Assembly (NCBI GenBank): GCA_025060295.1
Contig: JANXCH010000023.1
Location: 62,001 to 126,000 of the forward strand
Direction: 5' to 3'
Source of the DNA: Dehalococcoidia bacterium
GTDB lineage: Bacteria; Chloroflexota; Dehalococcoidia; Lucifugimonadales; HRBIN23
DNA: 64,000 bases
Made by a program: the position numbers and the translations under genes. Positions 1-64,000 of the stretch are shown piece by piece (the first letter of the stretch is position 1; the number at the start of each line of letters is the position of its first letter). The notes beneath the pieces are model-generated. The model saw only the letters and a list, made by a program, of their open reading frames with translations. It did no database searches and was not told the origin of the DNA.

Positions 1-2
1 AC

Positions 3-1142
3 CCGAGCAAGGAACTGATGCGCACCCAGCGCACCTGGAGCCTGGCCTTGCCCAACTGGGAGCCGGGGCGTCGTCCCTGGAACCGCACGCCTCTGTTCAA
101 CTCCCATGGGCGCAACAAACTCTCCTTTACCGTGGACTTGCGCCGCCCAGAGGGGCGGGAGGTGCTCTATCGTCTGGTGGCTATTTCGGACGTGCTCATT
201 GAGAACAACGCCCCCGACACGATGGAGAAACTGGGGGTTACCTACGAGAATCTGCGCCGTTACAATCCGACGCTGATCATGGTGCGCATGCCTGCCTACG
301 GGCTTTCGGGGCGATATGCCACGTACCGGGCCTTCGGTTCCCAACTGGAGTCCGTGGTCGGGCACACCTCACTGCGGGGCTATCCCGACACTGATCCCTC
401 TTTGCGAGGGGATGTGTTTACGGCCGATGCGGTGGGGGGGATTATCGCCGCCGTTGCCACCCTGGCGGCCCTGCGCCACCGCCGGCGCACCGGTCAGGGT
501 CAGCAGATTGAGTTCCCCCAGGCCGAAGCCTTTCTCCCTTTGCTGACCCCTGCCTTCCTGGACTATATTCTCAACGGGCGTGTGCAGGGGTCGCCGGGCA
601 ATCGCCACCCCTCCTTCGTGCGGGGGTGCTACCCGTGCCTGGGCAAAGACCGTTGGCTGGTCATCTCCCTCTATACCGATGCCCAGTTCCAGGCCTTGTG
701 CCGTGTGATGGGACGCCCGGACATGGCTAACGACCCCCGGTGGGTGGATTCCCTGTCCCGCCGGAAGAACCAGGACGCTTTGGACCAGGAGATCACTCGT
801 TGGACACAAACCCAGGAGGCCTATCAGGCCTTTCGGCGTTTGCAGGAGGCGGGGGTGCCTGCGGGGGTGGTGAGCCACGAGGGGGATATCTTCTCCGACC
901 CCCACCTGGGGGTGCGCCGATACTTTGAACCCCTTACCCAGGAGGACACGGGCACCCATTACTACCCCGGCCTCTTATGGAAGGCGATGCACACCCCCAA
1001 TCGTCTGCGCTTGCCCCCTGTGCGCCTGGGGGAACACAACCGCTGGGTCTATCGGGACCTGCTGGGCTACGACGAAGAGGAGTATAAGGCCCTGGAGGCG
1101 GCGGGCCATATTGGGGAGGACTATCCCCCGAACCTGCGTTAG
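3..1142 (+). CDS. CaiB/BaiF family (class III) CoA-transferase, 5' partial
   Basis: Family III CoA-transferases move CoA between carboxylic acids, usually in catabolism of unusual acids. The frame is open to the window edge, so the true start lies upstream; the first internal ATG is at 18. The visible part is about 374 residues, close to a full family protein of about 400. Family-like segments are the LIEN stretch near residue 61, the GQGQQIEF stretch near residue 158, and a C-terminal region ending in the usual LGEHN near residue 340. The catalytic Asp region cannot be assigned with certainty. It converges on the peroxiredoxin gene, overlapping it by 4 bp. The substrate is unknown. Confidence 0.85.
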   Translation, partial: PSKELMRTQRTWSLALPNWEPGRRPWNRTPLFNSHGRNKLSFTVDLRRPEGREVLYRLVAISDVLIENNAPDTMEKLGVTYENLRRYNPTLIMVRMPAYGLSGRYATYRAFGSQLESVVGHTSLRGYPDTDPSLRGDVFTADAVGGIIAAVATLAALRHRRRTGQGQQIEFPQAEAFLPLLTPAFLDYILNGRVQGSPGNRHPSFVRGCYPCLGKDRWLVISLYTDAQFQALCRVMGRPDMANDPRWVDSLSRRKNQDALDQEITRWTQTQEAYQAFRRLQEAGVPAGVVSHEGDIFSDPHLGVRRYFEPLTQEDTGTHYYPGLLWKAMHTPNRLRLPPVRLGEHNRWVYRDLLGYDEEEYKALEAAGHIGEDYPPNLR

Positions 1143-1588
1143 ACGGCTCCGAGGGCCTGGAACACCTGCAGGAACTGGGCCACATTGCCGGGCTGGAACC
1201 AGGGAATCGCCTCAACAATGCGCCCCTCTGCATCTATGACGAACACGGCGCGCTGGGCGCGACGGCCGTCTGCGCTTACCACCCCGTAGGCGCGGGCCAC
1301 TTGCAGGTCGGGGTCGCTGGCCAGGGGGAAAGGACACCCCCCCAGGGCCTGCCCGAAGCGCTCCTGGATGGGGAGCGGGTCGGCGCTGATGGCGATGACC
1401 TCGGCCCCCGTGCCCTGGACGGTGGCGTACTCGTCCTTGAAGGAGGACACTTGCAGGCTACAGGCGGGGGTCAGCGCCTCGGCGAAGAAGAGGAGCACCA
1501 CCTTGCGCCCCCGGTAGTCTTGGAGGCGGATGGGCCCGAGGGTGCTCGGGAGGGTGAAGTCGGGGGCAGGGTCACCGACCTGGGGCAT
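1139..1588 (-). CDS. Peroxiredoxin, AhpC/TSA (Bcp-like)
   Basis: Thiol peroxidase of 149 residues. The thioredoxin-like fold starts at PQVGDPAPDF, and the peroxidatic Cys43 sits in a T-P-A-C context. The resolving Cys found five residues later in classic Bcp is absent (Ser48). The only other cysteine is Cys85, which could act as resolving residue as in some Bcp proteins. The ATG at 1588 is chosen because AAGGAG precedes it closely; the longer open frame upstream is the flavodoxin gene in another frame. It overlaps the flavodoxin gene by 17 bp and is the last gene of the sigma-factor cluster. Confidence 0.85.
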   Translation of the reverse strand: MPQVGDPAPDFTLPSTLGPIRLQDYRGRKVVLLFFAEALTPACSLQVSSFKDEYATVQGTGAEVIAISADPLPIQERFGQALGGCPFPLASDPDLQVARAYGVVSADGRRAQRAVFVIDAEGRIVEAIPWFQPGNVAQFLQVFQALGAV

Positions 1589-2108
1589 GGGTCTCTCCTT
1601 GCGGGTTGTGCAAGCGGAGGGCGATGGTGGCCAGGCGCTGGCCGAGGCGACGGGCCTGGGCCAGGTCCTCCTCGGTGGCGTAACCGGCGGCGGTGGCACC
1701 GTAGTAGGAGCCCGAGCGCTCCATCTCTTTCGTCCAAGGCAGGCCCACCACCAACATCCCGCACGCCAGCATCCAGTGGAGTAAGGCCAGCAGGGTGAAC
1801 TCCAGGCCGCTGTGGCGTCCCCGTCCCGCCACGAAGGCGGCGCCAGGTTTGCCCGCCAGGGAACCCTCCTCCCACAGATCGCCCTGCTCGTCCAGCCAGG
1901 CCTTTAGGCGTGCGGGGATACCGCTCCAGTTGGGACACCCCAGGGCGAGGGCATCGCAAGTCAGGAGGTCGCTCCGTTGAGCCTGAGCGACAGGGCGCAG
2001 GAGAGGCATCGCGCCGGGGACGGTGTGGACGCCTTGGGCAACGGCTTGAGCCAGGCGCACCACCTGGGTGCTGTGGCCGTCGTAAAGTATCAGGACAGTG
2101 ATAGGCAT
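1572..2108 (-). CDS. Flavodoxin family protein (WrbA/NAD(P)H-quinone reductase-like)
   Basis: A 178-residue flavodoxin-fold protein. The N-terminus (ITVLILYDGHSTQVVRLAQAV) forms the FMN phosphate loop, although the usual S/T-x-T-G-x-T signature is degenerate (YDGHSTQ). The segment ALALGCPNWSGIPARLKAWLD resembles the second FMN contact loop of WrbA-like proteins, and G-S-Y-Y-G follows near residue 132. It probably carries electrons or reduces quinones in the cytoplasm. It starts 6 nt after the small zinc-ribbon gene and overlaps the peroxiredoxin gene, so translational coupling is likely. The assignment to WrbA specifically is weak. Confidence 0.75.
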   Translation of the reverse strand: MPITVLILYDGHSTQVVRLAQAVAQGVHTVPGAMPLLRPVAQAQRSDLLTCDALALGCPNWSGIPARLKAWLDEQGDLWEEGSLAGKPGAAFVAGRGRHSGLEFTLLALLHWMLACGMLVVGLPWTKEMERSGSYYGATAAGYATEEDLAQARRLGQRLATIALRLHNPQGETHAPGR

Positions 2109-2113
2109 AGGCG

Positions 2114-2248
2114 CTAAGGGTCGGAGCAGTCCCGGTAGGCCCCGCAGCGGGGGCAGACCAGTTTACAGTGCAGGGCGAGGGTGGGTGCCCCACAACGGTC
2201 GCAGGGGGGCGGCGCTAGACGCACTGGTGGTGCCTGGATGACCATCAT
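2114..2248 (-). CDS. Small zinc-ribbon protein
   Basis: A 44-residue protein with six cysteines: C16 and C19 (CDRC), C28, C32 and C35 (CPRC) and C41. The two CxxC knuckles indicate a rubredoxin-like or zinc-ribbon fold; the function is unknown. The ATG at 2248 (or the adjacent ATG at 2245) is chosen because GGGGGT precedes it and upstream codons show no protein-like pattern. It lies 6 nt before the flavodoxin gene. A rubredoxin-like electron carrier to the flavodoxin would fit the context but is only inferred. Confidence 0.6.
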   Translation of the reverse strand: MMVIQAPPVRLAPPPCDRCGAPTLALHCKLVCPRCGAYRDCSDP

Positions 2249-2271
2249 ACCCCCAGTATACTGCGCCCAGG

Positions 2272-2940
2272 TTAGTAAGTATACCCTGGTTCGGGTGTAG
2301 AGGTCGGCGTCGGGGTGGGGCGGGCACCCAGGGGTTGGCCGGCTGGCGACAGGACGAACCACACGTCCCCAACCCCCTGTCCCCGCGCCTCGCCGGGGGC
2401 GGTGTCAGCGGCGTAGTAGTAGAGGGGCCAGCCATGGTAGGTAACCTGAAGGGTGCCTTCCGGACGACGGGTGGTGCCCAAAAGGGCCGGGTTCAGGCCC
2501 TCACCTGCAACAGGGGGAGCCGTCGTGAGCAGAGGGGGCCACGCTCGGGCACAGGCGTCTACACAGGTGGAGGTGTTGGGCCGATCGTTGGTGAACAGGT
2601 ACAGAGTGCGTCCTTGGGCGTCGGTGAGAATGCGCCCCAGTTGGGGGTGCAGGGAGGTTCGCACAACTGTCCCCGCAGGGGTGGGTGAAGGAGGTGGAGG
2701 TGGGGGCGGGGTCGGTGTGGCAGTGGGGGTGGGAGTGGGTGTCGGGAGCGGAGCAGGCGTGGGGCTAGGAGTAGGTGTAGGGGTAGGTGTTGGAGGTGGT
2801 GGGGCTGGTGGAGGCGTGGGCGGGGGGAGTGTGGGTTGGGCAGCAGGGGCCGGAGGAGATGTCGGGGTGGGGGACAGACCCCGACAAGCCACAAGGAGAA
2901 GGAGCACTACCAGGAGAAGCCCCAGGAAACGCAGGAACAC
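2272..2940 (-). CDS. Lipoprotein with secreted-repeat (COG4315-type) domain
   Basis: A 222-residue exported lipoprotein. A hydrophobic signal peptide ends in a lipobox, LLLVAC, with lipidated Cys19. A Pro/Thr-rich linker of about 70 residues follows. The globular part holds two repeats of the family of unknown function seen in COG4315 lipoproteins: GRILTDAQGRTLYLFTND with CVDAC and WPPL near residues 100-137, and a second, weaker copy (VTYHGWPLYYYAAD) near 165-178. The C-terminus is again Pro/Thr-rich. It lies directly downstream of the sigma/anti-sigma pair, a position typical of a target regulated by that pair. Confidence 0.8.
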   Translation of the reverse strand: MFLRFLGLLLVVLLLLVACRGLSPTPTSPPAPAAQPTLPPPTPPPAPPPPTPTPTPTPSPTPAPLPTPTPTPTATPTPPPPPPPSPTPAGTVVRTSLHPQLGRILTDAQGRTLYLFTNDRPNTSTCVDACARAWPPLLTTAPPVAGEGLNPALLGTTRRPEGTLQVTYHGWPLYYYAADTAPGEARGQGVGDVWFVLSPAGQPLGARPTPTPTSTPEPGYTY

Positions 2941-2976
2941 CTTTTCCCCTTTTGCTTTAATTTTACTGGAGCGAAT

Positions 2977-3010
2977 GCACCGGGGAGAGGGGCGATTGGG
3001 CTACCGGTGC
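2977..3010 (-). repeat. Intercistronic inverted repeat between anti-sigma and lipoprotein genes
   Basis: A 7-bp perfect inverted repeat (GCACCGG at 2977-2983, CCGGTGC at 3004-3010) with a 20-nt spacer lies in the 76-bp gap. It could be an mRNA stem-loop or an operator for separate lipoprotein expression. There is no T-run directly after it on the minus strand, so a terminator is unlikely. Confidence 0.35.
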
Positions 3011-3016
3011 GGGAGG

Positions 3017-3910
3017 CTAGCGACGCAAGAGTTCAGCAGCCAGCACCAGAGGGCCGCTGGGGGAAACGCTCCCTTGCACCGGCTCAATGGTCACCCGCAG
3101 ACCGTCAAAGGTGGTCAGAGGTTCCCGCGGACGCACTAGCAACTGGGCCCACCCCGATTCGTCCACGGTAAAGGTACCTCCATCTATGCGCATATCCCCT
3201 CGGGTGAGCCACACCTGGTAGACCTGAGCGGGCGGTAGGGGATCCAGACCGATGACCACCAGGATGGCTACCCCCCACTCGGGAGGAGCCATGAGCATCC
3301 CGTAAGCGGTGGGGGCGGAGGAGGTGCCCCGCACCCACACCACCCGCATGTCCGGGGCTGCACTCCAGTAGGCCAACTGGCGTAGGTCGTGTAAGGAGCG
3401 GGAGAGAGACTCGGTGCGGTAGTCCTCTTTTGCCTGCATGGCCATCAGCACGGAAGCCAGGTGCCCTAGGCGGTCATCCTGACGAGCCTCTGTGGTGTGG
3501 AGGGCCTGAAGGAGCCTTTCTACCTGGGCCTGCTGACGGGCCAGGGCGCGCTCCAGGTGCATGTGGCGGACGAGGCTCCATGCCCACGCTCCGACCAAGA
3601 CCGCCACGGCGACAGCGATGGCCCCCACAAGAACCCATCCCATGTGTCCGTCCAAAGACAGCACCTGTCTTTCCGCGCGTGGGACGGGCGTCCCCAGGAC
3701 ACGCTCCAACACCCTGCCCTTGAGGTCAGCGGGAAGGGGGTGATGCCCGGCCGTTGTGGAGAGCCAGGCGGCCCCCTCCAAAAAGGGTTGGGCCTGGTAG
3801 GCGCACCGGGCGCAACGCTGCAGGTGGGAGTCCACAGCACGCCACATGTTCGGCTCCAGAGCCGATACTGCATAGGCGGGGAGAAGGTCTTGTACCTGAT
3901 GACAGTTCAT
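3017..3910 (-). CDS. Anti-sigma factor, zinc-finger plus RskA-type C-terminal domain
   Basis: A 297-residue membrane anti-sigma factor. The N-terminus carries the ZAS motif (H29, C33, C36; HLQRCARC), which binds zinc and holds the partner sigma factor. One transmembrane segment spans about residues 91-114. A charged, probably coiled-coil region (118-165) follows, then an extracytoplasmic RskA-like domain from about 180 (VYQVWLTRGD, G-x-F). Its ATG overlaps the sigma gene stop as ATGA, so the two are translationally coupled. ZAS proteins are known to release sigma on thiol oxidation or regulated proteolysis; RseP at 10.4-11.5 kb could provide site-2 cleavage, by inference. Confidence 0.88.
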   Translation of the reverse strand: MNCHQVQDLLPAYAVSALEPNMWRAVDSHLQRCARCAYQAQPFLEGAAWLSTTAGHHPLPADLKGRVLERVLGTPVPRAERQVLSLDGHMGWVLVGAIAVAVAVLVGAWAWSLVRHMHLERALARQQAQVERLLQALHTTEARQDDRLGHLASVLMAMQAKEDYRTESLSRSLHDLRQLAYWSAAPDMRVVWVRGTSSAPTAYGMLMAPPEWGVAILVVIGLDPLPPAQVYQVWLTRGDMRIDGGTFTVDESGWAQLLVRPREPLTTFDGLRVTIEPVQGSVSPSGPLVLAAELLRR

Positions 3911-4485
3911 GCTTCCATTCCCATTCCGGGGCCCAGAAGGGAGCGAAGTTTCAGAAGCCCCAACCGGATGCGGGTTTTGACCGTGCCCAAAGGAATACCC
4001 AGGCGTTGAGCGACCTCTTTCTGGGTGTAGCCATGAAAGTAAGTGAGCAGGAGAACCTCACGCTGGGAGGGGTCGAGGAGTTCCAAAGCCTTCAACAGGC
4101 GAGCCCCACGCTCACGGGCGATGGCTTCGTCCACGGGATCGTCCGGGGGCTGGTGGGGGATGGAGCGTGCGGGAAGGGGGGTGTCAGAGTCTATGGTTCC
4201 CTCCCGTCGGCGCTTCCGCAGGAGGTCTATTGCCCGATGGTGGGCGATGCTCAGCAGCCACAGACGGGGGCTTCCTCGGGCCTCGCTGTAGGTATGGGCC
4301 TTCTGCCACACGGCGAGGAACACCTCTTGCACCACCTCCTCGGCCGCCCCCGTGTCTTGCAGCACGCCGTAAGCCACATTGAACACGGCCCGGGCGTAGC
4401 GGTCGTAAAGGGTCTCCAACCCCTCCTCACGACCCGCGGCGACCAGAGCGAGGAGGTCCAGGTCGCCCAACTCCCGGTATGCCAC
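3907..4485 (-). CDS. ECF RNA polymerase sigma factor (SigK-like)
   Basis: A 192-residue sigma-70 family ECF factor. Region 2 covers about residues 25-92 (LYDRYARAVFNVAYGVLQDT, then AAEEVVQEVFLAVW). Region 4 covers about 130-185, with the helix-turn-helix YTQKEVAQRLGIPLGTVKTR. Regions 2 and 4 are joined by a short proline-rich linker and region 3 is missing, as expected. The start is GTG at 4485, preceded by an AGGA-type site. It heads the sigma/anti-sigma/lipoprotein/redox gene cluster and probably activates its own promoter, although I could not define that promoter. Confidence 0.92.
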   Translation of the reverse strand: MAYRELGDLDLLALVAAGREEGLETLYDRYARAVFNVAYGVLQDTGAAEEVVQEVFLAVWQKAHTYSEARGSPRLWLLSIAHHRAIDLLRKRRREGTIDSDTPLPARSIPHQPPDDPVDEAIARERGARLLKALELLDPSQREVLLLTYFHGYTQKEVAQRLGIPLGTVKTRIRLGLLKLRSLLGPGMGMEA

Positions 4486-4622
4486 GCCACCATCCTGGGG
4501 CGGCGCACCATGCCAAGATATATTACGAAAAGCGTTGCCCTGCGGATCTGCGGCCGTCCCCTGCGGGTATTCTACTTCCTCTCAAGGGCGGGGGCAAGCG
4601 GGGGTATGGGGCTCCCCAGGCC

Positions 4623-4651
4623 TTGCACACGGGGGCGCAAGGCGCTACCAT
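4623..4651 (+). promoter_or_regulatory. Candidate promoter of tRNA-Gln
   Basis: TTGCAC at 4623-4628 and TACCAT at 4646-4651 are separated by 17 nt and lie 12 nt before the tRNA. The spacing is ideal but the -10 box is imperfect. Confidence 0.45.
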
Positions 4652-4663
4652 AGTATACAGCGC

Positions 4664-4737
4664 TGGGGGATCGTCTAGCGGTAGGACGGCAGACTCTGGA
4701 TCTGCTAGCCCTGGTTCGAATCCAGGTCCCCCAGCCA
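4664..4737 (+). tRNA. tRNA-Gln (anticodon CTG)
   Basis: Full cloverleaf. The acceptor TGGGGGA pairs with TCCCCCA, followed by discriminator G and an encoded CCA. The anticodon stem GCAGA/TCTGC encloses loop CTCTGGA, giving anticodon CTG, which reads CAG. The T-arm contains GGTTCGAATCC. It stands between the divergent sigma-factor gene and the end of the cyclase gene. Confidence 0.95.
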
Positions 4738-4740
4738 TTT

Positions 4741-5688
4741 TTATTTGATGGCGATGGCGTTGGCCGGCGAGCCGACGCCCCCTGGCAGGTGCAAGGGCAC
4801 CGCCACCACCAGAAAGGCGTAGACCCCATCCCGGGCGCAGTCCTCCGCCAGGGCATCCAGGTCCCAGAACTCCCCCAGGGGCATCCCCAGCAGGGGGATG
4901 AGGCGTCGGTGCAGAAAGCCCACCTCCCGGCGCACAGGCAGGCTTTCTACGGCCACATTATCCGCCGCCACCAGCGCAATACGGTGGTCCCACAGCCAGG
5001 CAGCCATCTCCAGGCTGGCATCCAGGCCGGGCGTGGCCAGGGTGTTGTCCAACATATTCCCTATGGTGGCGCGTTCCCCTTCGGCCAGGGAGAGATACCA
5101 GCCCAGCCATCCCGTCCGCACCAGCAGGATGTCGCCCTCCTCCAGGGCGACGGATTGGGCACGGGCGGTGGCCTCCAGGTGCTGGGGGAAGATGGGGAAG
5201 GTCTGGCGGGGGTCCAGGGGACGGCCCTGCTGGGCCATCCAGCGGGCCACATCCAGGAGCACCCCCCGTCCCACGATGCCGTGGCGTGCCCAATGTTCTA
5301 TCCCCAACGCCCCGCGGGCGATGTCCTCATCCTGGCGGCCGCCGTAGAAGCCGAACTCCCGGTAACGGATGTGACGCAGGCCATCTATCTGGGTGGAGAA
5401 CTGGGGGTAGAAGTTGTCCAAGACCTCGTCGCGGGCGTTGCGGTCGGGGGAGAAAAGCGTGTGGCGGTAGCGCTGCCGCCCCGGCACAAGGGGGGGATGG
5501 GGCTGGTTGAGGGGAAGGGATAAGTTGAACACCTGTCCCCGGCGGACCAGGCCGACGGCGCGCCGCACCCGCTCGGGCGTAAGGAAGTTGATGGTGCCCA
5601 GTTGGTCATCGGGGCCGAACACGCCCCAGCAGTGGCGGTCGCCTGTGGCGGGGATGACGGGCAGCTCAGCATAGCGGGGAAGGGGCAT
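4741..5688 (-). CDS. Cyclase family protein (kynurenine formamidase-like)
   Basis: A 315-residue member of the metal-dependent cyclase superfamily, which includes kynurenine formamidases and amide hydrolases. The metal-site region near residues 100-107 reads STQIDGLRH, where classic members have HxGTHxD; the Q-x-D-G-x-x-H form is known in long bacterial cyclases. Other family marks are the N-terminal LGTINFLTPE and VGLVRRGQ and the C-terminal VAVPLHLPGGVGSPANAIAI. ATG at 5688 is used because GGAGG lies 5 nt before it; the GTG six bases further upstream would be inside that site. The 5' end overlaps the tail of the pseudogene frame. The substrate is unknown. Confidence 0.85.
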   Translation of the reverse strand: MPLPRYAELPVIPATGDRHCWGVFGPDDQLGTINFLTPERVRRAVGLVRRGQVFNLSLPLNQPHPPLVPGRQRYRHTLFSPDRNARDEVLDNFYPQFSTQIDGLRHIRYREFGFYGGRQDEDIARGALGIEHWARHGIVGRGVLLDVARWMAQQGRPLDPRQTFPIFPQHLEATARAQSVALEEGDILLVRTGWLGWYLSLAEGERATIGNMLDNTLATPGLDASLEMAAWLWDHRIALVAADNVAVESLPVRREVGFLHRRLIPLLGMPLGEFWDLDALAEDCARDGVYAFLVVAVPLHLPGGVGSPANAIAIK

Positions 5689-6182
5689 ACACACCTCCAG
5701 CGGCGGCCCAGGGGATAGGATAACGGACTCTGAAAGGCGGGGGAAGCGGTTCTCTACACAGGGGGTTAGGGAGGCATCCTGCTGAGGGCGATACGCCCCA
5801 GGGGGTTGATGACATCCCAGGCAGTGCCTCCATCAGCAGGCAGGGAACGGGCACCAGCCGGCGCGACACAGGGTCTATCCGTAGCCCCCGTTCCTCCAAG
5901 GTAATGGCTCCCAGCAGAGCATCCACGCCCTTATCCCCAAAGACCACGGGGGTTACCCCTTCCCGCCTCTCCACGCGCCCCCGAGACCACCCGATGTCCC
6001 TTTTCACCTGGCGTCCATCGGCCAGAAGGAAGAGGCCTTGTGTGTGGCGACGGACGCCTAGGTGCTCCAGGGCGGGGCAGGGCACCAGGGTGTGGCTAGC
6101 GGGTGTCCGCTAGGGGCAAATGGGGCAAGATGCGTGCACCCGACGGGTCACCCACCTCTAGGGTTACCCGGAAAGGCCCCAT
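5666..6182 (-). pseudogene. Retropepsin-like (clan AA) aspartic protease, frameshifted at the catalytic motif
   Basis: Two frames together make one small aspartic-protease-like protein. Frame 1 starts at ATG 6182 after GGAGG and reads MGPFRVTLEVGDPSGARILP, then PLADT, stopping at a TAG at 6096-6098. Frame 2 resumes as ASHTLVPCPALEHLGV, then LADG, TPVVFGDKG, ALLGAITLE and LVPVP near 5845. Family members read D-T-G-A-S at this join; here two bases appear lost inside the catalytic DTG codons. The conserved part ends near 5831 and the frame then runs on to 5666. A sequencing error is possible; alternatively the gene is dead. Confidence 0.65.
6096..6113. repeat. Perfect hairpin at the frameshift site
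   Basis: CTAGCGG (6096-6102) and CCGCTAG (6107-6113) form a 7-bp perfect inverted repeat with a 4-nt loop. It coincides with the broken DTG catalytic codons of the aspartic protease pseudogene. Confidence 0.6.
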
Positions 6183-6342
6183 TCCACCTATCCTCCAGGT
6201 CAGCCCAATTTTTGTCGGGCACCATTGGCCCAAAAGGGTGTCACTTCTGTGCCTGGATGGGGGGCCGGGCGGTTACCCGCGTGATGATCAAGTTGTCCTT
6301 TGGAGGCGCAGGCTCCCGTAGCGCCATCGGCCCCTGTGCAGT

Positions 6343-7515
6343 CTACCCCCTGGGCAGGCCCAGTCCCCGCAGGGCGATGATGTTGCGCTGAACCTCGTTA
6401 GTGCCCCCGGCGATGCTAACCGAGAAGCCGGCCAACCACGCCCTCTGCACCCGCCCTGCCAAGGGTGCCCACTTGCTCTGGGTGGTCAACTGCCCGTATA
6501 GGCCCAGCACCTCCATCGCCGTTTGGAGCATGCGTTGGTTCCATTCCGCCCCGAACACCTTGATGATGGACGCCTCTTTATTGGGAACGATCCCCCTGCT
6601 CTGCACCCAGGCGGTATAGTAGGCGAGCCACCGCCCGACCTGATACTCCACCTCTATCTCAGCCAGGCGGTTGCGGATACGGGGGTCGCTGGTGAGGGGC
6701 TTACCGTTGACCTTCTGCTCGCGAGCGAAGGCCAACACCTGCTCCCACAGGGGGCGATACTGGGCGATGCGCTCTATCCCCGAACGTTCAAAGTCCAGGT
6801 TGCTGGCCACCACATACCAGCCCCGGTCCTTCTCCCCCACCATGGCCGTTTTGGGCACCCGCACATTGTCAAAAAACACCTGGTTGAAGGAGTGGACGCC
6901 GGCCATGTTGATGATGGGGCGCACCGTCACACCAGGCGTCTTCATGTCCACGATGAAGACGCTGATGCCCCGATGCTTGGGGGCGTCGGGATTGGTGCGG
7001 GTGGCCAGCCAAATGTAATCCTGCAGGTGGGCGTAGGAGGTCCAGATTTTAGAGCCGTTGATGATGTAATCGTCGCCATCTTGCACGGCGCGGGTCTGCA
7101 CAGAGGCCAGGTCAGATCCCGAGCTGGGCTCGCTGTAGCCGATGCAGAAGCCACACTCCCCCCGCACGATGCGGGGCAGGAAGAACCGCTTCTGCTCCTC
7201 GGTGCCGAACATCATGATGCTCGGCCCCATCTGGCGGTCGGCGAAGTGGTGGTAAGCGATGGGTGCGGCTGCCAAAAGCATCTCCTCAAGGTAGATGGTG
7301 CGCTCAATGTAGCCCAAAGCCTGGCCCCCGTACTCTTTGGGCCAGGCCAGGCCGATCCACCCCTTCTGCCCCAGTTTGCGGGAGAACTCTCGGGAGAAGC
7401 CCTCCCCGCCTGCGGCCACATACTGCTGGCGCATCTCGGGGGTCAGTTCCTGGGCAAGCCAGGAGCGAATTTCTTGCCGAAAAGCCTCCTGCTGGGGGGT
7501 GAAGCGGAAGTCCAT
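6343..7515 (-). CDS. Acyl-CoA dehydrogenase
   Basis: A 390-residue FAD-dependent acyl-CoA dehydrogenase, which oxidises an acyl-CoA to the 2,3-enoyl-CoA. The helical N-terminal domain runs from the start to about 120. The middle beta domain holds the flavin/substrate motifs CGFCIGYSEPSSGSDLAS and IINGSKIWTSYA. The C-terminal domain ends with GGTNEVQRNIIA. ATG at 7515 is chosen because AAGGAGG lies just before it; the upstream GTG is within that site. It follows the phosphotriesterase-like gene by 10 bp, so they are probably co-transcribed. Substrate chain length cannot be told. Confidence 0.92.
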   Translation of the reverse strand: MDFRFTPQQEAFRQEIRSWLAQELTPEMRQQYVAAGGEGFSREFSRKLGQKGWIGLAWPKEYGGQALGYIERTIYLEEMLLAAAPIAYHHFADRQMGPSIMMFGTEEQKRFFLPRIVRGECGFCIGYSEPSSGSDLASVQTRAVQDGDDYIINGSKIWTSYAHLQDYIWLATRTNPDAPKHRGISVFIVDMKTPGVTVRPIINMAGVHSFNQVFFDNVRVPKTAMVGEKDRGWYVVASNLDFERSGIERIAQYRPLWEQVLAFAREQKVNGKPLTSDPRIRNRLAEIEVEYQVGRWLAYYTAWVQSRGIVPNKEASIIKVFGAEWNQRMLQTAMEVLGLYGQLTTQSKWAPLAGRVQRAWLAGFSVSIAGGTNEVQRNIIALRGLGLPRG

Positions 7516-7525
7516 GGGCACCTCC

Positions 7526-8590
7526 TTACTCGCGGGGCTCAGCTAAGGTCAGCAGACGGCGCGGGGTGTGGACGAGGATAGTCTCTATCTGCTCCTCCGT
7601 AAAGCCCCGCCGGCGCATAGTGGGGACGATGTGCTCCAAGATGTAGCCATATCCGTGCCCGCCGTAGCGGGCCAGGCGGTGTTTGGTGCAGATGTCGTGG
7701 GCGATGACGATCCGCTCGCCCAACCCTTGGCTCACGCACCAGCGGATGGTCTCTAAGCGTTGGGCGTCGCTGGGCATGTCCACCGCTGGGTTGAGGGGGT
7801 AGTGCCAGGTCTCCTGGCCGAAGAGGTCCCATTCCAACACGCACCCCGTCTGGGCAATGCGCAACAAAGTGGAGCGATGAAACACGGTACGGTCGAGGTG
7901 TCCCATGACTACCCGCGTCAGGTCGGCCCCCGCCTCCTGCAAAACCTGCAGGATTTCCCACGGGGCCTCTTCGGCACGGCCGGGGTGAATCAGGAGGGAT
8001 GCCCCGGTGCGCCGTTGGGCGCGGGCGGCGGCACGCAACACCATCCGCTCCCGCGGGTGCAAAGGCCAGGAACACCCTATCTCCCCAATAATTCCCGCCT
8101 TCACCCCCGTGTCGCCCACACCCGCGGTGATATCACGCACCATCTCCTCGGCCAGGGACGCCTCGGTGCGGGCGTCCATGTCCGACGGGTGGGCGGCGGC
8201 CACATAGTAGCCGGTGCCCATAACGATATGCAAACCGGTGGCCCGGGCGACGCGGGCGAGAGCGAGGGGATCCCGCCCCAGGCCAACGATCGTCGCGTCC
8301 ACGATACAGGAGCCCCCCGCCCGCTGGAAGCGCCGGGCTTCGGCGATGGCCGTCTCCTCGTCCCAGAGGCGGAGGTTGTCCAGGTTGCTGTTCCAGTGCA
8401 GGCGCACCCAGCCCAGGTTTTCCAGGGACACCGGGGCATAGGCCAGGGCCAACTGGGACGCTTCAGCAGGGGGCTGGAACACCACGCCGAAGTCAATGAA
8501 TAGGTGCTCGTGGGTGAGGGTGGGGCCGATAGCCTCGGGCGCCACAGGGCCAAGAACGGTTTGCACCTTGCCGGTGGAGGGGGGTGGCAT
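7526..8590 (-). CDS. Phosphotriesterase-family metal-dependent hydrolase
   Basis: A 354-residue TIM-barrel amidohydrolase of the phosphotriesterase group. The first metal ligands are H27 and H29 (LTHEHLFID). The position of the bridging carbamylated Lys is occupied by Glu (GIIGEIGCS), as in PHP-type relatives. Further metal ligands appear in LLIHPGR, MGHLDRT and IAHDICTKH. It probably hydrolyses esters or lactones rather than organophosphates. It lies 28 bp after ispG and just before the acyl-CoA dehydrogenase. The actual substrate is unknown. Confidence 0.85.
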   Translation of the reverse strand: MPPPSTGKVQTVLGPVAPEAIGPTLTHEHLFIDFGVVFQPPAEASQLALAYAPVSLENLGWVRLHWNSNLDNLRLWDEETAIAEARRFQRAGGSCIVDATIVGLGRDPLALARVARATGLHIVMGTGYYVAAAHPSDMDARTEASLAEEMVRDITAGVGDTGVKAGIIGEIGCSWPLHPRERMVLRAAARAQRRTGASLLIHPGRAEEAPWEILQVLQEAGADLTRVVMGHLDRTVFHRSTLLRIAQTGCVLEWDLFGQETWHYPLNPAVDMPSDAQRLETIRWCVSQGLGERIVIAHDICTKHRLARYGGHGYGYILEHIVPTMRRRGFTEEQIETILVHTPRRLLTLAEPRE

Positions 8591-8618
8591 GGGGGTCTCC
8601 TGGCTCGTGTGCTGGGAA

Positions 8619-9776
8619 TCAGGAGGGTGTGCCGACGGGCTGTCCCTGCTCGGCCAGCAGTTTGTGCACCTCCTCCATCAGGGCCGAGAGCATCTGGTCA
8701 GCTCCCACCACCCGCACCTTCTGCCCCTTACGGAAGATGACGGCCCGCCCCGCCCCTGCAGCGATGCCCACATCGGCATCCTTAGCCTCCCCCGGCCCGT
8801 TCACCTCGCACCCCATGACGGCGACGCGGATGGTGGCGTTGAGGCCCTTGATCAGGGCATCTACCTCGTTGGCCAGGCGCACCACATCCACATCGGCTCG
8901 TCCGCAGGAGGGGCAGGCGATGAGGGTTACCCCCTTCTGGCGCAGGTTCAGGGACTTGAGGATCTCAAACCCTGTGAACACCTCCTCCCGTGGGTCGCCG
9001 GACAGGGAGACGCGGATGGTGTCGCCGATGCCTTCGTAGAGCAGGTACCCAATGCCCACTGCGCTCCGGATGGAGCCCGCCTTGACCGTCCCCGCTTCGG
9101 TGATGCCCAGGTGAAGCGGGTAGGGCACCAACTTGGCGATGCGCCGGTAGGCCTCAATGGTGGTGGGCACATCAAAAGCCTTCAGGGAGATTTTGATGTT
9201 GTCAAAGTCCATATCTTCCAGGATTTGAATCTCCCACAGGGCGGTGGCGACCATGTGGTCGACCACACTGTATTCCCCGGGCTTGGCCTCGCCGGCTTTG
9301 GGGAGACGGTTGACCATATCGTAGACCCGGGAGAAGCCCCCGCTCTTGCCTATGGCCCCCACCGGGGGCAGGCTCCCGAAGTTCACCCCCACGCGGATGG
9401 GGATGCCCCGCTCCTTGGCCGCTTTGACCACCTGACGCACCTTATCGGCGTCCCGCAGGTTGCCAGGGTTGAGGCGCAGGCCGTCTACCCCGCTGGCGAT
9501 GGCCTCCAAGGCCAGGTGGTGATGGAAGTGGATGTCGGCGATGATGGGGATTTTCACCTGGCGTTTGATGTCGGCCAGGGCACGGGCCGCCTCCAAGTCG
9601 GGCACGGCGCACCGCACGATCTCGCACCCCACGTCCTCCAGTTCCTTGATTTGGCGCACGGTGGCGGCCACATCGCGCGTGTCAGTCTTGGTCATGGACT
9701 GGACGGAGATGGGGGCATCCCCCCCGATCTTGACGGGGCCGACCCACAGAGGCTTGGTGACACGGCGTGGCTTCAT
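8619..9776 (-). CDS. ispG: 4-hydroxy-3-methylbut-2-enyl diphosphate synthase
   Basis: A 385-residue IspG (GcpE), the [4Fe-4S] enzyme that makes HMBPP in the non-mevalonate isoprenoid pathway. The N-terminal TIM barrel contains ISVQSMTKTDTRD and GLRLNPGN. The iron-sulfur ligands are the CPSCGR pair near 287-290 and the later Cys in VMGCEVNGPGE near 321. ATG at 9776 follows AGGTGG. In many genomes ispG directly follows dxr-rseP; here about 630 bp with a decayed toxin locus separates them. dxr and ispE are also in this window. Confidence 0.96.
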   Translation of the reverse strand: MKPRRVTKPLWVGPVKIGGDAPISVQSMTKTDTRDVAATVRQIKELEDVGCEIVRCAVPDLEAARALADIKRQVKIPIIADIHFHHHLALEAIASGVDGLRLNPGNLRDADKVRQVVKAAKERGIPIRVGVNFGSLPPVGAIGKSGGFSRVYDMVNRLPKAGEAKPGEYSVVDHMVATALWEIQILEDMDFDNIKISLKAFDVPTTIEAYRRIAKLVPYPLHLGITEAGTVKAGSIRSAVGIGYLLYEGIGDTIRVSLSGDPREEVFTGFEILKSLNLRQKGVTLIACPSCGRADVDVVRLANEVDALIKGLNATIRVAVMGCEVNGPGEAKDADVGIAAGAGRAVIFRKGQKVRVVGADQMLSALMEEVHKLLAEQGQPVGTPS

Positions 9777-9807
9777 GCTGCCCCCCACCTAAAAGTTCTG
9801 TTCTCTG

Positions 9808-10045
9808 TCAACGGGAGATTTGCCTGCGGTGCCCTGCTGCGGCAATGGTGATAAGACGCTTCCGGGCGTCCACCATGTACCGCACACGGTCATCTCCAAT
9901 ACGACGGCGATATTCCTCACGTCCTGATAGGCGCTGGACGCTCCAGGATGGGGATTGTCTGCGAACGCCCATATGCGTCTTACCCATCCCTGGAAAACTT
10001 TGTGAGTATGGGGATGCGTTTCTCGGCGCTGGGAAGAATCACCAT
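9808..10045 (-). pseudogene. RelE/ParE-family toxin remnant, at least two frameshifts
   Basis: Segments of a RelE-fold toxin are spread over three frames. An N-terminal piece begins at ATG 10045 (VILPSAEKRIPIL). A middle piece follows in a second frame (VRRIWAFADNPHPGASSAYQ). The C-terminal piece in a third frame reads RLSGREEYRRRIGDDRVRYM and ends with LITIAAAGHRRQISR and a TGA at 9808-9810. The order and spacing match the P-x-P, KLKG-x-x-x-Y-R-x-R-x-G-D-x-R and G-H-R elements of RelE. No intact frame exists, so the toxin is probably inactive. Confidence 0.55.
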
Positions 10046-10407
10046 TTTGTCGGCCAACTGGACTGCACGGGTTTTCCGCCAGGTATTCCTCAAAGGGATA
10101 CCCCGTCTCCTGTGCCCGCCCTCTGATTATAGCCACGTTTAGGGGGCCTTCTGCCACCTCCGGGGCGTCCAGCACTGTCTGCAACAACTCCCCCTTCCCC
10201 CGTCGGGGGAATGAGGAGACGGCCGGGGAGAACACTTTATTGGGGGCAGGTGTCGTCTTCACGGGCCTTTCCTCGGCAGGTGCCAGGTTGCCCCTATCGT
10301 CAAAAAGGGTACAGAAACCGTCAGATGCACCTCTTGTGGCGGGAAAGGGGGTAGGGGGAATAGGGGAGGAAGGTTGAAAAAGCACATGGCTTGTCTCACC
10401 TTCTATT
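10046..10407 (-). other. Non-coding or decayed region, possible antitoxin remnant
   Basis: This stretch between the toxin remnant and rseP has one minus-strand open frame, but its sequence is mostly low-complexity and not protein-like. A short part near 10090-10180 (LLQTVLDAPEVAEGPLNVAI, then QETGYPFEEYLAE) resembles the helical end of an antitoxin. This is suggestive only. No convincing gene, promoter or terminator was found. Confidence 0.3.
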
Positions 10408-11538
10408 TTACCGTATCAGGTTCTCGCCCCGCAGCAAGCGGACGATGTCGAAGTAACTGACGATAACGATGAACAGCAGGAGCACAATGAAGCCGATGAA
10501 GTGCACCAACCCCTCCCTCTGGGGAGAGATGCGCTTTCCCCGACGCACGAACTCTATGGCCAGGAAGAGCAGCCGGCCCCCGTCCAGCATGGGGATGGGA
10601 AGCACATTGAGAATGGCCAGGTTGAGGCTCAGCAGAGCCGTCCACTGCAGCAGGGCCATCCACCCCAACTGGGCTACCTCCCCGGTGGCTTGGGCGATGC
10701 CGATAGGGCCGGCGAACTGGAAGGAGGACCCGCCGATGATGGCACGGATGACTTCGTTGCGGAACAGGATGAGCACCTCCCACAGGCGCACTGCCCCCAG
10801 AGGCACGGCCCTCCAGAAAGGTTCGGAGCGTTGGACTACTTGGGGTTCCCACACCCGCACCAGGATACCCGTGGGGCCTTGTCCTTCGGGGAAACGCCAG
10901 CGGGGGGTTACCACAGTGGTGAAGCGCTCCACCTTCGCCACGGGGGGGCGTCCGCCTCCGAACTCCCCACCCCCGCCGATGGGTTGGGTGAGCAAATAGG
11001 TGGGGCGCTCTACTTCCCATACCGTCGGACGCCCCAGGTTGAGGCGCACCAACCGTGACAGGTCGCCATTGTTGCGGATAGGGTGGCCATCAATGGAGAG
11101 GATGATGTCCCCAGGCTTCAGGCCAGCTTTGGCGGCTGGGGAGTCAGGAGCCACGGAGACCACAGCCACCTTCCCCTGCACTTCGGGGGTGGGCACCATG
11201 AAGAGGGCTGAGAAGATGACCAGGGGCAAAAGGGCGTTCATGGCCGAGCCGGCGATGAGGATGGTGAAGCGGGTGAGGATGCCTTTGCTGGCCAGACTGC
11301 GAGGCGAGGTGGGAGCCTCCTCCCCCTCCAGGCGCACGAACCCTCCCAGGGGCAAGAGGTTCAGGGAGTAGAGGGTCTCCCCCCAGCGGATGCCGACCAG
11401 GCGCGGGGGGTAGCCGATGCCGAACTCCAACACCCGCACCCCAAACAGACGCGCTGTCACGAAGTGCCCCAGTTCGTGCACCAGGATGAGCACGGCCAGC
11501 ACACCGATGAAGATCAGGATGGTTACTGCGACACCCAT
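10408..11538 (-). CDS. rseP: RseP-type site-2 zinc metalloprotease
   Basis: A 376-residue intramembrane protease. Residues 1-20 are a transmembrane helix that runs into the zinc site HELGH (21-25). A PDZ domain lies around residues 115-185 (APDSPAAKAGLKPGDIILSI). The last metal ligand motif is LPIPMLDGGRLL near 316, followed by a final hydrophobic helix. The ATG at 11538 is chosen because it starts the first helix; it overlaps the end of dxr by 16 bp. It is the last gene of the rpsB-to-rseP operon. Such proteases release membrane anti-sigma factors; the anti-sigma factor at 3 kb is a possible client. Confidence 0.93.
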   Translation of the reverse strand: MGVAVTILIFIGVLAVLILVHELGHFVTARLFGVRVLEFGIGYPPRLVGIRWGETLYSLNLLPLGGFVRLEGEEAPTSPRSLASKGILTRFTILIAGSAMNALLPLVIFSALFMVPTPEVQGKVAVVSVAPDSPAAKAGLKPGDIILSIDGHPIRNNGDLSRLVRLNLGRPTVWEVERPTYLLTQPIGGGGEFGGGRPPVAKVERFTTVVTPRWRFPEGQGPTGILVRVWEPQVVQRSEPFWRAVPLGAVRLWEVLILFRNEVIRAIIGGSSFQFAGPIGIAQATGEVAQLGWMALLQWTALLSLNLAILNVLPIPMLDGGRLLFLAIEFVRRGKRISPQREGLVHFIGFIVLLLFIVIVSYFDIVRLLRGENLIR

Positions 11539-12671
11539 GGCATCTGTGCTCCCACCACCCGATGCACCTCGCGCCGTGCCCATGCGTCGGCCTGCAATAG
11601 GTCGTCCACCGTGGGATTGGACACGGGGGAGTGGGCCTCCAAGGCGTGGCCCACCAGACGGGGAATATCGGTGAAGGCGATGCGCCGTTGCAGGAACAGG
11701 TCCACGGCCGCCTCATCGGCCCCGTTGAGCACCGCGGGGTAGGAGCCTCCCCGCTTGGCTGCCTCCAGGGCAAGGGAGAAACAGGGGTAGCGCGCCGTGT
11801 CCAAAGGCTCAAAGACCAGGGTCAGGGCCGTGCGGAAGTCCAAGCGAGGTATGGCCGCATTGGGCATGCGCCGAGGGTAAAAGAGGGCGTACTGAATGGG
11901 CAGGCGCATGTCGGGCACGCCCAGTTGGGCCTTGATGGAGCCGTCGGGGAACTCCACCATGCTGTGGACGATGCTCTGGGGATGCACCACCACCTCTATC
12001 CGCTCCCACGGCATTCCGAACAGCCAGTGGGCCTCAATGACCTCAAAGGCCTTGTTCATGAGGGTGGCCGAGTCTATGGTAATCTTTTTGCCCATCTTCC
12101 AGGTAGGGTGGCGCAAAGCCTCTTCAGGGGTAACCGAGGGCAACTCGTGCAGGGGGCGGGTCCGCAAGGCCCCCCCCGAGGCGGTCAGGATGAGGCGGGT
12201 GGGGGTCTGCTCCTCCCCTACCAGGCATTGCCAGATGGCGCTGGGCTCGCTATCGATGGGGAGAATGGGCGTTTGATACCGGGATGCCTCGGCCATCACG
12301 AACCCGCCGGCGGCCACAATGGTCTCCTTATTGGCCAAAGCCACTGGGATGCCCCGACGGATGCTGGACAGGGTGGGCTTTAGGCCCGACAGGCCCACTG
12401 TGGCCACCACCACCAGGTGCACATCGGGGAGGTCGACCAGGGCGTCCAGGGCATCTACACACGCCGTGCCTGGGGGGAGGATGTCTTTGGGGAGGCTCTC
12501 ACCACACCACACCGCTTGGGGACGGGTCTCCCACGCTTGGCGTACAAGAAGGTCGCGGTTGGAGTTGGCGGCCAGCCCCCGCACCTGGAACTCGTGGGGA
12601 AAGGTGCGGAGGATTTCCAGGGTCTGTTGGCCGATGGAACCGGTGGAGCCCAGAATAACGATGCCCTTCAC
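11523..12671 (-). CDS. dxr: 1-deoxy-D-xylulose 5-phosphate reductoisomerase
   Basis: A 382-residue enzyme making MEP, the second step of the non-mevalonate pathway. The NADPH site is GSTGSIGQQTL near residue 6. The substrate and metal region includes ANKETIV, then LPIDSEPSAIWQC, and TASGGALR. GTG at 12671 is used as start because it lies just before the first beta strand, 7 bp after the cdsA stop; an ATG at 12710 would overlap cdsA. It sits between cdsA and rseP in the conserved operon. Confidence 0.95.
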   Translation of the reverse strand: MKGIVILGSTGSIGQQTLEILRTFPHEFQVRGLAANSNRDLLVRQAWETRPQAVWCGESLPKDILPPGTACVDALDALVDLPDVHLVVVATVGLSGLKPTLSSIRRGIPVALANKETIVAAGGFVMAEASRYQTPILPIDSEPSAIWQCLVGEEQTPTRLILTASGGALRTRPLHELPSVTPEEALRHPTWKMGKKITIDSATLMNKAFEVIEAHWLFGMPWERIEVVVHPQSIVHSMVEFPDGSIKAQLGVPDMRLPIQYALFYPRRMPNAAIPRLDFRTALTLVFEPLDTARYPCFSLALEAAKRGGSYPAVLNGADEAAVDLFLQRRIAFTDIPRLVGHALEAHSPVSNPTVDDLLQADAWARREVHRVVGAQMPWVSQ

Positions 12672-12678
12672 CCCAAGT

Positions 12679-13497
12679 CTACCCTCGCATACCGAGCCAT
12701 CCCACCCCATAATACACGACGGGGAGCACAAAGACAACGGAATCCAACCTATCCAGCACGCCCCCATGCCCTGGCAGTATGTGTCCGCTGTCTTTCACCC
12801 CCGCCGAGCGCTTCAGCAGGGACTGGGCCAGGTCACCCACCTGGGCCAGGATGCCGACTGCCAGCCCGCAGGCGATGGCCAAGCCCCAGGAGAGGGGCAG
12901 GCCCAGAAAAGCGTCCAGCAGGAGGGTTGCCCCCACTCCGCCAGCCAGACCGCCCATGGCGCCCTCCCAGGTCTTGCCCGGGCTAATGGCGGGTGCCAGC
13001 CGATGCCGCCCCAGGAGGGTGCCCACCCCATAGGCCGCAGTGTCCACGGCGAAAGTGGCCAGAAGGGCCAGGAGGAGCCACTCCCGCCCCTGAGGGAGGG
13101 CGCGCAGGGGCAGGGCGAACGCCACCAGCCCCCCCGCATACAGGGCACTGGTCACCGTTCCCGCTCCGTCGGCCAGGGCGTTAGCCTGTCCCCTCCGCAG
13201 GAGCAGGGCGGCGAAGGTGGCCAGCACCATACCGCTCACCGCCCCAGGATGAAAGGGATTCCCCAGAGAGGCGCACGCCACCAATCCCGCTGCGCTTGCT
13301 ATCCCCAAAGGTTCTACAGGGCGCAGTCCAGCCGAGCGGCAGAGGCGCAGGGCCTCCCCCGTGCCGATAAGGGCGACAAGGCCCACGAGTATGTCCAACC
13401 ACGGTTGTCCCAGCCAGATGGCCCCCACCACTATAGGCAAGCCTACGGCTGCGGTCGCCAGGCGGCGAACAAGGTCCTTGTGATGGGGCGAGGGCAT
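12679..13497 (-). CDS. cdsA: Phosphatidate cytidylyltransferase (CDP-diglyceride synthase)
   Basis: A 272-residue polytopic membrane enzyme that makes CDP-diacylglycerol from phosphatidic acid and CTP. The C-terminus has the full family signature, SLLKRSAGVKDSGHILPGHG followed by GVLDRLD, near residues 230-256. Several hydrophobic helices precede it. ATG at 13497 is chosen because upstream codons are not protein-like. It lies between uppS and dxr, with a 136-bp gap to uppS. Confidence 0.94.
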   Translation of the reverse strand: MPSPHHKDLVRRLATAAVGLPIVVGAIWLGQPWLDILVGLVALIGTGEALRLCRSAGLRPVEPLGIASAAGLVACASLGNPFHPGAVSGMVLATFAALLLRRGQANALADGAGTVTSALYAGGLVAFALPLRALPQGREWLLLALLATFAVDTAAYGVGTLLGRHRLAPAISPGKTWEGAMGGLAGGVGATLLLDAFLGLPLSWGLAIACGLAVGILAQVGDLAQSLLKRSAGVKDSGHILPGHGGVLDRLDSVVFVLPVVYYGVGWLGMRG

Positions 13498-13633
13498 GCG
13501 GTTGTTTCTCCCCAAGGTTGTGCCGATGATACCGCATCGGCAAGGCCGCACCTTTACACCTCTGGTTGACCCTATGGGGAAGGCGAAGAAGCGCAATACA
13601 CGGGTGAGGGCGTGGCTCCGCCCGTGGCCTACG

Positions 13634-14398
13634 CTAAGGGCGCGATGCTCCGTTAGGGGAGGGGGGGAGGCCCCCGTAACGGCGCTGACGATGGGCGTAG
13701 GCCTCCAGGGCGCGGGCCACCTCCTCCTCGTTGAAATCGGGCCACAAAGTGGGAGTGAAGTAAAACTCGCTATAAGCCGCTTGCCAGAGGAGGAAGTTGG
13801 AAAGGCGCTGTTCTGCGGCGGTGCGAATAATCAGGTCCGGGTCTGGCAGGTCAGCGGTATACAGGTAGCGGGCGAACAGCACCTCGTCCACCTGCTCCGG
13901 GGGAATCCCGTCCTGCACGATGCGGCGCACGGCGCTGACGATTTCGTCCCGCCCCCCGTAGTCCAAGGCGACCGAAAGGGTGAAGCCATCGTTGTGGGCG
14001 GTGAGGGCCAGCACCTCCCGAATGGCCTGTTGCAGGGAGGGGGGGAGGCGATCCAGCCGCCCCAGGTGGCGGATACGCACCTTCTCTTTATGCAGGGCTT
14101 TGCCCTCCCGTTGGATGGTGGCTTCCAACAGGTCGAGGAGGCCTTGCACCTCCTCTTTGGGGCGCGACCAGTTCTCGGTGGAGAAGGCGTAGAGGGTGAG
14201 GTAACGCACGCCCCTGTCGGCGAAGGCCTGAACCACGCGTCGCACATTCTCTGTGCCGGCACGGTGGCCCTCCAAGCGGGGGAGGTTGCGCTGGGTTGCC
14301 CATCGCCCGTTGCCGTCCATAATGATGGCCACATGGCGGGGAATAGGCTGGGAGCCGTTAGTGCGGATATTCGGGGATGGTCGAGCCTGGGTTTGCAT
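13634..14398 (-). CDS. uppS: Isoprenyl (undecaprenyl) diphosphate synthase
   Basis: A 254-residue cis-prenyltransferase that builds the lipid carrier for cell-wall synthesis. The catalytic Asp28 is in IIMDGNGRWA. Other conserved blocks are GHRAG, YLTLYAFSTENWSRP, ALDYGGRDEI and DLIIRTAAEQRLSNFLLWQA, with the Mg-binding E in YSEFYF. ATG at 14398 follows GGAGAGG. It starts 11 bp after frr and its product uses precursors made via dxr, ispE and ispG in this window. Confidence 0.95.
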   Translation of the reverse strand: MQTQARPSPNIRTNGSQPIPRHVAIIMDGNGRWATQRNLPRLEGHRAGTENVRRVVQAFADRGVRYLTLYAFSTENWSRPKEEVQGLLDLLEATIQREGKALHKEKVRIRHLGRLDRLPPSLQQAIREVLALTAHNDGFTLSVALDYGGRDEIVSAVRRIVQDGIPPEQVDEVLFARYLYTADLPDPDLIIRTAAEQRLSNFLLWQAAYSEFYFTPTLWPDFNEEEVARALEAYAHRQRRYGGLPPSPNGASRP

Positions 14399-14409
14399 CC
14401 TCTCCTGCT

Positions 14410-16237
<1,828 letters not shown>

Positions 16238-16246
16238 GGTGCACCT

Positions 16247-17074
16247 CTAGGAGGTAGGTGTCGGGGGGGCCTGGCTCTCAGCCATGCCCTGGGCTGGGGC
16301 CGAGTCGTCGGCCTGCAAGTGCGCCGCCTCCTTGTCGGCGGCTGCTTCAGCTTGGTAGCGGGCTTTGCCCTTGAGCACCGCATCGGCGATGCGGCTGGTG
16401 ATCAGACGGATGGAGCGGATGGCGTCGTCGTTGCCCGGTATGGGGTAGTCCACCAGGTCCGGGTCTGCATCGGTGTCAATAAGGGCCACGATGGGGATAC
16501 GGGCTTTTCGGGCCTCTTGCACGGCGATGTTCTCGTGGCCGATGTCCACGACATACACGGCGTCTGGAAGGCGGGTCATGCCCTTGATGCCGCTGAAATA
16601 TTTCTGCAAACGGCGCAGTTCATCCTCCAGACGGCTGGCCTCTTTTTTGGGGAGGTGCTCAAAGTAGCCGGCGGTCTTACGCTCTTCTAACTGGCGCAAG
16701 TAGTCCAGACGGGTAGAGATGGTGGCCCAGTTGGTGATGGTTCCCCCCAGCCACCGCTGGTTGACATAAAAGGCCCCGCACCGTTGGGCTTCGTTGGCGA
16801 TGGCTTCTTGGGCCTGTTTTTTAGTGCCCACGAACAGGATCGTGCCGCCCCGGGCGGCTAGGTCCTCCACAAAGGCGCAGGCCTTTTCCAGTTGCTGTAA
16901 GGTCTGCTGCAGGTCAATGATGTGAATGCCGTTGCGCTGGGTATAGATGAACCGCCGCATGCGGGGATGCCAGCGACGGGTCTGGTGGCCGAAGTGCACC
17001 CCAGCCTCCAGGAGTGCCTTCATACTCATCGGCTCCTCGGCGGGACTGGGATGGTCTATCACCGTCTGTTCCAT
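16247..17074 (-). CDS. rpsB: 30S ribosomal protein S2
   Basis: A 275-residue S2 protein. The family blocks are [57 protein letters not shown] and the C-terminal [20 protein letters not shown]. An Ala/Gln-rich tail of about 35 residues follows. It is the first gene of the eight-gene minus-strand operon down to rseP, 9 nt upstream of tsf, and a good promoter lies about 100 bp before it. Confidence 0.97.
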
Positions 17075-17172
17075 GCGCCTGCTCTCTCCCTCCTGCGCTG
17101 TGCGATGGGGCTACCCTTTCCTCCGGCGGGGGGGATGGCCCCTCTTGGGTTGACGACAGATCCTCGTAGGGA

Positions 17173-17202
17173 AGTATAACACGCCCTCTTGTGCTGGGGC
17201 AA
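17173..17202 (-). promoter_or_regulatory. Promoter of the rpsB operon
   Basis: On the minus strand TTGCCC (17197-17202) and TATACT (17173-17178) are 18 nt apart. Transcription would give a leader of about 90 nt before rpsB, room for S2-type autoregulation. Confidence 0.6.
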
Positions 17203-17219
17203 TCCCCATCAGGGATTGC
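17199..17219. repeat. Inverted repeat over the rpsB -35 region
   Basis: GCAATCCC (17199-17206) and GGGATTGC (17212-17219) form a perfect 8-bp inverted repeat with a 5-nt centre. It overlaps the -35 box of the rpsB promoter and could be an operator shared with the divergent helicase gene. Confidence 0.4.
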
Positions 17220-17283
17220 TCTGGTGGCTTACCATAAAGATGGCGTATCATAGCCTTGTGTTCTGGAGAGGGCGAGGAACACG

Positions 17284-19590
17284 GTGGAGGCCGCAGCCGT
17301 TTTGCAGGCCATACAGAAGCAGGGCTGGTATCGGGGGCAGGTGGTGCATATCCAGATGCTCCCCCCGCGGGCTCCCCGTTGGGGGGTGGTGCCGCGCCCG
17401 ATACATCCTGTGCTCCAGGGCGCTTTGGCGCGGCTGGGGGTGGAGCGCCTCTACACCCACCAGGTGGCGGCCCTTACCGCCGCCTGGGAGGGAAAACATG
17501 TGATAGTGGCCACGCCCACCGCCAGTGGGAAGAGCCTCTGCTACCACATCCCTGTGCTGGACTCCTTGCTGACCGACCGTTCTGCCCGTGCCCTCTACCT
17601 GTACCCCACCAAGGCCTTGGCCCAGGACCAACTGCGCACCCTTAAGGCCCTGGTGCCCACGGATGCGGGTATCGTCTACGGCATCTACGATGGGGATACC
17701 AGTGAGGCGGAACGGCTGGCCTTGCGCCGTTCGGCTCGCGTGCTCCTGAGCAATCCCGATATGCTCCACATCGGCATCCTGCCCAACCACCGGCGGTGGG
17801 CGCGCTTTTTGACAGGCTTGCGCTGGGTGGTGCTGGACGAGGCCCATGTGTATCGGGGGGTGTTCGGCTCCCATGTGGCCAACCTGATACGGCGTTTACG
17901 GCGGGTGTGTGCTCTGTATGGCAGTGCCCCCCAGTTCCTTCTGGCCTCGGCCACTTTGGGCAACCCCCAGGAGTTGGCGGAAACCCTCACCGGCCTGCCC
18001 TTCACCGCCATCCTGGAGGACGGTGCCCCCTTTGGGGGGAAGTGCTTTGTGCTGTGGAACCCGCCGGTGGTAGACGAGGCCCTTCAGAAGCGGGCCAGCC
18101 TCGTGGGGGAGGTGGCCCGGCTGTTTGCTTTTCTGGTGCAGGGGGGGTGGCGCACCCTGGCCTTTGTGCGGAGCCGTCAGGAGGCGGAGCGGGTCTATCG
18201 CTGGTGCCGGGACATACTGGCTGGAGACGCTCCATCCCTCCTCCCGCGCATCGCCCCCTATCGCGGCGCCTATTTGTCGGAGGATCGCCGGCGCATTGAG
18301 CGTGCCCTGTTCAGCGGGGAGCTGCTGGGTGTGGCCTCTACCAATGCTCTGGAACTGGGCATAGATATCGGCGACCTGGATGCCACCCTTCTGGGGGGCT
18401 ACCCGGGAAGCATCACCTCCACTTGGCAACAGGCTGGGCGCAGCGGACGGCGGGGGAAGATGTCTTTGACCATCTTCGTGGCGCGGGATAATCCGTTGGA
18501 CCAGTTCCTTATGCGGGAGCCGTCGTTCCTTTTCGGGCGTCCCCACGAGCACGCCCGCATCGCCCCCCACAACCCCTACATCCTCTCTGCCCACCTGCTG
18601 TGTGCCGCCTACGAGGCCCCCCTCACCGATGCCGACGCCGCCCTGTTCGGCCCTGCCTTCTTTAGCGAGCGGGTGGAGGCGTTGGCCGAGGCGGGCCTGC
18701 TCAAGCCCCAGGGGGGGCGCTGGCACTTGTCGCCCCACAAGAACTATCCCGCTGAAGAGGTGGACCTGCGCACCACGGGGGAACGCTCCTACTGGGTGGT
18801 GGAGGAAGGGAGCGGGCGTCTTTTGGAGAAGGGGATTGAGGAGGGCACCGCCTTCCGTCAACTGCACCCGGGAGCGGTGTATTTCCACCAGGGGCAGGGG
18901 TATCGGGTGAAACGCCTGGATGTGGAGGGGCGTGTCGCCTGGGTGGAGCCGACGGAGGTCTCCTACTATACCGAGGCCAGGGAAAATACTGAAACCCGTA
19001 TCCTGCGGGTCTGGGAAGAGAAGCGCGCCCCGGCGGGCTCCCGGGTGTTCCTCGGGGAGGTGGAGGTTACCAGCCAAGTGGTAGGCTTCACCCGCCGCGC
19101 CTGGAACCGCGAGGAGCCCTTAGATGAGGAGTTCCTGGACCTTCCCCCCTTGCGCTTCCGGACGGTTGGTTTCTGGTTTGAGGTGCCCGAGGCCTTCTGG
19201 CGACGCATCCTTGCTGAGAAGCAGGATCTGGCGGGCGGTTTGCACGCCTGTGAACACGCCGCCATTGGCGTATTGCCGCTGTTCGCCTCCTGCGACCGCA
19301 ACGACATCGGGGGAGTCTCCACACCTCGGCATCCGGATACGGGCGGGCCGGCCATCTTCATCCACGACGCCTACCCCGGGGGCATTGGCATAGCGGAGCA
19401 CGGCTTCGCCGTGATAGAGGACCTGTGGAGCGCCACCCTGCGCACGGTAGAGGGGTGCCCGTGCGCGGAGGGGTGTCCGGGGTGTATCCACTCCCCCAAG
19501 TGTGGGAACAACAACCACCCCCTTGACAAAACGGTGGCGGTGCGTATTCTAAAATCTCTCCTCAATCTCCCCACCCACGGGGGAGCGTAG
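17284..19590 (+). CDS. DEAD/DEAH-box helicase with DUF1998 domain (MrfA/YprA-type)
   Basis: A 768-residue superfamily 2 helicase. Motif I is ATPTASGKSLCYH near residue 77, motif II is LDEAHVYRG near 183, motif III is LASATLGNP, and motif VI is QQAGRSGRRG near 385. The C-terminal DUF1998-like region carries a four-Cys zinc site (C-P-C-A-E-G-C-P-G-C, with a further SPKC) near residues 726-740. This matches MrfA/YprA, a DNA-repair helicase of Bacillus. The start is GTG at 17284, with GAGG upstream. It is divergent from rpsB and probably monocistronic. Confidence 0.9.
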   Translation: MEAAAVLQAIQKQGWYRGQVVHIQMLPPRAPRWGVVPRPIHPVLQGALARLGVERLYTHQVAALTAAWEGKHVIVATPTASGKSLCYHIPVLDSLLTDRSARALYLYPTKALAQDQLRTLKALVPTDAGIVYGIYDGDTSEAERLALRRSARVLLSNPDMLHIGILPNHRRWARFLTGLRWVVLDEAHVYRGVFGSHVANLIRRLRRVCALYGSAPQFLLASATLGNPQELAETLTGLPFTAILEDGAPFGGKCFVLWNPPVVDEALQKRASLVGEVARLFAFLVQGGWRTLAFVRSRQEAERVYRWCRDILAGDAPSLLPRIAPYRGAYLSEDRRRIERALFSGELLGVASTNALELGIDIGDLDATLLGGYPGSITSTWQQAGRSGRRGKMSLTIFVARDNPLDQFLMREPSFLFGRPHEHARIAPHNPYILSAHLLCAAYEAPLTDADAALFGPAFFSERVEALAEAGLLKPQGGRWHLSPHKNYPAEEVDLRTTGERSYWVVEEGSGRLLEKGIEEGTAFRQLHPGAVYFHQGQGYRVKRLDVEGRVAWVEPTEVSYYTEARENTETRILRVWEEKRAPAGSRVFLGEVEVTSQVVGFTRRAWNREEPLDEEFLDLPPLRFRTVGFWFEVPEAFWRRILAEKQDLAGGLHACEHAAIGVLPLFASCDRNDIGGVSTPRHPDTGGPAIFIHDAYPGGIGIAEHGFAVIEDLWSATLRTVEGCPCAEGCPGCIHSPKCGNNNHPLDKTVAVRILKSLLNLPTHGGA

Positions 19591-19810
19591 TGGGACACTG
19601 GGGGGCTCGCCTTCTCCGAGTAAAGGGGTAGAAACTGTCATCTGTCCCTGTCCGCGCCTGGGGTCTACCACCCCTGCCAGGGGCCGGGATGGGCCACAGG
19701 GCCAGGACGCCTGAGGAGGCTTTCTGGCCCAGTGTGTTCATCCGAGGGGGTGGGGGCCCAGGCTACAGCCCCTGTGGTGGCCTCTGCCCTTGGGGGGAAG
19801 GAAGCTCGGT

Positions 19811-21130
19811 ATGTTGGGGGTCTTTCGGGTGTCCCGTCGGGTGGTGCGGGCCACTGGGGGCGTGGCGGCCAGCCTCTTTGGGGATTCCATGCTCTACGCC
19901 GTTCTACCTGCCCAGATGCCGGCTTTTGGTGTTTCCCCGGCAGTGGTAGGGCTGGTGTTGAGTGTGAACCGTTTCGTGCGCCTCTGGTCCAACGGTCTGG
20001 CGGCACGGGTGTACCTGCGGTTTGGATTGCAGGTGCCCTTCGCCATGGCCATTGCAGTGGGGGCGTTGACGACACTCCTTTACGGGGTCATCGCCGGCGC
20101 GAGCGCCTTCCTAGCGCTGCGTGCCCTCTGGGGGGTGTGCTACTCCTTCCTGCGTTTGGGGGGGTACTTGGTGGTGCTGGAGGAGAGCACACCTCGCAAC
20201 CGGGGGCAGGTGATGGGCTTTTTCAACGGGGGGCAGCGGGCGGGGAGCATCGTGGGGGCCTTACTGGGGGGCATCCTTTTTGACCTGCTGGCGCGGGAGC
20301 GGAGTTTCCTGGTCATGGGGGTGCTCACAGCCCTAGGCCTGTTGCTGGTGGGCGGACTGAAAAAGCCGTCATTGCCCCTGGGGGATGACCCACTTCCCTC
20401 CCCTAGCAAGCCTGTCCCTGTGCGTCCCATCTCCTTGCGGGGCATCGGGGGGTGGTTCACTGGGATGCTGGCCCTGGACTTGCGGGCGCGCTCTAGGGAT
20501 ACCCACCGCCGCTGGCTGACCCTGTGCATCGCCCTGTTCTGCCTTACCTTTACTATGCAGGGGCTTCTGACGGCCACATTGGGCTACTACCTGCGCCAAC
20601 GGTTGGGGGCAAATTTCACTGTTCCCGTGCTGGGGGTGGGGATTGCCTCGGTGTCGGCGGGGTTTTTGGCGGTGCGGTGGGTGGTGGACTTGCTGGGGCC
20701 GGGGTTAGGGGCGTTGGCTGACCGCTGGGGCCGTCGGCGTACCATAACGGTGTGTTTGCCCCTGCTGGCCGCGGGGATGCTGGCTTTGGCGTGGGTGCAT
20801 CCAGTGGGGGTTGCCCTCGCCTTTCTGCCTCTAGTGTTCCTGACAGCTACCGCCTGCCAGGTGTGCTTGGACGCTTTGGCGGGGAACTTCGCTCCCCGAG
20901 ACCTACGCCCCATGCTGTTAGGGCGTTACACCACCTGGGCCGACCTGGGGGCGGCGGCGGGGCCCCTGCTGGGATATTTGGGACTGGTGCGGGCGTCTCT
21001 CCCCCTCCTCTATAGTGCGGCGGCGGTGCTCCTGCTTGTGGGGGTGGGACTGTTCGCCAGTAGCGCTTTCCGCCCGGAGCCTGCGGCGGTGGTACGCCAA
21101 CCCCGCTCTCCTGCTGCCCCTTCGCCCTAG
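19811..21130 (+). CDS. Major facilitator superfamily transporter
   Basis: A 439-residue integral membrane protein with about 12 hydrophobic segments in two halves, separated by a polar loop near residues 190-225. A typical MFS loop motif, GALADRWGRRRT, lies in the C-terminal half near residue 300. ATG at 19811 is chosen for the GGAAGG site before it. The substrate cannot be told; drug or sugar efflux are usual for the family. It ends overlapping the convergent TatD gene by 4 bp. Confidence 0.85.
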   Translation: MLGVFRVSRRVVRATGGVAASLFGDSMLYAVLPAQMPAFGVSPAVVGLVLSVNRFVRLWSNGLAARVYLRFGLQVPFAMAIAVGALTTLLYGVIAGASAFLALRALWGVCYSFLRLGGYLVVLEESTPRNRGQVMGFFNGGQRAGSIVGALLGGILFDLLARERSFLVMGVLTALGLLLVGGLKKPSLPLGDDPLPSPSKPVPVRPISLRGIGGWFTGMLALDLRARSRDTHRRWLTLCIALFCLTFTMQGLLTATLGYYLRQRLGANFTVPVLGVGIASVSAGFLAVRWVVDLLGPGLGALADRWGRRRTITVCLPLLAAGMLALAWVHPVGVALAFLPLVFLTATACQVCLDALAGNFAPRDLRPMLLGRYTTWADLGAAAGPLLGYLGLVRASLPLLYSAAAVLLLVGVGLFASSAFRPEPAAVVRQPRSPAAPSP

Positions 21131-21951
21131 TCCCTTCGGGTTATCCCCTGGAGCAGGTCGCTTCGCCTTAGCACCCGCAGAAGGTTGCGGGTCGTGGTCA
21201 ACGCCACCTCTTCCAAGGGAACACCTTTGATCTCGGCCAGTTTGCGAGCGATGAGAAGCACATCTTGGGGCTCTGTCCATTGCTCACGGCGCTTTTTGAA
21301 GGGCTGGGGGTAGGAGTCGGTCTCGACCACGAAAGCCGTCAAGGGGAGGGCGCGCACCACCTCCGCCAGATGGGGCAGACGCAGAAGGGGCTTAGCCAGG
21401 GAGATGTGGAAGTTGATGTCCAGACACGCCTGGGCGATGGACAGGTCGGCCTGGAAGTAGTGCATGGCACCCCCCACCTCCCACGCCTGCTCCTCCCGTA
21501 GGAGGCGGAGCACCTCCCAATGGGCATCCGGGTAACCAGGCAGTTCCCGCGAGTGGAAGATAATGGGCAGACGCAGGCGACGGGCCAGGCGAATCTGCTG
21601 GCGGAAGGCCTCGTATTGCCACGCCCGGTCGGGGGCGTCGGGGCTGAAGTCCAGCCCGATCTCGCTGATGGCCACAACTTTGGGACAGGAGCGGGCCAAA
21701 GTCTCCAACTGGGCCAAGTCGGCCTCAGTGAGGGGGGTGGTCAACTCCATCGGATGCACCCCCACACCGGCCCAGACCTCAGGGTAGGCTTCGGCCAGGG
21801 CGATACACCGTTGGGACGAGGCCAGGGTAACACCTGCCGCGATAATAAGCCCCACATCCGCCCGGCGTGCCCTCTCCAGGATGAGGGGGATTTCCTCGTC
21901 GGGGAACTGGTCCAGGTGGGTGTGGGCGTCGCACAGGAGGGGTGTGCTCAT
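21127..21951 (-). CDS. TatD-family metal-dependent hydrolase
   Basis: A 274-residue TIM-barrel hydrolase of the TatD DNase family. The first metal site is DAHTHLDQF (H10, H12). Further ligands are in AISEIGLDFSPD, IIFHSRE, the HYFQAD block and FVVETDSYPQP. The ATG overlaps the stop of the nitronate monooxygenase gene as ATGA. It is third in a likely operon with the CoA-transferase. TatD enzymes are 3'-5' exonucleases in known cases; activity here is inferred. Confidence 0.88.
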   Translation of the reverse strand: MSTPLLCDAHTHLDQFPDEEIPLILERARRADVGLIIAAGVTLASSQRCIALAEAYPEVWAGVGVHPMELTTPLTEADLAQLETLARSCPKVVAISEIGLDFSPDAPDRAWQYEAFRQQIRLARRLRLPIIFHSRELPGYPDAHWEVLRLLREEQAWEVGGAMHYFQADLSIAQACLDINFHISLAKPLLRLPHLAEVVRALPLTAFVVETDSYPQPFKKRREQWTEPQDVLLIARKLAEIKGVPLEEVALTTTRNLLRVLRRSDLLQGITRRD

Positions 21952-23090
21952 GCGTTGCGGTAAGTTATCCTTCGGGGGAAAGTCTCCAGGACCTCCACCG
22001 CCCCCCGAACCATGTCCTCCACAATCTGGGCGGCGGGCTTGCGCTCCTTGAGCATGCCCCCAATTTGGCCGGCGGCGTTAAACAGAAGGTCGTAGCGCCC
22101 CGCCCGCTCGGCCGCCTCCAGCAGGTCGGCCATTAGCAAGCCTTGCAGGGGCATGGGCAAAGGCTCCAGCCCTGACCGTTCCCAGGCTTCGGTGAGGGGG
22201 TTCTTCAGTAAGCGCGCTGTCTTTCCGGAATAGGCACGGCTGATGATGAAATCCTCGGAGCTGGACTGGAGGATGGCGTCTTGCATGGGGGGATAGAGGT
22301 CGCTTTCCAGGGCCACGAGGAAGGCTGTGCCCACCCATACCCCTTGCGCCCCCAGGGCCAGCGCCGCTGCCACCCCGCGCCCGTCGGCGATGCCCCCGGC
22401 CGCCAGGACAGGGGTGGGGGCCACCGCATCCACCACCTGGGGCACCAGGGGGAAGGTGGCGATGCGCCCCGTGTGCCCGCCGGCCTCATACCCCTGGGCG
22501 ACGATGATGTCCACCCCCGCCTTGACCTGACGCAGGGCGTTGCGCACTGAGCCGGCCAGTCCAATGACCTTTATACCCGCCTCTCGTGCCAGGGGCACCA
22601 CCCATGCCGGGTCGCCCAGGCCTGCGGCGAAGACGGGCACCTTCTCCTCCAGCACCACCTGCACCTGTTGGCGCACCCGCTCCACGCGCAAGGGTTCCTC
22701 TTCCCTATGCTCCAAGGGGGGGAGGTTGAACTCTTGCCACAGGGATTGCACGAAGGCGTAGTGGCGGGGATATTCCCGCTCTATCCAGGCCAGGGCTTGA
22801 CGGCGGGTGGTCAGGCGGGTCGGCCCCGTTTCGGCCAGGCTCACAGGCAGGAGCAGGTCTACCCCGAAGGGCTTGTCGGTGAGGGCGCGCACCTGGCGGA
22901 TGCGCTGACGAATCTCCTCGGGGGCGAGGCTGCTGGCCCCCATGACGCCCAGTCCCCCGGCGTTGGAGACCGCCGCCACCAGGCGGGGGGGAGTAACCCG
23001 CCCCCGCAGGGTGCCCATCCCCGCCATGAGAATGGGATAGCGGATACCCAAGAGGTCACAGATAGGGGTGTGGAGCACGGGGGTGCTCAT
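21948..23090 (-). CDS. Nitronate monooxygenase (2-nitropropane dioxygenase family)
   Basis: A 380-residue FMN-dependent TIM-barrel protein. It starts TPICDLLGIRYPILMAGMG, the standard N-terminus. FMN contacts appear in AAVSNAGGLGVMG, GYEAGGHTGR, PVLAAGGIADGRG and GAQGVWVGTAFLV. The C-terminal helical region may give substrate specificity. ATG at 23090 follows GGGAGGG. It is between the CoA-transferase and tatD genes. In this family many members have unknown natural substrates. Confidence 0.9.
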   Translation of the reverse strand: MSTPVLHTPICDLLGIRYPILMAGMGTLRGRVTPPRLVAAVSNAGGLGVMGASSLAPEEIRQRIRQVRALTDKPFGVDLLLPVSLAETGPTRLTTRRQALAWIEREYPRHYAFVQSLWQEFNLPPLEHREEEPLRVERVRQQVQVVLEEKVPVFAAGLGDPAWVVPLAREAGIKVIGLAGSVRNALRQVKAGVDIIVAQGYEAGGHTGRIATFPLVPQVVDAVAPTPVLAAGGIADGRGVAAALALGAQGVWVGTAFLVALESDLYPPMQDAILQSSSEDFIISRAYSGKTARLLKNPLTEAWERSGLEPLPMPLQGLLMADLLEAAERAGRYDLLFNAAGQIGGMLKERKPAAQIVEDMVRGAVEVLETFPRRITYRNA

Positions 23091-23133
23091 ACGCCCTCCC
23101 TTTGTGTGTAACGCGCCAGCCCCAGTATAGCGC

Positions 23134-24594
23134 TTACAACATCTTTTGGGCAGCGCGGCGCAGCTCAGCGCGGAAGTCGGGGTGAGCGATGGCGATGAGG
23201 GCGTCGGCCCGTTCCCGCAGGTTCTTTCCTAAAAGGGTGGCCACGCCATACTCTGTAACCACCGTATCGGCGAAGTAGCGGGGGATGGTTACCGCATCGC
23301 CCCCCTCCAGGCGGGGCACAATGCGGGAGACTGTCCCGTTGAGGGCGGTGGAGGGGAGAAGGGTGATAGCCCGCCCGCCCCGGGAATAGAGGGCGCCGAT
23401 GTGGGTCTCCGGCTGGCCACCGATGCCGTTGATCATGCGCCCCCCGAAGACGCTCTCGCTGTTGATTTGCCCCGTGAGGTCAACGGACAGGGCGTTGTTA
23501 ATAGCTGTCTGCCGATAGTTTTGGGCGATCACCCAGGGGTTGAGGAGGTATTCCGGCTCATACAGTTCAAAAAGGGGGTTCTCACGGATAATGTCCAGAT
23601 CCTGGTCGTCGGAACCGCTCCACGCCACGGCGACGGCCCGCTCTTTGTGGATGGTCTTGCGCTTGCCGGTGATGACCCCTTCCGCCACCAAGCGGGCGAT
23701 GCCCGGGGCCACCATCTCGGTGTGCAGGCCCAGGTCCACTTTGTCGTTGAACACCCCTAAGCGGGGCAGATAGGATGACGGGGTGCCGACACCGATCTGA
23801 ATAGTGGCTCCGTCGGGGACGAGGCGTTTGACATGTTCGGCAATGGCCTTGGCCTCGGGGGGAGGCTCATCTAATCCCAAGTGTACCCGCATCACCGCCA
23901 GGTCTAGGGAGGCGAAGTAGGGCATCCAGGGGGCCAGGCGTGTGGGGCTCACCTGGGCAATGATGGCCTCCAGGGCCTGTCGGCGCTCCGGGGGGAGGGT
24001 GCTCACCGCCTGGAGCAACTGCTCCCGAGTCACCTGCGGGGGAGACACCTCCACCACTGCATCTAGACGGTCTACGGGAATCCAGCAATCGCCATAGACG
24101 GGTATCAGGTTGGGGTTCACCTCGGCGATGACGGTGCGCGCGCGGCGCACCAGCCCTTTTTTGAACCAGGCGTGGGCACCCAAGCACACCAAACCGTGCC
24201 GGTTGGGAGGCGTAACGGAGAGGAGGACCACATCAACGGGTTTGGCGTCGGGAGCGCGCTCGTCCAGTGCTTTGAAGCCCAGGGAGAAGGCGTTAGGGAA
24301 ATAGGGCACTTGGCGGTTATCGGTGAAGGGGCGGGCTGTGTTGCCGATGAAGTTTTCTATCTCCACCTCCCAGGCCCCTTCCTGGCCGGCACGGGCGAGC
24401 CAGCCGGGGTCAAACTCGGGAGCGGAGAGGGTGAGGCGAATACCCGTGAGTTCGCCGGCCCGCCGCGCCAATGCGTAACACAGGAGACGGGGTTGGCTCC
24501 CCAGGGGGACAACCACACGCTCGCCGGGGCGCACCAGGCGCACCGCATCCTCAGGGGAGGTCAAGCGCCGACGGTAAATCTCCTGCCAGGACAT
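23134..24594 (-). CDS. Acetyl-CoA hydrolase/transferase family protein
   Basis: A 486-residue family I CoA-transferase/hydrolase, like 4-hydroxybutyrate or succinyl-CoA:acetate transferases. The first domain starts WQEIYRRRLTSPEDAVRLV and holds NRHGLVCLGAHAW. The second begins near 275 (ATIQIGVGTPSSYLP) and contains the LGLHTEMVAPG block, INSESVFGGRMINGIGGQPE, and ITLLPSTALNGTVSRIVP. ATG at 24594 follows AGGTGG closely. It is first in an operon with a nitronate monooxygenase and TatD, behind a consensus promoter and a 170-nt leader. Confidence 0.9.
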   Translation of the reverse strand: MSWQEIYRRRLTSPEDAVRLVRPGERVVVPLGSQPRLLCYALARRAGELTGIRLTLSAPEFDPGWLARAGQEGAWEVEIENFIGNTARPFTDNRQVPYFPNAFSLGFKALDERAPDAKPVDVVLLSVTPPNRHGLVCLGAHAWFKKGLVRRARTVIAEVNPNLIPVYGDCWIPVDRLDAVVEVSPPQVTREQLLQAVSTLPPERRQALEAIIAQVSPTRLAPWMPYFASLDLAVMRVHLGLDEPPPEAKAIAEHVKRLVPDGATIQIGVGTPSSYLPRLGVFNDKVDLGLHTEMVAPGIARLVAEGVITGKRKTIHKERAVAVAWSGSDDQDLDIIRENPLFELYEPEYLLNPWVIAQNYRQTAINNALSVDLTGQINSESVFGGRMINGIGGQPETHIGALYSRGGRAITLLPSTALNGTVSRIVPRLEGGDAVTIPRYFADTVVTEYGVATLLGKNLRERADALIAIAHPDFRAELRRAAQKML

Positions 24595-24767
24595 GCCACC
24601 TGCCTGGGGCGGGTGGAGGGCACACAAAAGCCCTGGGTGACCTTTCGGTATACCCTGGTAGCCTACGCTGCCCTATGCGCCGTTCGGGTTCCAGCCGGAG
24701 CCTTTCCCCTACTGAGCGTTCGGTATGCTTTGGTCCGCCAGGTTTACCCTACTCAACCACCCAGGAC
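24595..24767 (-). promoter_or_regulatory. Structured 5' leader of the CoA-transferase operon
   Basis: The predicted transcript begins near 24767 and runs about 173 nt before the ATG. Its 5' end CCTGGGTG (24765-24758) pairs perfectly with CACCCAGG (24639-24632), extendable by wobble pairs to 10 bp, closing a domain of about 120 nt. Short repeated motifs inside suggest hairpins. It matches no riboswitch class I can recall; a folded regulatory leader is inferred. Confidence 0.4.
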
Positions 24768-24773
24768 ACCTCT

Positions 24774-24802
24774 ACTATAGGGGATGGGGAGGGATTTGTC
24801 AA
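24774..24802 (-). promoter_or_regulatory. Strong promoter of the CoA-transferase/NMO/tatD operon
   Basis: On the minus strand TTGACA (24797-24802) and TATAGT (24774-24779) are separated by 17 nt. This is one of the best sigma-70-type promoters in the window. Confidence 0.7.
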
Positions 24803-24841
24803 GGGATTTTGTGCGGCTTTTTTCGTCAAATTCCTCCCTGT

Positions 24842-25435
24842 TTATGCCAGATGCAGAAAGCGCGCCGCGCGCAGCACCAGGGAGGGGAGGGGTTCCGCTT
24901 TGTGCAAAGCCCAGGCCACTAGGCCCGTTACCCCGACGGCCACGACCGCCCCTCCGATCACATCCAGGGGGTAGTGCACCCCGGCATACACCCGTGCCAA
25001 GCCCCACAGGGAGGCCAACACCAGGGCCAGCCCCCCCAGCGGACGATTGGTCCACAAAATGCCCAGGGCCAGGCCAAATCCCACTGCCGCCGCATTGGAC
25101 GGGAAGGAGGAGTCGGTGGGTGGGTAAAACAGCAAACGCACCTCGTGCACATGGAAGGGGCGCAAGCGATAGAAATACTGGTTGAGGATGAGCACCACCA
25201 GGCTACTGCCGCAGGCCCCCAAAAGGCTTCGGAACACTGCTTTCTGATGGCGCTCGCGGCTGGCCACATCGCGCGGGGCGAACCACATCCCCAGCAGAAG
25301 CAGGGCCAGGGAGACCGGCACCAGGTAATCGCTGGCTAGGTACTGAGCCAGGCGGTCCACCCAGGGCCAGCGCCCTACCCACCCGTTGAGCCAGAGGACC
25401 AGTTGCGCATCCAGGGCCAGGAGCCTTTCCACCAT
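24842..25435 (-). CDS. PAP2-superfamily membrane phosphatase, atypical motif
   Basis: A 197-residue membrane protein of the PAP2 phosphatase family, several helices long. Motif 1 is the YRLRPF segment. Motif 3 is RVYAGVHYPLDVIGG, with Arg, His and Asp in place. Motif 2, usually FPSNHA or PSGH, reads FPSNAAA, so the acid His is missing. It may therefore act weakly or not at all as an undecaprenyl- or lipid-phosphate phosphatase. ATG at 25435 is chosen over the in-frame GTG at 25453, which lies within the GGAGG region. It overlaps the upstream membrane gene by about 60 bp. Confidence 0.78.
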   Translation of the reverse strand: MVERLLALDAQLVLWLNGWVGRWPWVDRLAQYLASDYLVPVSLALLLLGMWFAPRDVASRERHQKAVFRSLLGACGSSLVVLILNQYFYRLRPFHVHEVRLLFYPPTDSSFPSNAAAVGFGLALGILWTNRPLGGLALVLASLWGLARVYAGVHYPLDVIGGAVVAVGVTGLVAWALHKAEPLPSLVLRAARFLHLA

Positions 25436-25827
25436 GTGCCCAGAGACCTCCACAAGGCTTGCAGATAGGTGGCCTCCCGCAGGGCATCCAATCCCTCGGA
25501 GAGGGTGTTGCGGGGATGCAGGAAGCGGGCGTTGACAAGCGAACCGAAGAGGAGGGTGAAAGCCACGGCGCTGGCGGCGGCTAAAGTGAACAGCAAGGCC
25601 TGGGCGTTCCCGTCTAGCCCCCCGTGGGTATCAGGGATGTGACGGGGGCCGGGGGCAAAGAACCAGGCAAAGCCCAGGGCCACCAACCCCACACCCACCA
25701 GCGCCGACGACCACCGGCTCCGCAAGAACAGAATGCCCCACAGTCCCGCATAGGCTGCCGCCACTTGCACCACCCCCAGGCTGGACAGGAACACGAAGAT
25801 GAAGTAATCTCCAGCGAGAGCGGGCAT
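25375..25827 (-). CDS. Hypothetical membrane protein
   Basis: A 150-residue protein with about three or four hydrophobic segments (near residues 5-25, 32-57 and 79-96) and a polar Trp-rich C-terminus. I do not recognise the family. ATG at 25827 follows AGAGGTG. It lies 18 bp after plsY and its 3' end overlaps the PAP2 gene by about 60 bp, so the three may be co-expressed in membrane-lipid metabolism; this is inference from position only. Confidence 0.65.
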   Translation of the reverse strand: MPALAGDYFIFVFLSSLGVVQVAAAYAGLWGILFLRSRWSSALVGVGLVALGFAWFFAPGPRHIPDTHGGLDGNAQALLFTLAAASAVAFTLLFGSLVNARFLHPRNTLSEGLDALREATYLQALWRSLGTWWKGSWPWMRNWSSGSTGG

Positions 25828-25845
25828 TGGGTTCACCTCTACGCC

Positions 25846-26445
25846 TTACTGCACGATCTCTATCCCCTTCCCCTGAGCTGGCAGCGGGTGGTGGGTGCGC
25901 ACGGCGTGGGTAACCCCCACCAGGATGGGTATGCCGATGCTGAACACGACCGTTCCGACCGATGCCCCCGACCACCAGGCCAGCAGGGGCAGGGGGATGT
26001 AGACGAAAGCGAAGGAGACGGAGAGGCTACGGGTCAGGAAGAAGGGGATCAGGGCCAGGGCCACTAGGGGGAAGGTGGCTCGCGGGAGCACCGCCAGCAG
26101 GACCCCTAGGGCGGTGGCTGCACCCCGCCCCCCTTGCAGGCGCAGGAAGGCGGACCAGTTATGGCCGACCACGGCCACCCCCCCCGCCAGCATCTGCCCG
26201 ATGGCGCTCCCCGTCAGAGCGTGGGCGAGCACAACGGCGGCTGCCCCTTTGCCCACATCCACCAGGGCCACCACCGCCCCGGGCAGGGGGCCCACCTCCC
26301 GCCACACATTGGCCGCCCCCGGGTTCCCGTCGCCTACCCGACGGATGTCTACCCCTTTGGCCAGACGCCCCGCCAGGTATGCAGTGGGGATGGAGCCTAA
26401 CAAATAGGCTATACCCAGGGCTTCAAGCCACAGCCAAACGGACAT
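25846..26445 (-). CDS. plsY: Glycerol-3-phosphate acyltransferase
   Basis: A 199-residue polytopic enzyme that transfers an acyl group from acyl-phosphate to glycerol-3-phosphate, the first step of phospholipid synthesis. The PlsY motifs are present: LLGSIPTAYLAGR, then DIRRVGDGNPGAANVWR, VVGHNWSAFLRLQGGRGAAT, and a C-terminal HHPL. ATG at 26445 sits at the first helix, 8 bp after ilvE. PlsX is not seen in the window. Confidence 0.94.
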   Translation of the reverse strand: MSVWLWLEALGIAYLLGSIPTAYLAGRLAKGVDIRRVGDGNPGAANVWREVGPLPGAVVALVDVGKGAAAVVLAHALTGSAIGQMLAGGVAVVGHNWSAFLRLQGGRGAATALGVLLAVLPRATFPLVALALIPFFLTRSLSVSFAFVYIPLPLLAWWSGASVGTVVFSIGIPILVGVTHAVRTHHPLPAQGKGIEIVQ

Positions 26446-26453
26446 CTTGCCCT

Positions 26454-27398
26454 CTAGCGCTTGGCCGTCTGCCCGGCGGGAACCGCGGGCACACACCAGT
26501 GCATATACTTGGGCACCCGCCCCCGAATAACCTTGAAGTAAAGATCCTGCAGAGAGCGGGTGATAGGGCCGGGGGCTTGGGCACCGATGGGGCGGTGGTC
26601 AATTTCCCCGACGGGGGTCAGGTGGGCTGCCGTTCCCGTCAGGAACACCTCGTCGGCCAAATAGAGTTCCGCCCGTCCGATGGGGCGCTCCACCACCTCC
26701 ACGCCCAGTTCCTCCCGCGCCAGCTCAATCACGGTGTCGCGGGTGATGCCCCCCAAGATGTTGTTATACAGGGGGGGAGTGATCAGGCGACCGTTCTTCA
26801 CCAGGAATATGTTCTCCCCCGACCCTTCGGCCACGTGCCCATCCTGGTTGAGCATAATCGCCTCATCGTAGCCACCCAATACAGCGTCCGTCTTAGCGAG
26901 AATGGAGTTGACATATAGCCCGGAGATCTTTACGCGGGGGGGGATCATGGTCTCGTCGATGCGTCGCCAAGAGGCGGTGATACAGCGCAGCACTCCCGCC
27001 TCTAGGTATTTGCCGAAGGGCACAGCCATCAGTGCGAAGTCGTCTTCCAGCTCGTGGAGTTTCAGGTTGGCCACCTTTTGGGCCGACTTGAAGGCCAAGG
27101 GCCGAATATACAAGTCCTCCCGCAGCCCCATGCGCTCCACCAGTTCCACCGTGAGGCGCACCAGGTCGTCGGCACTCCAGGGCAGGTGCATGCGCAGCAC
27201 CTTGCACCCCTCCAGGAGGCGCAGGTAGTGCTCGCGGGGGCGGAAGATGTATACAACGCCGGCGTCGGGATTCCAGTTCCCCCGAATGCCTTCAAAGACG
27301 GCGGTGCCGTAATGCAGGGCGTGGGTCATAATGCCCACCTTGGCCTCGTGCACGGGGATGAACTTCCCCTGGAAGTAGCACAGCGGCACCGGCTCCAT
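26454..27398 (-). CDS. ilvE: Branched-chain amino acid aminotransferase
   Basis: A 314-residue class IV PLP aminotransferase for Leu, Ile and Val. It starts with the YFQGKFIPVHEAKVGIMTHA block, then LHYGTAVFEGIRG. The PLP Lys lies in the middle region (ILAKTDAVLGGYDEAIMLN contains LAK), followed by EGSGENIFLVKNG, LGGITRDTVIELA and EVFLTGTAAHLTPV. ATG at 27398 follows GCAGAGG. It heads a short operon with plsY and two membrane genes behind a TTGCCC/TATAAT promoter. Confidence 0.95.
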   Translation of the reverse strand: MEPVPLCYFQGKFIPVHEAKVGIMTHALHYGTAVFEGIRGNWNPDAGVVYIFRPREHYLRLLEGCKVLRMHLPWSADDLVRLTVELVERMGLREDLYIRPLAFKSAQKVANLKLHELEDDFALMAVPFGKYLEAGVLRCITASWRRIDETMIPPRVKISGLYVNSILAKTDAVLGGYDEAIMLNQDGHVAEGSGENIFLVKNGRLITPPLYNNILGGITRDTVIELAREELGVEVVERPIGRAELYLADEVFLTGTAAHLTPVGEIDHRPIGAQAPGPITRSLQDLYFKVIRGRVPKYMHWCVPAVPAGQTAKR

Positions 27399-27433
27399 AC
27401 CTCTGCCCTCCTGTGATCTGGGGGTGCTGTGCC

Positions 27434-27463
27434 ATTATAGGCCTCCCCGAGGCTCTAGGGCAA
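27434..27463 (-). promoter_or_regulatory. Promoter of the ilvE-plsY operon
   Basis: On the minus strand TTGCCC (27458-27463) and a consensus TATAAT (27434-27439) are 18 nt apart, about 35 nt before the ilvE ATG. Confidence 0.65.
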
Positions 27464-27533
27464 GACCCGCCCGGGGGTTCAAGGCCCCCTTCCCCTTGTG
27501 GCGCCCAGCCTCTACCATGGGGGGCAACGGGGA

Positions 27534-27890
27534 ATGGGAACAGTACTTTCCGCATGGGCAGCGGCCCAGCGGGCGGCTGAAGTGGCCGCCGAGAAGCAGG
27601 CCAGTGATGTGCTGGTGCTGGATTTGCGCCCCTTGCACACCTTCACGGACTTCTTCGTTCTGCTTACGGCTACCTCCCCGCCCCATGTGGAGGTTCTGGC
27701 CGAGGAGATCGAGAAGGCCCTGGGACAGGGCGGGCGTTCTCTGCTCCATCGGGAAGGGGAGGCCCGGTCGGGGTGGGTCGTCCTGGACTATGGCGACCTG
27801 GTGGTGCACTTGTTCTTGGACGCGCAGCGGGCCTTCTATCGTCTTGAGGAGCGGTGGAGGGGTGCGGTGCCCCGCCTCATTCTTCGGTAA
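27534..27890 (+). CDS. rsfS: Ribosomal silencing factor RsfS
   Basis: A 118-residue Iojap/YbeB family protein that binds L14 and blocks subunit joining during starvation. The family core is [56 protein letters not shown] and REFY-like [10 protein letters not shown]. The ATG at 27534 gives the usual family length; an upstream GTG at 27498 is possible. It overlaps the convergent ndk gene by 14 bp. Confidence 0.92.
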
Positions 27891-28341
27891 TCCACGCGTC
27901 CATGCTCCGGGGCCAGTCCAGAATCTCGTGAGGATGGAAGAACAGGGCACACTCCCTCTGGGCCGTCTCCACCGAGTCCGAACCGTGAATTAAGTTGCGT
28001 CCCGTGTCCAGGGCCAAGTCGCCCCGAATGGTTCCGGGGGCGGCTTGCTGGGGGTTGGTCTTCCCCATCAGGTCGCGCACAACTTGCACGGCCCCCTTCC
28101 CCTGCCACACCATGGCCACCACGGGGGCCGAGGTGATAAAGCGCACCAGCCCCGGGAAGAAGGGCTTGCCCACGTGCTCGGCGTAGTGGCGGCGGGCCAT
28201 CGCCTCATCCATCTGCACCATTTTGATGCCCACCAGTTTCAATCCCCGCCGTTCCAGGCGAGATATAATCTCCCCAACCAGGCCGCGTTGTAGGGCATCG
28301 GGCTTCAGAAGCACCAGCGTGCGCTCTAGGGATGGGCTCAC
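27877..28341 (-). CDS. ndk: Nucleoside diphosphate kinase
   Basis: A 154-residue enzyme that balances nucleoside triphosphates. It contains [24 protein letters not shown]-like [20 protein letters not shown] and the catalytic His in [15 protein letters not shown]. The start is GTG at 28341, preceded by AGGAGGTGCACC, and overlaps the tsaB stop as GTGA. It ends the thiL-tsaE-tsaB-ndk operon. Confidence 0.96.
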
Positions 28342-29027
28342 GGTGCACCTCCTGAAGGGGGTGGGCGTGTGGGCCCGATACTCGGGGGGCGCAAGTAGTG
28401 GGGTTGCAGCGTCGCCAGGTTGTCGGTGGCCCCTTGAGTTAGGCGCCTCTGCCCCAGGCGCGCCAGGGCTAAGGGGCGTCGAGTAGGCGGGGGGGTGGCC
28501 AGGAGGACTGCACGTCCCTGGAGGGCAGGGCGCATCTGCTCCCGATAGACCCACGCCCCCTCGCCACACACCACGCCCCCCACGGGGACCGCTTCCGCCA
28601 TCTCCTCCACACGGCTTACCCGTTCCCCCTCGGATACCCCGTTGGGGGAGATGACGCCCCACGCCACAACACCCCGACCCAGGTCCAGCACAGGGCACAG
28701 GGGCACGCCCCAGGAGCCAACGGAGGCGGCCTCTACCTCCAGGGTGCTGATACCCACTATGGGACACCCTAGTCCCACTGCCAGGCCTTTACCAAACCCC
28801 AGCCCCACCCGCAGGGCGCTGAAACTGCCTGGCCCCAGGGCCACAACAATCCCTGACAGGTCTTTCAAAGTAACCCCCGCGCGCTCCAGGAGAACCTGGA
28901 CGGCGGGAGCCAGTTCGGCCGAATGATTCTGGGGGGAGTGCCATACGATTTCCCAGCCCCGGTCCGGGGGCGCCAGCAAGGCCACTCCCGCCCAGCGGGT
29001 AGAGGTGTCTATGGCGAGGATGACCAT
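28338..29027 (-). CDS. tsaB: tRNA threonylcarbamoyladenosine biosynthesis protein TsaB
   Basis: A 229-residue protein of the ASKHA fold. It is the partner of TsaD and TsaE in making the t6A37 modification of tRNA. It starts [17 protein letters not shown], with [19 protein letters not shown] as the typical second block near residue 70. The C-terminal half is less conserved and rich in Pro at the end. ATG at 29027 is chosen over a long low-quality upstream frame. It overlaps tsaE by 19 bp and ndk by 4 bp. Confidence 0.93.
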
Positions 29028-29509
29028 GTTCGGGCACATGCCAGCAGATCCGGGTAGGCACGGGCGAGCCAGGCCTCGCCCCGCGTCCCCTCTCCGCTCA
29101 GGTGCAGAAGGCGAAGCGTCTCTCCCTCCCAGGTGAAGCGGACCAGCAGGTAGTCCTGGGGGAAAGCAGGCAAGGCCCGCTCTGCCCATTCTACCACCGT
29201 AACCCCGTCCTGGCCCACGAAGTCCTCCAGGCCCAGGTCCACTGCCTCCGGAACGCTCCCGATGCGGTAGAGGTCAACATGGTAGACGGGGAGGCGTCCT
29301 TGGTAGCGGTGCACCAGCACGAAGGTGGGGGAGCGGGCAGGTTCAGGCACCCCTAACCCCTGGCACAGGCCTTGCACGAGGGTGGTCTTGCCGGAACCGA
29401 GTTCCCCCATCAGCAAGAGCAGGTCGCCCGCCAGGGCATGCTTCCCCAGGATGGCACCAACTTCTCGGGTCGCCTCGGGACAGGGGGACGGTAGGGTTAG
29501 GGTTCTCAT
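29009..29509 (-). CDS. tsaE: tRNA t6A biosynthesis ATPase TsaE
   Basis: A 166-residue P-loop ATPase. Walker A is LMGELGSGKTTLVQGLCQGL, and the family blocks SPTFVLVHRYQG, VYHVDLYRI and VVEWAERA follow. It works with TsaB and TsaD on t6A37 of tRNAs. The ATG at 29509 overlaps the stop of thiL as ATGA. TsaD is not in this window. Confidence 0.94.
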   Translation of the reverse strand: MRTLTLPSPCPEATREVGAILGKHALAGDLLLLMGELGSGKTTLVQGLCQGLGVPEPARSPTFVLVHRYQGRLPVYHVDLYRIGSVPEAVDLGLEDFVGQDGVTVVEWAERALPAFPQDYLLVRFTWEGETLRLLHLSGEGTRGEAWLARAYPDLLACARTWSSSP

Positions 29510-30519
29510 GGCCGGCGCAAGTGGTTCCACCCCCCGCTAGCCCATGGTACCTCCTCTCCCGAAGCCCGCACCACTCGTACCTTGCCGGGGGGGCCTTCCA
29601 CGATTGTCCCGATGATCCCTGCCCCTGGGGGAAGACGGGGCAAAAGGCGTTCCACCAGGGCAGGGGGGCCTGTGAAGAGGAGTTCGTAGTCCTCCCCACC
29701 GCTGAGGGCCAGGCTCTCCGCCTCCTGGGGGAAGGCCTGACGCAGGGCGGGATGGATGGGAACACGGGGGAGAAAGATGAGGGCGGACACCCCGCTGGCC
29801 GTGCACAGTTTGCCCAAGTCGCCCAGAAGCCCATCGCTGATATCCATGGCGCAGCGGATTCCCTCCTGAGCCAGCAGGCGTCCCTCCGCCACCCGCGGCT
29901 TGGGGAGGTAGTGGGCTTCGTGCAGAGCGGCACGCACCTCCGCCGGGAGGGCGGAGGGCTGCTCCAGCAGGCGCAAACCCCCGGCCGACCCTCCCAACGG
30001 GCCCGTTACGGCTATGGCATCGCCAGGGCGGGCTGCAGAGCGCAGGAGCAGGGGCAGGTCAGTGACGCCCGTCATGGCCACGGTGAGGAACAGCACAGGC
30101 GAGCGCACGATATCTCCCCCAACAATCTGGGCACCGTAGTGGGACGAAGCCGCCAGCATCCCCCGATACAAGTCATCCACCCAGGTCACGGGCACATCCA
30201 GGGGCAGGCCCAGGGTGACCAGGGCATACTGGGGGACGGCCCCCATTGCGGCCACATCACTCAGGTTGACGGCCATCCCCTTCCACCCCACATCCCATGG
30301 GGATGCCTGGGCAAAGCGGAAGTGGACACCGTCCACCAGGGTATCCGTGGTGAACACCTGGACGACCGAGTCTGCACGCCAGGCCGCCGCATCATCGCCA
30401 ATGCCGACGAGAAGCGGGGAGGATAGATGGTCCGGAAGAGGAAGGGGGTGTGCCTCCCTCTGCACCAGACGGGCCAGCCGTTCAATCAAAGGGAACTCGC
30501 CCAGGTCGCTGACGCGCAT
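29506..30519 (-). CDS. thiL: Thiamine-monophosphate kinase
   Basis: A 337-residue ATP-dependent kinase making thiamine diphosphate. It starts SDLGEFPLIERLAR. The metal- and phosphate-binding blocks are GIGDDAAAWR, FTTDTLVDGVHFR, AVNLSDVAAMGA, AVTGPLGGSAGG and CAMDISDGLLGDL. The ATG at 30519 is at the conserved N-terminus. It heads the operon with tsaE, tsaB and ndk and is divergent from the tautomerase gene. Confidence 0.95.
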   Translation of the reverse strand: MRVSDLGEFPLIERLARLVQREAHPLPLPDHLSSPLLVGIGDDAAAWRADSVVQVFTTDTLVDGVHFRFAQASPWDVGWKGMAVNLSDVAAMGAVPQYALVTLGLPLDVPVTWVDDLYRGMLAASSHYGAQIVGGDIVRSPVLFLTVAMTGVTDLPLLLRSAARPGDAIAVTGPLGGSAGGLRLLEQPSALPAEVRAALHEAHYLPKPRVAEGRLLAQEGIRCAMDISDGLLGDLGKLCTASGVSALIFLPRVPIHPALRQAFPQEAESLALSGGEDYELLFTGPPALVERLLPRLPPGAGIIGTIVEGPPGKVRVVRASGEEVPWASGGWNHLRRP

Positions 30520-30711
30520 ACAGTATCTGTCTTCCCCTGCCCTGCTCTAGGGGCGGGGGTTGAGGACACCCCCCTGGCGCAGCGGGGGGCACCACCACGG
30601 TGAGCTTTGGGCTTTCGCACGCACTTCTTGTCTCCAGGGGAGGTCGGCCACTGCGCACAGAACGCCCCTGAGCACAGCGTTGACAAAACGAGGTATGAAC
30701 CTTCTCTGTCT

Positions 30712-30742
30712 ATTATAGCCCTGACTGTCTTTGGGTGGGCAA
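30712..30742 (-). promoter_or_regulatory. Promoter of the thiL operon
   Basis: TATAAT (30712-30717) and TTGCCC (30737-30742) on the minus strand, spaced 19 nt. The spacing is long but both boxes are good. Confidence 0.5.
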
Positions 30743-30794
30743 TCTCCGACGGCGAGGCTGGGCGGGGCGCTTCCCCCAGTGGCGGCACGGGGCC

Positions 30795-30823
30795 TTGAGC
30801 GTAGGGAGGGGGCTTGCTATAAT
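30795..30823 (+). promoter_or_regulatory. Promoter of the tautomerase gene
   Basis: TTGAGC (30795-30800) and a perfect TATAAT (30818-30823) are 17 nt apart, 38 bp before the ATG. Confidence 0.65.
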
Positions 30824-30861
30824 CGCCCAGAAGTGTCGAGTGCCGACGACGAGGAGGGGCT

Positions 30862-31053
30862 ATGCCCATCGTGCGTATAGAGATGTGGCCAGGGCGCACC
30901 AAGGCCCAGAAGGCGGAACTGGCGCGGGTGATCACCGAGGCCATGGTAACCATCGCCCATACCAAGCCCGAGGCGGTCATAGTCGTGTTCGAGGAGGTGG
31001 CTAAAGAGAACTGGGCACAAGGGGGGCAGTTGGCGTCGGAGTCGTCCCCCTAA
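30862..31053 (+). CDS. 4-oxalocrotonate tautomerase family protein
   Basis: A 63-residue small tautomerase. The catalytic amino-terminal Pro follows the start Met (MPIVRIEMWPGRT), and the helix KAQKAELARVITEAMV matches the family. These enzymes interconvert enol and keto acids in aromatic degradation. The gene appears monocistronic, with its own promoter and GGAGG before the ATG. The substrate is unknown. Confidence 0.9.
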   Translation: MPIVRIEMWPGRTKAQKAELARVITEAMVTIAHTKPEAVIVVFEEVAKENWAQGGQLASESSP

Positions 31054-31096
31054 TTCTTGACGCTTTGAGCCCTAACTCTTCCCCTACGGGTGCAAC

Positions 31097-31125
31097 TTGA
31101 CAAGTGTGAAGGAGCATGGTACTGT
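31097..31125 (+). promoter_or_regulatory. Promoter of the tRNA-Lys/tRNA-Leu pair
   Basis: A perfect TTGACA (31097-31102) and TACTGT (31120-31125), 17 nt apart and 9 nt before tRNA-Lys. Confidence 0.5.
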
Positions 31126-31134
31126 AATGGCGAT

Positions 31135-31210
<76 letters not shown>

Positions 31211-31222
31211 CCGCTTGTCCTT

Positions 31223-31308
31223 GGGGATGTGTCGGAACTGGTAGACGAGCATGACTTAGGATCATGTGCCGTCATGGCGTGGGAGTTCGAGTCTCCCCAT
31301 CCCCACCA
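31223..31308 (+). tRNA. tRNA-Leu (anticodon TAG)
   Basis: A class II tRNA with a long variable arm. The acceptor GGGGATG pairs with CATCCCC, followed by A and encoded CCA. The anticodon loop contains CTTAGGA, giving TAG, which reads CUN codons. The T-arm is GGGAGTTCGAGTCTCCC. Confidence 0.94.
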
Positions 31309-31384
31309 GTATGCGGGCGCTGGCCCGGCAACAAGCACCGGAGCAGTTTGTCCCCTGGGAGGACACTAGAGGCAAGGAGGGCAA

Positions 31385-32377
31385 GTGGGAACCCTTCTGG
31401 AAGTTAAGAACCTGCGCACCTACTTTTTCACCCAGGATGGGATCGTCAAGGCCGTGGACGGCGTCTCCTACGACTTGCAAGAGGGTGAGACGGTAGGCTT
31501 GGTGGGGGAGTCGGGCTCAGGCAAGAGCGTCAGCGCCCTTTCCATTCTCCGCTTGGTCGCCTCACCCCCGGGGCGTATCGTGGGTGGGGAGGTGTGGTTT
31601 GAAGGGCAGGACCTGCTCAAACTGGACGAGGAGGAGATGCGCCATATCCGGGGTAACCGCATCGCCATGGTGTTCCAGGAGCCTATGACCTCCCTGAACC
31701 CCGTCCTGACCATCGGTCGCCAGATCACGGAGGCCCTGGAACTGCACAAGAAGATGGACAAGAAGGCCGCCCGGGCGCGGGCCATTGAACTGCTGAAAAT
31801 GGTGGGCATTCCCGACGCTGAGCGCCGTATCGATGATTACCCCCACCAGTTCAGCGGGGGGATGCGCCAGCGGGTGATGATCGCCATGGCCCTCTCCTGC
31901 GACCCCAAACTCCTGATTGCCGATGAGCCCACGACCGCTCTGGATGTTACCATTCAGGCCCAAATCCTGGAACTGATTAAGCGCCTCTGTCGGCAGTTTG
32001 GGACAGCAGTCATCCTGATCACCCACAACTTGGGGGTGGTGGCCAGGTACGCAGACCGAGTGAATATTATGTATGCGGGGCGGATTGTGGAGCGGGGCAC
32101 GGCGCGGGACATCTACAAGAACCCCAAGCATCCCTATACCGTGGGGTTGTTGAAATCGGTTCCCCGCTTGGACGAGCCCCGCAAAGAGCGGCTCAACCCC
32201 ATTGAAGGGATGCCACCCGACTTGATCAACCTCCCTCCTGGGTGCCCCTTCCAGCCGCGGTGCCCCTACGCCATTGATCGTTGCACCAAGGAATACCCGC
32301 CTTATGTAACTGTGGGGGATGGACACATTTCGGCCTGCTGGGTGGCCGACAAAGTTTCCCTTGGGGGGCGTGCATGA
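31385..32377 (+). CDS. Oligo/dipeptide ABC transporter ATP-binding protein (DppD/OppD type)
   Basis: A 330-residue ABC ATPase. Walker A is [12 protein letters not shown] near 41, the signature is [15 protein letters not shown] near 155, and Walker B is [14 protein letters not shown]-terminal oligopeptide-transporter extension with [14 protein letters not shown] binds an Fe-S cluster or metal in related DppD/OppD proteins. The start is GTG at 31385, preceded by AAGGAGG. It overlaps the second ATPase gene as ATGA. Its permeases and binding protein are probably those at 35.8-39.5 kb. Confidence 0.94.
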
Positions 32378-33393
32378 CACAGCAGAGCGCTCCGGCTGGC
32401 AACGGCAACATCCTGGTGGATGTGCAACACCTGAAGATGTATTTCCCCGTCACGCGGGGCATTATCTTCCAGCGGAAAATCGCCGATATCAAAGCCGTGG
32501 ACGATGTGAGTTTCTTCATTCGCCGGGGCGAGACCTTGGGCTTGGTGGGGGAGAGCGGATGCGGTAAGACCACCACAGGGCGGTGTATTTTGCAACTGTA
32601 CCGCCCCACCTCGGGCTCCGTGTTCTTCGAGGGCATAGACCTGTGTAAACTGAAGCCCTCCCAACTGCGCCCTATGCGCCGGAAGATGCAAATTATCTTC
32701 CAGGACCCCTATTCCTCGCTCAACCCCCGTATGACCGCCGGCAACATCATCGGCGAGCCTCTGATCATCCATAAGCTGGTCAAGAACCGGCGGGAGTATC
32801 GGGAGCGGGTGGCGGAGTTGCTGCAAGTGGTGGGCCTCAATCCCTATATGGCGGATCGCTATCCCCACGAGTTCAGCGGGGGCCAGCGCCAGCGCATCGG
32901 TGTGGCCCGCGCTTTGGCCGTGCAGCCCGACTTCATCGTTTGCGACGAACCTGTCTCCGCTTTGGATGTGTCTATCCAGGCGCAGGTCATCAACCTCCTG
33001 GAGGACCTCCAGCAGCAGTTCCACCTCACCTACCTGTTCATCGCCCACGACCTGTCGGTGGTGCGCCACATCAGCGACCGAGTGGCAGTCATGTACCTCG
33101 GCCATATTGTGGAGATCGCCGACCGCACCGAGCTGTACGAGAACCCCCTGCACCCGTACACAAAGGCTCTCCTTTCGGCAGTGCCCATTCCCGACCCCAT
33201 CATTGAAGCCCAGCGGGAGCGCATCATCCTGACGGGCGATGTGCCGAGCCCGTTGCGCCCTCCCCCCGGGTGCGTGTTCCACACCCGCTGTCCCATGGCG
33301 GTGGAGGAGTGCAAGCGCATCGTCCCCCAGTTGCAGGAGGTTTCCAAAGACCACTGGGTCGCTTGTATCCGCGTGCCCGGGTACCGCTTGTAG
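32374..33393 (+). CDS. Oligo/dipeptide ABC transporter ATP-binding protein (DppF/OppF type)
   Basis: A 339-residue ABC ATPase, the second nucleotide-binding subunit. Walker A is [12 protein letters not shown], the signature [15 protein letters not shown], and Walker [13 protein letters not shown]. The C-terminus has [17 protein letters not shown] at 32374 overlaps the previous stop, so translation is coupled. A strong terminator follows at 33415, separating it from lepA. Confidence 0.94.
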
Positions 33394-33414
33394 GATGTAT
33401 GTTGTGGGAAGGCT

Positions 33415-33451
33415 CAAGGGGCGCTCCCAGCGGAGCGCCCCTTGGGTTTTT
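33415..33451 (+). terminator. Rho-independent terminator after the ATPase genes
   Basis: A perfect 13-bp GC-rich stem (33415-33427 with 33432-33444) with a 4-nt CAGC loop is followed by GGTTTTT. This is a textbook intrinsic terminator. It lies 21 bp after the DppF stop and 30 bp before lepA. Confidence 0.92.
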
Positions 33452-33480
33452 GGGCGCCCGTTTGCTACGATGGAAAGCAA

Positions 33481-35325
33481 ATGGACACCCGCCACATCCG
33501 CAACTTTTGTATCATCGCCCATATTGACCACGGCAAGTCCACCTTGGCCGACCGCCTCCTGGAACTGACGGGCACGGTGGACCCCCGTCAGATGACCGCC
33601 CAATACCTGGATCAAATGGAGTTGGAGCGGGAGCGGGGCATCACCATCAAGGGGAAGGCGGTGCGCATGCTGTATCGCCACCCCAGCGGGCAGGAATACC
33701 AGTTGAACCTCATTGACACCCCTGGGCATGTGGACTTCAGTTACGAGGTGAGCCGAGCCCTGGCGGCGTGTGAGGGTGCCATCCTGGTGGTAGACGCCTC
33801 CCAAGGGATACAGGCCCAGACCATAGCCAACGCGTATCTGGCCATCGCCAACGACCTGGTGCTCATTCCCGTGGTCAACAAGATCGATCTGCCCACCGCC
33901 GAGCCTCAACGGGTGGCCCAGGAAATGGTGCAGACCTTCGGCTTCCGCCCAGAGGAGGTGCTGTTCATCTCTGCCAAAGAGGGCACGGGCGTCCCGCGCC
34001 TGTTAGAAGCCGTGGTGGAGCGCATTCCCCCTCCCCGTGGGGATGCGACCGCGCCCCTGCGTGCCCTCATTTTTGACAGCCGTTACGACCCTTATAAGGG
34101 CGTGGTGGCAGCGGTGCGCATTGTGGACGGCTCGGTGCGGGTGGGGGAGCGCCTGCTCCTCATGTCCACGGGTGGACTGGGGGAGGCGGTGGAGGTGGGC
34201 GTCTTTCGCCCTCACCCCGTGCCCACGGGCCGACTCCTCACGGGCGAAGTGGGCTACATCGCCACGGGCCTCAAGCAGGTGCGGGAGTGTCGGGTGGGGG
34301 ATACCATCACCCTCGCCGCGGCTCCTGCTGCTGCCCCCCTCCCCGGCTATCGGCACCTGAAGCCTATGGTGTTCGCCAGCCTGTATCCCGCCGAGGGGGA
34401 ATCCTACGAAGCCCTGCGCAGCGCTTTGGAGAAATTGCAACTCAACGACGCGGCGCTGCAGTTTGAACCCGAGACCTCCCCCGCTTTAGGCCCCGGCTTC
34501 CGCTGTGGGTTCCTGGGCCTGCTTCATATGGAAATCGTGCAGGAGCGCCTGGAGCGGGAGTATGGGGTAGATTTGGTCATCACTGCTCCCAGCGTCGCCT
34601 ACCAGGTGCTCCTCACCAATGGCCAAGAGGTCATGGTGGAGAACCCCGCCGATTTGCCCCCAGCAGGACAGGTGCGCGAGATACGGGAGCCGTGGGTGGA
34701 GATTACGGTGATTACCCCGTCCCGTTTTGTGGGGGCGGTGATGGACCTGGTGCGGGAGCGCAGGGGGGTGTTCCGCAAGATGGACTACATCTCGCCCGCC
34801 ACCAGTCAGACGCCTGCCGAAACCCCCGCCTACGACGCCCGGGTGCTCCTGGAATACGACCTGCCTCTGGCGGAATTGCTGACGGATTTCTACGACCGCT
34901 TGAAGTCCTCTACTCAGGGGTATGCCTCCCTGGATTACACCTTTCTGGGGTATCGGGCGGGGCCGTTGGTCCGCTTGGACATCTTGCTCAACAACAAGCC
35001 CGTGGAGGCGCTCTCCTTCATTGTGCACCGGGATAAAGCCTATGAGCAGGGGCGTGCCCTGGTGGAGCGCTTGCGCCATCTCATCCCCCGCCAGTTGTTT
35101 GAGGTAGCGGTACAGGCGGCTATCGGGAGCCGGGTCATCGCCCGGGAGACCATTCGCCCCCTGCGCAAGAATGTGCTGGCCAAATGCTACGGGGGAGATG
35201 TAACCCGCAAGCGCAAACTGCTGGAGAAACAGGCCGAGGGGAAGAAGCGCCTTAAGCGCATTGGACAAGTGGAGGTGCCCCAGGAGGCGTTCCTGGCCCT
35301 GCTGAAGCGGGGGAAGGAGGGGTAG
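33481..35325 (+). CDS. lepA: Elongation factor 4 (LepA)
   Basis: A 614-residue translational GTPase that back-translocates stalled ribosomes. The G1 motif is [14 protein letters not shown]3 is DTPGHVDF and G4 is NKIDLP. The LepA-specific C-terminal domain ends with [20 protein letters not shown], which marks it as LepA rather than EF-G. ATG at 33481 is chosen because the N-terminus matches the family. It ends 1 bp before the convergent DinB-like gene. Confidence 0.96.
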
Positions 35326-35326
35326 G

Positions 35327-35815
35327 TTACTCCTCTACCACGATGCCCAGGCGCTCCCGCACAGAGGCCAGTTGGCGGGCGTGGTCGTGCCAGTGGGCGA
35401 TGAAAAACCTGCGCACCACCCCCAGGGCGTCGATCATTTCGATGCCCTGGGGACGGTGGATGGGCACGGGGCGGGTTACCTGCTCGGGTGACGCCTCCCG
35501 CAAGAGGCGCACCGCCTCTCTATAGGTATCTTCCAAAGCCTGCCGCAGGGCGCGGATGTCCATGCGCCGTCGTTCAGGGGAGCGGGAGAGGCGGCCGGGA
35601 TTGGGGATAAGGGGTTCCCCCCGCAGTGCCCTCCGCAGATGGTAGAGGATTCCGCTGCTCTCGGTGCCCAGGAGGTGGTCCACAATATCCCGGGCGCTCC
35701 ATTCTTGCGGGTTTTCCCGCCAGTCCAGGGCGTAGTCCAGGCCCTCCAGGTTGCGCAGGACAGCTTGGAGGGCCTGCTCCATGTCCGCCTGAAGGTCGGG
35801 AGGCAAGCTAGGCAT
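35327..35815 (-). CDS. DinB-superfamily protein
   Basis: A 162-residue four-helix bundle of the DinB/YfiT family, whose members include bacillithiol transferases and other metal-dependent enzymes. Possible metal ligands are His47 in IVDHLLGTESSG and the H-x-H pair in FFIAHWHDHARQL near residue 140. It is 9 bp after the DppC-like permease gene and convergent with lepA. The function is unknown. Confidence 0.75.
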   Translation of the reverse strand: MPSLPPDLQADMEQALQAVLRNLEGLDYALDWRENPQEWSARDIVDHLLGTESSGILYHLRRALRGEPLIPNPGRLSRSPERRRMDIRALRQALEDTYREAVRLLREASPEQVTRPVPIHRPQGIEMIDALGVVRRFFIAHWHDHARQLASVRERLGIVVEE

Positions 35816-35824
35816 AGGGAGGGT

Positions 35825-36721
35825 TTAGACACCCCGCCGCAGGCGGGGGTCCAGCACGTCCCGCAGGGAGTCGCCCAGCAGGTTGAAGGCGAACACGGCC
35901 AGGCTAATAGCCAAGCCGGGGAAGATGACCATCCACGGGGCGCGTTCCACAAAGCGAGTGGCCGCACCCGACATCATCAACCCCCAGGAGGGGGTGGGTT
36001 CGGCGGTGCCGATGCCCAGGAAACTGAGGGACGCCTCCACCAGGATGGCCTGCCCCAAGTGGGCGGTGAGGATGATAAGGTAGGGGGCCATGGTGTTGGG
36101 GAGCATATGGCGCAGGATGATGCGCGCAGAAGTCGCCCCCAGGGCACGGGCAGCCTCAATGTACTGGAATTCCTTGATGGCCAGGGCGGTGGAACGCACT
36201 ACCCGCGCCGCTAACGGCACGATAGGGATGGCGATGGCGATGATAAGGTTGGGGGTGGAGCGCCCCAGCATGGCCACCACAGCGATGGCCAAAATCAAAA
36301 GGGGGAAGGCGGAGAGGATGTCGATGAAGCGTTGCACGACCAGGTCAAAGGTTTTGCCGAAGTAGGCGCTCACCACGCCCAGCAGGGCACCGATGGTAGA
36401 GCCAATGAAGGCTGCCGAGAAGCCCACCAACAGGGCCACACGGGAGCCGTGGATGAGGCGGCTCAACAGGTCGCGCCCCATCTGATCGGTGCCCAGGAGG
36501 AACTGCCCACCAGGGGGAGCGAGTTGGTGGGCATAGTTGGTCTGATAGGGGTCATAGGGGGCGATGAGGTCGGCGAACAGGGCGGTCACACCCATGAGAA
36601 GGATGACAACGGCTCCGGCCGCCCCCAGGGGCTTGGTGCGGAAGAAGCGCCCCACACCCTTCCAGAAACCTATGCGGGCGCGCCACTCCAACGGGCGGGT
36701 CATTTCAGCGGTGCTGCGCAT
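35825..36721 (-). CDS. Peptide ABC transporter permease (DppC/OppC type)
   Basis: A 298-residue inner-membrane permease with about six helices. An N-terminal OppC_N-type segment precedes the transmembrane domain. The EAA loop reads EAARALGATSARIILRHMLP near residue 180. It is the partner of the DppB-type gene 12 bp upstream. It belongs to a divergently placed set with the ATPases at 31.4-33.4 kb. Confidence 0.93.
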   Translation of the reverse strand: MRSTAEMTRPLEWRARIGFWKGVGRFFRTKPLGAAGAVVILLMGVTALFADLIAPYDPYQTNYAHQLAPPGGQFLLGTDQMGRDLLSRLIHGSRVALLVGFSAAFIGSTIGALLGVVSAYFGKTFDLVVQRFIDILSAFPLLILAIAVVAMLGRSTPNLIIAIAIPIVPLAARVVRSTALAIKEFQYIEAARALGATSARIILRHMLPNTMAPYLIILTAHLGQAILVEASLSFLGIGTAEPTPSWGLMMSGAATRFVERAPWMVIFPGLAISLAVFAFNLLGDSLRDVLDPRLRRGV

Positions 36722-36733
36722 GCCTGCGTGCTC

Positions 36734-37687
36734 CTAATGATAGCGGATGCGCGGGTCCAGAAAGGCATAGAACACATCCACGATCAGGTTGACCACCACG
36801 AAGCCCAGGGCGATAAGCAGAACCAGGGCTTGAATGATGTTATAGTCGCGATGGAACACCGCCTCCACCACCAACCGCCCCACGCCGTTGAGGTTGAACA
36901 CCGTCTCGGTTACCACGAGGCCCCCGATGAGGAAGGCGAACTCATAGCCCAGGATGGTGATGACAGGGAGAAGGGCGTTGCGCAAACCGTGGCGGATGAT
37001 GATGACCCGCTCCCGCAGGCCCTTGGCCCAGGCGGTGCGGATGTAATCCTCCCGCAGCACCTCCAAAAGGCTGGAGCGCATCATGCGTGCGGCGATGGCC
37101 GAATAGCGATAGCCCACGGCTAAAGCGGGCCAGATGGTCTGCTTGAGGTTTTCGGCGGGGTTCTCAAAGAAGGGGGTGTAAATCATCGGCGGAGACCAAT
37201 GGAACCAGAGCACCATCGCCAGGAGCATCAGAATGCCCAGCCAAAAGGAGGGGATGGCCAAGCCGGCAATGGTGAACACCCGCACGCCATAGTCCACCCA
37301 ACTGTCCTGGCGCATGGCAGCCAACGACCCCAGGGGGATGGCCAAGGCTGCCGCCACCAAAGTGGCCATAACTGCGATCTGGAGGCTCAAGGGCAATCGG
37401 ACGCCGATTTCATAGAGCACGGGGCGCGTCGTCCACAGGGAGGTGCCGAAATCAAACCGTAAAACGCCCCACAGCCAGGTGGCGAACTGCACCAGCAAGG
37501 GCTTGTCCAGACCCAATTCGCGGCGGACTTTTTCCACCTGGGAGGGGTCAGCATAGCCCCCTTCGCCGGCGACGATGAGGAGAGCCACATCGCCGGGCAT
37601 AATGCGCATGATGACGAAGGTCAAGATGGCCACCCCCAGAAGGGTGGGCACCATCAGTGCGATGCGGCGCGACAAATACTCTAGCAT
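36734..37687 (-). CDS. Peptide ABC transporter permease (DppB/OppB type)
   Basis: A 317-residue permease with about six transmembrane helices. The N-terminus is the usual MLEYLSRRIALMVPTLLGVA, and the EAA loop is DYIRTAWAKGLRERVIIIRH near residue 220. It sits between the DppC gene (12 bp) and the binding-protein gene, with a 30-bp palindrome in the preceding gap. Confidence 0.93.
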   Translation of the reverse strand: MLEYLSRRIALMVPTLLGVAILTFVIMRIMPGDVALLIVAGEGGYADPSQVEKVRRELGLDKPLLVQFATWLWGVLRFDFGTSLWTTRPVLYEIGVRLPLSLQIAVMATLVAAALAIPLGSLAAMRQDSWVDYGVRVFTIAGLAIPSFWLGILMLLAMVLWFHWSPPMIYTPFFENPAENLKQTIWPALAVGYRYSAIAARMMRSSLLEVLREDYIRTAWAKGLRERVIIIRHGLRNALLPVITILGYEFAFLIGGLVVTETVFNLNGVGRLVVEAVFHRDYNIIQALVLLIALGFVVVNLIVDVFYAFLDPRIRYH

Positions 37688-37703
37688 ACGCCTCCTGGAT
37701 TAG

Positions 37704-37733
37704 GAGTGGGGGGATGCATGCATCCCCCCACTC
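37704..37733. repeat. 30-bp perfect palindrome between binding-protein and permease genes
   Basis: Arms 37704-37718 and 37719-37733 are exact reverse complements with no spacer, including a run of six G and six C. In the minus-strand mRNA it would form a very stable hairpin between the binding-protein and DppB cistrons. Such stem-loops in ABC operons raise the level of binding-protein mRNA relative to the permeases. Confidence 0.75.
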
Positions 37734-37768
37734 TTGCTGTTACCCCATCGCGGGGGGCCAGTGGGAGG

Positions 37769-39517
37769 TTAGTCGGCGGCCAGCCACACATCCTGCAAGC
37801 GCTGGTTGGAGTAGTGGTTGGGCGGGGCGATGTAGTTGCGCACCGTCTTCCAGTGCACCACCCGCCGCGTGCCCCAGTAGCCCTTGATGTAGAGGGCGTG
37901 CTCCCAGAACTTCTGCTCCAAGGCCTTCACCAACTTCACCCGCTCGGTGTAGTCCAGGGTGCGGGACTGCCGGTCAAACAGCTCCACGACATCGGGGAAG
38001 GCTTCGGCCGTCCAGAAGGAGTAGTTGTCAGGGCTACCTGGCATGCGGGCACCGTAGAAGCGGTCGGGGTCGTCGTAGGCATCGCAGTTGAAGATGATAA
38101 TAAGGTCAAAGTTCCCGGTGCGGGCATCGGTGCGGTGGGGGGTCGTCTCCAGGATGCGGTGGCGTGCCACCAGCCCCACCTGGCGCCACTGGTCAATAAG
38201 GAAGTTAGCGTAGTCGTGATAAGGGTTGGGGATGTCGCGGTTCTTGAGTTCGAAGGTGAAGCCCTCGGGGACGCCCGCCTCCCGTAGGAGTTGCCGTGCC
38301 CGCTCCTTGCGGGCGGCCGCATCGGGCTCCCAGGAGGGGAACTTCTCCAGCTCCTCCCAGGTGGGCGACCATTCGGAGCCGAAGCGGATCATAGTGCCCG
38401 GTGGACGCAGACCCGTGATGGGGTAGAGCACCTGGGCACCCAAACGGTGGTCTATGGCATAGTTGAGGGCGAGGCGGACGCGCTTATCGCTGAAGGGGGC
38501 ACGCTGGGTCTGGGCGGCGGTGTCCCACAGGCAGGACCAGTCGGTCTCCTGCACCACCACCCGATCCCCCAGGCTCCGCACAATGTCATCCTTCACGGTG
38601 GGGGGCATGTCGCGGAACTCGATGTGGGCCCGCCCCGTGCGGATGGCGGCCGCCCGCGCTGCCAGGTCCACAATCACCAAGTAGCGGATGCTATCCAGAT
38701 AGGGCCGTCCGGGGATGAAGTAGTTGGGGTTTTTCTTCACCTCCACCAACTGGCCGGGGATGAAGCGCTCAAAGATGAAGGGGCCCGTGCCGATGGGCTT
38801 CAAGCGCGTGTCGGCCGGGGGTTGCTCTTTGGGTGGGATGGTGTTCCACGGCGAGGCGATGTTCAAAAGGAAGGAGCCAGAGGGATAGTTGAGACGAAAG
38901 ACGATGGTATAAGGATCCGGAGTGGCAATCTCCTTGATGACAGGCTTGTACACCGTGAGGCGCGGGCTCAGGAAGCCCGAGGGAGGGTTGATGACCTTGT
39001 CAAAGGTGTCCTTGATGTCCTCGGAGGTCAGTTCCTTCCCGTTGTGGAACTTCACGCCTCGGCGCAGATAGAAGGTAAAGGTGGTGCCATCGGGGGAGGA
39101 TTCCCAGCGCTCTGCCAGGTCAGGGATAATGCGCGGGTATTGGAAGGGGTCCAACTGTAGGAGGGTGTTGAACACAGGTGCGGCCGGCTGAATGGTAGCG
39201 AAGGTGGTCTCCTGACGGGGGTCGAGGTGGGGCGGGTTAGCCGGTAAGGCAACCAGTAAGGTGCCCCCGTAGCGAGCGGCCTCCCCAGGCGTGGGCGTGG
39301 GGCGTGGGGTGGGCAAGGGGGTGGGGGTCGGGAGAACCATGGGGAGGGTGGGGGTAGGTGTGGCGACGGGGGCCGGGGTCGGGGTAGCGGGGCGCGGGGT
39401 GGGGGTCGGAGGCGGCGGAGGCGTGGGAGTGGGTGTGGGCGCCGCACGGGCACAGCCCACCGCCGTCAGCAGGAAGACAAGACCTACAATCAGGAGGAGG
39501 CGATGCACCCGATGCAT
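37769..39517 (-). CDS. ABC transporter substrate-binding lipoprotein, family 5
   Basis: A 582-residue solute-binding protein for oligopeptides or similar ligands. A signal peptide ends in the lipobox TAVGCARA (Cys near 23). A Pro/Thr-rich linker of about 55 residues follows. The SBP_bac_5 domain starts GGTLLVALPANPPHLDPRQ and contains WESSPDGTTFTFYLRRGVKF, HNGKELTSEDIKDTFD, and RLALNYAIDH. ATG at 39517 follows AAGGAGG. The ligand is unknown. Confidence 0.93.
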   Translation of the reverse strand: MHRVHRLLLIVGLVFLLTAVGCARAAPTPTPTPPPPPTPTPRPATPTPAPVATPTPTLPMVLPTPTPLPTPRPTPTPGEAARYGGTLLVALPANPPHLDPRQETTFATIQPAAPVFNTLLQLDPFQYPRIIPDLAERWESSPDGTTFTFYLRRGVKFHNGKELTSEDIKDTFDKVINPPSGFLSPRLTVYKPVIKEIATPDPYTIVFRLNYPSGSFLLNIASPWNTIPPKEQPPADTRLKPIGTGPFIFERFIPGQLVEVKKNPNYFIPGRPYLDSIRYLVIVDLAARAAAIRTGRAHIEFRDMPPTVKDDIVRSLGDRVVVQETDWSCLWDTAAQTQRAPFSDKRVRLALNYAIDHRLGAQVLYPITGLRPPGTMIRFGSEWSPTWEELEKFPSWEPDAAARKERARQLLREAGVPEGFTFELKNRDIPNPYHDYANFLIDQWRQVGLVARHRILETTPHRTDARTGNFDLIIIFNCDAYDDPDRFYGARMPGSPDNYSFWTAEAFPDVVELFDRQSRTLDYTERVKLVKALEQKFWEHALYIKGYWGTRRVVHWKTVRNYIAPPNHYSNQRLQDVWLAAD

Positions 39518-39547
39518 AAGCCCTCCTTGTAATCACTGATGGTTTCT

Positions 39548-39576
39548 AGGGTAAGGGATAACAGGGGCGGTGTCAA
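39548..39576 (-). promoter_or_regulatory. Promoter of the binding-protein/permease operon
   Basis: On the minus strand TTGACA (39571-39576) and TACCCT (39548-39553) are 17 nt apart, 30 nt before the ATG. Confidence 0.6.
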
Positions 39577-39708
39577 CCATCACCCCTCTTTTATGCTACG
39601 ATGGGCAACCCTTCTTGGATCCTGGGTGTGGCATAGCGTTTGTTCACTCCTGTCCGTGCGATCTCGCCCCTGCTGTGCTCGCCTACAGGGGGTGCCTGGT
39701 GAAAGGGG

Positions 39709-41529
39709 CTAGCGCGGAGGAAGGTGGGTTGTCGACCCCTCCCGCAGCACCGCTAGGTGCAGCTCCCGTAGTTGCCGTTCGGAAACCTCGGCAGGTGCGC
39801 CGAGCAGCAGATCTTGGGCGCTTTGGGTCTTGGGGAAAGCGATGACCTCCCGCAGGGATGGCTCGTTGGCCAAAATCATCACGATGCGGTCGATGCCCGG
39901 GGCGATGCCCCCGTGCGGGGGAGCACCATATTCAAAGGCCTCCAGCAGGTGGCCGAAGCGCTTCTGCGCCTCCTCGGGGGTGTAGCCCAGAATGCGGAAG
40001 ATGCGCTCCTGCACCTGCCTGTCGTGGATGCGGATGCTCCCCGAGGCTATCTCGTAGCCGTTACATACAATGTCGTAGGCTTTGGAGCGCACACGGCCGG
40101 GGTCGGTCTCCAAGAACGGAAGGTCTTCCTCTCGCGGAGCGGTGAAGGGGTGGTGGGCCGATTCCCACCGGCTCTCCTCCGCGTTCCACTCAAAGAGGGG
40201 GAACTGGGTAATGAAGGCGAAAACGATGGTATCGGGGTCTGCCAAACCCAGGCGCGTGGCCATCTCCTGGCGGAGGGCGGAGAGCACAGCGTGGGTGGTA
40301 GCCACCTCGCCAGCCACCACGAGGAGCAGGTCTCCGGGCTGGGCACCGGCTTGACGCGCCATAGTTTTGATCTGATCTAAGGTGAAGTAGCGGGCCACAG
40401 CCGAACGCACCTGCTCTTCCGACAACGCGTCCAGGCTTGTCCCCCGCTGCCCCAAAGCAAAGGTGACCAGTCCTTGGGCTCCCTTGCTTTTGGCCAGGTC
40501 TGTCAGCTCCTCCAACTGACGGCGGGAGTAGTCGGCACAGCCGGGTGCGGCGAACCCCTTCACTACCCCACCCCGCTGAATAACTTTGCGAAACACCTCG
40601 AACTGGCTTTGGGCGGCGATGGGAGTAAGGTCGGCCAGTTTCAGACCATAGCGCAAGTCGGGCTTATCGGAACCGTAGGTGGCCATGGCCTCAGCATAGG
40701 TGAGGCGTGGGAAGGGCTTGCGTAGGCGTTTATGGGGCGTGACCTGCTCTACCAGATCGGTGAACAGCTCCTCCATAAGGTTGAGGATGTCATCTTCGTC
40801 CACGAAACTCATTTCTAGGTCCAGTTGGGTGAACTCGGGCTGGCGATCCGCCCGTAGGTCTTCGTCGCGGAAACAGCGGGCGATTTGGAAGTAGCGCTCT
40901 ATGCCCGCCACCATCAGGAGTTGCTTCAGTTGCTGAGGCGATTGGGGCAGGGCATAGAAGTGGCCGGGATAGAGGCGACTAGGCACCAGGTAGTCCCGTG
41001 CCCCTTCGGGGGTGCTTTTGGTGAGGATGGGGGTTTCAATTTCCCAAAAGCCCCGGGCGGTCAGCCAGTCGCGGATGAACTTGACCACCCGATGGCGCAG
41101 TTCCAGGTTGCGCTGAAGGCGCTGACGGCGCAGGTAAAGGTATCGATAACGAAGGCGCAGGGTCTCATCTACCTCGGTGTCCTCATTAATGTAGAAGGGT
41201 GGAGGCCGGGAAGGGTTGAGCACGCGGCAAGCCGTGGCCCGCACCTCCACCTGCCCAGTGGGGATGGCGGGGTTTTCGGTGCCGAAGGGACGGCGCTCCA
41301 CTGTGCCCACCACTTGCACCACCCACTCGTTGCGGACGCTATCGGCGGTGCGGTAGGCGTCAGGGGCGTCGGCAGGGTTGAACACCACTTGGACGATGCC
41401 GCTGCGGTCGCGCAGGTCAAGGAAGATAATGCCCCCGTGGTCGCGCCGACGGTGCACCCACCCTGCTAGGGTCACTCGCTGTCCCACGTGGTCTAGGGTG
41501 AGGCTACCACACTGGGTATCCTTGAGCAT
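39709..41529 (-). CDS. aspS: Aspartyl-tRNA synthetase
   Basis: A 606-residue class II synthetase of the bacterial type. The N-terminal OB-fold anticodon domain reads [20 protein letters not shown]. Class II motifs appear in [41 protein letters not shown] and the C-terminal [12 protein letters not shown]. The insertion (GAD) domain lies between. Length matches bacterial AspRS. ATG at 41529 follows AGGAG. Whether it also charges tRNA-Asn cannot be told from sequence alone. Confidence 0.96.
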
Positions 41530-41604
41530 AGTGGCTCCTGGGGAGGGCTTTTCCCTTCCAGGATAACACGGTGCACAGGCTGGGGGGTATTTTAGGGGTG
41601 GTGA

Positions 41605-43398
41605 TTAAGAATTCTGTCCGCGCAAGGTCAGGAACTGCTCCACAGCTTGCGTCAGGTGAGCGGGGTCGTCTATCGGCGGGAGACAGGCCCCCTGCAGGCA
41701 TACATAGGCTTGGGGTTTGGTGCCCAGGACAAAGCCTCTGCTGGCCAGGGCGTGGGGATCGCTGGTATCCAGCAAGAGAGGCTCTACGCACGGATAAGGG
41801 AGGGCGAAGGCGGCATCCAGCAGGGCGTGGGTCTCGGATGCCTGGGAGGGGCCGACGATGTTCACCTCTAGAGGAGGGAAGAGGTGGCGCAGGACGGCCC
41901 GTGCGTAGGCGGCGGCGTGTTCGCCATAGTCCTGGGCGACCTGCACGAAGGCGGTGAGGGTGTCGTGGGCACGGGAGGCGTGGGTGCTCTGTCCCGTTAT
42001 AGTGGAGAGGAGGCGTAAAGCCTCGGCGGCGACGGTATTGTCGGTGAGGGACTTCTCCTTGAGTTGGAGGTAGCCGAGGGGGGCAACGCCCGGCCCCACA
42101 TCCCACAAGCCCCCGCTGTGGGAATCCCAGAAGCGCTCCAGCATCGTGTGAGCGAGGGTTTGGGCGCGCTCCAGCATAGCGGGAGTGCCCGTGCGACGAT
42201 AGGCTTCAGCCAGGGCGAGGGTCAGCCAGGCGTAGTCGGTGAGGGTGCCGTCCACGAAGGGTTTCCCCTCCGCCCAGCAATGGAACAGGGCTTTGTCCGC
42301 CTCTGACCAGAGGTTGTTCCAGAGGAAGTCCAGGGCGCGCACAGCTTGCTGGCGCAGGGAAGTCTGCCCCAAAAGGTCGCTGGCCTCCACGTAGGCGATG
42401 ACCATCTGGCCGTTCCAGTTGGTATAAACGGTGCGGTCCACAAAAGGCGGAAGGGTGCGAGCCCGGCCGGTGGCGTCCAGGGCGTAGTAGGCTTCATCGG
42501 CATCCTGACTGCCCCAAAACACGCCCAGGTCGGGGCTGTGCAACCGCTTGTTCACATACCCGATGATGCCCTCAGCGATCTCCCGATACAGGGGTTGCCT
42601 TGTTACCTTCCAGGCGCGCAGGTAGAGGCGCAACAGGCTGGCCTGGTCTTCGGCCATCTTTTCGTAATGGGGCTCCGACCAGTCCCGGCGGGTGCTGTAA
42701 CGGAAGAAGCCCCCCTCCACCTTGTCCCACAGGGCGCCTTGCGACATGCTGTCCAAGGTCTTGACCACCATCCGCAGGAAGAGGGGGTCGCGCGTCTGGG
42801 CGTACTGGTCGAGGAGGAGGTGCTGGGCGTCGGTCATAGGGAACTTGGGTTGGGAGCCGAACCCTCCAAAAAAGGGGTCATACAGGCCGGTAACGGCCCG
42901 CACAACACTATCCACCACCTGGAACGAGAGGGGTGTGCCCGCCTGGACACGGCGGATCCGTTCCATGCGGCGGGTGCGCATCTCCTGGGCAGTGCGGTAA
43001 ACGCTGGCCTTTTGCTGACGGTAGAGAGTGGCGACCCGCACCAGAACCTCCTTGAACTGGTGAGGGGGGATGTAGGTGCCCCCGGCGATGATGTCCCCCT
43101 CAGGGGTAAGGAAGGCGGTGGTGGGCCACCCGCCCATGTTGTAGCGCTGGTTGACCTCCGGGTGCTGGTCGTTGTCCACGCGAATGGGGATGTAATGGCT
43201 GTTGATGAGGCGGATGGCCTCGGCGTCCGAGTAGGAGGTCTCGTCCATCACATGGCACCAGTGGCACCAGACGGCAGAGATGGCTAGGAGAACAGGCTTG
43301 TCTTCCCTTTGGGCCTCCTGGAAGGCTGTCTCCCCCCACGGACGCCATTGAATTTCATGGGCACGATTGGGGCGGGGCGAGAACCGGAAGGTCTGCAT
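41605..43398 (-). CDS. YyaL-type thioredoxin-domain protein (DUF255)
   Basis: A 597-residue protein of the spermatogenesis-associated-20 family. The N-terminal thioredoxin-like domain has the CHWC site in SAVWCHWCHVMDETSY near residue 45. It is followed by an alpha/alpha toroid domain resembling N-acylglucosamine epimerases, with WDKVEGGFFRYSTRRDW and TNWNGQMV. ATG at 43398 follows GAGGAG. A protein-redox or cell-wall-related role is often proposed; the function is not established. Confidence 0.88.
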   Translation of the reverse strand: MQTFRFSPRPNRAHEIQWRPWGETAFQEAQREDKPVLLAISAVWCHWCHVMDETSYSDAEAIRLINSHYIPIRVDNDQHPEVNQRYNMGGWPTTAFLTPEGDIIAGGTYIPPHQFKEVLVRVATLYRQQKASVYRTAQEMRTRRMERIRRVQAGTPLSFQVVDSVVRAVTGLYDPFFGGFGSQPKFPMTDAQHLLLDQYAQTRDPLFLRMVVKTLDSMSQGALWDKVEGGFFRYSTRRDWSEPHYEKMAEDQASLLRLYLRAWKVTRQPLYREIAEGIIGYVNKRLHSPDLGVFWGSQDADEAYYALDATGRARTLPPFVDRTVYTNWNGQMVIAYVEASDLLGQTSLRQQAVRALDFLWNNLWSEADKALFHCWAEGKPFVDGTLTDYAWLTLALAEAYRRTGTPAMLERAQTLAHTMLERFWDSHSGGLWDVGPGVAPLGYLQLKEKSLTDNTVAAEALRLLSTITGQSTHASRAHDTLTAFVQVAQDYGEHAAAYARAVLRHLFPPLEVNIVGPSQASETHALLDAAFALPYPCVEPLLLDTSDPHALASRGFVLGTKPQAYVCLQGACLPPIDDPAHLTQAVEQFLTLRGQNS

Positions 43399-43692
43399 AA
43401 GGCTCTCCTCTACCGTCCACGCCTTCAGCCTAACATAGGAGGCGAAGGGAGGCAAGGCGGCCTGGGACGCCCGTAAGGACATCTTGGGCGGTGGGGGAAG
43501 AAAACTACTTCATTTGCGCCCCCGCAAAGGATATCTCTAAAGTGAATATGGGCACTCTCGTGCCCTTCTTTGGAGCACAAGACCTGGGGATGCTGGCCTT
43601 CGTCCTGTTCTCCAGCTTCACCATCTGGATAAAGTGGGGCTATGCTATGATGAATCCCAGAGCACCCCGCCGTTTGGAAAGGTCAGACGGCG

Positions 43693-44982
43693 ATGCAGAC
43701 TCATCTTCATCGTGAGCCGATGCTGTCTGTGGAGGAGGCCCAGGAGCGTATCCTGGCGCACTTTGCCCCCCTGTCCGCTGTAGAGGTGCCTTTGGATGAG
43801 GGGTTGGGGCTGGTGTTGGCAGAGGATGTGCGCTCCCCTCTGGATGTGCCCCCCTGGGACAACGCGGCCATGGACGGATATGCCGTGCGCTGGGAGGATA
43901 TCCGCGGGGCAAGTCCTTCCACCCCCCGCTTGTTGCGCGTGGTGGGGATGGTGGCGGCGGGGCAGATGCCCTCCTCGGCTGTCTTGCCCGGCACAGCCGT
44001 TCGCATTATGACGGGTGCCCCCATACCCCCCGGCGCTGATACGGTGGTGCCCTTTGAGGAGACCGATGAGGAGCACCGTCGGCGTGTAGGGCGTGGCCTG
44101 GAACACATCTCCATCCTCGGGGAGGTGCCACAAGGTGCTCACATTCGCCCCCGAGCGGGAGACATTCGCCGTGACGAGATAGTTCTCCCCCGGGGGACGG
44201 TGTTGGGGCCAGCCCAGATAGGTGTCCTGGCGTCGCTGGGGAGGGCGACGGTGCGGGTGGTCCGACGGCCGGTGGTGGCTGTGCTCTCCACGGGGGATGA
44301 ACTGCTGGCACCCGGTGAGCCTCTGCAGCCGGGGAAAATTTACGATATCAATTCTCACAGCGTGGGGGCGGCCGTGCGCCAGGCGGGAGGCATCCCCCTG
44401 CTCCTGGGCATCGCCCAGGACGACCTGGAGGATGTGCGCCGAAAGGTGCAGGAGGGGCTCCAAGCGGACTTCCTGCTCACCTCGGCGGGGGTGTCTAAAG
44501 GCGATTACGATATCGTCAAGGATGTGCTGGCCCAGCAGGGGCGGGTGGAGTTCTGGACAGTGCGGATGCGCCCGGGGAAGCCCATGGCCTTCGGGTGGTT
44601 CCTTACTCCTGACGGGCGACGAGTGCCCCACCTGGGCCTGCCGGGGAACCCGGTGAGCGCGTTGGTGGTGTTTGAACTGTTTTGTCGGCCGGCCATCTTC
44701 CGCATGCTAGGGCGGAAGGATTACCACCGCCCCGTAGTGCAGGCCACTTTGGACGGGCGTATTGTCAACAGCGATGGGCGGCGTGTCTACGCTCGGGTGG
44801 TGGTGGAGCGAAGGGGGGAGGGATGGGTAGCGCGCCCCGCTGGGCCCCAGGCTTCCCATATCCTCACGGCTTTGGCACGGGCCAACGGCTTGGCCATCTG
44901 CCCCGAGGATGTCCCCGTTCTGGAGACGGGGGCGCGGGTGCAGGTCATACTCCTCGACGGACCTGTGGAGGTGGCTCGGTGA
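43693..44982 (+). CDS. moeA: Molybdopterin molybdenumtransferase MoeA
   Basis: A 429-residue enzyme that inserts molybdate into adenylated molybdopterin. The blocks are PPWDNAAMDGYAV, GTAVRIMTGAPIPPGADTVV, VLSTGDELLAPG, DINSHS, TSAGVSKGDYD and the catalytic loop GLPGNPVSALVVFELF. The start is ATG at 43693. It shares GTGA with the next gene. No other cofactor genes are in the window. It indicates that the cell has molybdoenzymes. Confidence 0.95.
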   Translation: MQTHLHREPMLSVEEAQERILAHFAPLSAVEVPLDEGLGLVLAEDVRSPLDVPPWDNAAMDGYAVRWEDIRGASPSTPRLLRVVGMVAAGQMPSSAVLPGTAVRIMTGAPIPPGADTVVPFEETDEEHRRRVGRGLEHISILGEVPQGAHIRPRAGDIRRDEIVLPRGTVLGPAQIGVLASLGRATVRVVRRPVVAVLSTGDELLAPGEPLQPGKIYDINSHSVGAAVRQAGGIPLLLGIAQDDLEDVRRKVQEGLQADFLLTSAGVSKGDYDIVKDVLAQQGRVEFWTVRMRPGKPMAFGWFLTPDGRRVPHLGLPGNPVSALVVFELFCRPAIFRMLGRKDYHRPVVQATLDGRIVNSDGRRVYARVVVERRGEGWVARPAGPQASHILTALARANGLAICPEDVPVLETGARVQVILLDGPVEVAR

Positions 44983-45410
44983 ACCCGCAGGAGAAGCCCC
45001 CTGCCCGTTCCTCAGAACCCCTTTTTCAGATTGACTTCCAATGGTTTGAGAAGCAACGCATCGTCCCCTCAGCATTTCTCCTGCCCCGCCTGTGCGCCGA
45101 CTGCCGGCGGGAGATGGAGGGCCGTCTTGACAAGGGCCTGGGCGTCCCCTGGCAAGAGTATATGGAGCGTATCGCCCAGCACTGCTCCCGAGAGCCGGGG
45201 TTTATTACCGAGGGCACACCCTTGCTGGAGGGGGTTTTCCGTCTCCTTTTGGGAGCCCGCAACGAACCGGTAGGGCTCACGGCGTTGAAAGACGCCCTCG
45301 AAGAGTGGTGGCAGACGGGACACTCGGTGCGGGTGGTGAGTGCGGAGGTCCTTATGCGCGTGCTCCAGCGTAGCGGGGCCTACGGCATCCGTCAGGTGTC
45401 GCCCCCGTAG
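44979..45410 (+). CDS. Conserved-looking protein of unknown function, coupled to moeA
   Basis: A 143-residue soluble protein starting with GTG at 44979, overlapping the moeA stop as GTGA. It has a CxxC pair (RLCADCRREMEG near residues 39-42) and two Trp-rich helical segments (PWQEYMERIAQHC, EEWWQTGHSVRVV). The C-terminal half resembles a small winged-helix pattern, but I do not recognise a family. It might be a zinc- or cofactor-binding partner of MoeA; that is inference from coupling only. Its 3' end overlaps the convergent acylphosphatase gene by 19 bp. Confidence 0.6.
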   Translation: MNPQEKPPARSSEPLFQIDFQWFEKQRIVPSAFLLPRLCADCRREMEGRLDKGLGVPWQEYMERIAQHCSREPGFITEGTPLLEGVFRLLLGARNEPVGLTALKDALEEWWQTGHSVRVVSAEVLMRVLQRSGAYGIRQVSPP

Positions 45411-45709
45411 CGCACGGTGAACCCTGTCCAGAGGCCGGTGGGGTCTTTCCATTCCTCCTCCACCCGCTCCACCTGGGCCAGGGGCGGGCCGCGGTGCAGG
45501 GCCTCCCGCAGAAGCGCCAGCGCCTCCGCAGGGCCTTCCGCCCACACTTCTACCGCCTGGCCGTTGGGCAGGTTGCGCACCCATCCCTTCAGGCCGAGAG
45601 TGCGGGCGCGCGCCTCTACAAAGGCACGAAAGCCAACCCCTTGCACACGCCCGTATACGGTAGCGTGGAGAGCCTGTTGGTCTTTCCCGTGGGTTCCACT
45701 CACAGCCAA
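45392..45709 (-). CDS. Acylphosphatase
   Basis: A small enzyme hydrolysing acyl phosphates. The active-site pattern is VYGRVQGVGFRAFVEARAR, with the catalytic Arg in GFR and Asn in GWVRNLPNGQAVEVWAEG. The start is uncertain: TTG at 45709 or GTG at 45703, giving about 103-105 residues. It follows the DUF503 gene by 3 bp and closes the minus-strand housekeeping operon. Confidence 0.9.
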   Translation of the reverse strand: MAVSGTHGKDQQALHATVYGRVQGVGFRAFVEARARTLGLKGWVRNLPNGQAVEVWAEGPAEALALLREALHRGPPLAQVERVEEEWKDPTGLWTGFTVRYGGDT

Positions 45710-45712
45710 CGG

Positions 45713-46012
45713 CTACAGGACGCCAGGGGTATATTCCATCTGGCAGTCCACCACATCGGCATCCCCCCGCACAGCGTCCTCAATGAAGCGGACGACCTGC
45801 TCCATACTCCGCTGAGCCTGGGCACCGTCGGGGGCGACGAGGGCTAGTCCCAAAACTGCCGTTTGCCAGAGGTCGTAACCGTCCACCTCGGCCACGGACA
45901 CATTGAAACGGCTGCGTAAGCGGGCGATAAGGGCCTGCACCACGTGGCGCTTGCCCTTGAGGGAGTGGTTCTCGGCCAGGTGGAGGGTGACGCGACACAC
46001 GACCAGTTGCAT
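45713..46012 (-). CDS. DUF503 (YlxP-like) family protein
   Basis: A 99-residue protein matching the YlxP-like family: LHLAENHSLKGKRHVVQALI, then RLRSRFNVSVAEVDGYDLWQ. Members are often next to rbfA or nusA and may take part in ribosome assembly; here it lies between YggT and acylphosphatase genes. The ATG is at 46012. Confidence 0.85.
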   Translation of the reverse strand: MQLVVCRVTLHLAENHSLKGKRHVVQALIARLRSRFNVSVAEVDGYDLWQTAVLGLALVAPDGAQAQRSMEQVVRFIEDAVRGDADVVDCQMEYTPGVL

Positions 46013-46124
46013 AGGCGTTCACCCCCTCTTATCGTAGCATGCGCACCCCTTGCCTGGCTGAGCGTGTTGCCCAGAACGGCTACGGACGTAAGCCCCTGCC
46101 TCCACGCCACACATAACGAAGCGT

Positions 46125-46382
46125 TTAGGAGAGGAGTACCCTGGCCATCTGCTGAATAAGCACCAGGAGGAGGATAGCTACCAGGGGGCTCAGGTCAATG
46201 AACCCCAGGCGAGGCACGACGCGCCGAATAGGCGCCAAAATCGGCTCGGTGATTTGGTAGATGACGGCGACGATGGGGTTGTTCCCGCCGATGGGGAACC
46301 ACGACAGGATAGCCCGTACCAGGATGGCCACGTATAGGGCGGTGGTCAGATAGAAGATGAAGTCGGCCAGGATGGTTTTCAC
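46125..46382 (-). CDS. YggT family membrane protein
   Basis: An 85-residue protein with two hydrophobic segments, separated by the family motif DPILAPIRR-like (TEPILAPIRRVVPRLGFIDLSP). ATG is not present; GTG at 46382 is the start, 3 bp after proC. Such genes commonly follow proC, as here. Roles in ion balance or division have been suggested for relatives. Confidence 0.9.
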   Translation of the reverse strand: MKTILADFIFYLTTALYVAILVRAILSWFPIGGNNPIVAVIYQITEPILAPIRRVVPRLGFIDLSPLVAILLLVLIQQMARVLLS

Positions 46383-46385
46383 GGT

Positions 46386-47186
46386 TTACGCCCCCAGGGC
46401 CTTAGCCTTCTCATAGGCTGACCGCACCGCCTTGATAAGGGATGCCCGCACGCCTCCCTCCTCCAAGGCCAAAAGCCCCTCCACGGTTGTCCCCCCTGGG
46501 GAGGCCACCATCCCCTTCAAGTCGGCCGGGTGGCGGCCGGTCTGCTTGACCATATGGGCGCTCCCCAACACCGTCTGCACCGCCATCTGGCGGGCCATGT
46601 CGCGGGGCAAGCCGATGTGCACCCCAGCGTCTATTAGCGCCTCAATGCACAGGAACACGAAGGCTGGGCCGCTGGCGCTGAGGGCGGTGGCCATATCCAG
46701 GTATTTCTCGTCGCTGACATACACCTCCTCCCCGAAGGAGCGCAGCAGGTTCCGCACTTGCTCCCGTCGCTCCGCTGGGACCTCGGAGGTGGCTGTCCAC
46801 ACGCTCATCCCCATGCCCACCTGGGCAGGGGTGTTGGGCATGACCCGCACCACCTGCTTGTGCCCCAACCCCTGAATGATAGTCTCCAGACGCGCCCCCG
46901 CAACGATAGAGACCGCCACCTGCCCGGGGCGCAAGACGCCTTTCAAATCTTGGAACACGGCTTTCAGGTCTTGGGGCTTGATAGCGAGCACCACCAGGTC
47001 GCTCCCCGCTGCCGCCTGAGGGTTGCTGGCCACCGCCGGGATACCGAACTTCTGGGTGAGAAAGGTGCGGCGCCCCTCTAATGGCTCCCCCACGGCCAGG
47101 TCTGTGGGGCGGGCCAGCCCTCGCTCCAGGATGCCCGTGATCATGGCTTCGGCCATGGTCCCGCCCCCAATGAAGGCGATGCGCAT
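46386..47186 (-). CDS. proC: Pyrroline-5-carboxylate reductase
   Basis: A 266-residue enzyme making proline with NAD(P)H. The Rossmann start is IAFIGGGTMAEAMITGIL, and the C-terminal catalytic region holds ALSASGPAFVFLCIEALIDAG and KGMVASPGGTTVEGL. ATG at 47186 follows GGAGG. It is 31 bp after the membrane protein and upstream of yggT. Confidence 0.95.
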   Translation of the reverse strand: MRIAFIGGGTMAEAMITGILERGLARPTDLAVGEPLEGRRTFLTQKFGIPAVASNPQAAAGSDLVVLAIKPQDLKAVFQDLKGVLRPGQVAVSIVAGARLETIIQGLGHKQVVRVMPNTPAQVGMGMSVWTATSEVPAERREQVRNLLRSFGEEVYVSDEKYLDMATALSASGPAFVFLCIEALIDAGVHIGLPRDMARQMAVQTVLGSAHMVKQTGRHPADLKGMVASPGGTTVEGLLALEEGGVRASLIKAVRSAYEKAKALGA

Positions 47187-47217
47187 AACGCCTCCTTCCG
47201 CAATCCCTCTGAGGGCA

Positions 47218-47610
47218 TTATGCCAGAGTCGGGAGGAGGATGCCCAGAAGCACCACGCCCACACCCCATCCTAACATCACTTGCCACCGCGCTGGCCGCA
47301 CCAGGGCCATTAGAAGTAAGGCCGGCAGGGCGAGGGCTACTCCTACGCCGATGACCATCATCGGGAGGGTAAGCCGTGCATCCCCATAGGCTCCCCAGAG
47401 GGCCCCAGCCCCCATCCCTATCAATCCGCCCACGCCGATGATTTGGAGAACGAAGGGGGTTACCAGCACGGGCAGGGGCAAGTGCCCCAGGGCTATGCGT
47501 AGGAAGGGCGGGGGCTGACGCAGGACAAGGCGCAGACCCCATAGCCCCAAGACAGCCCACACTGCTCCTGTCAGGAAGCCCAATCCCAAACCTAAAAACA
47601 GGGCAGGCAC
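47218..47610 (-). CDS. Hypothetical membrane protein
   Basis: A 130-residue protein with four hydrophobic segments (near residues 2-27, 48-71, 82-104 and 112-129) rich in Gly, Leu and Val. Its GTG overlaps the ispE stop by 1 bp. I do not recognise the family. It resembles short chloroflexi-type membrane proteins in composition only. It lies between ispE and proC in the same operon. Confidence 0.6.
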   Translation of the reverse strand: MPALFLGLGLGFLTGAVWAVLGLWGLRLVLRQPPPFLRIALGHLPLPVLVTPFVLQIIGVGGLIGMGAGALWGAYGDARLTLPMMVIGVGVALALPALLLMALVRPARWQVMLGWGVGVVLLGILLPTLA

Positions 47611-48479
47611 TATTCGTTCACCTCCGCCCCGACGCTATGGACAGCCCAAGCCCTAAGGCCCTGCTCTCGCAAGATGGCCACCGCCTTCTCCGCCTCCGCT
47701 GGCGTTGAGACCAGGGCATAGAGGCTCGGCCCTGCACCTGAAAGATGAGCGCGCCGCCCCGTTGCCTCTTCCAAAGCCTTCCAGTAGGTTGCCAGGCCTG
47801 GAAAGGCAGAAAAGGCGACGGCTTCAAAAGTGTTATACAGCAGGGCATCACAAAGGGGTGTGCCCGCGTGCAGAGCCTGCACTAGGGCACGCGTGCGGGA
47901 GCCGTTGCTCCAATGCTGGGGACGCAGAAGACCATACAATCGTGCTGTCTTCTTCTCGTCCCCGAGGGGGGGAGCCAGGAGCACAAACCAGGCCTGGGGC
48001 AAAGGGGGTAGGGGAGTAATGTGTTCCCCCCGTCCCTCGGCCAGCGCCGTGCCGGCGTAAAGGAAAAAGGGCACATCAGAGCCGAGGCAAGCTGCTAACT
48101 GCACAAGCCGTTCCCGTGAGATGGAGAGGTTCCAGAGGCGCACCAAGCCTTGCAGGGCTGTCGCCGCGTCGCTACTCCCGCCTCCCAAGCCCCCTGCGAC
48201 AGGAATATGTTTGTGCACCCGAATTACCACGCCTCGGCGCACACCGGTGTGCTGGCGCAAAAGGTGGGCCGTCTTATAGACCACATTCGCAGGGCCTGCC
48301 AATGAGGGGATGGAGCACTCCACGATGATGGCCTCGGGATGGGGGGAAAACTCCACCTCGTCCCACAGGGCGATAGTTTGGAGGACGGAGGCGATGGCGT
48401 GGTAGCCGTCGGGCCGTCGGCCCAGCACCTCCAGGGTCAGGTTGATTTTGGCGTAGGCCCTTAGGCGGAGGGTGTCCAT
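47610..48479 (-). CDS. ispE: 4-diphosphocytidyl-2-C-methyl-D-erythritol kinase
   Basis: A 289-residue GHMP kinase of the non-mevalonate pathway. It begins RAYAKINLTLEVLGRRPDGYH, and the ATP loop is IPVAGGLGGGSSDAATAL near residue 95. A C-terminal LSGAGPSLYALV block completes the signature. ATG at 48479 overlaps the rsmA 3' end by 19 bp. dxr and ispG are in other operons of the window. Confidence 0.95.
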   Translation of the reverse strand: MDTLRLRAYAKINLTLEVLGRRPDGYHAIASVLQTIALWDEVEFSPHPEAIIVECSIPSLAGPANVVYKTAHLLRQHTGVRRGVVIRVHKHIPVAGGLGGGSSDAATALQGLVRLWNLSISRERLVQLAACLGSDVPFFLYAGTALAEGRGEHITPLPPLPQAWFVLLAPPLGDEKKTARLYGLLRPQHWSNGSRTRALVQALHAGTPLCDALLYNTFEAVAFSAFPGLATYWKALEEATGRRAHLSGAGPSLYALVSTPAEAEKAVAILREQGLRAWAVHSVGAEVNE

Positions 48480-49336
48480 CCCTCCTCCTGCAGGGCGTGG
48501 TAAAGGCTCTCCCACTGGGGGATGGACAGGGCTTCGGGGCGCGCCGCGAGGGGGATGGACGCCGTACTGAAGGCCCGCTCCACCCTTTCACCGGGGAGGT
48601 TCAGGGAACGGCGCAGGTGGCCTCCCAGTTGCTTGCGGTGGGCCTGAAACCCCAAGCGGACGAGTGCGAAAAACCCCGCCAAATGGGCCGACGGAACCCG
48701 CGGTTGGGGGTACACCTCCAGGCGCACCACGGCCGAGGCGACCCGAGGAGGCGGATAAAAACAGCGGGCGGGTACCACGCGCACCAGGCGGGGATGAGCA
48801 TACACTTGAATCCCTACGCTCAGTAGGGTCATACGCCCTGGGGGTGCGCACATCTGCAGTGCCACTTCCTTTTGCAGCATGACCACCATTAAAGTGGGGC
48901 GATGCCCATCTTCTAGGAAGCGTCGGATGATGGGGACGGCGGCGTAGTAGGGGAGGTTGGCCACGACCTTGTAGGGCAAAGCCGGCGGCAGCCAGGGGGA
49001 AAGGTCTACGGTGCGGGCATCCCCCTCCACGATAGTCGTAGAGGGATAGGGCGCAAAGAGGCGGGTGAGGGCACGAGCCAGGGTCGAATCCAGTTCCACC
49101 GCGATGAGGCGGGCCACACGGGTAGCCAACAACTCGGTCATAAGTCCCAACCCCGGCCCAATCTCCACCACCACATCCTGGGGTGTTAGGGCGGCGGCGC
49201 GTAGGATGCTCTCCAGCACGCCCCGGTCCACCAGGAAGTGCTGGGCGAGGCGCTTGGTGGGGCGTATGCCCAGGGCGCGCAGGCGCTCCTGGACCTGTCG
49301 GCGCAGGCTGGGGGGCGAGGGGGCCGTTACGCCAAT
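48461..49336 (-). CDS. rsmA: Dimethyladenosine rRNA methyltransferase RsmA (KsgA), probable ATT start
   Basis: A 16S rRNA A1518/A1519 dimethyltransferase of about 291 residues. SAM motif I is VVEIGPGLGLMTELL, and the catalytic motif IV is VANLPYYAAVPI. The conserved N-terminal segment RPTKRLAQHFLVDRGV lies upstream of the first canonical start, GTG 49231, which would cut it. No ATG, GTG or TTG exists in frame above it. ATT at 49336 with AGGAG 9 nt before fits the family length, so an AUU start is proposed. It overlaps the amidohydrolase end by 10 bp. Confidence 0.85.
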   Translation of the reverse strand: MGVTAPSPPSLRRQVQERLRALGIRPTKRLAQHFLVDRGVLESILRAAALTPQDVVVEIGPGLGLMTELLATRVARLIAVELDSTLARALTRLFAPYPSTTIVEGDARTVDLSPWLPPALPYKVVANLPYYAAVPIIRRFLEDGHRPTLMVVMLQKEVALQMCAPPGRMTLLSVGIQVYAHPRLVRVVPARCFYPPPRVASAVVRLEVYPQPRVPSAHLAGFFALVRLGFQAHRKQLGGHLRRSLNLPGERVERAFSTASIPLAARPEALSIPQWESLYHALQEEGWTPSA

Positions 49337-50169
49337 TTCAGGGCTCTCCTGGCGTTCTCCAAGAGTACTTTCGGGCGCACCTCATCCTTGATGGGGAGGG
49401 CCTCAAACTCCCGCAGCCACCGCTCGGGTGTGATGAGGGGGTAGTCGGAGCCGAACAGGACTTTATCTTGGAGGCGGGTGCTGATCTCCCGCACCAGGCT
49501 ATCGGGGAAGTAGCGGGGTGCCCACCCGGACAGGTCGATGTAGACATTGGCCTTGTGGATGGCCACGGCGATCTGCTCCTCCTGCCAGGGCCAGCCGGGG
49601 TGGGCCATAATGATGGTCAAATCGGGGAAGTCGGCGGCCACATCGTCAATGTGCAGGGGGTTGCTGTACTTGAGTTTGATGCCCCCGCCGCCCGGGAGGC
49701 CGGCCCCGGCACCGGCGTGGCCCGAGTGGAAGAGGACGGGGATGCCCAGGCCGCGGGCGGCGTCATAGAGGGGGTAGAAACGGGGGTCGTTGGGGAAGAA
49801 GGCTTGATGGTTGGGGTGAAGTTTGAGGCCCCGCAGGCCCAACTGCTTGACGCCCCGCTCCAGTTCCTCAATGGCCTTTTTGCCCTTCCAGGGGTCAATG
49901 CCTACAAAGCCGATGAACTGCTGGGGATACTTTTTGACGATAGAGGCCACATAGTCAATGCTATCGGGGGGTTCGCCGCTGGTCGTCTCGGTGTCCACTG
50001 TGAGGAGGACGCCGATGATGTCCCACGCCTTATACTGGGCGGCCATAGTGTCGGCATCGGGGGGTGGGGGGCCGGCGCGAAAGTACCGGCGCATGGCCTC
50101 GGAGAGGCGGGTGGGGGGCAGGCCGGGCTGACGGGGAACGTGCACATGCACATCAATGGCTTTGACCAC
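49327..50169 (-). CDS. Amidohydrolase family protein
   Basis: A 280-residue TIM-barrel metal hydrolase of the amidohydrolase 2 type (ACMS decarboxylase-like). Metal-site residues appear in IDVHVHVPRQ, LKLHPNHQAF, FHSGHAG, IIMAHPGWPWQ and FGSDYPLITP. GTG at 50169 follows GAGGTGCACC, the leader shared with tsf and ndk. It is immediately downstream of the SRP RNA gene, so transcription may read through into it. The substrate is unknown. Confidence 0.85.
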   Translation of the reverse strand: MVKAIDVHVHVPRQPGLPPTRLSEAMRRYFRAGPPPPDADTMAAQYKAWDIIGVLLTVDTETTSGEPPDSIDYVASIVKKYPQQFIGFVGIDPWKGKKAIEELERGVKQLGLRGLKLHPNHQAFFPNDPRFYPLYDAARGLGIPVLFHSGHAGAGAGLPGGGGIKLKYSNPLHIDDVAADFPDLTIIMAHPGWPWQEEQIAVAIHKANVYIDLSGWAPRYFPDSLVREISTRLQDKVLFGSDYPLITPERWLREFEALPIKDEVRPKVLLENARRALKLA

Positions 50170-50194
50170 GGTGCACCTCGTAGAGAAGGCATTG

Positions 50195-50459
50195 GCCGTG
50201 CACCCCCTCTTGAACGTGGCGTGCGGGCATAGGCTTCGGGACGGCTCCGGCCAGGCGCTCCTGCGGCGCGCAGAAGGGACTGCTGACCGTTGCTCCCTTC
50301 CGGGCCTGGCGGGGTTCACAGGTTCTGCCGCGCAGGACCCAGCCCTCCACGCCGTCGGGGGAAGCCCAGGGGCCCTCACGCCCGCCCGCAAGGGGGAGTT
50401 CGACCCCGCTGTGGCGGATTGCGGGTGCAGGGCACCGCCAACTCCCCGTCTAGCACGGC
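50195..50459 (-). ncRNA. ffs: Large bacterial signal recognition particle RNA
   Basis: About 265 nt on the minus strand. The 5' end GCCGTGCTAGACGGGGAG opens the Alu domain with GGCGGTGCCCTG, and the 3' end GGGGGTGCACGGC pairs back to it. Domain IV is intact: CCAGGCCCGGAAGGGAGCAA, the Ffh-binding loop. Long GC helices close the S domain (TCCTGCG with CGCAGGA). The form with an Alu domain is the large type known from Gram-positive and related phyla, not the short 4.5S. Confidence 0.88.
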
Positions 50460-50466
50460 CATAGAT

Positions 50467-50496
50467 ACTCTACCAGGGGCCCAGCGCCCCTGTCAA
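50467..50496 (-). promoter_or_regulatory. Promoter of the SRP RNA
   Basis: A perfect TTGACA (50491-50496) and TAGAGT (50467-50472) spaced 18 nt, 7 nt before the predicted RNA 5' end. Confidence 0.65.
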
Positions 50497-50563
50497 CGAT
50501 GGGGGTTTACTTTCCCCCTGCCCTCCCGATACCATGCGGGCGACACCCGTGCGGAGGAAAGGG

Positions 50564-51499
50564 ATGCGTCTGCCTATAGGGCTGCACACCGGCCAGCAGG
50601 ATGCCACCTACCAGGAACTGCGCCGCGTCTGGCGTTGGGCCGACCGAGAGGGGTTCTCCTGGATTTCGGTATGGGATCACATGTATGAGACCCCGCCCGT
50701 GGATGGCACCCACCCCTGCTTCGAGACCGTCTCCATCTGGACCGCTTTGGCTATGGAGACCCGCCATGTGCGCGTCGGCTGTCTGGTAATGAATGTGGGC
50801 TACCGCAACCCAGGGCTGATCGCGAAAACGGCGTGCACCCTCGACCATATCAGCGGGGGGCGGTTGACCCTGGGGCTAGGGGCGGGCTGGCACGAAATGG
50901 AGTACATCGCCTATGGCTACACCTTCCCACCCCCCAAGGTGCGCCTGGACATGCTGGAAGAGGGCGTCCAAATCGTGCGCTCCCTCCTGACGCAGGAGAC
51001 CACGACCTTCGAGGGGAGATATTTCCGCGTGGTCAACGCCTATTGCAATCCCAAGCCCGTCCAACCCCGTGTGCCGGTGTGGGTGGGGGGGCAAGGGGAG
51101 AAGCGCACCCTACGCATCGCCGCCCGCTATGCTGACGGCTGGAACTGTCCGTATGTTTCCCCCCAGGACTTCGCCCGTAAGTGCGCTATCCTGGACGAAT
51201 ACTGCCGCGTGGAGGGGCGCGACCCCAGGAGCGTCTTCCGCAGTGTGAACATCGGCTTCTACATGGGCTACGACGAGGCCGACGCCCAACGCAAGCGGGA
51301 CTTTCTGCGCAAGCAGTGGGGCGCTCAAGCGGCCCAGCGGGAGGGAGGCATGCTCACCGGCTCGCCCCAAGAGGCCATAGAACGTATTCACCAATATATC
51401 GCCGCAGGTGCCCAGCAGGTGAACATCGCCTTGCGCGCCCCCTTTGACTGGCGGGCCCTGCGCGCCTTCGCCCAGAAGGTTTTACCCCAGTTCTCATAA
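50564..51499 (+). CDS. LLM-class flavin-dependent oxidoreductase
   Basis: A 311-residue luciferase-like TIM-barrel monooxygenase using FMN or F420. It has WADREGFSWISVWDH, ALAMETRHVRVGCLVMNVGY and the ISGGRLTLGLGAGWHEMEY block typical of the class, then PVWVGGQGEKRTLRIAARYADGW. ATG at 50564 follows GGAGG with 6-nt spacing. It is 5 bp before the DNA methyltransferase gene. The substrate and cofactor are unknown. Confidence 0.9.
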   Translation: MRLPIGLHTGQQDATYQELRRVWRWADREGFSWISVWDHMYETPPVDGTHPCFETVSIWTALAMETRHVRVGCLVMNVGYRNPGLIAKTACTLDHISGGRLTLGLGAGWHEMEYIAYGYTFPPPKVRLDMLEEGVQIVRSLLTQETTTFEGRYFRVVNAYCNPKPVQPRVPVWVGGQGEKRTLRIAARYADGWNCPYVSPQDFARKCAILDEYCRVEGRDPRSVFRSVNIGFYMGYDEADAQRKRDFLRKQWGAQAAQREGGMLTGSPQEAIERIHQYIAAGAQQVNIALRAPFDWRALRAFAQKVLPQFS

Positions 51500-51504
51500 G
51501 GACG

Positions 51505-52398
51505 ATGCAGCCAACCCTCCTCCCCGCGCACGACTTCGGGCCACCGCCCGGATGGGCCCAGTTCGCCCTGGTGGACAGCCCCGACATTCCCGAGTATCCC
51601 CTCCACCAGGTCATGGATAAGGTCATCCTGGGCGATGCCTTGCAGGTTCTCCCCAAACTGCCCGGGGAAAGCGTGGACATGGTCTTCCTGGACCCCCCGT
51701 ACTTTCTGCAGTTGCCCCGCAAGCGCCTTGTGCGGTGGGGTGTGCGCACCCCGGTGGAGGGGGTGGATGAGGCGTGGGACAAGTTCGGCAGTTTCGCCGA
51801 GTATGATGCCTTCCTGACCCGTATCCTGCAGGAGGTCCGACGCCTCATGCGCCCCACGGCCACCCTCTGGGCCATCGGCACGTACCATAACATCTTCCGC
51901 GTGGGCAAGATCCTGCAGGACTTGGGGTTCTGGATTCTGAACGATGTGATCTGGGTGAAGCCCAATCCCATGCCCAACTGGCTCAATGTGCGCTTCACCA
52001 ACGCCACCGAGACCCTTATCTGGGCCGTCAAGGACAAGGGGTGCAAGGGCTACACCTTCCACCACGCTGCGGCGCGGCGCTACGCCTCGGGGAGGGTGGC
52101 GCGCAACATCTGGGAGGTGCCCCTGTGCACCGGACGGGAGCGGGTGAAGGACGCCTCCGGGCGCACATTGCACCCCACCCAAAAGCCCGAGGCCCTGTTG
52201 GAGCGGGTGCTGGCGGTGTCCACCCGCCCGGGGGATGTGGTGCTGGACCCCCTGGCAGGGGTGGGCACCACCGGCGTGGTGGCGCGCCGTATGGGAAGGC
52301 AGTGTATTATGGTGGAGCGGGAGAGGCGGTATGTGGAGGCGACGCTTCTTCGCCTACAATGTATCAACGGGGTGGATGACCTGGTTGTAACACGCTAA
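51505..52398 (+). CDS. CcrM/HinfI-like adenine-N6 DNA methyltransferase
   Basis: A 297-residue beta-class DNA methyltransferase. Motif IV DPPYFLQL comes first (near residue 70), and motif I VLDPLAGVGTTG is near the C-terminus (near 248). The segments WDKFGSFAEYDAFLTR, GTYHNIFRVGKILQDLGFWI and NPMPNWLNVRFTNATETLIW closely match CcrM/M.HinfI, which methylate GANTC. It is shorter than CcrM (358) and seems to lack the C-terminal DNA-recognition domain. It starts 5 bp after the LLM gene and lies 31 bp before the type IIG gene. Confidence 0.88.
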   Translation: MQPTLLPAHDFGPPPGWAQFALVDSPDIPEYPLHQVMDKVILGDALQVLPKLPGESVDMVFLDPPYFLQLPRKRLVRWGVRTPVEGVDEAWDKFGSFAEYDAFLTRILQEVRRLMRPTATLWAIGTYHNIFRVGKILQDLGFWILNDVIWVKPNPMPNWLNVRFTNATETLIWAVKDKGCKGYTFHHAAARRYASGRVARNIWEVPLCTGRERVKDASGRTLHPTQKPEALLERVLAVSTRPGDVVLDPLAGVGTTGVVARRMGRQCIMVERERRYVEATLLRLQCINGVDDLVVTR

Positions 52399-52429
52399 CC
52401 GTTTCCCCAACCGGGATGGGGAGGCAGAC

Positions 52430-55400
52430 ATGGATACCTTTACAAAACACTTGGAAGACTATTTGCAGAACCTCGCCGATATTCGCGCACGCGATGCCTC
52501 GGAGGATACCATTCGGGACGCTTTCCTGCAGTTCCTGCGGGGGGCTTTCCCCCGCCTGGAACAAGTGGTTCCCCTCTCCCTTGAACAATATGTCCCCGCC
52601 ATCCGTGTGCGGGGAGGGTTCGCCGACATCCTTTTCGGCGACCTCATCTGGGAGTTCAAGCGCCGTTTGGACCAGGCGAGTTGTGCGGATGGCCTGGAGA
52701 AACTGCAACGCTACTTGTCCAATCAGCCCCACCCCGAACGCTTCACGGGTATCCTCACCGACGGTGAAACCCTCGAGGCTTATGCCCTGCAGGAGAACAC
52801 CCTCCAGAGAATAGACATCACCCGTTTGCAACAGGACAAGGCGGAACAGGTCAAACTGTGGCTGGACTCCTACCTCTTCCACGAGAAGGTGTTGTCCCCC
52901 ACGGCAACGGATGTGGCCCTCCGCTTCGGGGAGCGCAGCGCCACCTTTTGGCACAGCCGGCGGCTCCTGACGGACATCTGGCAACAGCGCTCCGCCGACC
53001 CCTCCGCCTACCCCTCCACCCAAACCAAGTTCGCCGAGTGGCAAAGCCTCCTCTCTATCGTTTACGGCTCCGCGGTCGGCAACGACGACCTCTTCTTCCG
53101 CCACACTTATCTGGCCCTTTTCGCCCGGGTGTTGGCCTTCGTCGCCCTCCAACGGCGCGCCCCCTCCGAAGACGAGGTGAAGGGGCTTCTGGACGGGGAC
53201 ACCTTCGAACGGCTCGGCCTGGGCAACTTCGTGGAGGACGACTTCTTCACCTGGCCGGGCGATCAGGCAACCCCCCTCCTCCAGGCCCTGGCCACACGCT
53301 TGACCGCTACCTATGAACTTTCCCACATCACCGAAGACCTCCTGAAGGAACTCTATCAGGAGCTGGTGGACCCCGCCACGCGCCACGACTTGGGCGAATA
53401 CTATACCCCCGACTGGTTGGCCGAACTGATTCTTCGCCAAGCCGGCTTTCCCCCTCCCCAGCGCCCCCTGGGGCAGGCCCACTCCCTGTTAGACCCCGCC
53501 TGCGGCTCGGGCACTTTCCTATTTCTGGCAGTGCGTCTCCTGAGGGAGGCGGGTGTGCGGGGGCGAGAACTCGCCGAGTTCTGCGCCTCGCACATGGCAG
53601 GCATTGATGTCCACCCCCTGGCCGTTACCATCGCCAAGACCAACCTCATCCTGGCCCTGGGCGATGACCTCCGCAGCTATGGGCGCCGGTTTGACCTGCC
53701 CATTTATATGGCCGATGCCCTTTTCGAGGCGCGCCCCCTGGAAGGGGCGCTTCGGGTGCCTGTGGACACCGCCACTCTTGCCCAGCGCTCCGGCAAAGAG
53801 CGTCCATCCCACATCCCCTCCCAGTTCCTGCTTCCCATCTCTTTGGTGGCACGGCCCGACACCCTGGATGAGGCCCTAGACGCCCTCATCGCCTACGCCA
53901 AACCCGACTCGACCAAGAAGGAGGAGGAGGAGGCCTTTGAGGGCTTCCGTCATCGCCTCGCCCGCCTGTTCCAGCCCCTGCAGGATTGGGATGTGTGGGA
54001 GGGCAACCTGCGCCTGATGCGCTGGCTCCTTCAGCCTCCCGCCACCGACAGCGTGTGGCGGTTCATCCTGAAGAACGCCTACCGCCCCGCTCTCCTGGCC
54101 CAGCGCACATTCGCCTTCGTGGTGGGCAACCCCCCGTGGCTGGCCTATCGCTACATCGCCCGCCCCGACTACCAGCAACGCGTGCGGAAAATGGTCTTTG
54201 AGCATTCCTTGCTGGAAAAGCGCTCCACCCACCTCTTCGCCCTAATGGAGATGGCCACCCTTTTCTTCGCCCATTGTGCCGAGCGCTTCTTAGCCGATAG
54301 GGGCACCCTGGCCTTTGTCCTCCCCCGTAGCGTCCTGACCCAGGCCAAACAGCACCGCGGATTCCAGACACGCTTCCTGGCCCACGCTCGCCGAATCATA
54401 GACTGCGAAGGTGTGGTGCCCCTTTTCCAGGTGCCGGCGTGCGCTGTGGTGTGGGTCAAGGGGCCAACCCCGCCACAGCCCCCCGCAGGCGTGCCCTGCC
54501 TGCGCCTGGAGGGCACCCTGCCCTCCCGCAACGCCCCTTGGGCCATCGCCCACAAGCACCTCACCCAAGAGGCTACCACCTTTCACCCCCCCAAGCCTGG
54601 GGCCCCCAGTCCCTATTTTGAACATTTCAAGGCGGGGGCTTGTATCTACCCGCGTGTGCTGTGGTTCGTGCGCCCGCCCGAGGACCGAAGAATCACTGAC
54701 CTCCACCAGCCCTATCTGGAGACCGACCCGTCGGTGAAGGCCCGCGCCAAACCCCCGTGGAACAGGGTGCACATGCGGGGCGAGGTGGAGTCCCCCTACC
54801 TTTTCGCCACCCTGCTGTCCGACGACCTTTTGCCCTTCGGGTGGCGGCGCCTGTCGCTGGTCGTTCTCCCCCTGGCCTCAACGCCGGAAGGGCAGAGGAC
54901 GATGCTAGACAGCTCAGCGGCAGCCCACAGGGGTGCCCCCAAACTGGCCGATTGGCTTCGGAAGGCCGAGTCTGATTGGAATAAGCAGCGCAAAGGGCAG
55001 ATAGACCTGCAGGCCTGGCTGAACTGGCAGGGGAAACTGACACGCCAGCATCCCAGTGGGGTGGTGAAACTCCTCTACAACGCCTCAAGCACCCACCTGT
55101 GCGCCTGCGTGGTGGACGCCCGGGATGCTCACCAGTGGCAGGTGCACGGCATCCCTGTTCAGGGGTTCGTTGCAGATAACACCACATATTTCCTGGAAAC
55201 ACAAAATTCAGTGGAAGCCCATTACATATGCGCTATTTTGAACGCTCCCTTGGTAGACAAAACTATCAAACCATTTCAGACTAAAGGCCTTCTGGGTGAA
55301 AGGCATATTTCCCGATGGCCCTTTGAAGTTCTGCCCATTCCCAAGTTTGACCCGCGCAATCGTGTGCACCTGCGGTTGGCGGCCCTGTCGGAGGCGTGCC

Positions 55401-55531
55401 ATGCGAAGGTGGCGCGGATGGGGCCTTTTTCGGGGGATACATCCATCGGGCGTCTGCGCCGGCAGGTACGGGAGACTCTGCGGGAGGAGATCAAGGAGAT
55501 AGACGCTTTGGTGCAAAAGATGCTAGGCTAG
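52430..55531 (+). CDS. Type IIG restriction-modification enzyme (fused nuclease and N6-adenine methylase)
   Basis: A 1033-residue single-chain restriction-modification protein. The N-terminal PD-(D/E)xK nuclease core is D66 with E75-x-K77 (FADILFGDLIWEFKRR). The methylase has motif X-like HDLGEYYTPDWLAELI near 325, motif I DPACGSGTFLFLA near 355 and motif IV VGNPPWLAYRY near 566. The C-terminal part, about 700-1030, is the likely target-recognition domain, ending with the AILNAPLVDK and HISRWPFEVLPIP segments. ATG at 52430 follows GGAGG. The recognition site is unknown. Confidence 0.9.
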   Translation: MDTFTKHLEDYLQNLADIRARDASEDTIRDAFLQFLRGAFPRLEQVVPLSLEQYVPAIRVRGGFADILFGDLIWEFKRRLDQASCADGLEKLQRYLSNQPHPERFTGILTDGETLEAYALQENTLQRIDITRLQQDKAEQVKLWLDSYLFHEKVLSPTATDVALRFGERSATFWHSRRLLTDIWQQRSADPSAYPSTQTKFAEWQSLLSIVYGSAVGNDDLFFRHTYLALFARVLAFVALQRRAPSEDEVKGLLDGDTFERLGLGNFVEDDFFTWPGDQATPLLQALATRLTATYELSHITEDLLKELYQELVDPATRHDLGEYYTPDWLAELILRQAGFPPPQRPLGQAHSLLDPACGSGTFLFLAVRLLREAGVRGRELAEFCASHMAGIDVHPLAVTIAKTNLILALGDDLRSYGRRFDLPIYMADALFEARPLEGALRVPVDTATLAQRSGKERPSHIPSQFLLPISLVARPDTLDEALDALIAYAKPDSTKKEEEEAFEGFRHRLARLFQPLQDWDVWEGNLRLMRWLLQPPATDSVWRFILKNAYRPALLAQRTFAFVVGNPPWLAYRYIARPDYQQRVRKMVFEHSLLEKRSTHLFALMEMATLFFAHCAERFLADRGTLAFVLPRSVLTQAKQHRGFQTRFLAHARRIIDCEGVVPLFQVPACAVVWVKGPTPPQPPAGVPCLRLEGTLPSRNAPWAIAHKHLTQEATTFHPPKPGAPSPYFEHFKAGACIYPRVLWFVRPPEDRRITDLHQPYLETDPSVKARAKPPWNRVHMRGEVESPYLFATLLSDDLLPFGWRRLSLVVLPLASTPEGQRTMLDSSAAAHRGAPKLADWLRKAESDWNKQRKGQIDLQAWLNWQGKLTRQHPSGVVKLLYNASSTHLCACVVDARDAHQWQVHGIPVQGFVADNTTYFLETQNSVEAHYICAILNAPLVDKTIKPFQTKGLLGERHISRWPFEVLPIPKFDPRNRVHLRLAALSEACHAKVARMGPFSGDTSIGRLRRQVRETLREEIKEIDALVQKMLG

Positions 55532-55565
55532 TGCCCTGTGAGCAACCGCGCAGAGGAGGCTCGGC

Positions 55566-56648
55566 ATGCTGGAAATTTTCAAGGTGCCCGAAAGGGTGGC
55601 GGTGCGGGTGCGCCCCGAGGCTTTGCGGAGCACGGTGGAGGCCATCTTCCGCAAGATGGGGGTGTCGGAGGAGGACGCCCGTATCGGGGCGGATGTGCTG
55701 GTCACGGCCGACCTGAGGGGGGTGGATACCCATGGCGTCTCCAATATGCTCCGCATTTATGTGGAGGGGTATGCTCAGGGCACGCTTAATCCCCGTCCCC
55801 GCTGGCGCATCGTGCGGGAGACCCCCGCCACGGCCAATGTGGACTCCGACTTCGGCCTGGGGATTATGGTGGTGCCCCAGGTGATGCGGATCGCCATCCG
55901 CAAGGCGAAGGAGACGGGGGTGGGGATGATCACCATCCATAACGGGCGCCACCTGGGGATGGCCGCCTACCATGCCATGCTGGCCCTGCCCCACGATATG
56001 ATCGGCATCTGCATGACGGCCACGGGGCCGACTATGCCCCCCACCTTTGGGCGGGAGGCCCGCCTGGGCACCAACCCCATCGCCATTGCCGCTCCCGCCC
56101 GCACGGAGCCCCCCTTCGTGTTTGATGCGGCGATGACCGTCATCGCCAACAACAAGCTGCGCTTGGCCCGCCGGCTGGGGACGCTCGTCCCGCCGGGGGT
56201 GTTGGCCAACGAGCGTGGGGAGCCGATTATGCACCCAACCCCAGTGCCCGACAAGTACTTCATCCTGCCCCTGGGGAGCATGCGGGAACTGGGCTCCCAC
56301 AAGGGGTATAGCCTGGCGTGTATGGTGGAGATTCTGGGGGGTGTATTGTCGGGGGCGGGGTTCGGCTTCAAGTTGGGGCGGGGGGCGGCTAACCACTTCG
56401 TGGCGGCCATCAACATAGACGCCTTCACACCGGTGGAGCGCTTCAAGGACGAGATGGACGAGTTTCTGCGCTCCCTGCGGGAGACGCCCCCCGCCCCAGG
56501 GCACGAGCGGGTGGTGTATGCGGGCCTGCCCGAGTGGGAGGAGGAGCAGGTGCGGCGCGTGCAGGGGATCCCCCTGCACCCGGAGGTGATTCACTGGTTC
56601 CGCACCATCTGCGGGGAGCTGGGCATTCCCTATACCTTGGAGGGGTAG
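55566..56648 (+). CDS. Malate/L-lactate dehydrogenase family (Ldh2) oxidoreductase
   Basis: A 360-residue NAD(P)-dependent 2-hydroxyacid dehydrogenase of the Ldh_2 fold, distinct from classic LDH/MDH. Family blocks are TADLRGVDTHGVSNMLRIYV, TIHNGRHLGMAAYHAMLAL, GTNPIAIAAPA and GSHKGYSLACMVEILGGVLSG. ATG at 55566 follows GAGGAGG. It stands 34 bp after the restriction gene and converges on the TPP-enzyme gene. The substrate may be malate, lactate or a sugar-derived acid. Confidence 0.9.
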   Translation: MLEIFKVPERVAVRVRPEALRSTVEAIFRKMGVSEEDARIGADVLVTADLRGVDTHGVSNMLRIYVEGYAQGTLNPRPRWRIVRETPATANVDSDFGLGIMVVPQVMRIAIRKAKETGVGMITIHNGRHLGMAAYHAMLALPHDMIGICMTATGPTMPPTFGREARLGTNPIAIAAPARTEPPFVFDAAMTVIANNKLRLARRLGTLVPPGVLANERGEPIMHPTPVPDKYFILPLGSMRELGSHKGYSLACMVEILGGVLSGAGFGFKLGRGAANHFVAAINIDAFTPVERFKDEMDEFLRSLRETPPAPGHERVVYAGLPEWEEEQVRRVQGIPLHPEVIHWFRTICGELGIPYTLEG

Positions 56649-56692
56649 GGCGTCCTCCCGCCCGCCGATAGAACACGCAGGCGATACACCGA

Positions 56693-56721
56693 GGGGCACG
56701 CCAACCGATGAGGCGTGCCCC
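56693..56721. terminator. Convergent inverted repeat between Ldh2 and TPP-enzyme genes
   Basis: A perfect 10-bp stem GGGGCACGCC/GGCGTGCCCC (56693-56702 and 56712-56721) with a 9-nt loop lies between two converging genes. There is no T-run, so it may be Rho-assisted or bidirectional. The same arm core recurs at 61093. Confidence 0.5.
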
Positions 56722-56751
56722 GTGCGCCTCCTTGGTTGTGGGGGGAAGGGG

Positions 56752-58401
56752 TTAGGAGGCGGTTTTGTCTCCCTGGGGGAAGACGGGCTCCTTGCGGGTG
56801 AGGATGTGGAGGAAGGCTGGGCGTCCCGATTCGGTAACGGCGATGGCCCGCTTGAAGGCGGGGATGAGGTCTTGGGGGCGCTCCACCCGCTCGGCCCATG
56901 TTCCCAGCGCCTCGGCCAGTTTGGCATAATTCCCCGACAGGGAGGTGGTGTGGTATTTGGCGATGGCGGTGGGCAGGTAGCGCTCATATCCGCTCATACC
57001 CTGGTTGTCCATGACGACCGTCAGGATGGGGATGCGCTCGCGCACGGCCGTCTCCACGTCCATGCCCACCATCCCGAAGGCGGCATCGCCCATCAGGTTG
57101 ACCACCACCTTGTCGGGGTGAGCCAGTTTGGCCCCCATAGCCAGCCCCAGGCCTGTACCCAGTTGGGTGGTCTTTCCCCAGCCGATATAGCCTCGGGGGA
57201 TGATAGCCTCGTAGAAGGCGGTCACCTGGTCGCGGGGGTAGCCCGCATCGTGGGTAACAATGGCGCGCCGGCGATCCAGGGTCTGGGTCAGGTCCCAGAT
57301 GACGCGGAAGGGGCTGATGGGGATGTCGTCCGCGGTGAGGCGGGGGAGCCACGCCCGCATGTATTCCTGCTTCACAGCGGCAATCTCCTCGTGGACCTTG
57401 CCGTCGCCCCGTCGTCCCGCGGGCAAGTAACGATGCAGTTCCTGAATCATCAGGCGCAAGGTGGCGCGCACATCCCCTACCACGGCCAAGCCAACGGGAT
57501 AATCCTTGTTGATGTCGTCCTCGTTGATGGTGATCTGAAGAAGGGTCTTGCCGGGCGGGATGGGGACGATGTAGGAGGAGCGGGTGAAGCTGGTGCCGAT
57601 GCCGATGACCATGTCTGCCCTCTGCAGGAAGCGGGCCACCGGCAAGGGGACAGAACGCCCCCCACAGCCGAGGGAGAGGGGGTGATTTTCGGGGAAGGCG
57701 CTCTTGCCATTAAGGGAGGTGAACACAGGGATTTCCAGGCGCTCGGCGAACTCGCGCAACTCGTCCCAGGCCTCGGCGTAGAGCACCCCCTGCCCGGCCA
57801 TAATGACGGGGGCCTTGGCGGCCAAGATAGCGCGCAGGGCGTCGTGCACATCGTGGGGATCGGGGTAGGGACGCCACCCCTTCACAGGGGCATAGTGGAA
57901 CACCTCCTCCCGCACCTCCTCGTTGGCCACATCGGTGGGCACCTCTAGCACCACAGGCCCGGGCCGTCCATTGCGCAGGAGGGTGAAGGCCCGGCGGAGC
58001 ATTTGGGGGATACGGTCAGGGGAGTTGATGATTTCGGCCCACTTGCTCACGAAGTGGTAGGAACGGGAGGCGATGAAGTTGGGGGGAACACCGTGGCGGG
58101 CGCGCTCGTAGGCACCCGGGAGCACCAGTAAGGGCACGTTGTCGGTATAGGCCTGGGCAACGCCGGGGAAGGCGTTCTCCACCCCTGGCCCGTATTGCAT
58201 ACAGGTTACCCCGATGCGTTTGCCGCAAGTGGCGCGGCTGAACCCGTCGGCGATGTTGACGGCGGTGCGTTCGTGGCGCGCAAGGATGGGGCGGATACCC
58301 GCCGCAGCGCAGGCCTCAATGATGGGGTTGACGGGGTAACACGTGATAAACTCCACCCCCTCCATCTTGAGGATGGTGGCGATGGCGGCAGCGCCTTTCA
58401 T
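56752..58401 (-). CDS. Thiamine pyrophosphate-dependent enzyme (acetolactate synthase-like)
   Basis: A 549-residue ThDP enzyme with three domains. The N-terminal Pyr domain has the catalytic Glu in LARHERTAVNIADGFSR. The central domain starts near 190 (VIMAGQGVLYAEAWDEL). The PP domain has the Mg/ThDP motif MGDAAFGMVGMDVETAVRER with the later VMDN near 465. It resembles acetolactate synthase or benzaldehyde-lyase-type enzymes; exact chemistry is not clear. ATG at 58401 follows AGGA. It is divergent from pspA. Confidence 0.88.
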   Translation of the reverse strand: MKGAAAIATILKMEGVEFITCYPVNPIIEACAAAGIRPILARHERTAVNIADGFSRATCGKRIGVTCMQYGPGVENAFPGVAQAYTDNVPLLVLPGAYERARHGVPPNFIASRSYHFVSKWAEIINSPDRIPQMLRRAFTLLRNGRPGPVVLEVPTDVANEEVREEVFHYAPVKGWRPYPDPHDVHDALRAILAAKAPVIMAGQGVLYAEAWDELREFAERLEIPVFTSLNGKSAFPENHPLSLGCGGRSVPLPVARFLQRADMVIGIGTSFTRSSYIVPIPPGKTLLQITINEDDINKDYPVGLAVVGDVRATLRLMIQELHRYLPAGRRGDGKVHEEIAAVKQEYMRAWLPRLTADDIPISPFRVIWDLTQTLDRRRAIVTHDAGYPRDQVTAFYEAIIPRGYIGWGKTTQLGTGLGLAMGAKLAHPDKVVVNLMGDAAFGMVGMDVETAVRERIPILTVVMDNQGMSGYERYLPTAIAKYHTTSLSGNYAKLAEALGTWAERVERPQDLIPAFKRAIAVTESGRPAFLHILTRKEPVFPQGDKTAS

Positions 58402-58510
58402 GAGTTTATCCTCCTTGCTGTGGTGCCTGGCCTTGACCTACTATAGCATACCTTTTGTGGCCGCTCGGCAAAGGGGAAGGGGAGCGTCTGTGGTTCCTCC
58501 ACCTTTGGTC

Positions 58511-58516
58511 TATAAT
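58511..58516 (+). promoter_or_regulatory. Candidate -10 box of the pspA promoter
   Basis: A perfect TATAAT lies 19 bp before the pspA ATG. The -35 region at the expected place is poor (CTGTGG), so activation by another factor or an alternative sigma is possible. Confidence 0.4.
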
Positions 58517-58535
58517 ACTAGCCAGGGAGGGAGCG

Positions 58536-59267
58536 ATGGGCCTGATTGCGCGGTTCACAACCATGGTGCGGGCCAAGTTGAATCGCTTATTGGATCGCGT
58601 AGAGGATCCTCGGGAAACCCTCGACTATGCCTATGAGAGGCAGTTGGAACTGTTGCGCAAGGTGAAGCAGGGGATTGTGGAGGTGGTAACGGCGCGGCGG
58701 CGGTTGGAGTTTCAGGTGGAGCAGGTGCGTCAGCAGCTGCCGAAGCTGGATGAGCAGGCCCGACAAGCCCTGGCTGTGGGGCGTGAGGACTTGGCCCGTC
58801 TAGCCCTGCAGAAAAAGCACACCGCCCTGCAGCAGATTCAGGGGCTGGAGGAGAATATCGCCCGCTTGCAGCAGGAACAGGAGCGCCTCACCCTTGCCGA
58901 ACAGCGCCTCTCGGCCAAGGTGGAGGCCTTCCGCACCCAGAAGGAGCTCCTCAAGGCCCAGTATACGGCCGCCGAGGCGCAGGTGCGCATTGGGGAGGCG
59001 ATGGCGGGGCTGGGGGAGGAGATGGCCGATGTGGGGGCGGCCATTGAGCGGGCTCAGCGCCGCACCGAGGATATGCGGGCACGGGCCAGCGCCATTGATG
59101 AACTGGCCCGCGTGGGGGTTCTGGAGGACTTTACTAAACTGAAAGACCCTGTAGGGCAAGAGTTGGCGCGCCTGACGGCGCAGCAAAATGTGGAGGCCGA
59201 ACTGGCCGCCCTCAAGGCCAGCATGAGCAAGAGCCAGGCGCAACTCCCCACGGGAGGCCCCTCGTGA
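58536..59267 (+). CDS. pspA: Phage shock protein A family (PspA/IM30)
   Basis: A 243-residue almost entirely helical coiled-coil protein that binds stressed membranes. The N-terminal amphipathic helix is GLIARFTTMVRAKLNRLL, followed by the family block DPRETLDYAYERQLELLRKV. Long heptad-rich helices fill residues 40-215. ATG at 58536 follows GGGAGGG. It is coupled to pspAA by GTGA overlap. Confidence 0.95.
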   Translation: MGLIARFTTMVRAKLNRLLDRVEDPRETLDYAYERQLELLRKVKQGIVEVVTARRRLEFQVEQVRQQLPKLDEQARQALAVGREDLARLALQKKHTALQQIQGLEENIARLQQEQERLTLAEQRLSAKVEAFRTQKELLKAQYTAAEAQVRIGEAMAGLGEEMADVGAAIERAQRRTEDMRARASAIDELARVGVLEDFTKLKDPVGQELARLTAQQNVEAELAALKASMSKSQAQLPTGGPS

Positions 59268-59542
59268 TCGTGCGCATTCACGCCGAAGGGCAGTTCCAGG
59301 TTCCCAGCGCTTTGCTGGACACCCTCAACGATTTGGACAACCAAGCCGTAGATGCTGTGGCTAAGGGCGACTACGCCCGCTTCCTACACCTGCTGCGTCA
59401 GATGCATCGCCTGGTGCGGGAGCAGGGCAAGCCCCTTCCCCCCTCGGATCTCCGAGTCTCGGATGTGGTGCTCCCTAGCGAGGACATTACCTTGGACGAG
59501 GCGCGGGCGCTATTCGGGATTGCGGGCCTTATTCCCGGTTAG
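59264..59542 (+). CDS. pspAA: PspA-associated protein PspAA
   Basis: A 92-residue protein matching PspAA: MIVRIHAEGQFQVPSALLD, LNDLDNQAVDAVAKGD, and the C-terminal LFGIAGLIPG. Start GTG at 59264 overlaps the pspA TGA. PspAA proteins go with PspA in actinobacteria, archaea and related phyla. Its 3' end overlaps the convergent pspAB by 4 bp. Confidence 0.9.
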   Translation: MIVRIHAEGQFQVPSALLDTLNDLDNQAVDAVAKGDYARFLHLLRQMHRLVREQGKPLPPSDLRVSDVVLPSEDITLDEARALFGIAGLIPG

Positions 59543-60138
59543 GTGGTCTCCTCCAAGAAGGGGATGCCCCACAGGGGGTACCAGTTCTCCAAAGTCTTCT
59601 CCACAGGCAGGTCTTTTTCCATTTTGGCCGCGATGGCCAGTTCCTGGGCGGTGTCCCGCTTCTGGTTGGGGCGGGGGATGAAGGGGTAGAAAGTGGCGCG
59701 GCGGAAGTGGTAGATCCACACCACTAAGGTGCTTTTCCCCTGGAAATCGGGCTCCGAGCGGAAAGGGAACACGGCGGCTAACAACTGCTCCCGGAAGCCC
59801 CGCTCGCGGAAGGTGTCGGCCGCTAACTGCACCGCCGAAAGCAAGTCCTCAAAGTCGTCGTCTTTCAGGATAATCCAACGGGTGCCGTAGTCATCGGCGG
59901 CGATACGGAATCGGGTGCCCGCCTCCCGCTGGGCGATGCCCAAGAGGCCGGGCAGGTCGGCCAGTAAGGTTTCAAAGGCGCTGGAGGATTGGGGACGGAA
60001 GCAAATGCCCGCGCTGCCTGTGGGGCGCACACGGTGCACCGTCTCCAGGGTCAGGCGGGCGGAAGCCAAAGCCAGCAGGCGATCCTGCTGGCTTTGGGGG
60101 CGCGCCCGTTTACGGAAGAGGCGTCGCAACAGGTTCAC
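59539..60138 (-). CDS. pspAB: PspA-associated protein PspAB
   Basis: A 199-residue protein matching PspAB: LETVHRVRPTGSAGICFRPQ, TRFRIAADDYGTRWIILKDDD, then a YPFIPRP and EMEKDLPVEKTLENWYPLWG-like end. Start GTG at 60138. It lies 12 bp after htpX and faces pspA-pspAA. The PspA, PspAA, PspAB and HtpX set is a recognised membrane-stress neighbourhood; the molecular role of PspAB is not settled. Confidence 0.9.
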   Translation of the reverse strand: MNLLRRLFRKRARPQSQQDRLLALASARLTLETVHRVRPTGSAGICFRPQSSSAFETLLADLPGLLGIAQREAGTRFRIAADDYGTRWIILKDDDFEDLLSAVQLAADTFRERGFREQLLAAVFPFRSEPDFQGKSTLVVWIYHFRRATFYPFIPRPNQKRDTAQELAIAAKMEKDLPVEKTLENWYPLWGIPFLEETT

Positions 60139-60150
60139 GGTGTAGGTCGC

Positions 60151-61068
60151 CTACCGGCTCCACTCCAGGCGCTGTTCCAGACGGCGCAGGCGCTCCACGC
60201 GCTTGTGCACAGGGGGGTGAGTGGACAGGAGTTCCAGAATTACCTCACCCTTCAGGGCGGAGACAATGAAGAAGGCGTTGGCGCCCTCCACCTTGCGCAG
60301 GTCTTCGGTGGGGATGCGGGCGATGGCCCCGCTGATTTTCATCAGCGCCGATGCCAGGCGAGAGGGCATCCCGGTGAGGATGGCCCCAGCGTAGTCGGCG
60401 GCATACTCGCGATAGCGCGAAAGGGCCAGGATGAGCAGTTGGCTGATGATGTAGACCAGCAAAGAGACCAGCCACACCAGCATAATGGCCCCAGCCCCGC
60501 CGCCCCGCTCATCCCGCCGTCCGAACCCGCCGAACAGCATCACCCACATCAGCCAGTTGGTCAGCATGGACGCCACCATGCTGAAGAAACTGGCCAGGGT
60601 AATCACCAGCACATCGCGGTTCTTGATGTGGGCCAACTCGTGGCCCAAAACGGCCTCCAGTTCCTCGTCGTCCAGACGGCGCATGATGCCGGTGGTCACG
60701 GCCACCACGGCGTTCTTAGGATTACGCCCGGTGGCAAGAGCATTGGGGATATCCGTATCGATGATGGCGATCTTAGGCTTGGGGAGGCCCGCCTGCAACG
60801 CCAGGCGCTCCACCATGGCGTGCAGTTTGGGAGCGTCTTGGGGGCTGACCACCTTGGCCCCCAGTGACCACAGCACCATCTTGTCGCTCAGGAAGTACTG
60901 GAGCCCGAGCATGATGCCGGCAATGATGGCGATCATCAGCCAGGGCACTCCCGCAGCGGTGAGGAAAGTGATGAAGGCCAGATACAGCCCGGCCAGGAGC
61001 GCCATGACGAAGGCCATCCGCCACAGTAGGCCCCAGTCGCGCGGGATGCGGCGTGCTCGCACAGCCAT
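60151..61068 (-). CDS. htpX: HtpX-type zinc metalloprotease (M48)
   Basis: A 305-residue membrane protease. Two N-terminal helices (near 15-38 and 42-58) precede the zinc site LGHELAHIKNRD (HELAH, near 140), two more helices follow (near 155-175 and 190-215), and the third ligand Glu lies in SRYREYAADYAGA. ATG at 61068. It is a quality-control protease for membrane proteins. It is the first gene of the pair with pspAB. Confidence 0.94.
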   Translation of the reverse strand: MAVRARRIPRDWGLLWRMAFVMALLAGLYLAFITFLTAAGVPWLMIAIIAGIMLGLQYFLSDKMVLWSLGAKVVSPQDAPKLHAMVERLALQAGLPKPKIAIIDTDIPNALATGRNPKNAVVAVTTGIMRRLDDEELEAVLGHELAHIKNRDVLVITLASFFSMVASMLTNWLMWVMLFGGFGRRDERGGGAGAIMLVWLVSLLVYIISQLLILALSRYREYAADYAGAILTGMPSRLASALMKISGAIARIPTEDLRKVEGANAFFIVSALKGEVILELLSTHPPVHKRVERLRRLEQRLEWSR

Positions 61069-61092
61069 ATGGTCTTTCCCTCTTCTTCACCA

Positions 61093-61118
61093 GGCACGCC
61101 CTGAGGCGTGCCCGTTTT
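61093..61118 (+). terminator. Inverted repeat with T-run upstream of htpX
   Basis: GGCACGCC (61093-61100) and GGCGTGCC (61105-61112) pair perfectly with a CTGA loop, followed by CGTTTT. The T-run makes it terminator-like for plus-strand transcription, though no plus-strand gene feeds it. It lies between ald and htpX, and its arms match the repeat at 56693. Confidence 0.4.
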
Positions 61119-61168
61119 AGAGCCTCTCGCACCGTATTATAGCGTGGGTACGGGGGAAAGGGAAGGGG

Positions 61169-62293
61169 CTAGCTGTCGCTCGCTAAGGCCTGGGACAATG
61201 GGGTATAGGGGAGCCCCAAGGCCTCGGCCACGGCGGGGTGGGTTACATACCCGCGGTATATGTTGACGCCTTTGGTCAGGGCGGGGTCGTCCGTCAAGGC
61301 GCGGGGCACCCCCAAGGTCAGCAAGCGTCGTAAATAGGGGTAGAGGGCGTTGGACAGGGCGCTGCTGGCCGTTTGGGGATATGCCCCGGGCATGTTGTCC
61401 ACGGCGTAGTGGATCACTCCATTGACGGTGTACACGGGTTGAGCGTGGGTGGTGGCACGGGTAGTCTCGACACACCCGCCCTGGTCGACGGCGATATCTA
61501 TGACCACGCTCCCCGGGGCCATAGCGGTTACCATTGCGCGGGTGATCAGTTTGGGGGCCTTCGCCCCCGGCACCAGCACAGCCCCGATCACCACATCGGC
61601 TTGCAGGACGCTCTCGGTGATGGTGGTCGGGGTGGAATAAAGGGTGGTGAGGCGTCCAGGGATAGAGGCTTCGGCCTGACGCAAACGGTCAGGACGGGTA
61701 TCGAGGAGAACAACCTGGGCTCCCAAGCCTGCGGCCACCCGGGCGGCGTTAGTGCCAGCCGTGCCCGCACCCAGCACCGCCACAACGGTGGGGCGAGTGC
61801 CGGGTGCACCAGCCATGAGTTTCCCCTTCCCTCCCAAAGGGCGTTGCAGATAGTAGGCCCCGATGAGAGGGGCCATCCGTCCCGCGATCTCACTCATAGG
61901 CATTAAGAGGGGAAGGGAGCCATCAGGAAGTTGGACCGTTTCGTAAGCGATGGCGACCACCTTCCTGCGCAGGAGGGCGTGGGCTACTTCGGGGTGAGCG
62001 GCCAGATGTAAATAGGTGAACAGGATTTGACCTGGGTGCGGCAGTTCGTATTCGGAGGGTTGGAGCTCCTTGACTTTCACGATGAGGTCGGCGGTGCCCC
62101 ACACCTCGGCGGCGTCGGCGGTGAGGAGCGCCCCGGCTTGGAGATACGCTGCATCGGGGAAACCGGCCCCTTCGCCTGCTCCCTTCTCCACCAGCACCTC
62201 GTGCCCGATGTGGCGGACGTCGGCCACCTTCTCGGGGGTTAGGGCCACGCGATACTCGTCGGCTTTCCGCTCCCGAGGGACGCCGATGCGCAT
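61169..62293 (-). CDS. ald: Alanine dehydrogenase
   Basis: A 374-residue NAD-dependent enzyme interconverting alanine and pyruvate plus ammonia. It begins RIGVPRERKADEYRVALTPE, with KVKELQPSEYELPHPGQILF, the catalytic His in YLHLAAHPE, and the NAD site VAVLGAGTAGTNAARVAAGL. The C-terminus has the VYTVNGVIHYAVDNMPGAYP block. ATG at 62293 follows AGGGAGG. It provides a nitrogen-linked route to pyruvate. Confidence 0.95.
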   Translation of the reverse strand: MRIGVPRERKADEYRVALTPEKVADVRHIGHEVLVEKGAGEGAGFPDAAYLQAGALLTADAAEVWGTADLIVKVKELQPSEYELPHPGQILFTYLHLAAHPEVAHALLRRKVVAIAYETVQLPDGSLPLLMPMSEIAGRMAPLIGAYYLQRPLGGKGKLMAGAPGTRPTVVAVLGAGTAGTNAARVAAGLGAQVVLLDTRPDRLRQAEASIPGRLTTLYSTPTTITESVLQADVVIGAVLVPGAKAPKLITRAMVTAMAPGSVVIDIAVDQGGCVETTRATTHAQPVYTVNGVIHYAVDNMPGAYPQTASSALSNALYPYLRRLLTLGVPRALTDDPALTKGVNIYRGYVTHPAVAEALGLPYTPLSQALASDS

Positions 62294-62404
62294 CCGTGTC
62301 CTCCCTCTTTCTTTTGTGCTGTGGGGCCCGCAGTATTGGTGCGTGGTGCCCTCGTCATCCTACGCTCAACCGCTGGGGAAGAGCCACGCTCAACGGCAAC
62401 GCGC

Positions 62405-63109
62405 TCACCCAGTAACCACCTGCAGGGCGCTTTGCAGGATAGAGAGGAAGATGAAGCGTCCATCGGTTCCCCCCACATCCGTCTCACAGCAGCGCTCGGG
62501 GTGGGGCATCATCCCCAGGACATTGCCCTGACGGTTGACGACCCCGGCGATGTTGTTCAAGGAGCCGTTGGGGTTAGCCTGGGGGGTGATGCGTCCCTGG
62601 GGGTCGCTGTAGCGGAACAGCACCTGCCCATTGCGCTCCATCTCCGCTAGGGTGTCGGGGTCGGCGTAGTAGCGCCCCTCCCCGTGGGAGATGGGGATGC
62701 GCAGCACTTGCCCTGGACGGCACGCCGAGGTGAAGGGCGAGGCGGTATGCTCCACCCGCAAATGCACCCATTGACAGCGGAACTCCAGGTGGTCATTGCG
62801 TAGAAGAGCCCCGGGCAAAAGGCCCGCCTCACATAAGATTTGGAAGCCGTTGCAGATGCCGAGCACCAGCCGTCCCCGTTGGGCGAATGCGTGGACGGCG
62901 TCCATAATGGGGGAGAAGCGGGCGATGGCCCCGGGGCGGAGGTAATCCCCAAAGGAGAACCCGCCGGGCAGAATGGCGCAATCGTAACGGGAGAGGTCCC
63001 GCTCTTTGTGCCAAACGAAGTCCACCTGCTGCTCAAAGACCTCCCGCAGGACCCACCAGCAGTCCAAGTCGCTCCAGGTGCCGGGGAAGACGATGACGGC
63101 GAAGCGCAT
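62405..63109 (-). CDS. purQ: Phosphoribosylformylglycinamidine synthase subunit PurQ
   Basis: A 234-residue glutaminase subunit of purine synthesis. Catalytic Cys is in [10 protein letters not shown], with [18 protein letters not shown] before it and the His-Glu dyad in [10 protein letters not shown] at the end. ATG at 63109, 6 bp after yqeY. PurL and PurS are not in this window, so partners are elsewhere. Confidence 0.95.
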
Positions 63110-63115
63110 AGGGTT

Positions 63116-63574
63116 TTAGGGGGTCTTGCCCTCTAAGAGGGCGCTGACGATGGCGCTGACGGTGGCCCCGTCGGCCTTACCCCGCACCTGGGGCATGAGC
63201 CGTCCCATGACCTTGCCCTTATCGGCGGGGCCTTTGGCCCCGGTCTCCTGGATGACGCGCTGGGCCAAAGCAATCAGGTCCTCCCGCGACAGTTGGTGAG
63301 GAAGGTACTCCAATAGGATGGCCAGTTCCTTCTCCTCTTTGGTGGCCAAGTCCTCCCGTCCGCCCTGGCGGAAGGCCTCAATGCTCTCCCGGCGCTGTTT
63401 CACCTCCCGCTGGAGGACGGCGATGGCCTCTTCCTCGGTGAGGGGGCGGTTCTTGGCGATCTGCTCGTAGGTGAGAGCAGAGCGCACCAGGCGCAGGACA
63501 TCGCGGCGGAGGGTATCGCCCTTCCGGAGAGCGTCCTGCAGATCCTGGTGCACCCGCTCGTGCAGGGTGGACAT
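63116..63574 (-). CDS. GatB/YqeY domain-containing protein
   Basis: A 152-residue protein with the C-terminal tRNA-binding-like domain of GatB. It has DVLRLVRSALTYEQIAKNRP, EIGLLEYLPHQLSRE-like AILLEYLPHQLSREDLI and KGKVMGRLMPQVRGKADGATV. YqeY homologues often sit beside rpsU, as here (3 bp after). A role in tRNA metabolism or amidation is guessed from the domain only. Confidence 0.93.
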   Translation of the reverse strand: MSTLHERVHQDLQDALRKGDTLRRDVLRLVRSALTYEQIAKNRPLTEEEAIAVLQREVKQRRESIEAFRQGGREDLATKEEKELAILLEYLPHQLSREDLIALAQRVIQETGAKGPADKGKVMGRLMPQVRGKADGATVSAIVSALLEGKTP

Positions 63575-63577
63575 AGG

Positions 63578-63760
63578 TTAGGAGTTGCGCAGGCTCTTGC
63601 GCAGTTTGGTGGCCGCCTTCTTCTTGCGCTTCAGACTGGGCGGCTCAAAGTGTTCGTGCTTGCGCACCTCGGAGAGGATGCCCTCCTGTTGAACGCGCTT
63701 GTTGAAGCGCTTCAGGAGGCTCTCGAAGGATTCGCCCTCTTGCAGCGTAACATAGGGCAA
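63578..63760 (-). CDS. rpsU: 30S ribosomal protein S21, TTG start
   Basis: A 60-residue S21: PYVTLQEGESFESLLKRFNK, then RRKHEHFEPPSLKRK-like basic tail. Start TTG at 63760 is chosen because AGGAGG stands 8 nt before it and family members begin M-P-Y; the GTG at 63769 is inside that ribosome site. It heads rpsU-yqeY-purQ, behind a near-consensus promoter. Confidence 0.93.
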   Translation of the reverse strand: MPYVTLQEGESFESLLKRFNKRVQQEGILSEVRKHEHFEPPSLKRKKKAATKLRKSLRNS

Positions 63761-63806
63761 CTGTCTCACCTCCTTGCTGTGGCACCCAGGGGTTAGAACC
63801 GTGTCT

Positions 63807-63836
63807 ATTATATGGGCGAAAGAAACCCTTCGTCAA
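63807..63836 (-). promoter_or_regulatory. Promoter of the rpsU-yqeY-purQ operon
   Basis: On the minus strand TTGACG (63831-63836) and a perfect TATAAT (63807-63812) are 18 nt apart, about 45 nt before the rpsU start. Confidence 0.7.
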
Positions 63837-63852
63837 CTTGCAGGGGGTGCCC

Positions 63853-63881
63853 TTGCCAGGCGGAGGCCAGTCCGCTACGAT
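63853..63881 (+). promoter_or_regulatory. Promoter of tRNA-Glu
   Basis: TTGCCA (63853-63858) and TACGAT (63876-63881) spaced 17 nt, 30 nt before the tRNA. Confidence 0.55.
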
Positions 63882-63911
63882 AAAACTGTGAAGCACTCCA
63901 CTGGGGTGCGT

Positions 63912-63988
63912 GGCGCATTCGTCTAGCGGCCCAGGACGCCACCCTCTCAAGGTGGAGATCGCGGGTTCGAATCCCGCATGCGCCACCA
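63912..63988 (+). tRNA. tRNA-Glu (anticodon CTC)
   Basis: The acceptor GGCGCAT pairs with ATGCGCC, followed by A and encoded CCA. The anticodon stem CCACC/GGTGG encloses CTCTCAA, giving CTC, which reads GAG. The T-arm is GCGGGTTCGAATCCCGC. Confidence 0.95.
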
Positions 63989-64000
63989 GTGCACTCCTCA

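What the first reader, a model, noticed from the sequence alone, without database searches (positions are those of the whole stretch)
51505..55531. Solitary-type CcrM-like methyltransferase beside a type IIG restriction enzyme
The methyltransferase strongly resembles CcrM/M.HinfI (predicted GANTC), normally a cell-cycle enzyme of Alphaproteobacteria or a partner of HinfI. Here it is shorter, lacks the C-terminal recognition domain, and sits 31 bp before a complete type IIG protein that has its own methylase. Either it co-protects the same site, or two different marks are set from one operon. I do not know a described system of this form.
Basis: partly seen in the sequence, partly recalled or inferred. 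Interest (0 to 1): 0.6.

Follow-up and report, generated by a model that had tools for sequence, protein, structure and literature searches.

The report
Tail-less CcrM-type methyltransferase beside type IIG
A small gene pair slipped between two housekeeping genes of a bacterium encodes a DNA-cutting-and-marking enzyme and a separate DNA-marking enzyme from a distinct branch of the CcrM family that lacks a tail thought essential in CcrM; the pairing itself is local and not a recurring system, but the tail-less branch gives a natural test of how CcrM reads DNA.

Summary
In detail: a 297-aa CcrM-like adenine methyltransferase (51505-52398) lies 31 bp before a complete type IIG enzyme (52430-55531). 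A same-genus genome has the empty site, so window 51488-55563 is one accessory cassette between two core genes. The pairing is not a recurring system: none of 33 other chromosomal places with this IIG has such a neighbour, and no other methyltransferase locus carries the IIG. Type IIG enzymes with a companion methyltransferase are known anyway (Eco57I, BpuSI, BseRI).

The methyltransferase is the interesting part. It belongs to a 100/100-supported clade (26 sequences; Armatimonadota, Asgard archaea, Thermoproteia, Chloroflexota) that lacks the CcrM C-terminal domain throughout, keeps every base-contacting GANTC residue, and has tryptophan at two strand-separating loop positions (CcrM F125 and P45) in 26 of 26. 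Four Armatimonadota members adjoin an HpyAIV-family (GANTC) restriction enzyme. GANTC m6A is therefore likely (about 0.8).

Best reading: two independent marks from one cassette. Co-protection of a GANTC-containing IIG site, as in Eco57I, remains possible (about 0.3). Not tested: methylation, IIG specificity, structure (predictor closed). New variant of a known kind.

The parts
51505..52398 (+). Short CcrM-type beta-class m6A methyltransferase, 297 aa, catalytic domain only; start 6 bp after the stop of the upstream gene, preceded by AAGGA
51691..51738 (+). Codons for DPPYFLQLPRKRLVRW (residues 63-78): catalytic DPPY plus loop-2B with R77 (=CcrM R44, reads G) and W78 (=P45)
   Evidence: CcrM residue roles from PMC13092597; coordinates computed from the ORF start
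51964..51996 (+). Codons for NPMPNWLNVRF (residues 154-164): loop-45 with N158 (=N124), W159 (=F125 wedge), R163 (=R129)
   Evidence: coordinates computed from the ORF start
52399..52429 (+). 31-bp gap with a GGGGAGG ribosome-binding-like stretch before the IIG start
52430..55531 (+). Type IIG restriction-modification enzyme, 1033 aa: N-terminal PD-(D/E)XK-like nuclease, gamma-class methyltransferase, C-terminal presumed target-recognition part
52583..52660 (+). Nuclease signature residues E52, D66, E75-F-K77 of the IIG
51488..55563 (+). Whole accessory cassette; replaced by about 66 bp in same-genus genome G001
50534..51499 (+). Left flank: luciferase-like monooxygenase, core gene shared with G001
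55566..56648 (+). Right flank: malate/L-lactate dehydrogenase (Ldh_2), core gene shared with G001

Best explanation
The stretch is one accessory restriction-modification cassette between two core genes. The IIG is a self-sufficient enzyme that cuts and methylates its own site. The short methyltransferase puts m6A on both strands of GANTC, reading the target strand with the same loops as CcrM, but in a form that never carries the C-terminal domain; paired tryptophans in loop-2B (W78) and loop-45 (W159), with a more basic surface, are proposed to take over the strand-opening and backbone-holding work. The two enzymes then set two different marks, and the methyltransferase behaves as an orphan (protection against GANTC cutters, or a neutral or regulatory mark). 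Shown: gene anatomy, empty site, absence of the pairing elsewhere, clade, residue pattern, HpyAIV association. Inferred: GANTC activity, independence of the two specificities, role of the tryptophans.
For: Empty site in same-genus G001: the flanks align at 80 and 83% and about 66 bp replace the cassette. G001 has an IIG homologue (51%) elsewhere without a CcrM-like neighbour, as similar to the window IIG across the C-terminal part as across the core, so a similar enzyme lives without this partner. Of 33 other chromosomal IIG places in the phylum, none has a CcrM-type or other beta-class neighbour (a few are cut by contig ends); no fetched locus except the window has both genes. Clade: 26 sequences, support 100/100; profile scores are bimodal (over 415 bits against under 356 for the rest). 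CcrM base contacts R44, DPPY, W109, N124, R129 and K193 are kept in 26 of 26; F125W and P45W in 26 of 26 against 0 of 23 full-length. C-terminal domain absent in all short-clade loci and the window, present in 67 other loci. HpyAIV-family enzyme over cut-off in 4 of 201 Armatimonadota, each next to a short-clade gene, among 10 genomes with one (p about 3e-6). M.HpyAIV methylates GANTC by SMRT (PMC3936762).
Against: Gain or loss of both genes as one unit with a 31-bp gap suggests a functional link. A GANTC-specific companion could protect a GANTC-containing IIG site, as M.Eco57I (CTNNAG) does for Eco57I (PMC3874165). The window protein has T where CcrM has phosphate-contacting K187. In CcrM itself F125W methylates about 12-fold more slowly (PMC13092597). 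No HpyAIV-family enzyme is in the window's own genome. GANTC counts do not discriminate: the sibling without the gene is equally poor in GANTC.
Confidence: 0.58

Rival explanations
1. Eco57I-like companion: the IIG recognises an asymmetric site that contains GANTC (a GAGTC-like core, for example), methylates one strand only, and the short methyltransferase protects both strands through its degenerate palindromic specificity.
For: Adjacency with 31 bp and gain or loss as a unit; companion methyltransferases with wider specificity are known for monomeric type IIG enzymes (PMC3874165 Table 4).
Against: No relative of this IIG has such a companion, including the 51% homologue in the same genus whose C-terminal part is as similar as the core.
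Confidence: 0.3
2. The methyltransferase is a relic of a former HpyAIV- or HinfI-type system whose restriction gene was lost, hitch-hiking beside an unrelated IIG.
For: Its close relative L145 sits in an operon with an HpyAIV-family enzyme; none is found in the window genome.
Against: The frame and all catalytic and base-contacting residues are intact, which fits continued use; many clade members are stable orphans. It overlaps with the best explanation on present function and differs on history.
Confidence: 0.25
3. A cell-cycle regulator like Caulobacter CcrM.
For: Same catalytic family.
Against: Absent from the same-genus genome at this site, with only 35% matches elsewhere in it; absent from nearly all sampled members of its order and class; C-terminal domain absent. 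A persistent cell-cycle gene would not be this patchy.
Confidence: 0.04
4. The short methyltransferase has a site other than GANTC.
For: Loop-2B carries one extra residue and loop-45 differs at positions 125 and 126.
Against: Every base-reading residue is invariant and the partner enzymes are of the HpyAIV family.
Confidence: 0.15

Closest known systems
CcrM of Caulobacter (6PBD)
   Same: Catalytic domain; all target-strand base contacts for GANTC; both strand-separating loops present
   Different: No 83-residue C-terminal domain; W in place of F125 and P45, V in place of D46, L in place of K126; accessory, not persistent
M.HpyAIV / M.HinfI (GANTC type II R-M)
   Same: Predicted GANTC; other clade members adjoin HpyAIV-family restriction enzymes
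   Different: No HpyAIV-family enzyme in this genome; M.HinfI has the C-terminal domain (PMC10359602)
M.HhaII
   Same: A GANTC methyltransferase without the C-terminal domain (PMC10359602), so tail-less GANTC enzymes as such are known
Type IIG systems with accompanying methyltransferase (Eco57I, BpmI, BpuSI, BseRI)
   Same: A single-chain R-M enzyme with a separate methyltransferase gene
   Different: Companions described in the cited review are gamma-class, m5C or an m4C-gamma fusion, not CcrM-type; here shared specificity is unproven and the pairing is not conserved

Membership tests
CcrM (NCBIfam NF050803) | Score over the equivalog cut-off (830 bits) | tested here: not met
   336 bits
CcrM (NCBIfam NF050803) | C-terminal DNA-binding (RAMA-like) domain | tested here: not met
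   full-length relatives do hit RAMA
CcrM (NCBIfam NF050803) | Target-strand base contacts R44, DPPY, W109, N124, R129, K193 | tested here: met
CcrM (NCBIfam NF050803) | Conserved orphan of its lineage with a cell-cycle role | tested here: not met
   Empty site in same genus, patchy in order and class; cell-cycle role itself not testable
Short CcrM clade defined here (W45/W125, no tail) | Monophyly, both tryptophans, no C-terminal domain | tested here: met
GANTC type II R-M (HpyAIV) | Cognate HpyAIV-family restriction enzyme in the genome | tested here: not met
   HinfI-family model not searched genome-wide
GANTC type II R-M (HpyAIV) | m6A at GANTC | not testable with these tools
   needs long-read methylation data
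Type IIG restriction-modification enzyme | N-terminal PD-(D/E)XK nuclease residues | tested here: met
   E52, D66, E75 invariant, K77 in 10 of 12
Type IIG restriction-modification enzyme | Gamma-class methyltransferase motifs I and IV | tested here: met
Type IIG restriction-modification enzyme | C-terminal target-recognition domain | tested here: inconclusive
   Over 450 residues follow motif IV and align with relatives; no domain model matched and no structure could be predicted
Type IIG with accompanying methyltransferase (Eco57I-like) | Companion gene adjacent | tested here: met
Type IIG with accompanying methyltransferase (Eco57I-like) | Companion modifies the IIG's own site | not testable with these tools
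   IIG specificity unknown
Type IIG with accompanying methyltransferase (Eco57I-like) | Pairing kept among relatives | tested here: not met

The most novel reading that the evidence does not exclude
A monophyletic branch of CcrM-type GANTC methyltransferases opens the DNA strands without the C-terminal domain held to be essential in CcrM, using a paired-tryptophan wedge (CcrM positions 45 and 125); the branch serves as a restriction partner in Armatimonadota and as a solitary gene at a conserved locus in Asgard archaea.
Probability: 0.45. Interest if true: 0.65.

Novelty: new variant of a known kind. Interest (0 to 1): 0.5.

Why it matters
[quoted passage not shown] those orthologues were searched for with that domain as the seed (PMC13092597). 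The tail-less clade is a natural counter-sample that keeps the reading residues and changes exactly the wedge position studied by mutagenesis, so it makes the question of what the domain is for directly testable. It would also put GANTC methylation, by a solitary and locus-conserved gene, in Asgard archaea.

Tried and rejected
GANTC depletion as evidence of activity: rejected, as the sibling genome is as poor in GANTC. A split or frameshifted C-terminal domain downstream: searched in six frames, none in the window or in short-clade loci; L020 is a frameshifted full-length gene and was moved to that group. A general CcrM+IIG pairing: none found. Plasmid and phage collections: plasmid matches to the methyltransferase stay under 60% identity, and the IIG matches looked at have no CcrM-type neighbour; two viral contigs (L272, L273) carry a tail-less relative with W45 but F125 and a cysteine-rich tail. 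The promoter scan showed nothing useful.

Full report
Observation. The methyltransferase, 51505-52398, starts 6 bp after the stop codon of a luciferase-like monooxygenase gene; the IIG gene, 52430-55531, follows after 31 bp and ends 34 bp before a malate/lactate dehydrogenase gene. The methyltransferase is a beta-class enzyme with DPPY (Pfam N6_N4_Mtase), 280 bits to CcrM structure 6PBD over residues 38-285 and 336 bits to the CcrM model, well below its cut-off. The IIG has the nuclease residues E52, D66, E75 and K77, motif I DPACGSG and motif IV NPPW.

Cassette. The window lies at G000:C23:62001-126000 of a 1.6-Mb assembly, most likely Chloroflexota (inference: the phylum search returned a CcrM gene, L088, nearly identical to the Roseiflexus one, L032). 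In a same-genus genome (G001, locus L086) the monooxygenase gene is followed directly by the dehydrogenase gene; window 51488-55563 is replaced by about 66 bp. The cassette was gained or lost as a unit, or in two steps that look like one. G001 has its own IIG, 51% identical, at another place and without a CcrM-like gene; flanking genes are 80-83% identical in DNA, so the two IIGs are not simple vertical orthologues.

Pairing. In 59 relatives and 400 genomes of the phylum I examined 33 IIG places outside the window; none has a CcrM-type or other beta-class methyltransferase as neighbour (some contigs are short). Among all 283 loci fetched, only those of the window itself hold both genes. Five plasmid relatives were read with their annotation; one (annotated BseRI) has another large methyltransferase 580 bp downstream and one lies downstream of a methyltransferase/helicase pair; none has a CcrM-type neighbour. 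Type IIG enzymes with companions are in any case known: BpuSI with two, BseRI with a fusion, Eco57I and BpmI with one (PMC3874165).

The short clade. The nearest relatives (58-70%) are in Armatimonadota, Desulfurococcales, Heimdallarchaeota and Ardenticatenia, all as short as the window protein. With a profile of five short sequences (A2), genomes split into two groups: short members over 415 bits and the rest, mostly full-length CcrM, under 356 bits. A tree of 59 catalytic domains gives the 26 short members one branch with 100/100 support. The window protein falls with Armatimonadota L009, L143 and L145, with modest support (93/63). A C-terminal-domain profile hits 67 other loci and none of the short clade; Pfam RAMA is found in the full-length relatives tested and not in the short ones. 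A second, separate loss exists in Armatimonadota (L154, L157, L160, L165, L168, L170; another branch, F125 and P45 kept).

Residues. In CcrM the target strand is read by R44 (G), DPPY and K193 (A), R129 and W109 (T) and N124 (C); F125 in loop-45 packs on L42 of loop-2B and keeps the strands apart (PMC13092597; PMC6787082). In the short clade all of these except F125 are invariant, while F125 is W and P45 is W in 26 of 26, with one or two extra residues in loop-2B; none of 23 full-length proteins has either tryptophan. Other discriminating positions are D46V, L81M and K126L, and the mean net charge of the catalytic domain is +6.5 against +2.1. CcrM F125W still separates strands but methylates about 12 times more slowly. 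That the tryptophans replace the domain is a proposal, not a result. A viral relative has W45 with F125, which may be an intermediate; it was not placed in the tree.

Specificity. Next to four Armatimonadota members lies a 288- to 307-aa gene that matches NCBIfam HpyAIV (214-248 bits, cut-off 160). These four are the only ones of 201 genomes over the cut-off, and all carry the short gene (10 genomes do), p about 3e-6 by a simple hypergeometric count that ignores relatedness. In one Asgard genome an HpyAIV-family gene adjoins a full-length CcrM, so the same restriction family pairs with both forms. M.HpyAIV methylates GANTC by SMRT sequencing (PMC3936762). Hence GANTC is likely for the window enzyme. 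Asgard members sit at a conserved locus beside a NUDIX gene or an S9-peptidase gene, as solitary genes.

Function of the pair. The simplest reading is two marks. For co-protection, the IIG site would have to contain GANTC. Against it stand the partnerless relatives, among them the same-genus IIG with an equally similar C-terminal part; for it stands the tight linkage. Neither is decided. A cell-cycle role is unlikely, given the empty site in the same genus and the patchy distribution.

Limits. Methylation, IIG motif and expression are untested. GANTC counts were uninformative. Several genomes are draft assemblies, and absence in them is weak evidence. M.HhaII, a known tail-less GANTC enzyme (PMC10359602), could not be compared.

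Noticed in passing
50196-50458 (-): Bacterial large SRP RNA (Rfam RF01854, 163 bits) right beside the cassette; the long ORF 49327-50391 (-) runs into it, so that gene's true start is probably near 50170.
   Followed up: no
L154, L157, L160, L165, L168, L170 (Armatimonadota): A second tail-less CcrM-type group on its own branch, keeping F125 and P45, with similar neighbouring genes: separate loss of the C-terminal domain.
   Followed up: partly
L012, L172-L180 (Asgard archaea): Short CcrM-type gene as a solitary gene at a conserved locus by a NUDIX gene or an S9 peptidase gene, about 10 of 195 genomes sampled; looks like a stable archaeal orphan methyltransferase.
   Followed up: partly
L272 and L273, 2833-3939: Viral contigs (one of 162 kb) with a tail-less relative that has W45 but F125 and a cysteine-rich tail: possible intermediate or anti-restriction enzyme.
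   Followed up: partly
L145, 593-3641 (-): Apparent three-gene operon: a second methyltransferase with TSPPYW (m4C type by motif), the short CcrM-type gene, and an HpyAIV-family restriction gene.
   Followed up: partly
82 of 400 phylum genomes: CcrM-type genes, mostly full-length by open-frame size, recur within several families of the window's phylum, as if a persistent orphan there, while the window's class nearly lacks them.
   Followed up: no
G000 contigs C3, C8, C10, C13, C16, C20: The 1.6-Mb genome carries about eight further regions that match DNA methyltransferases weakly.
   Followed up: no
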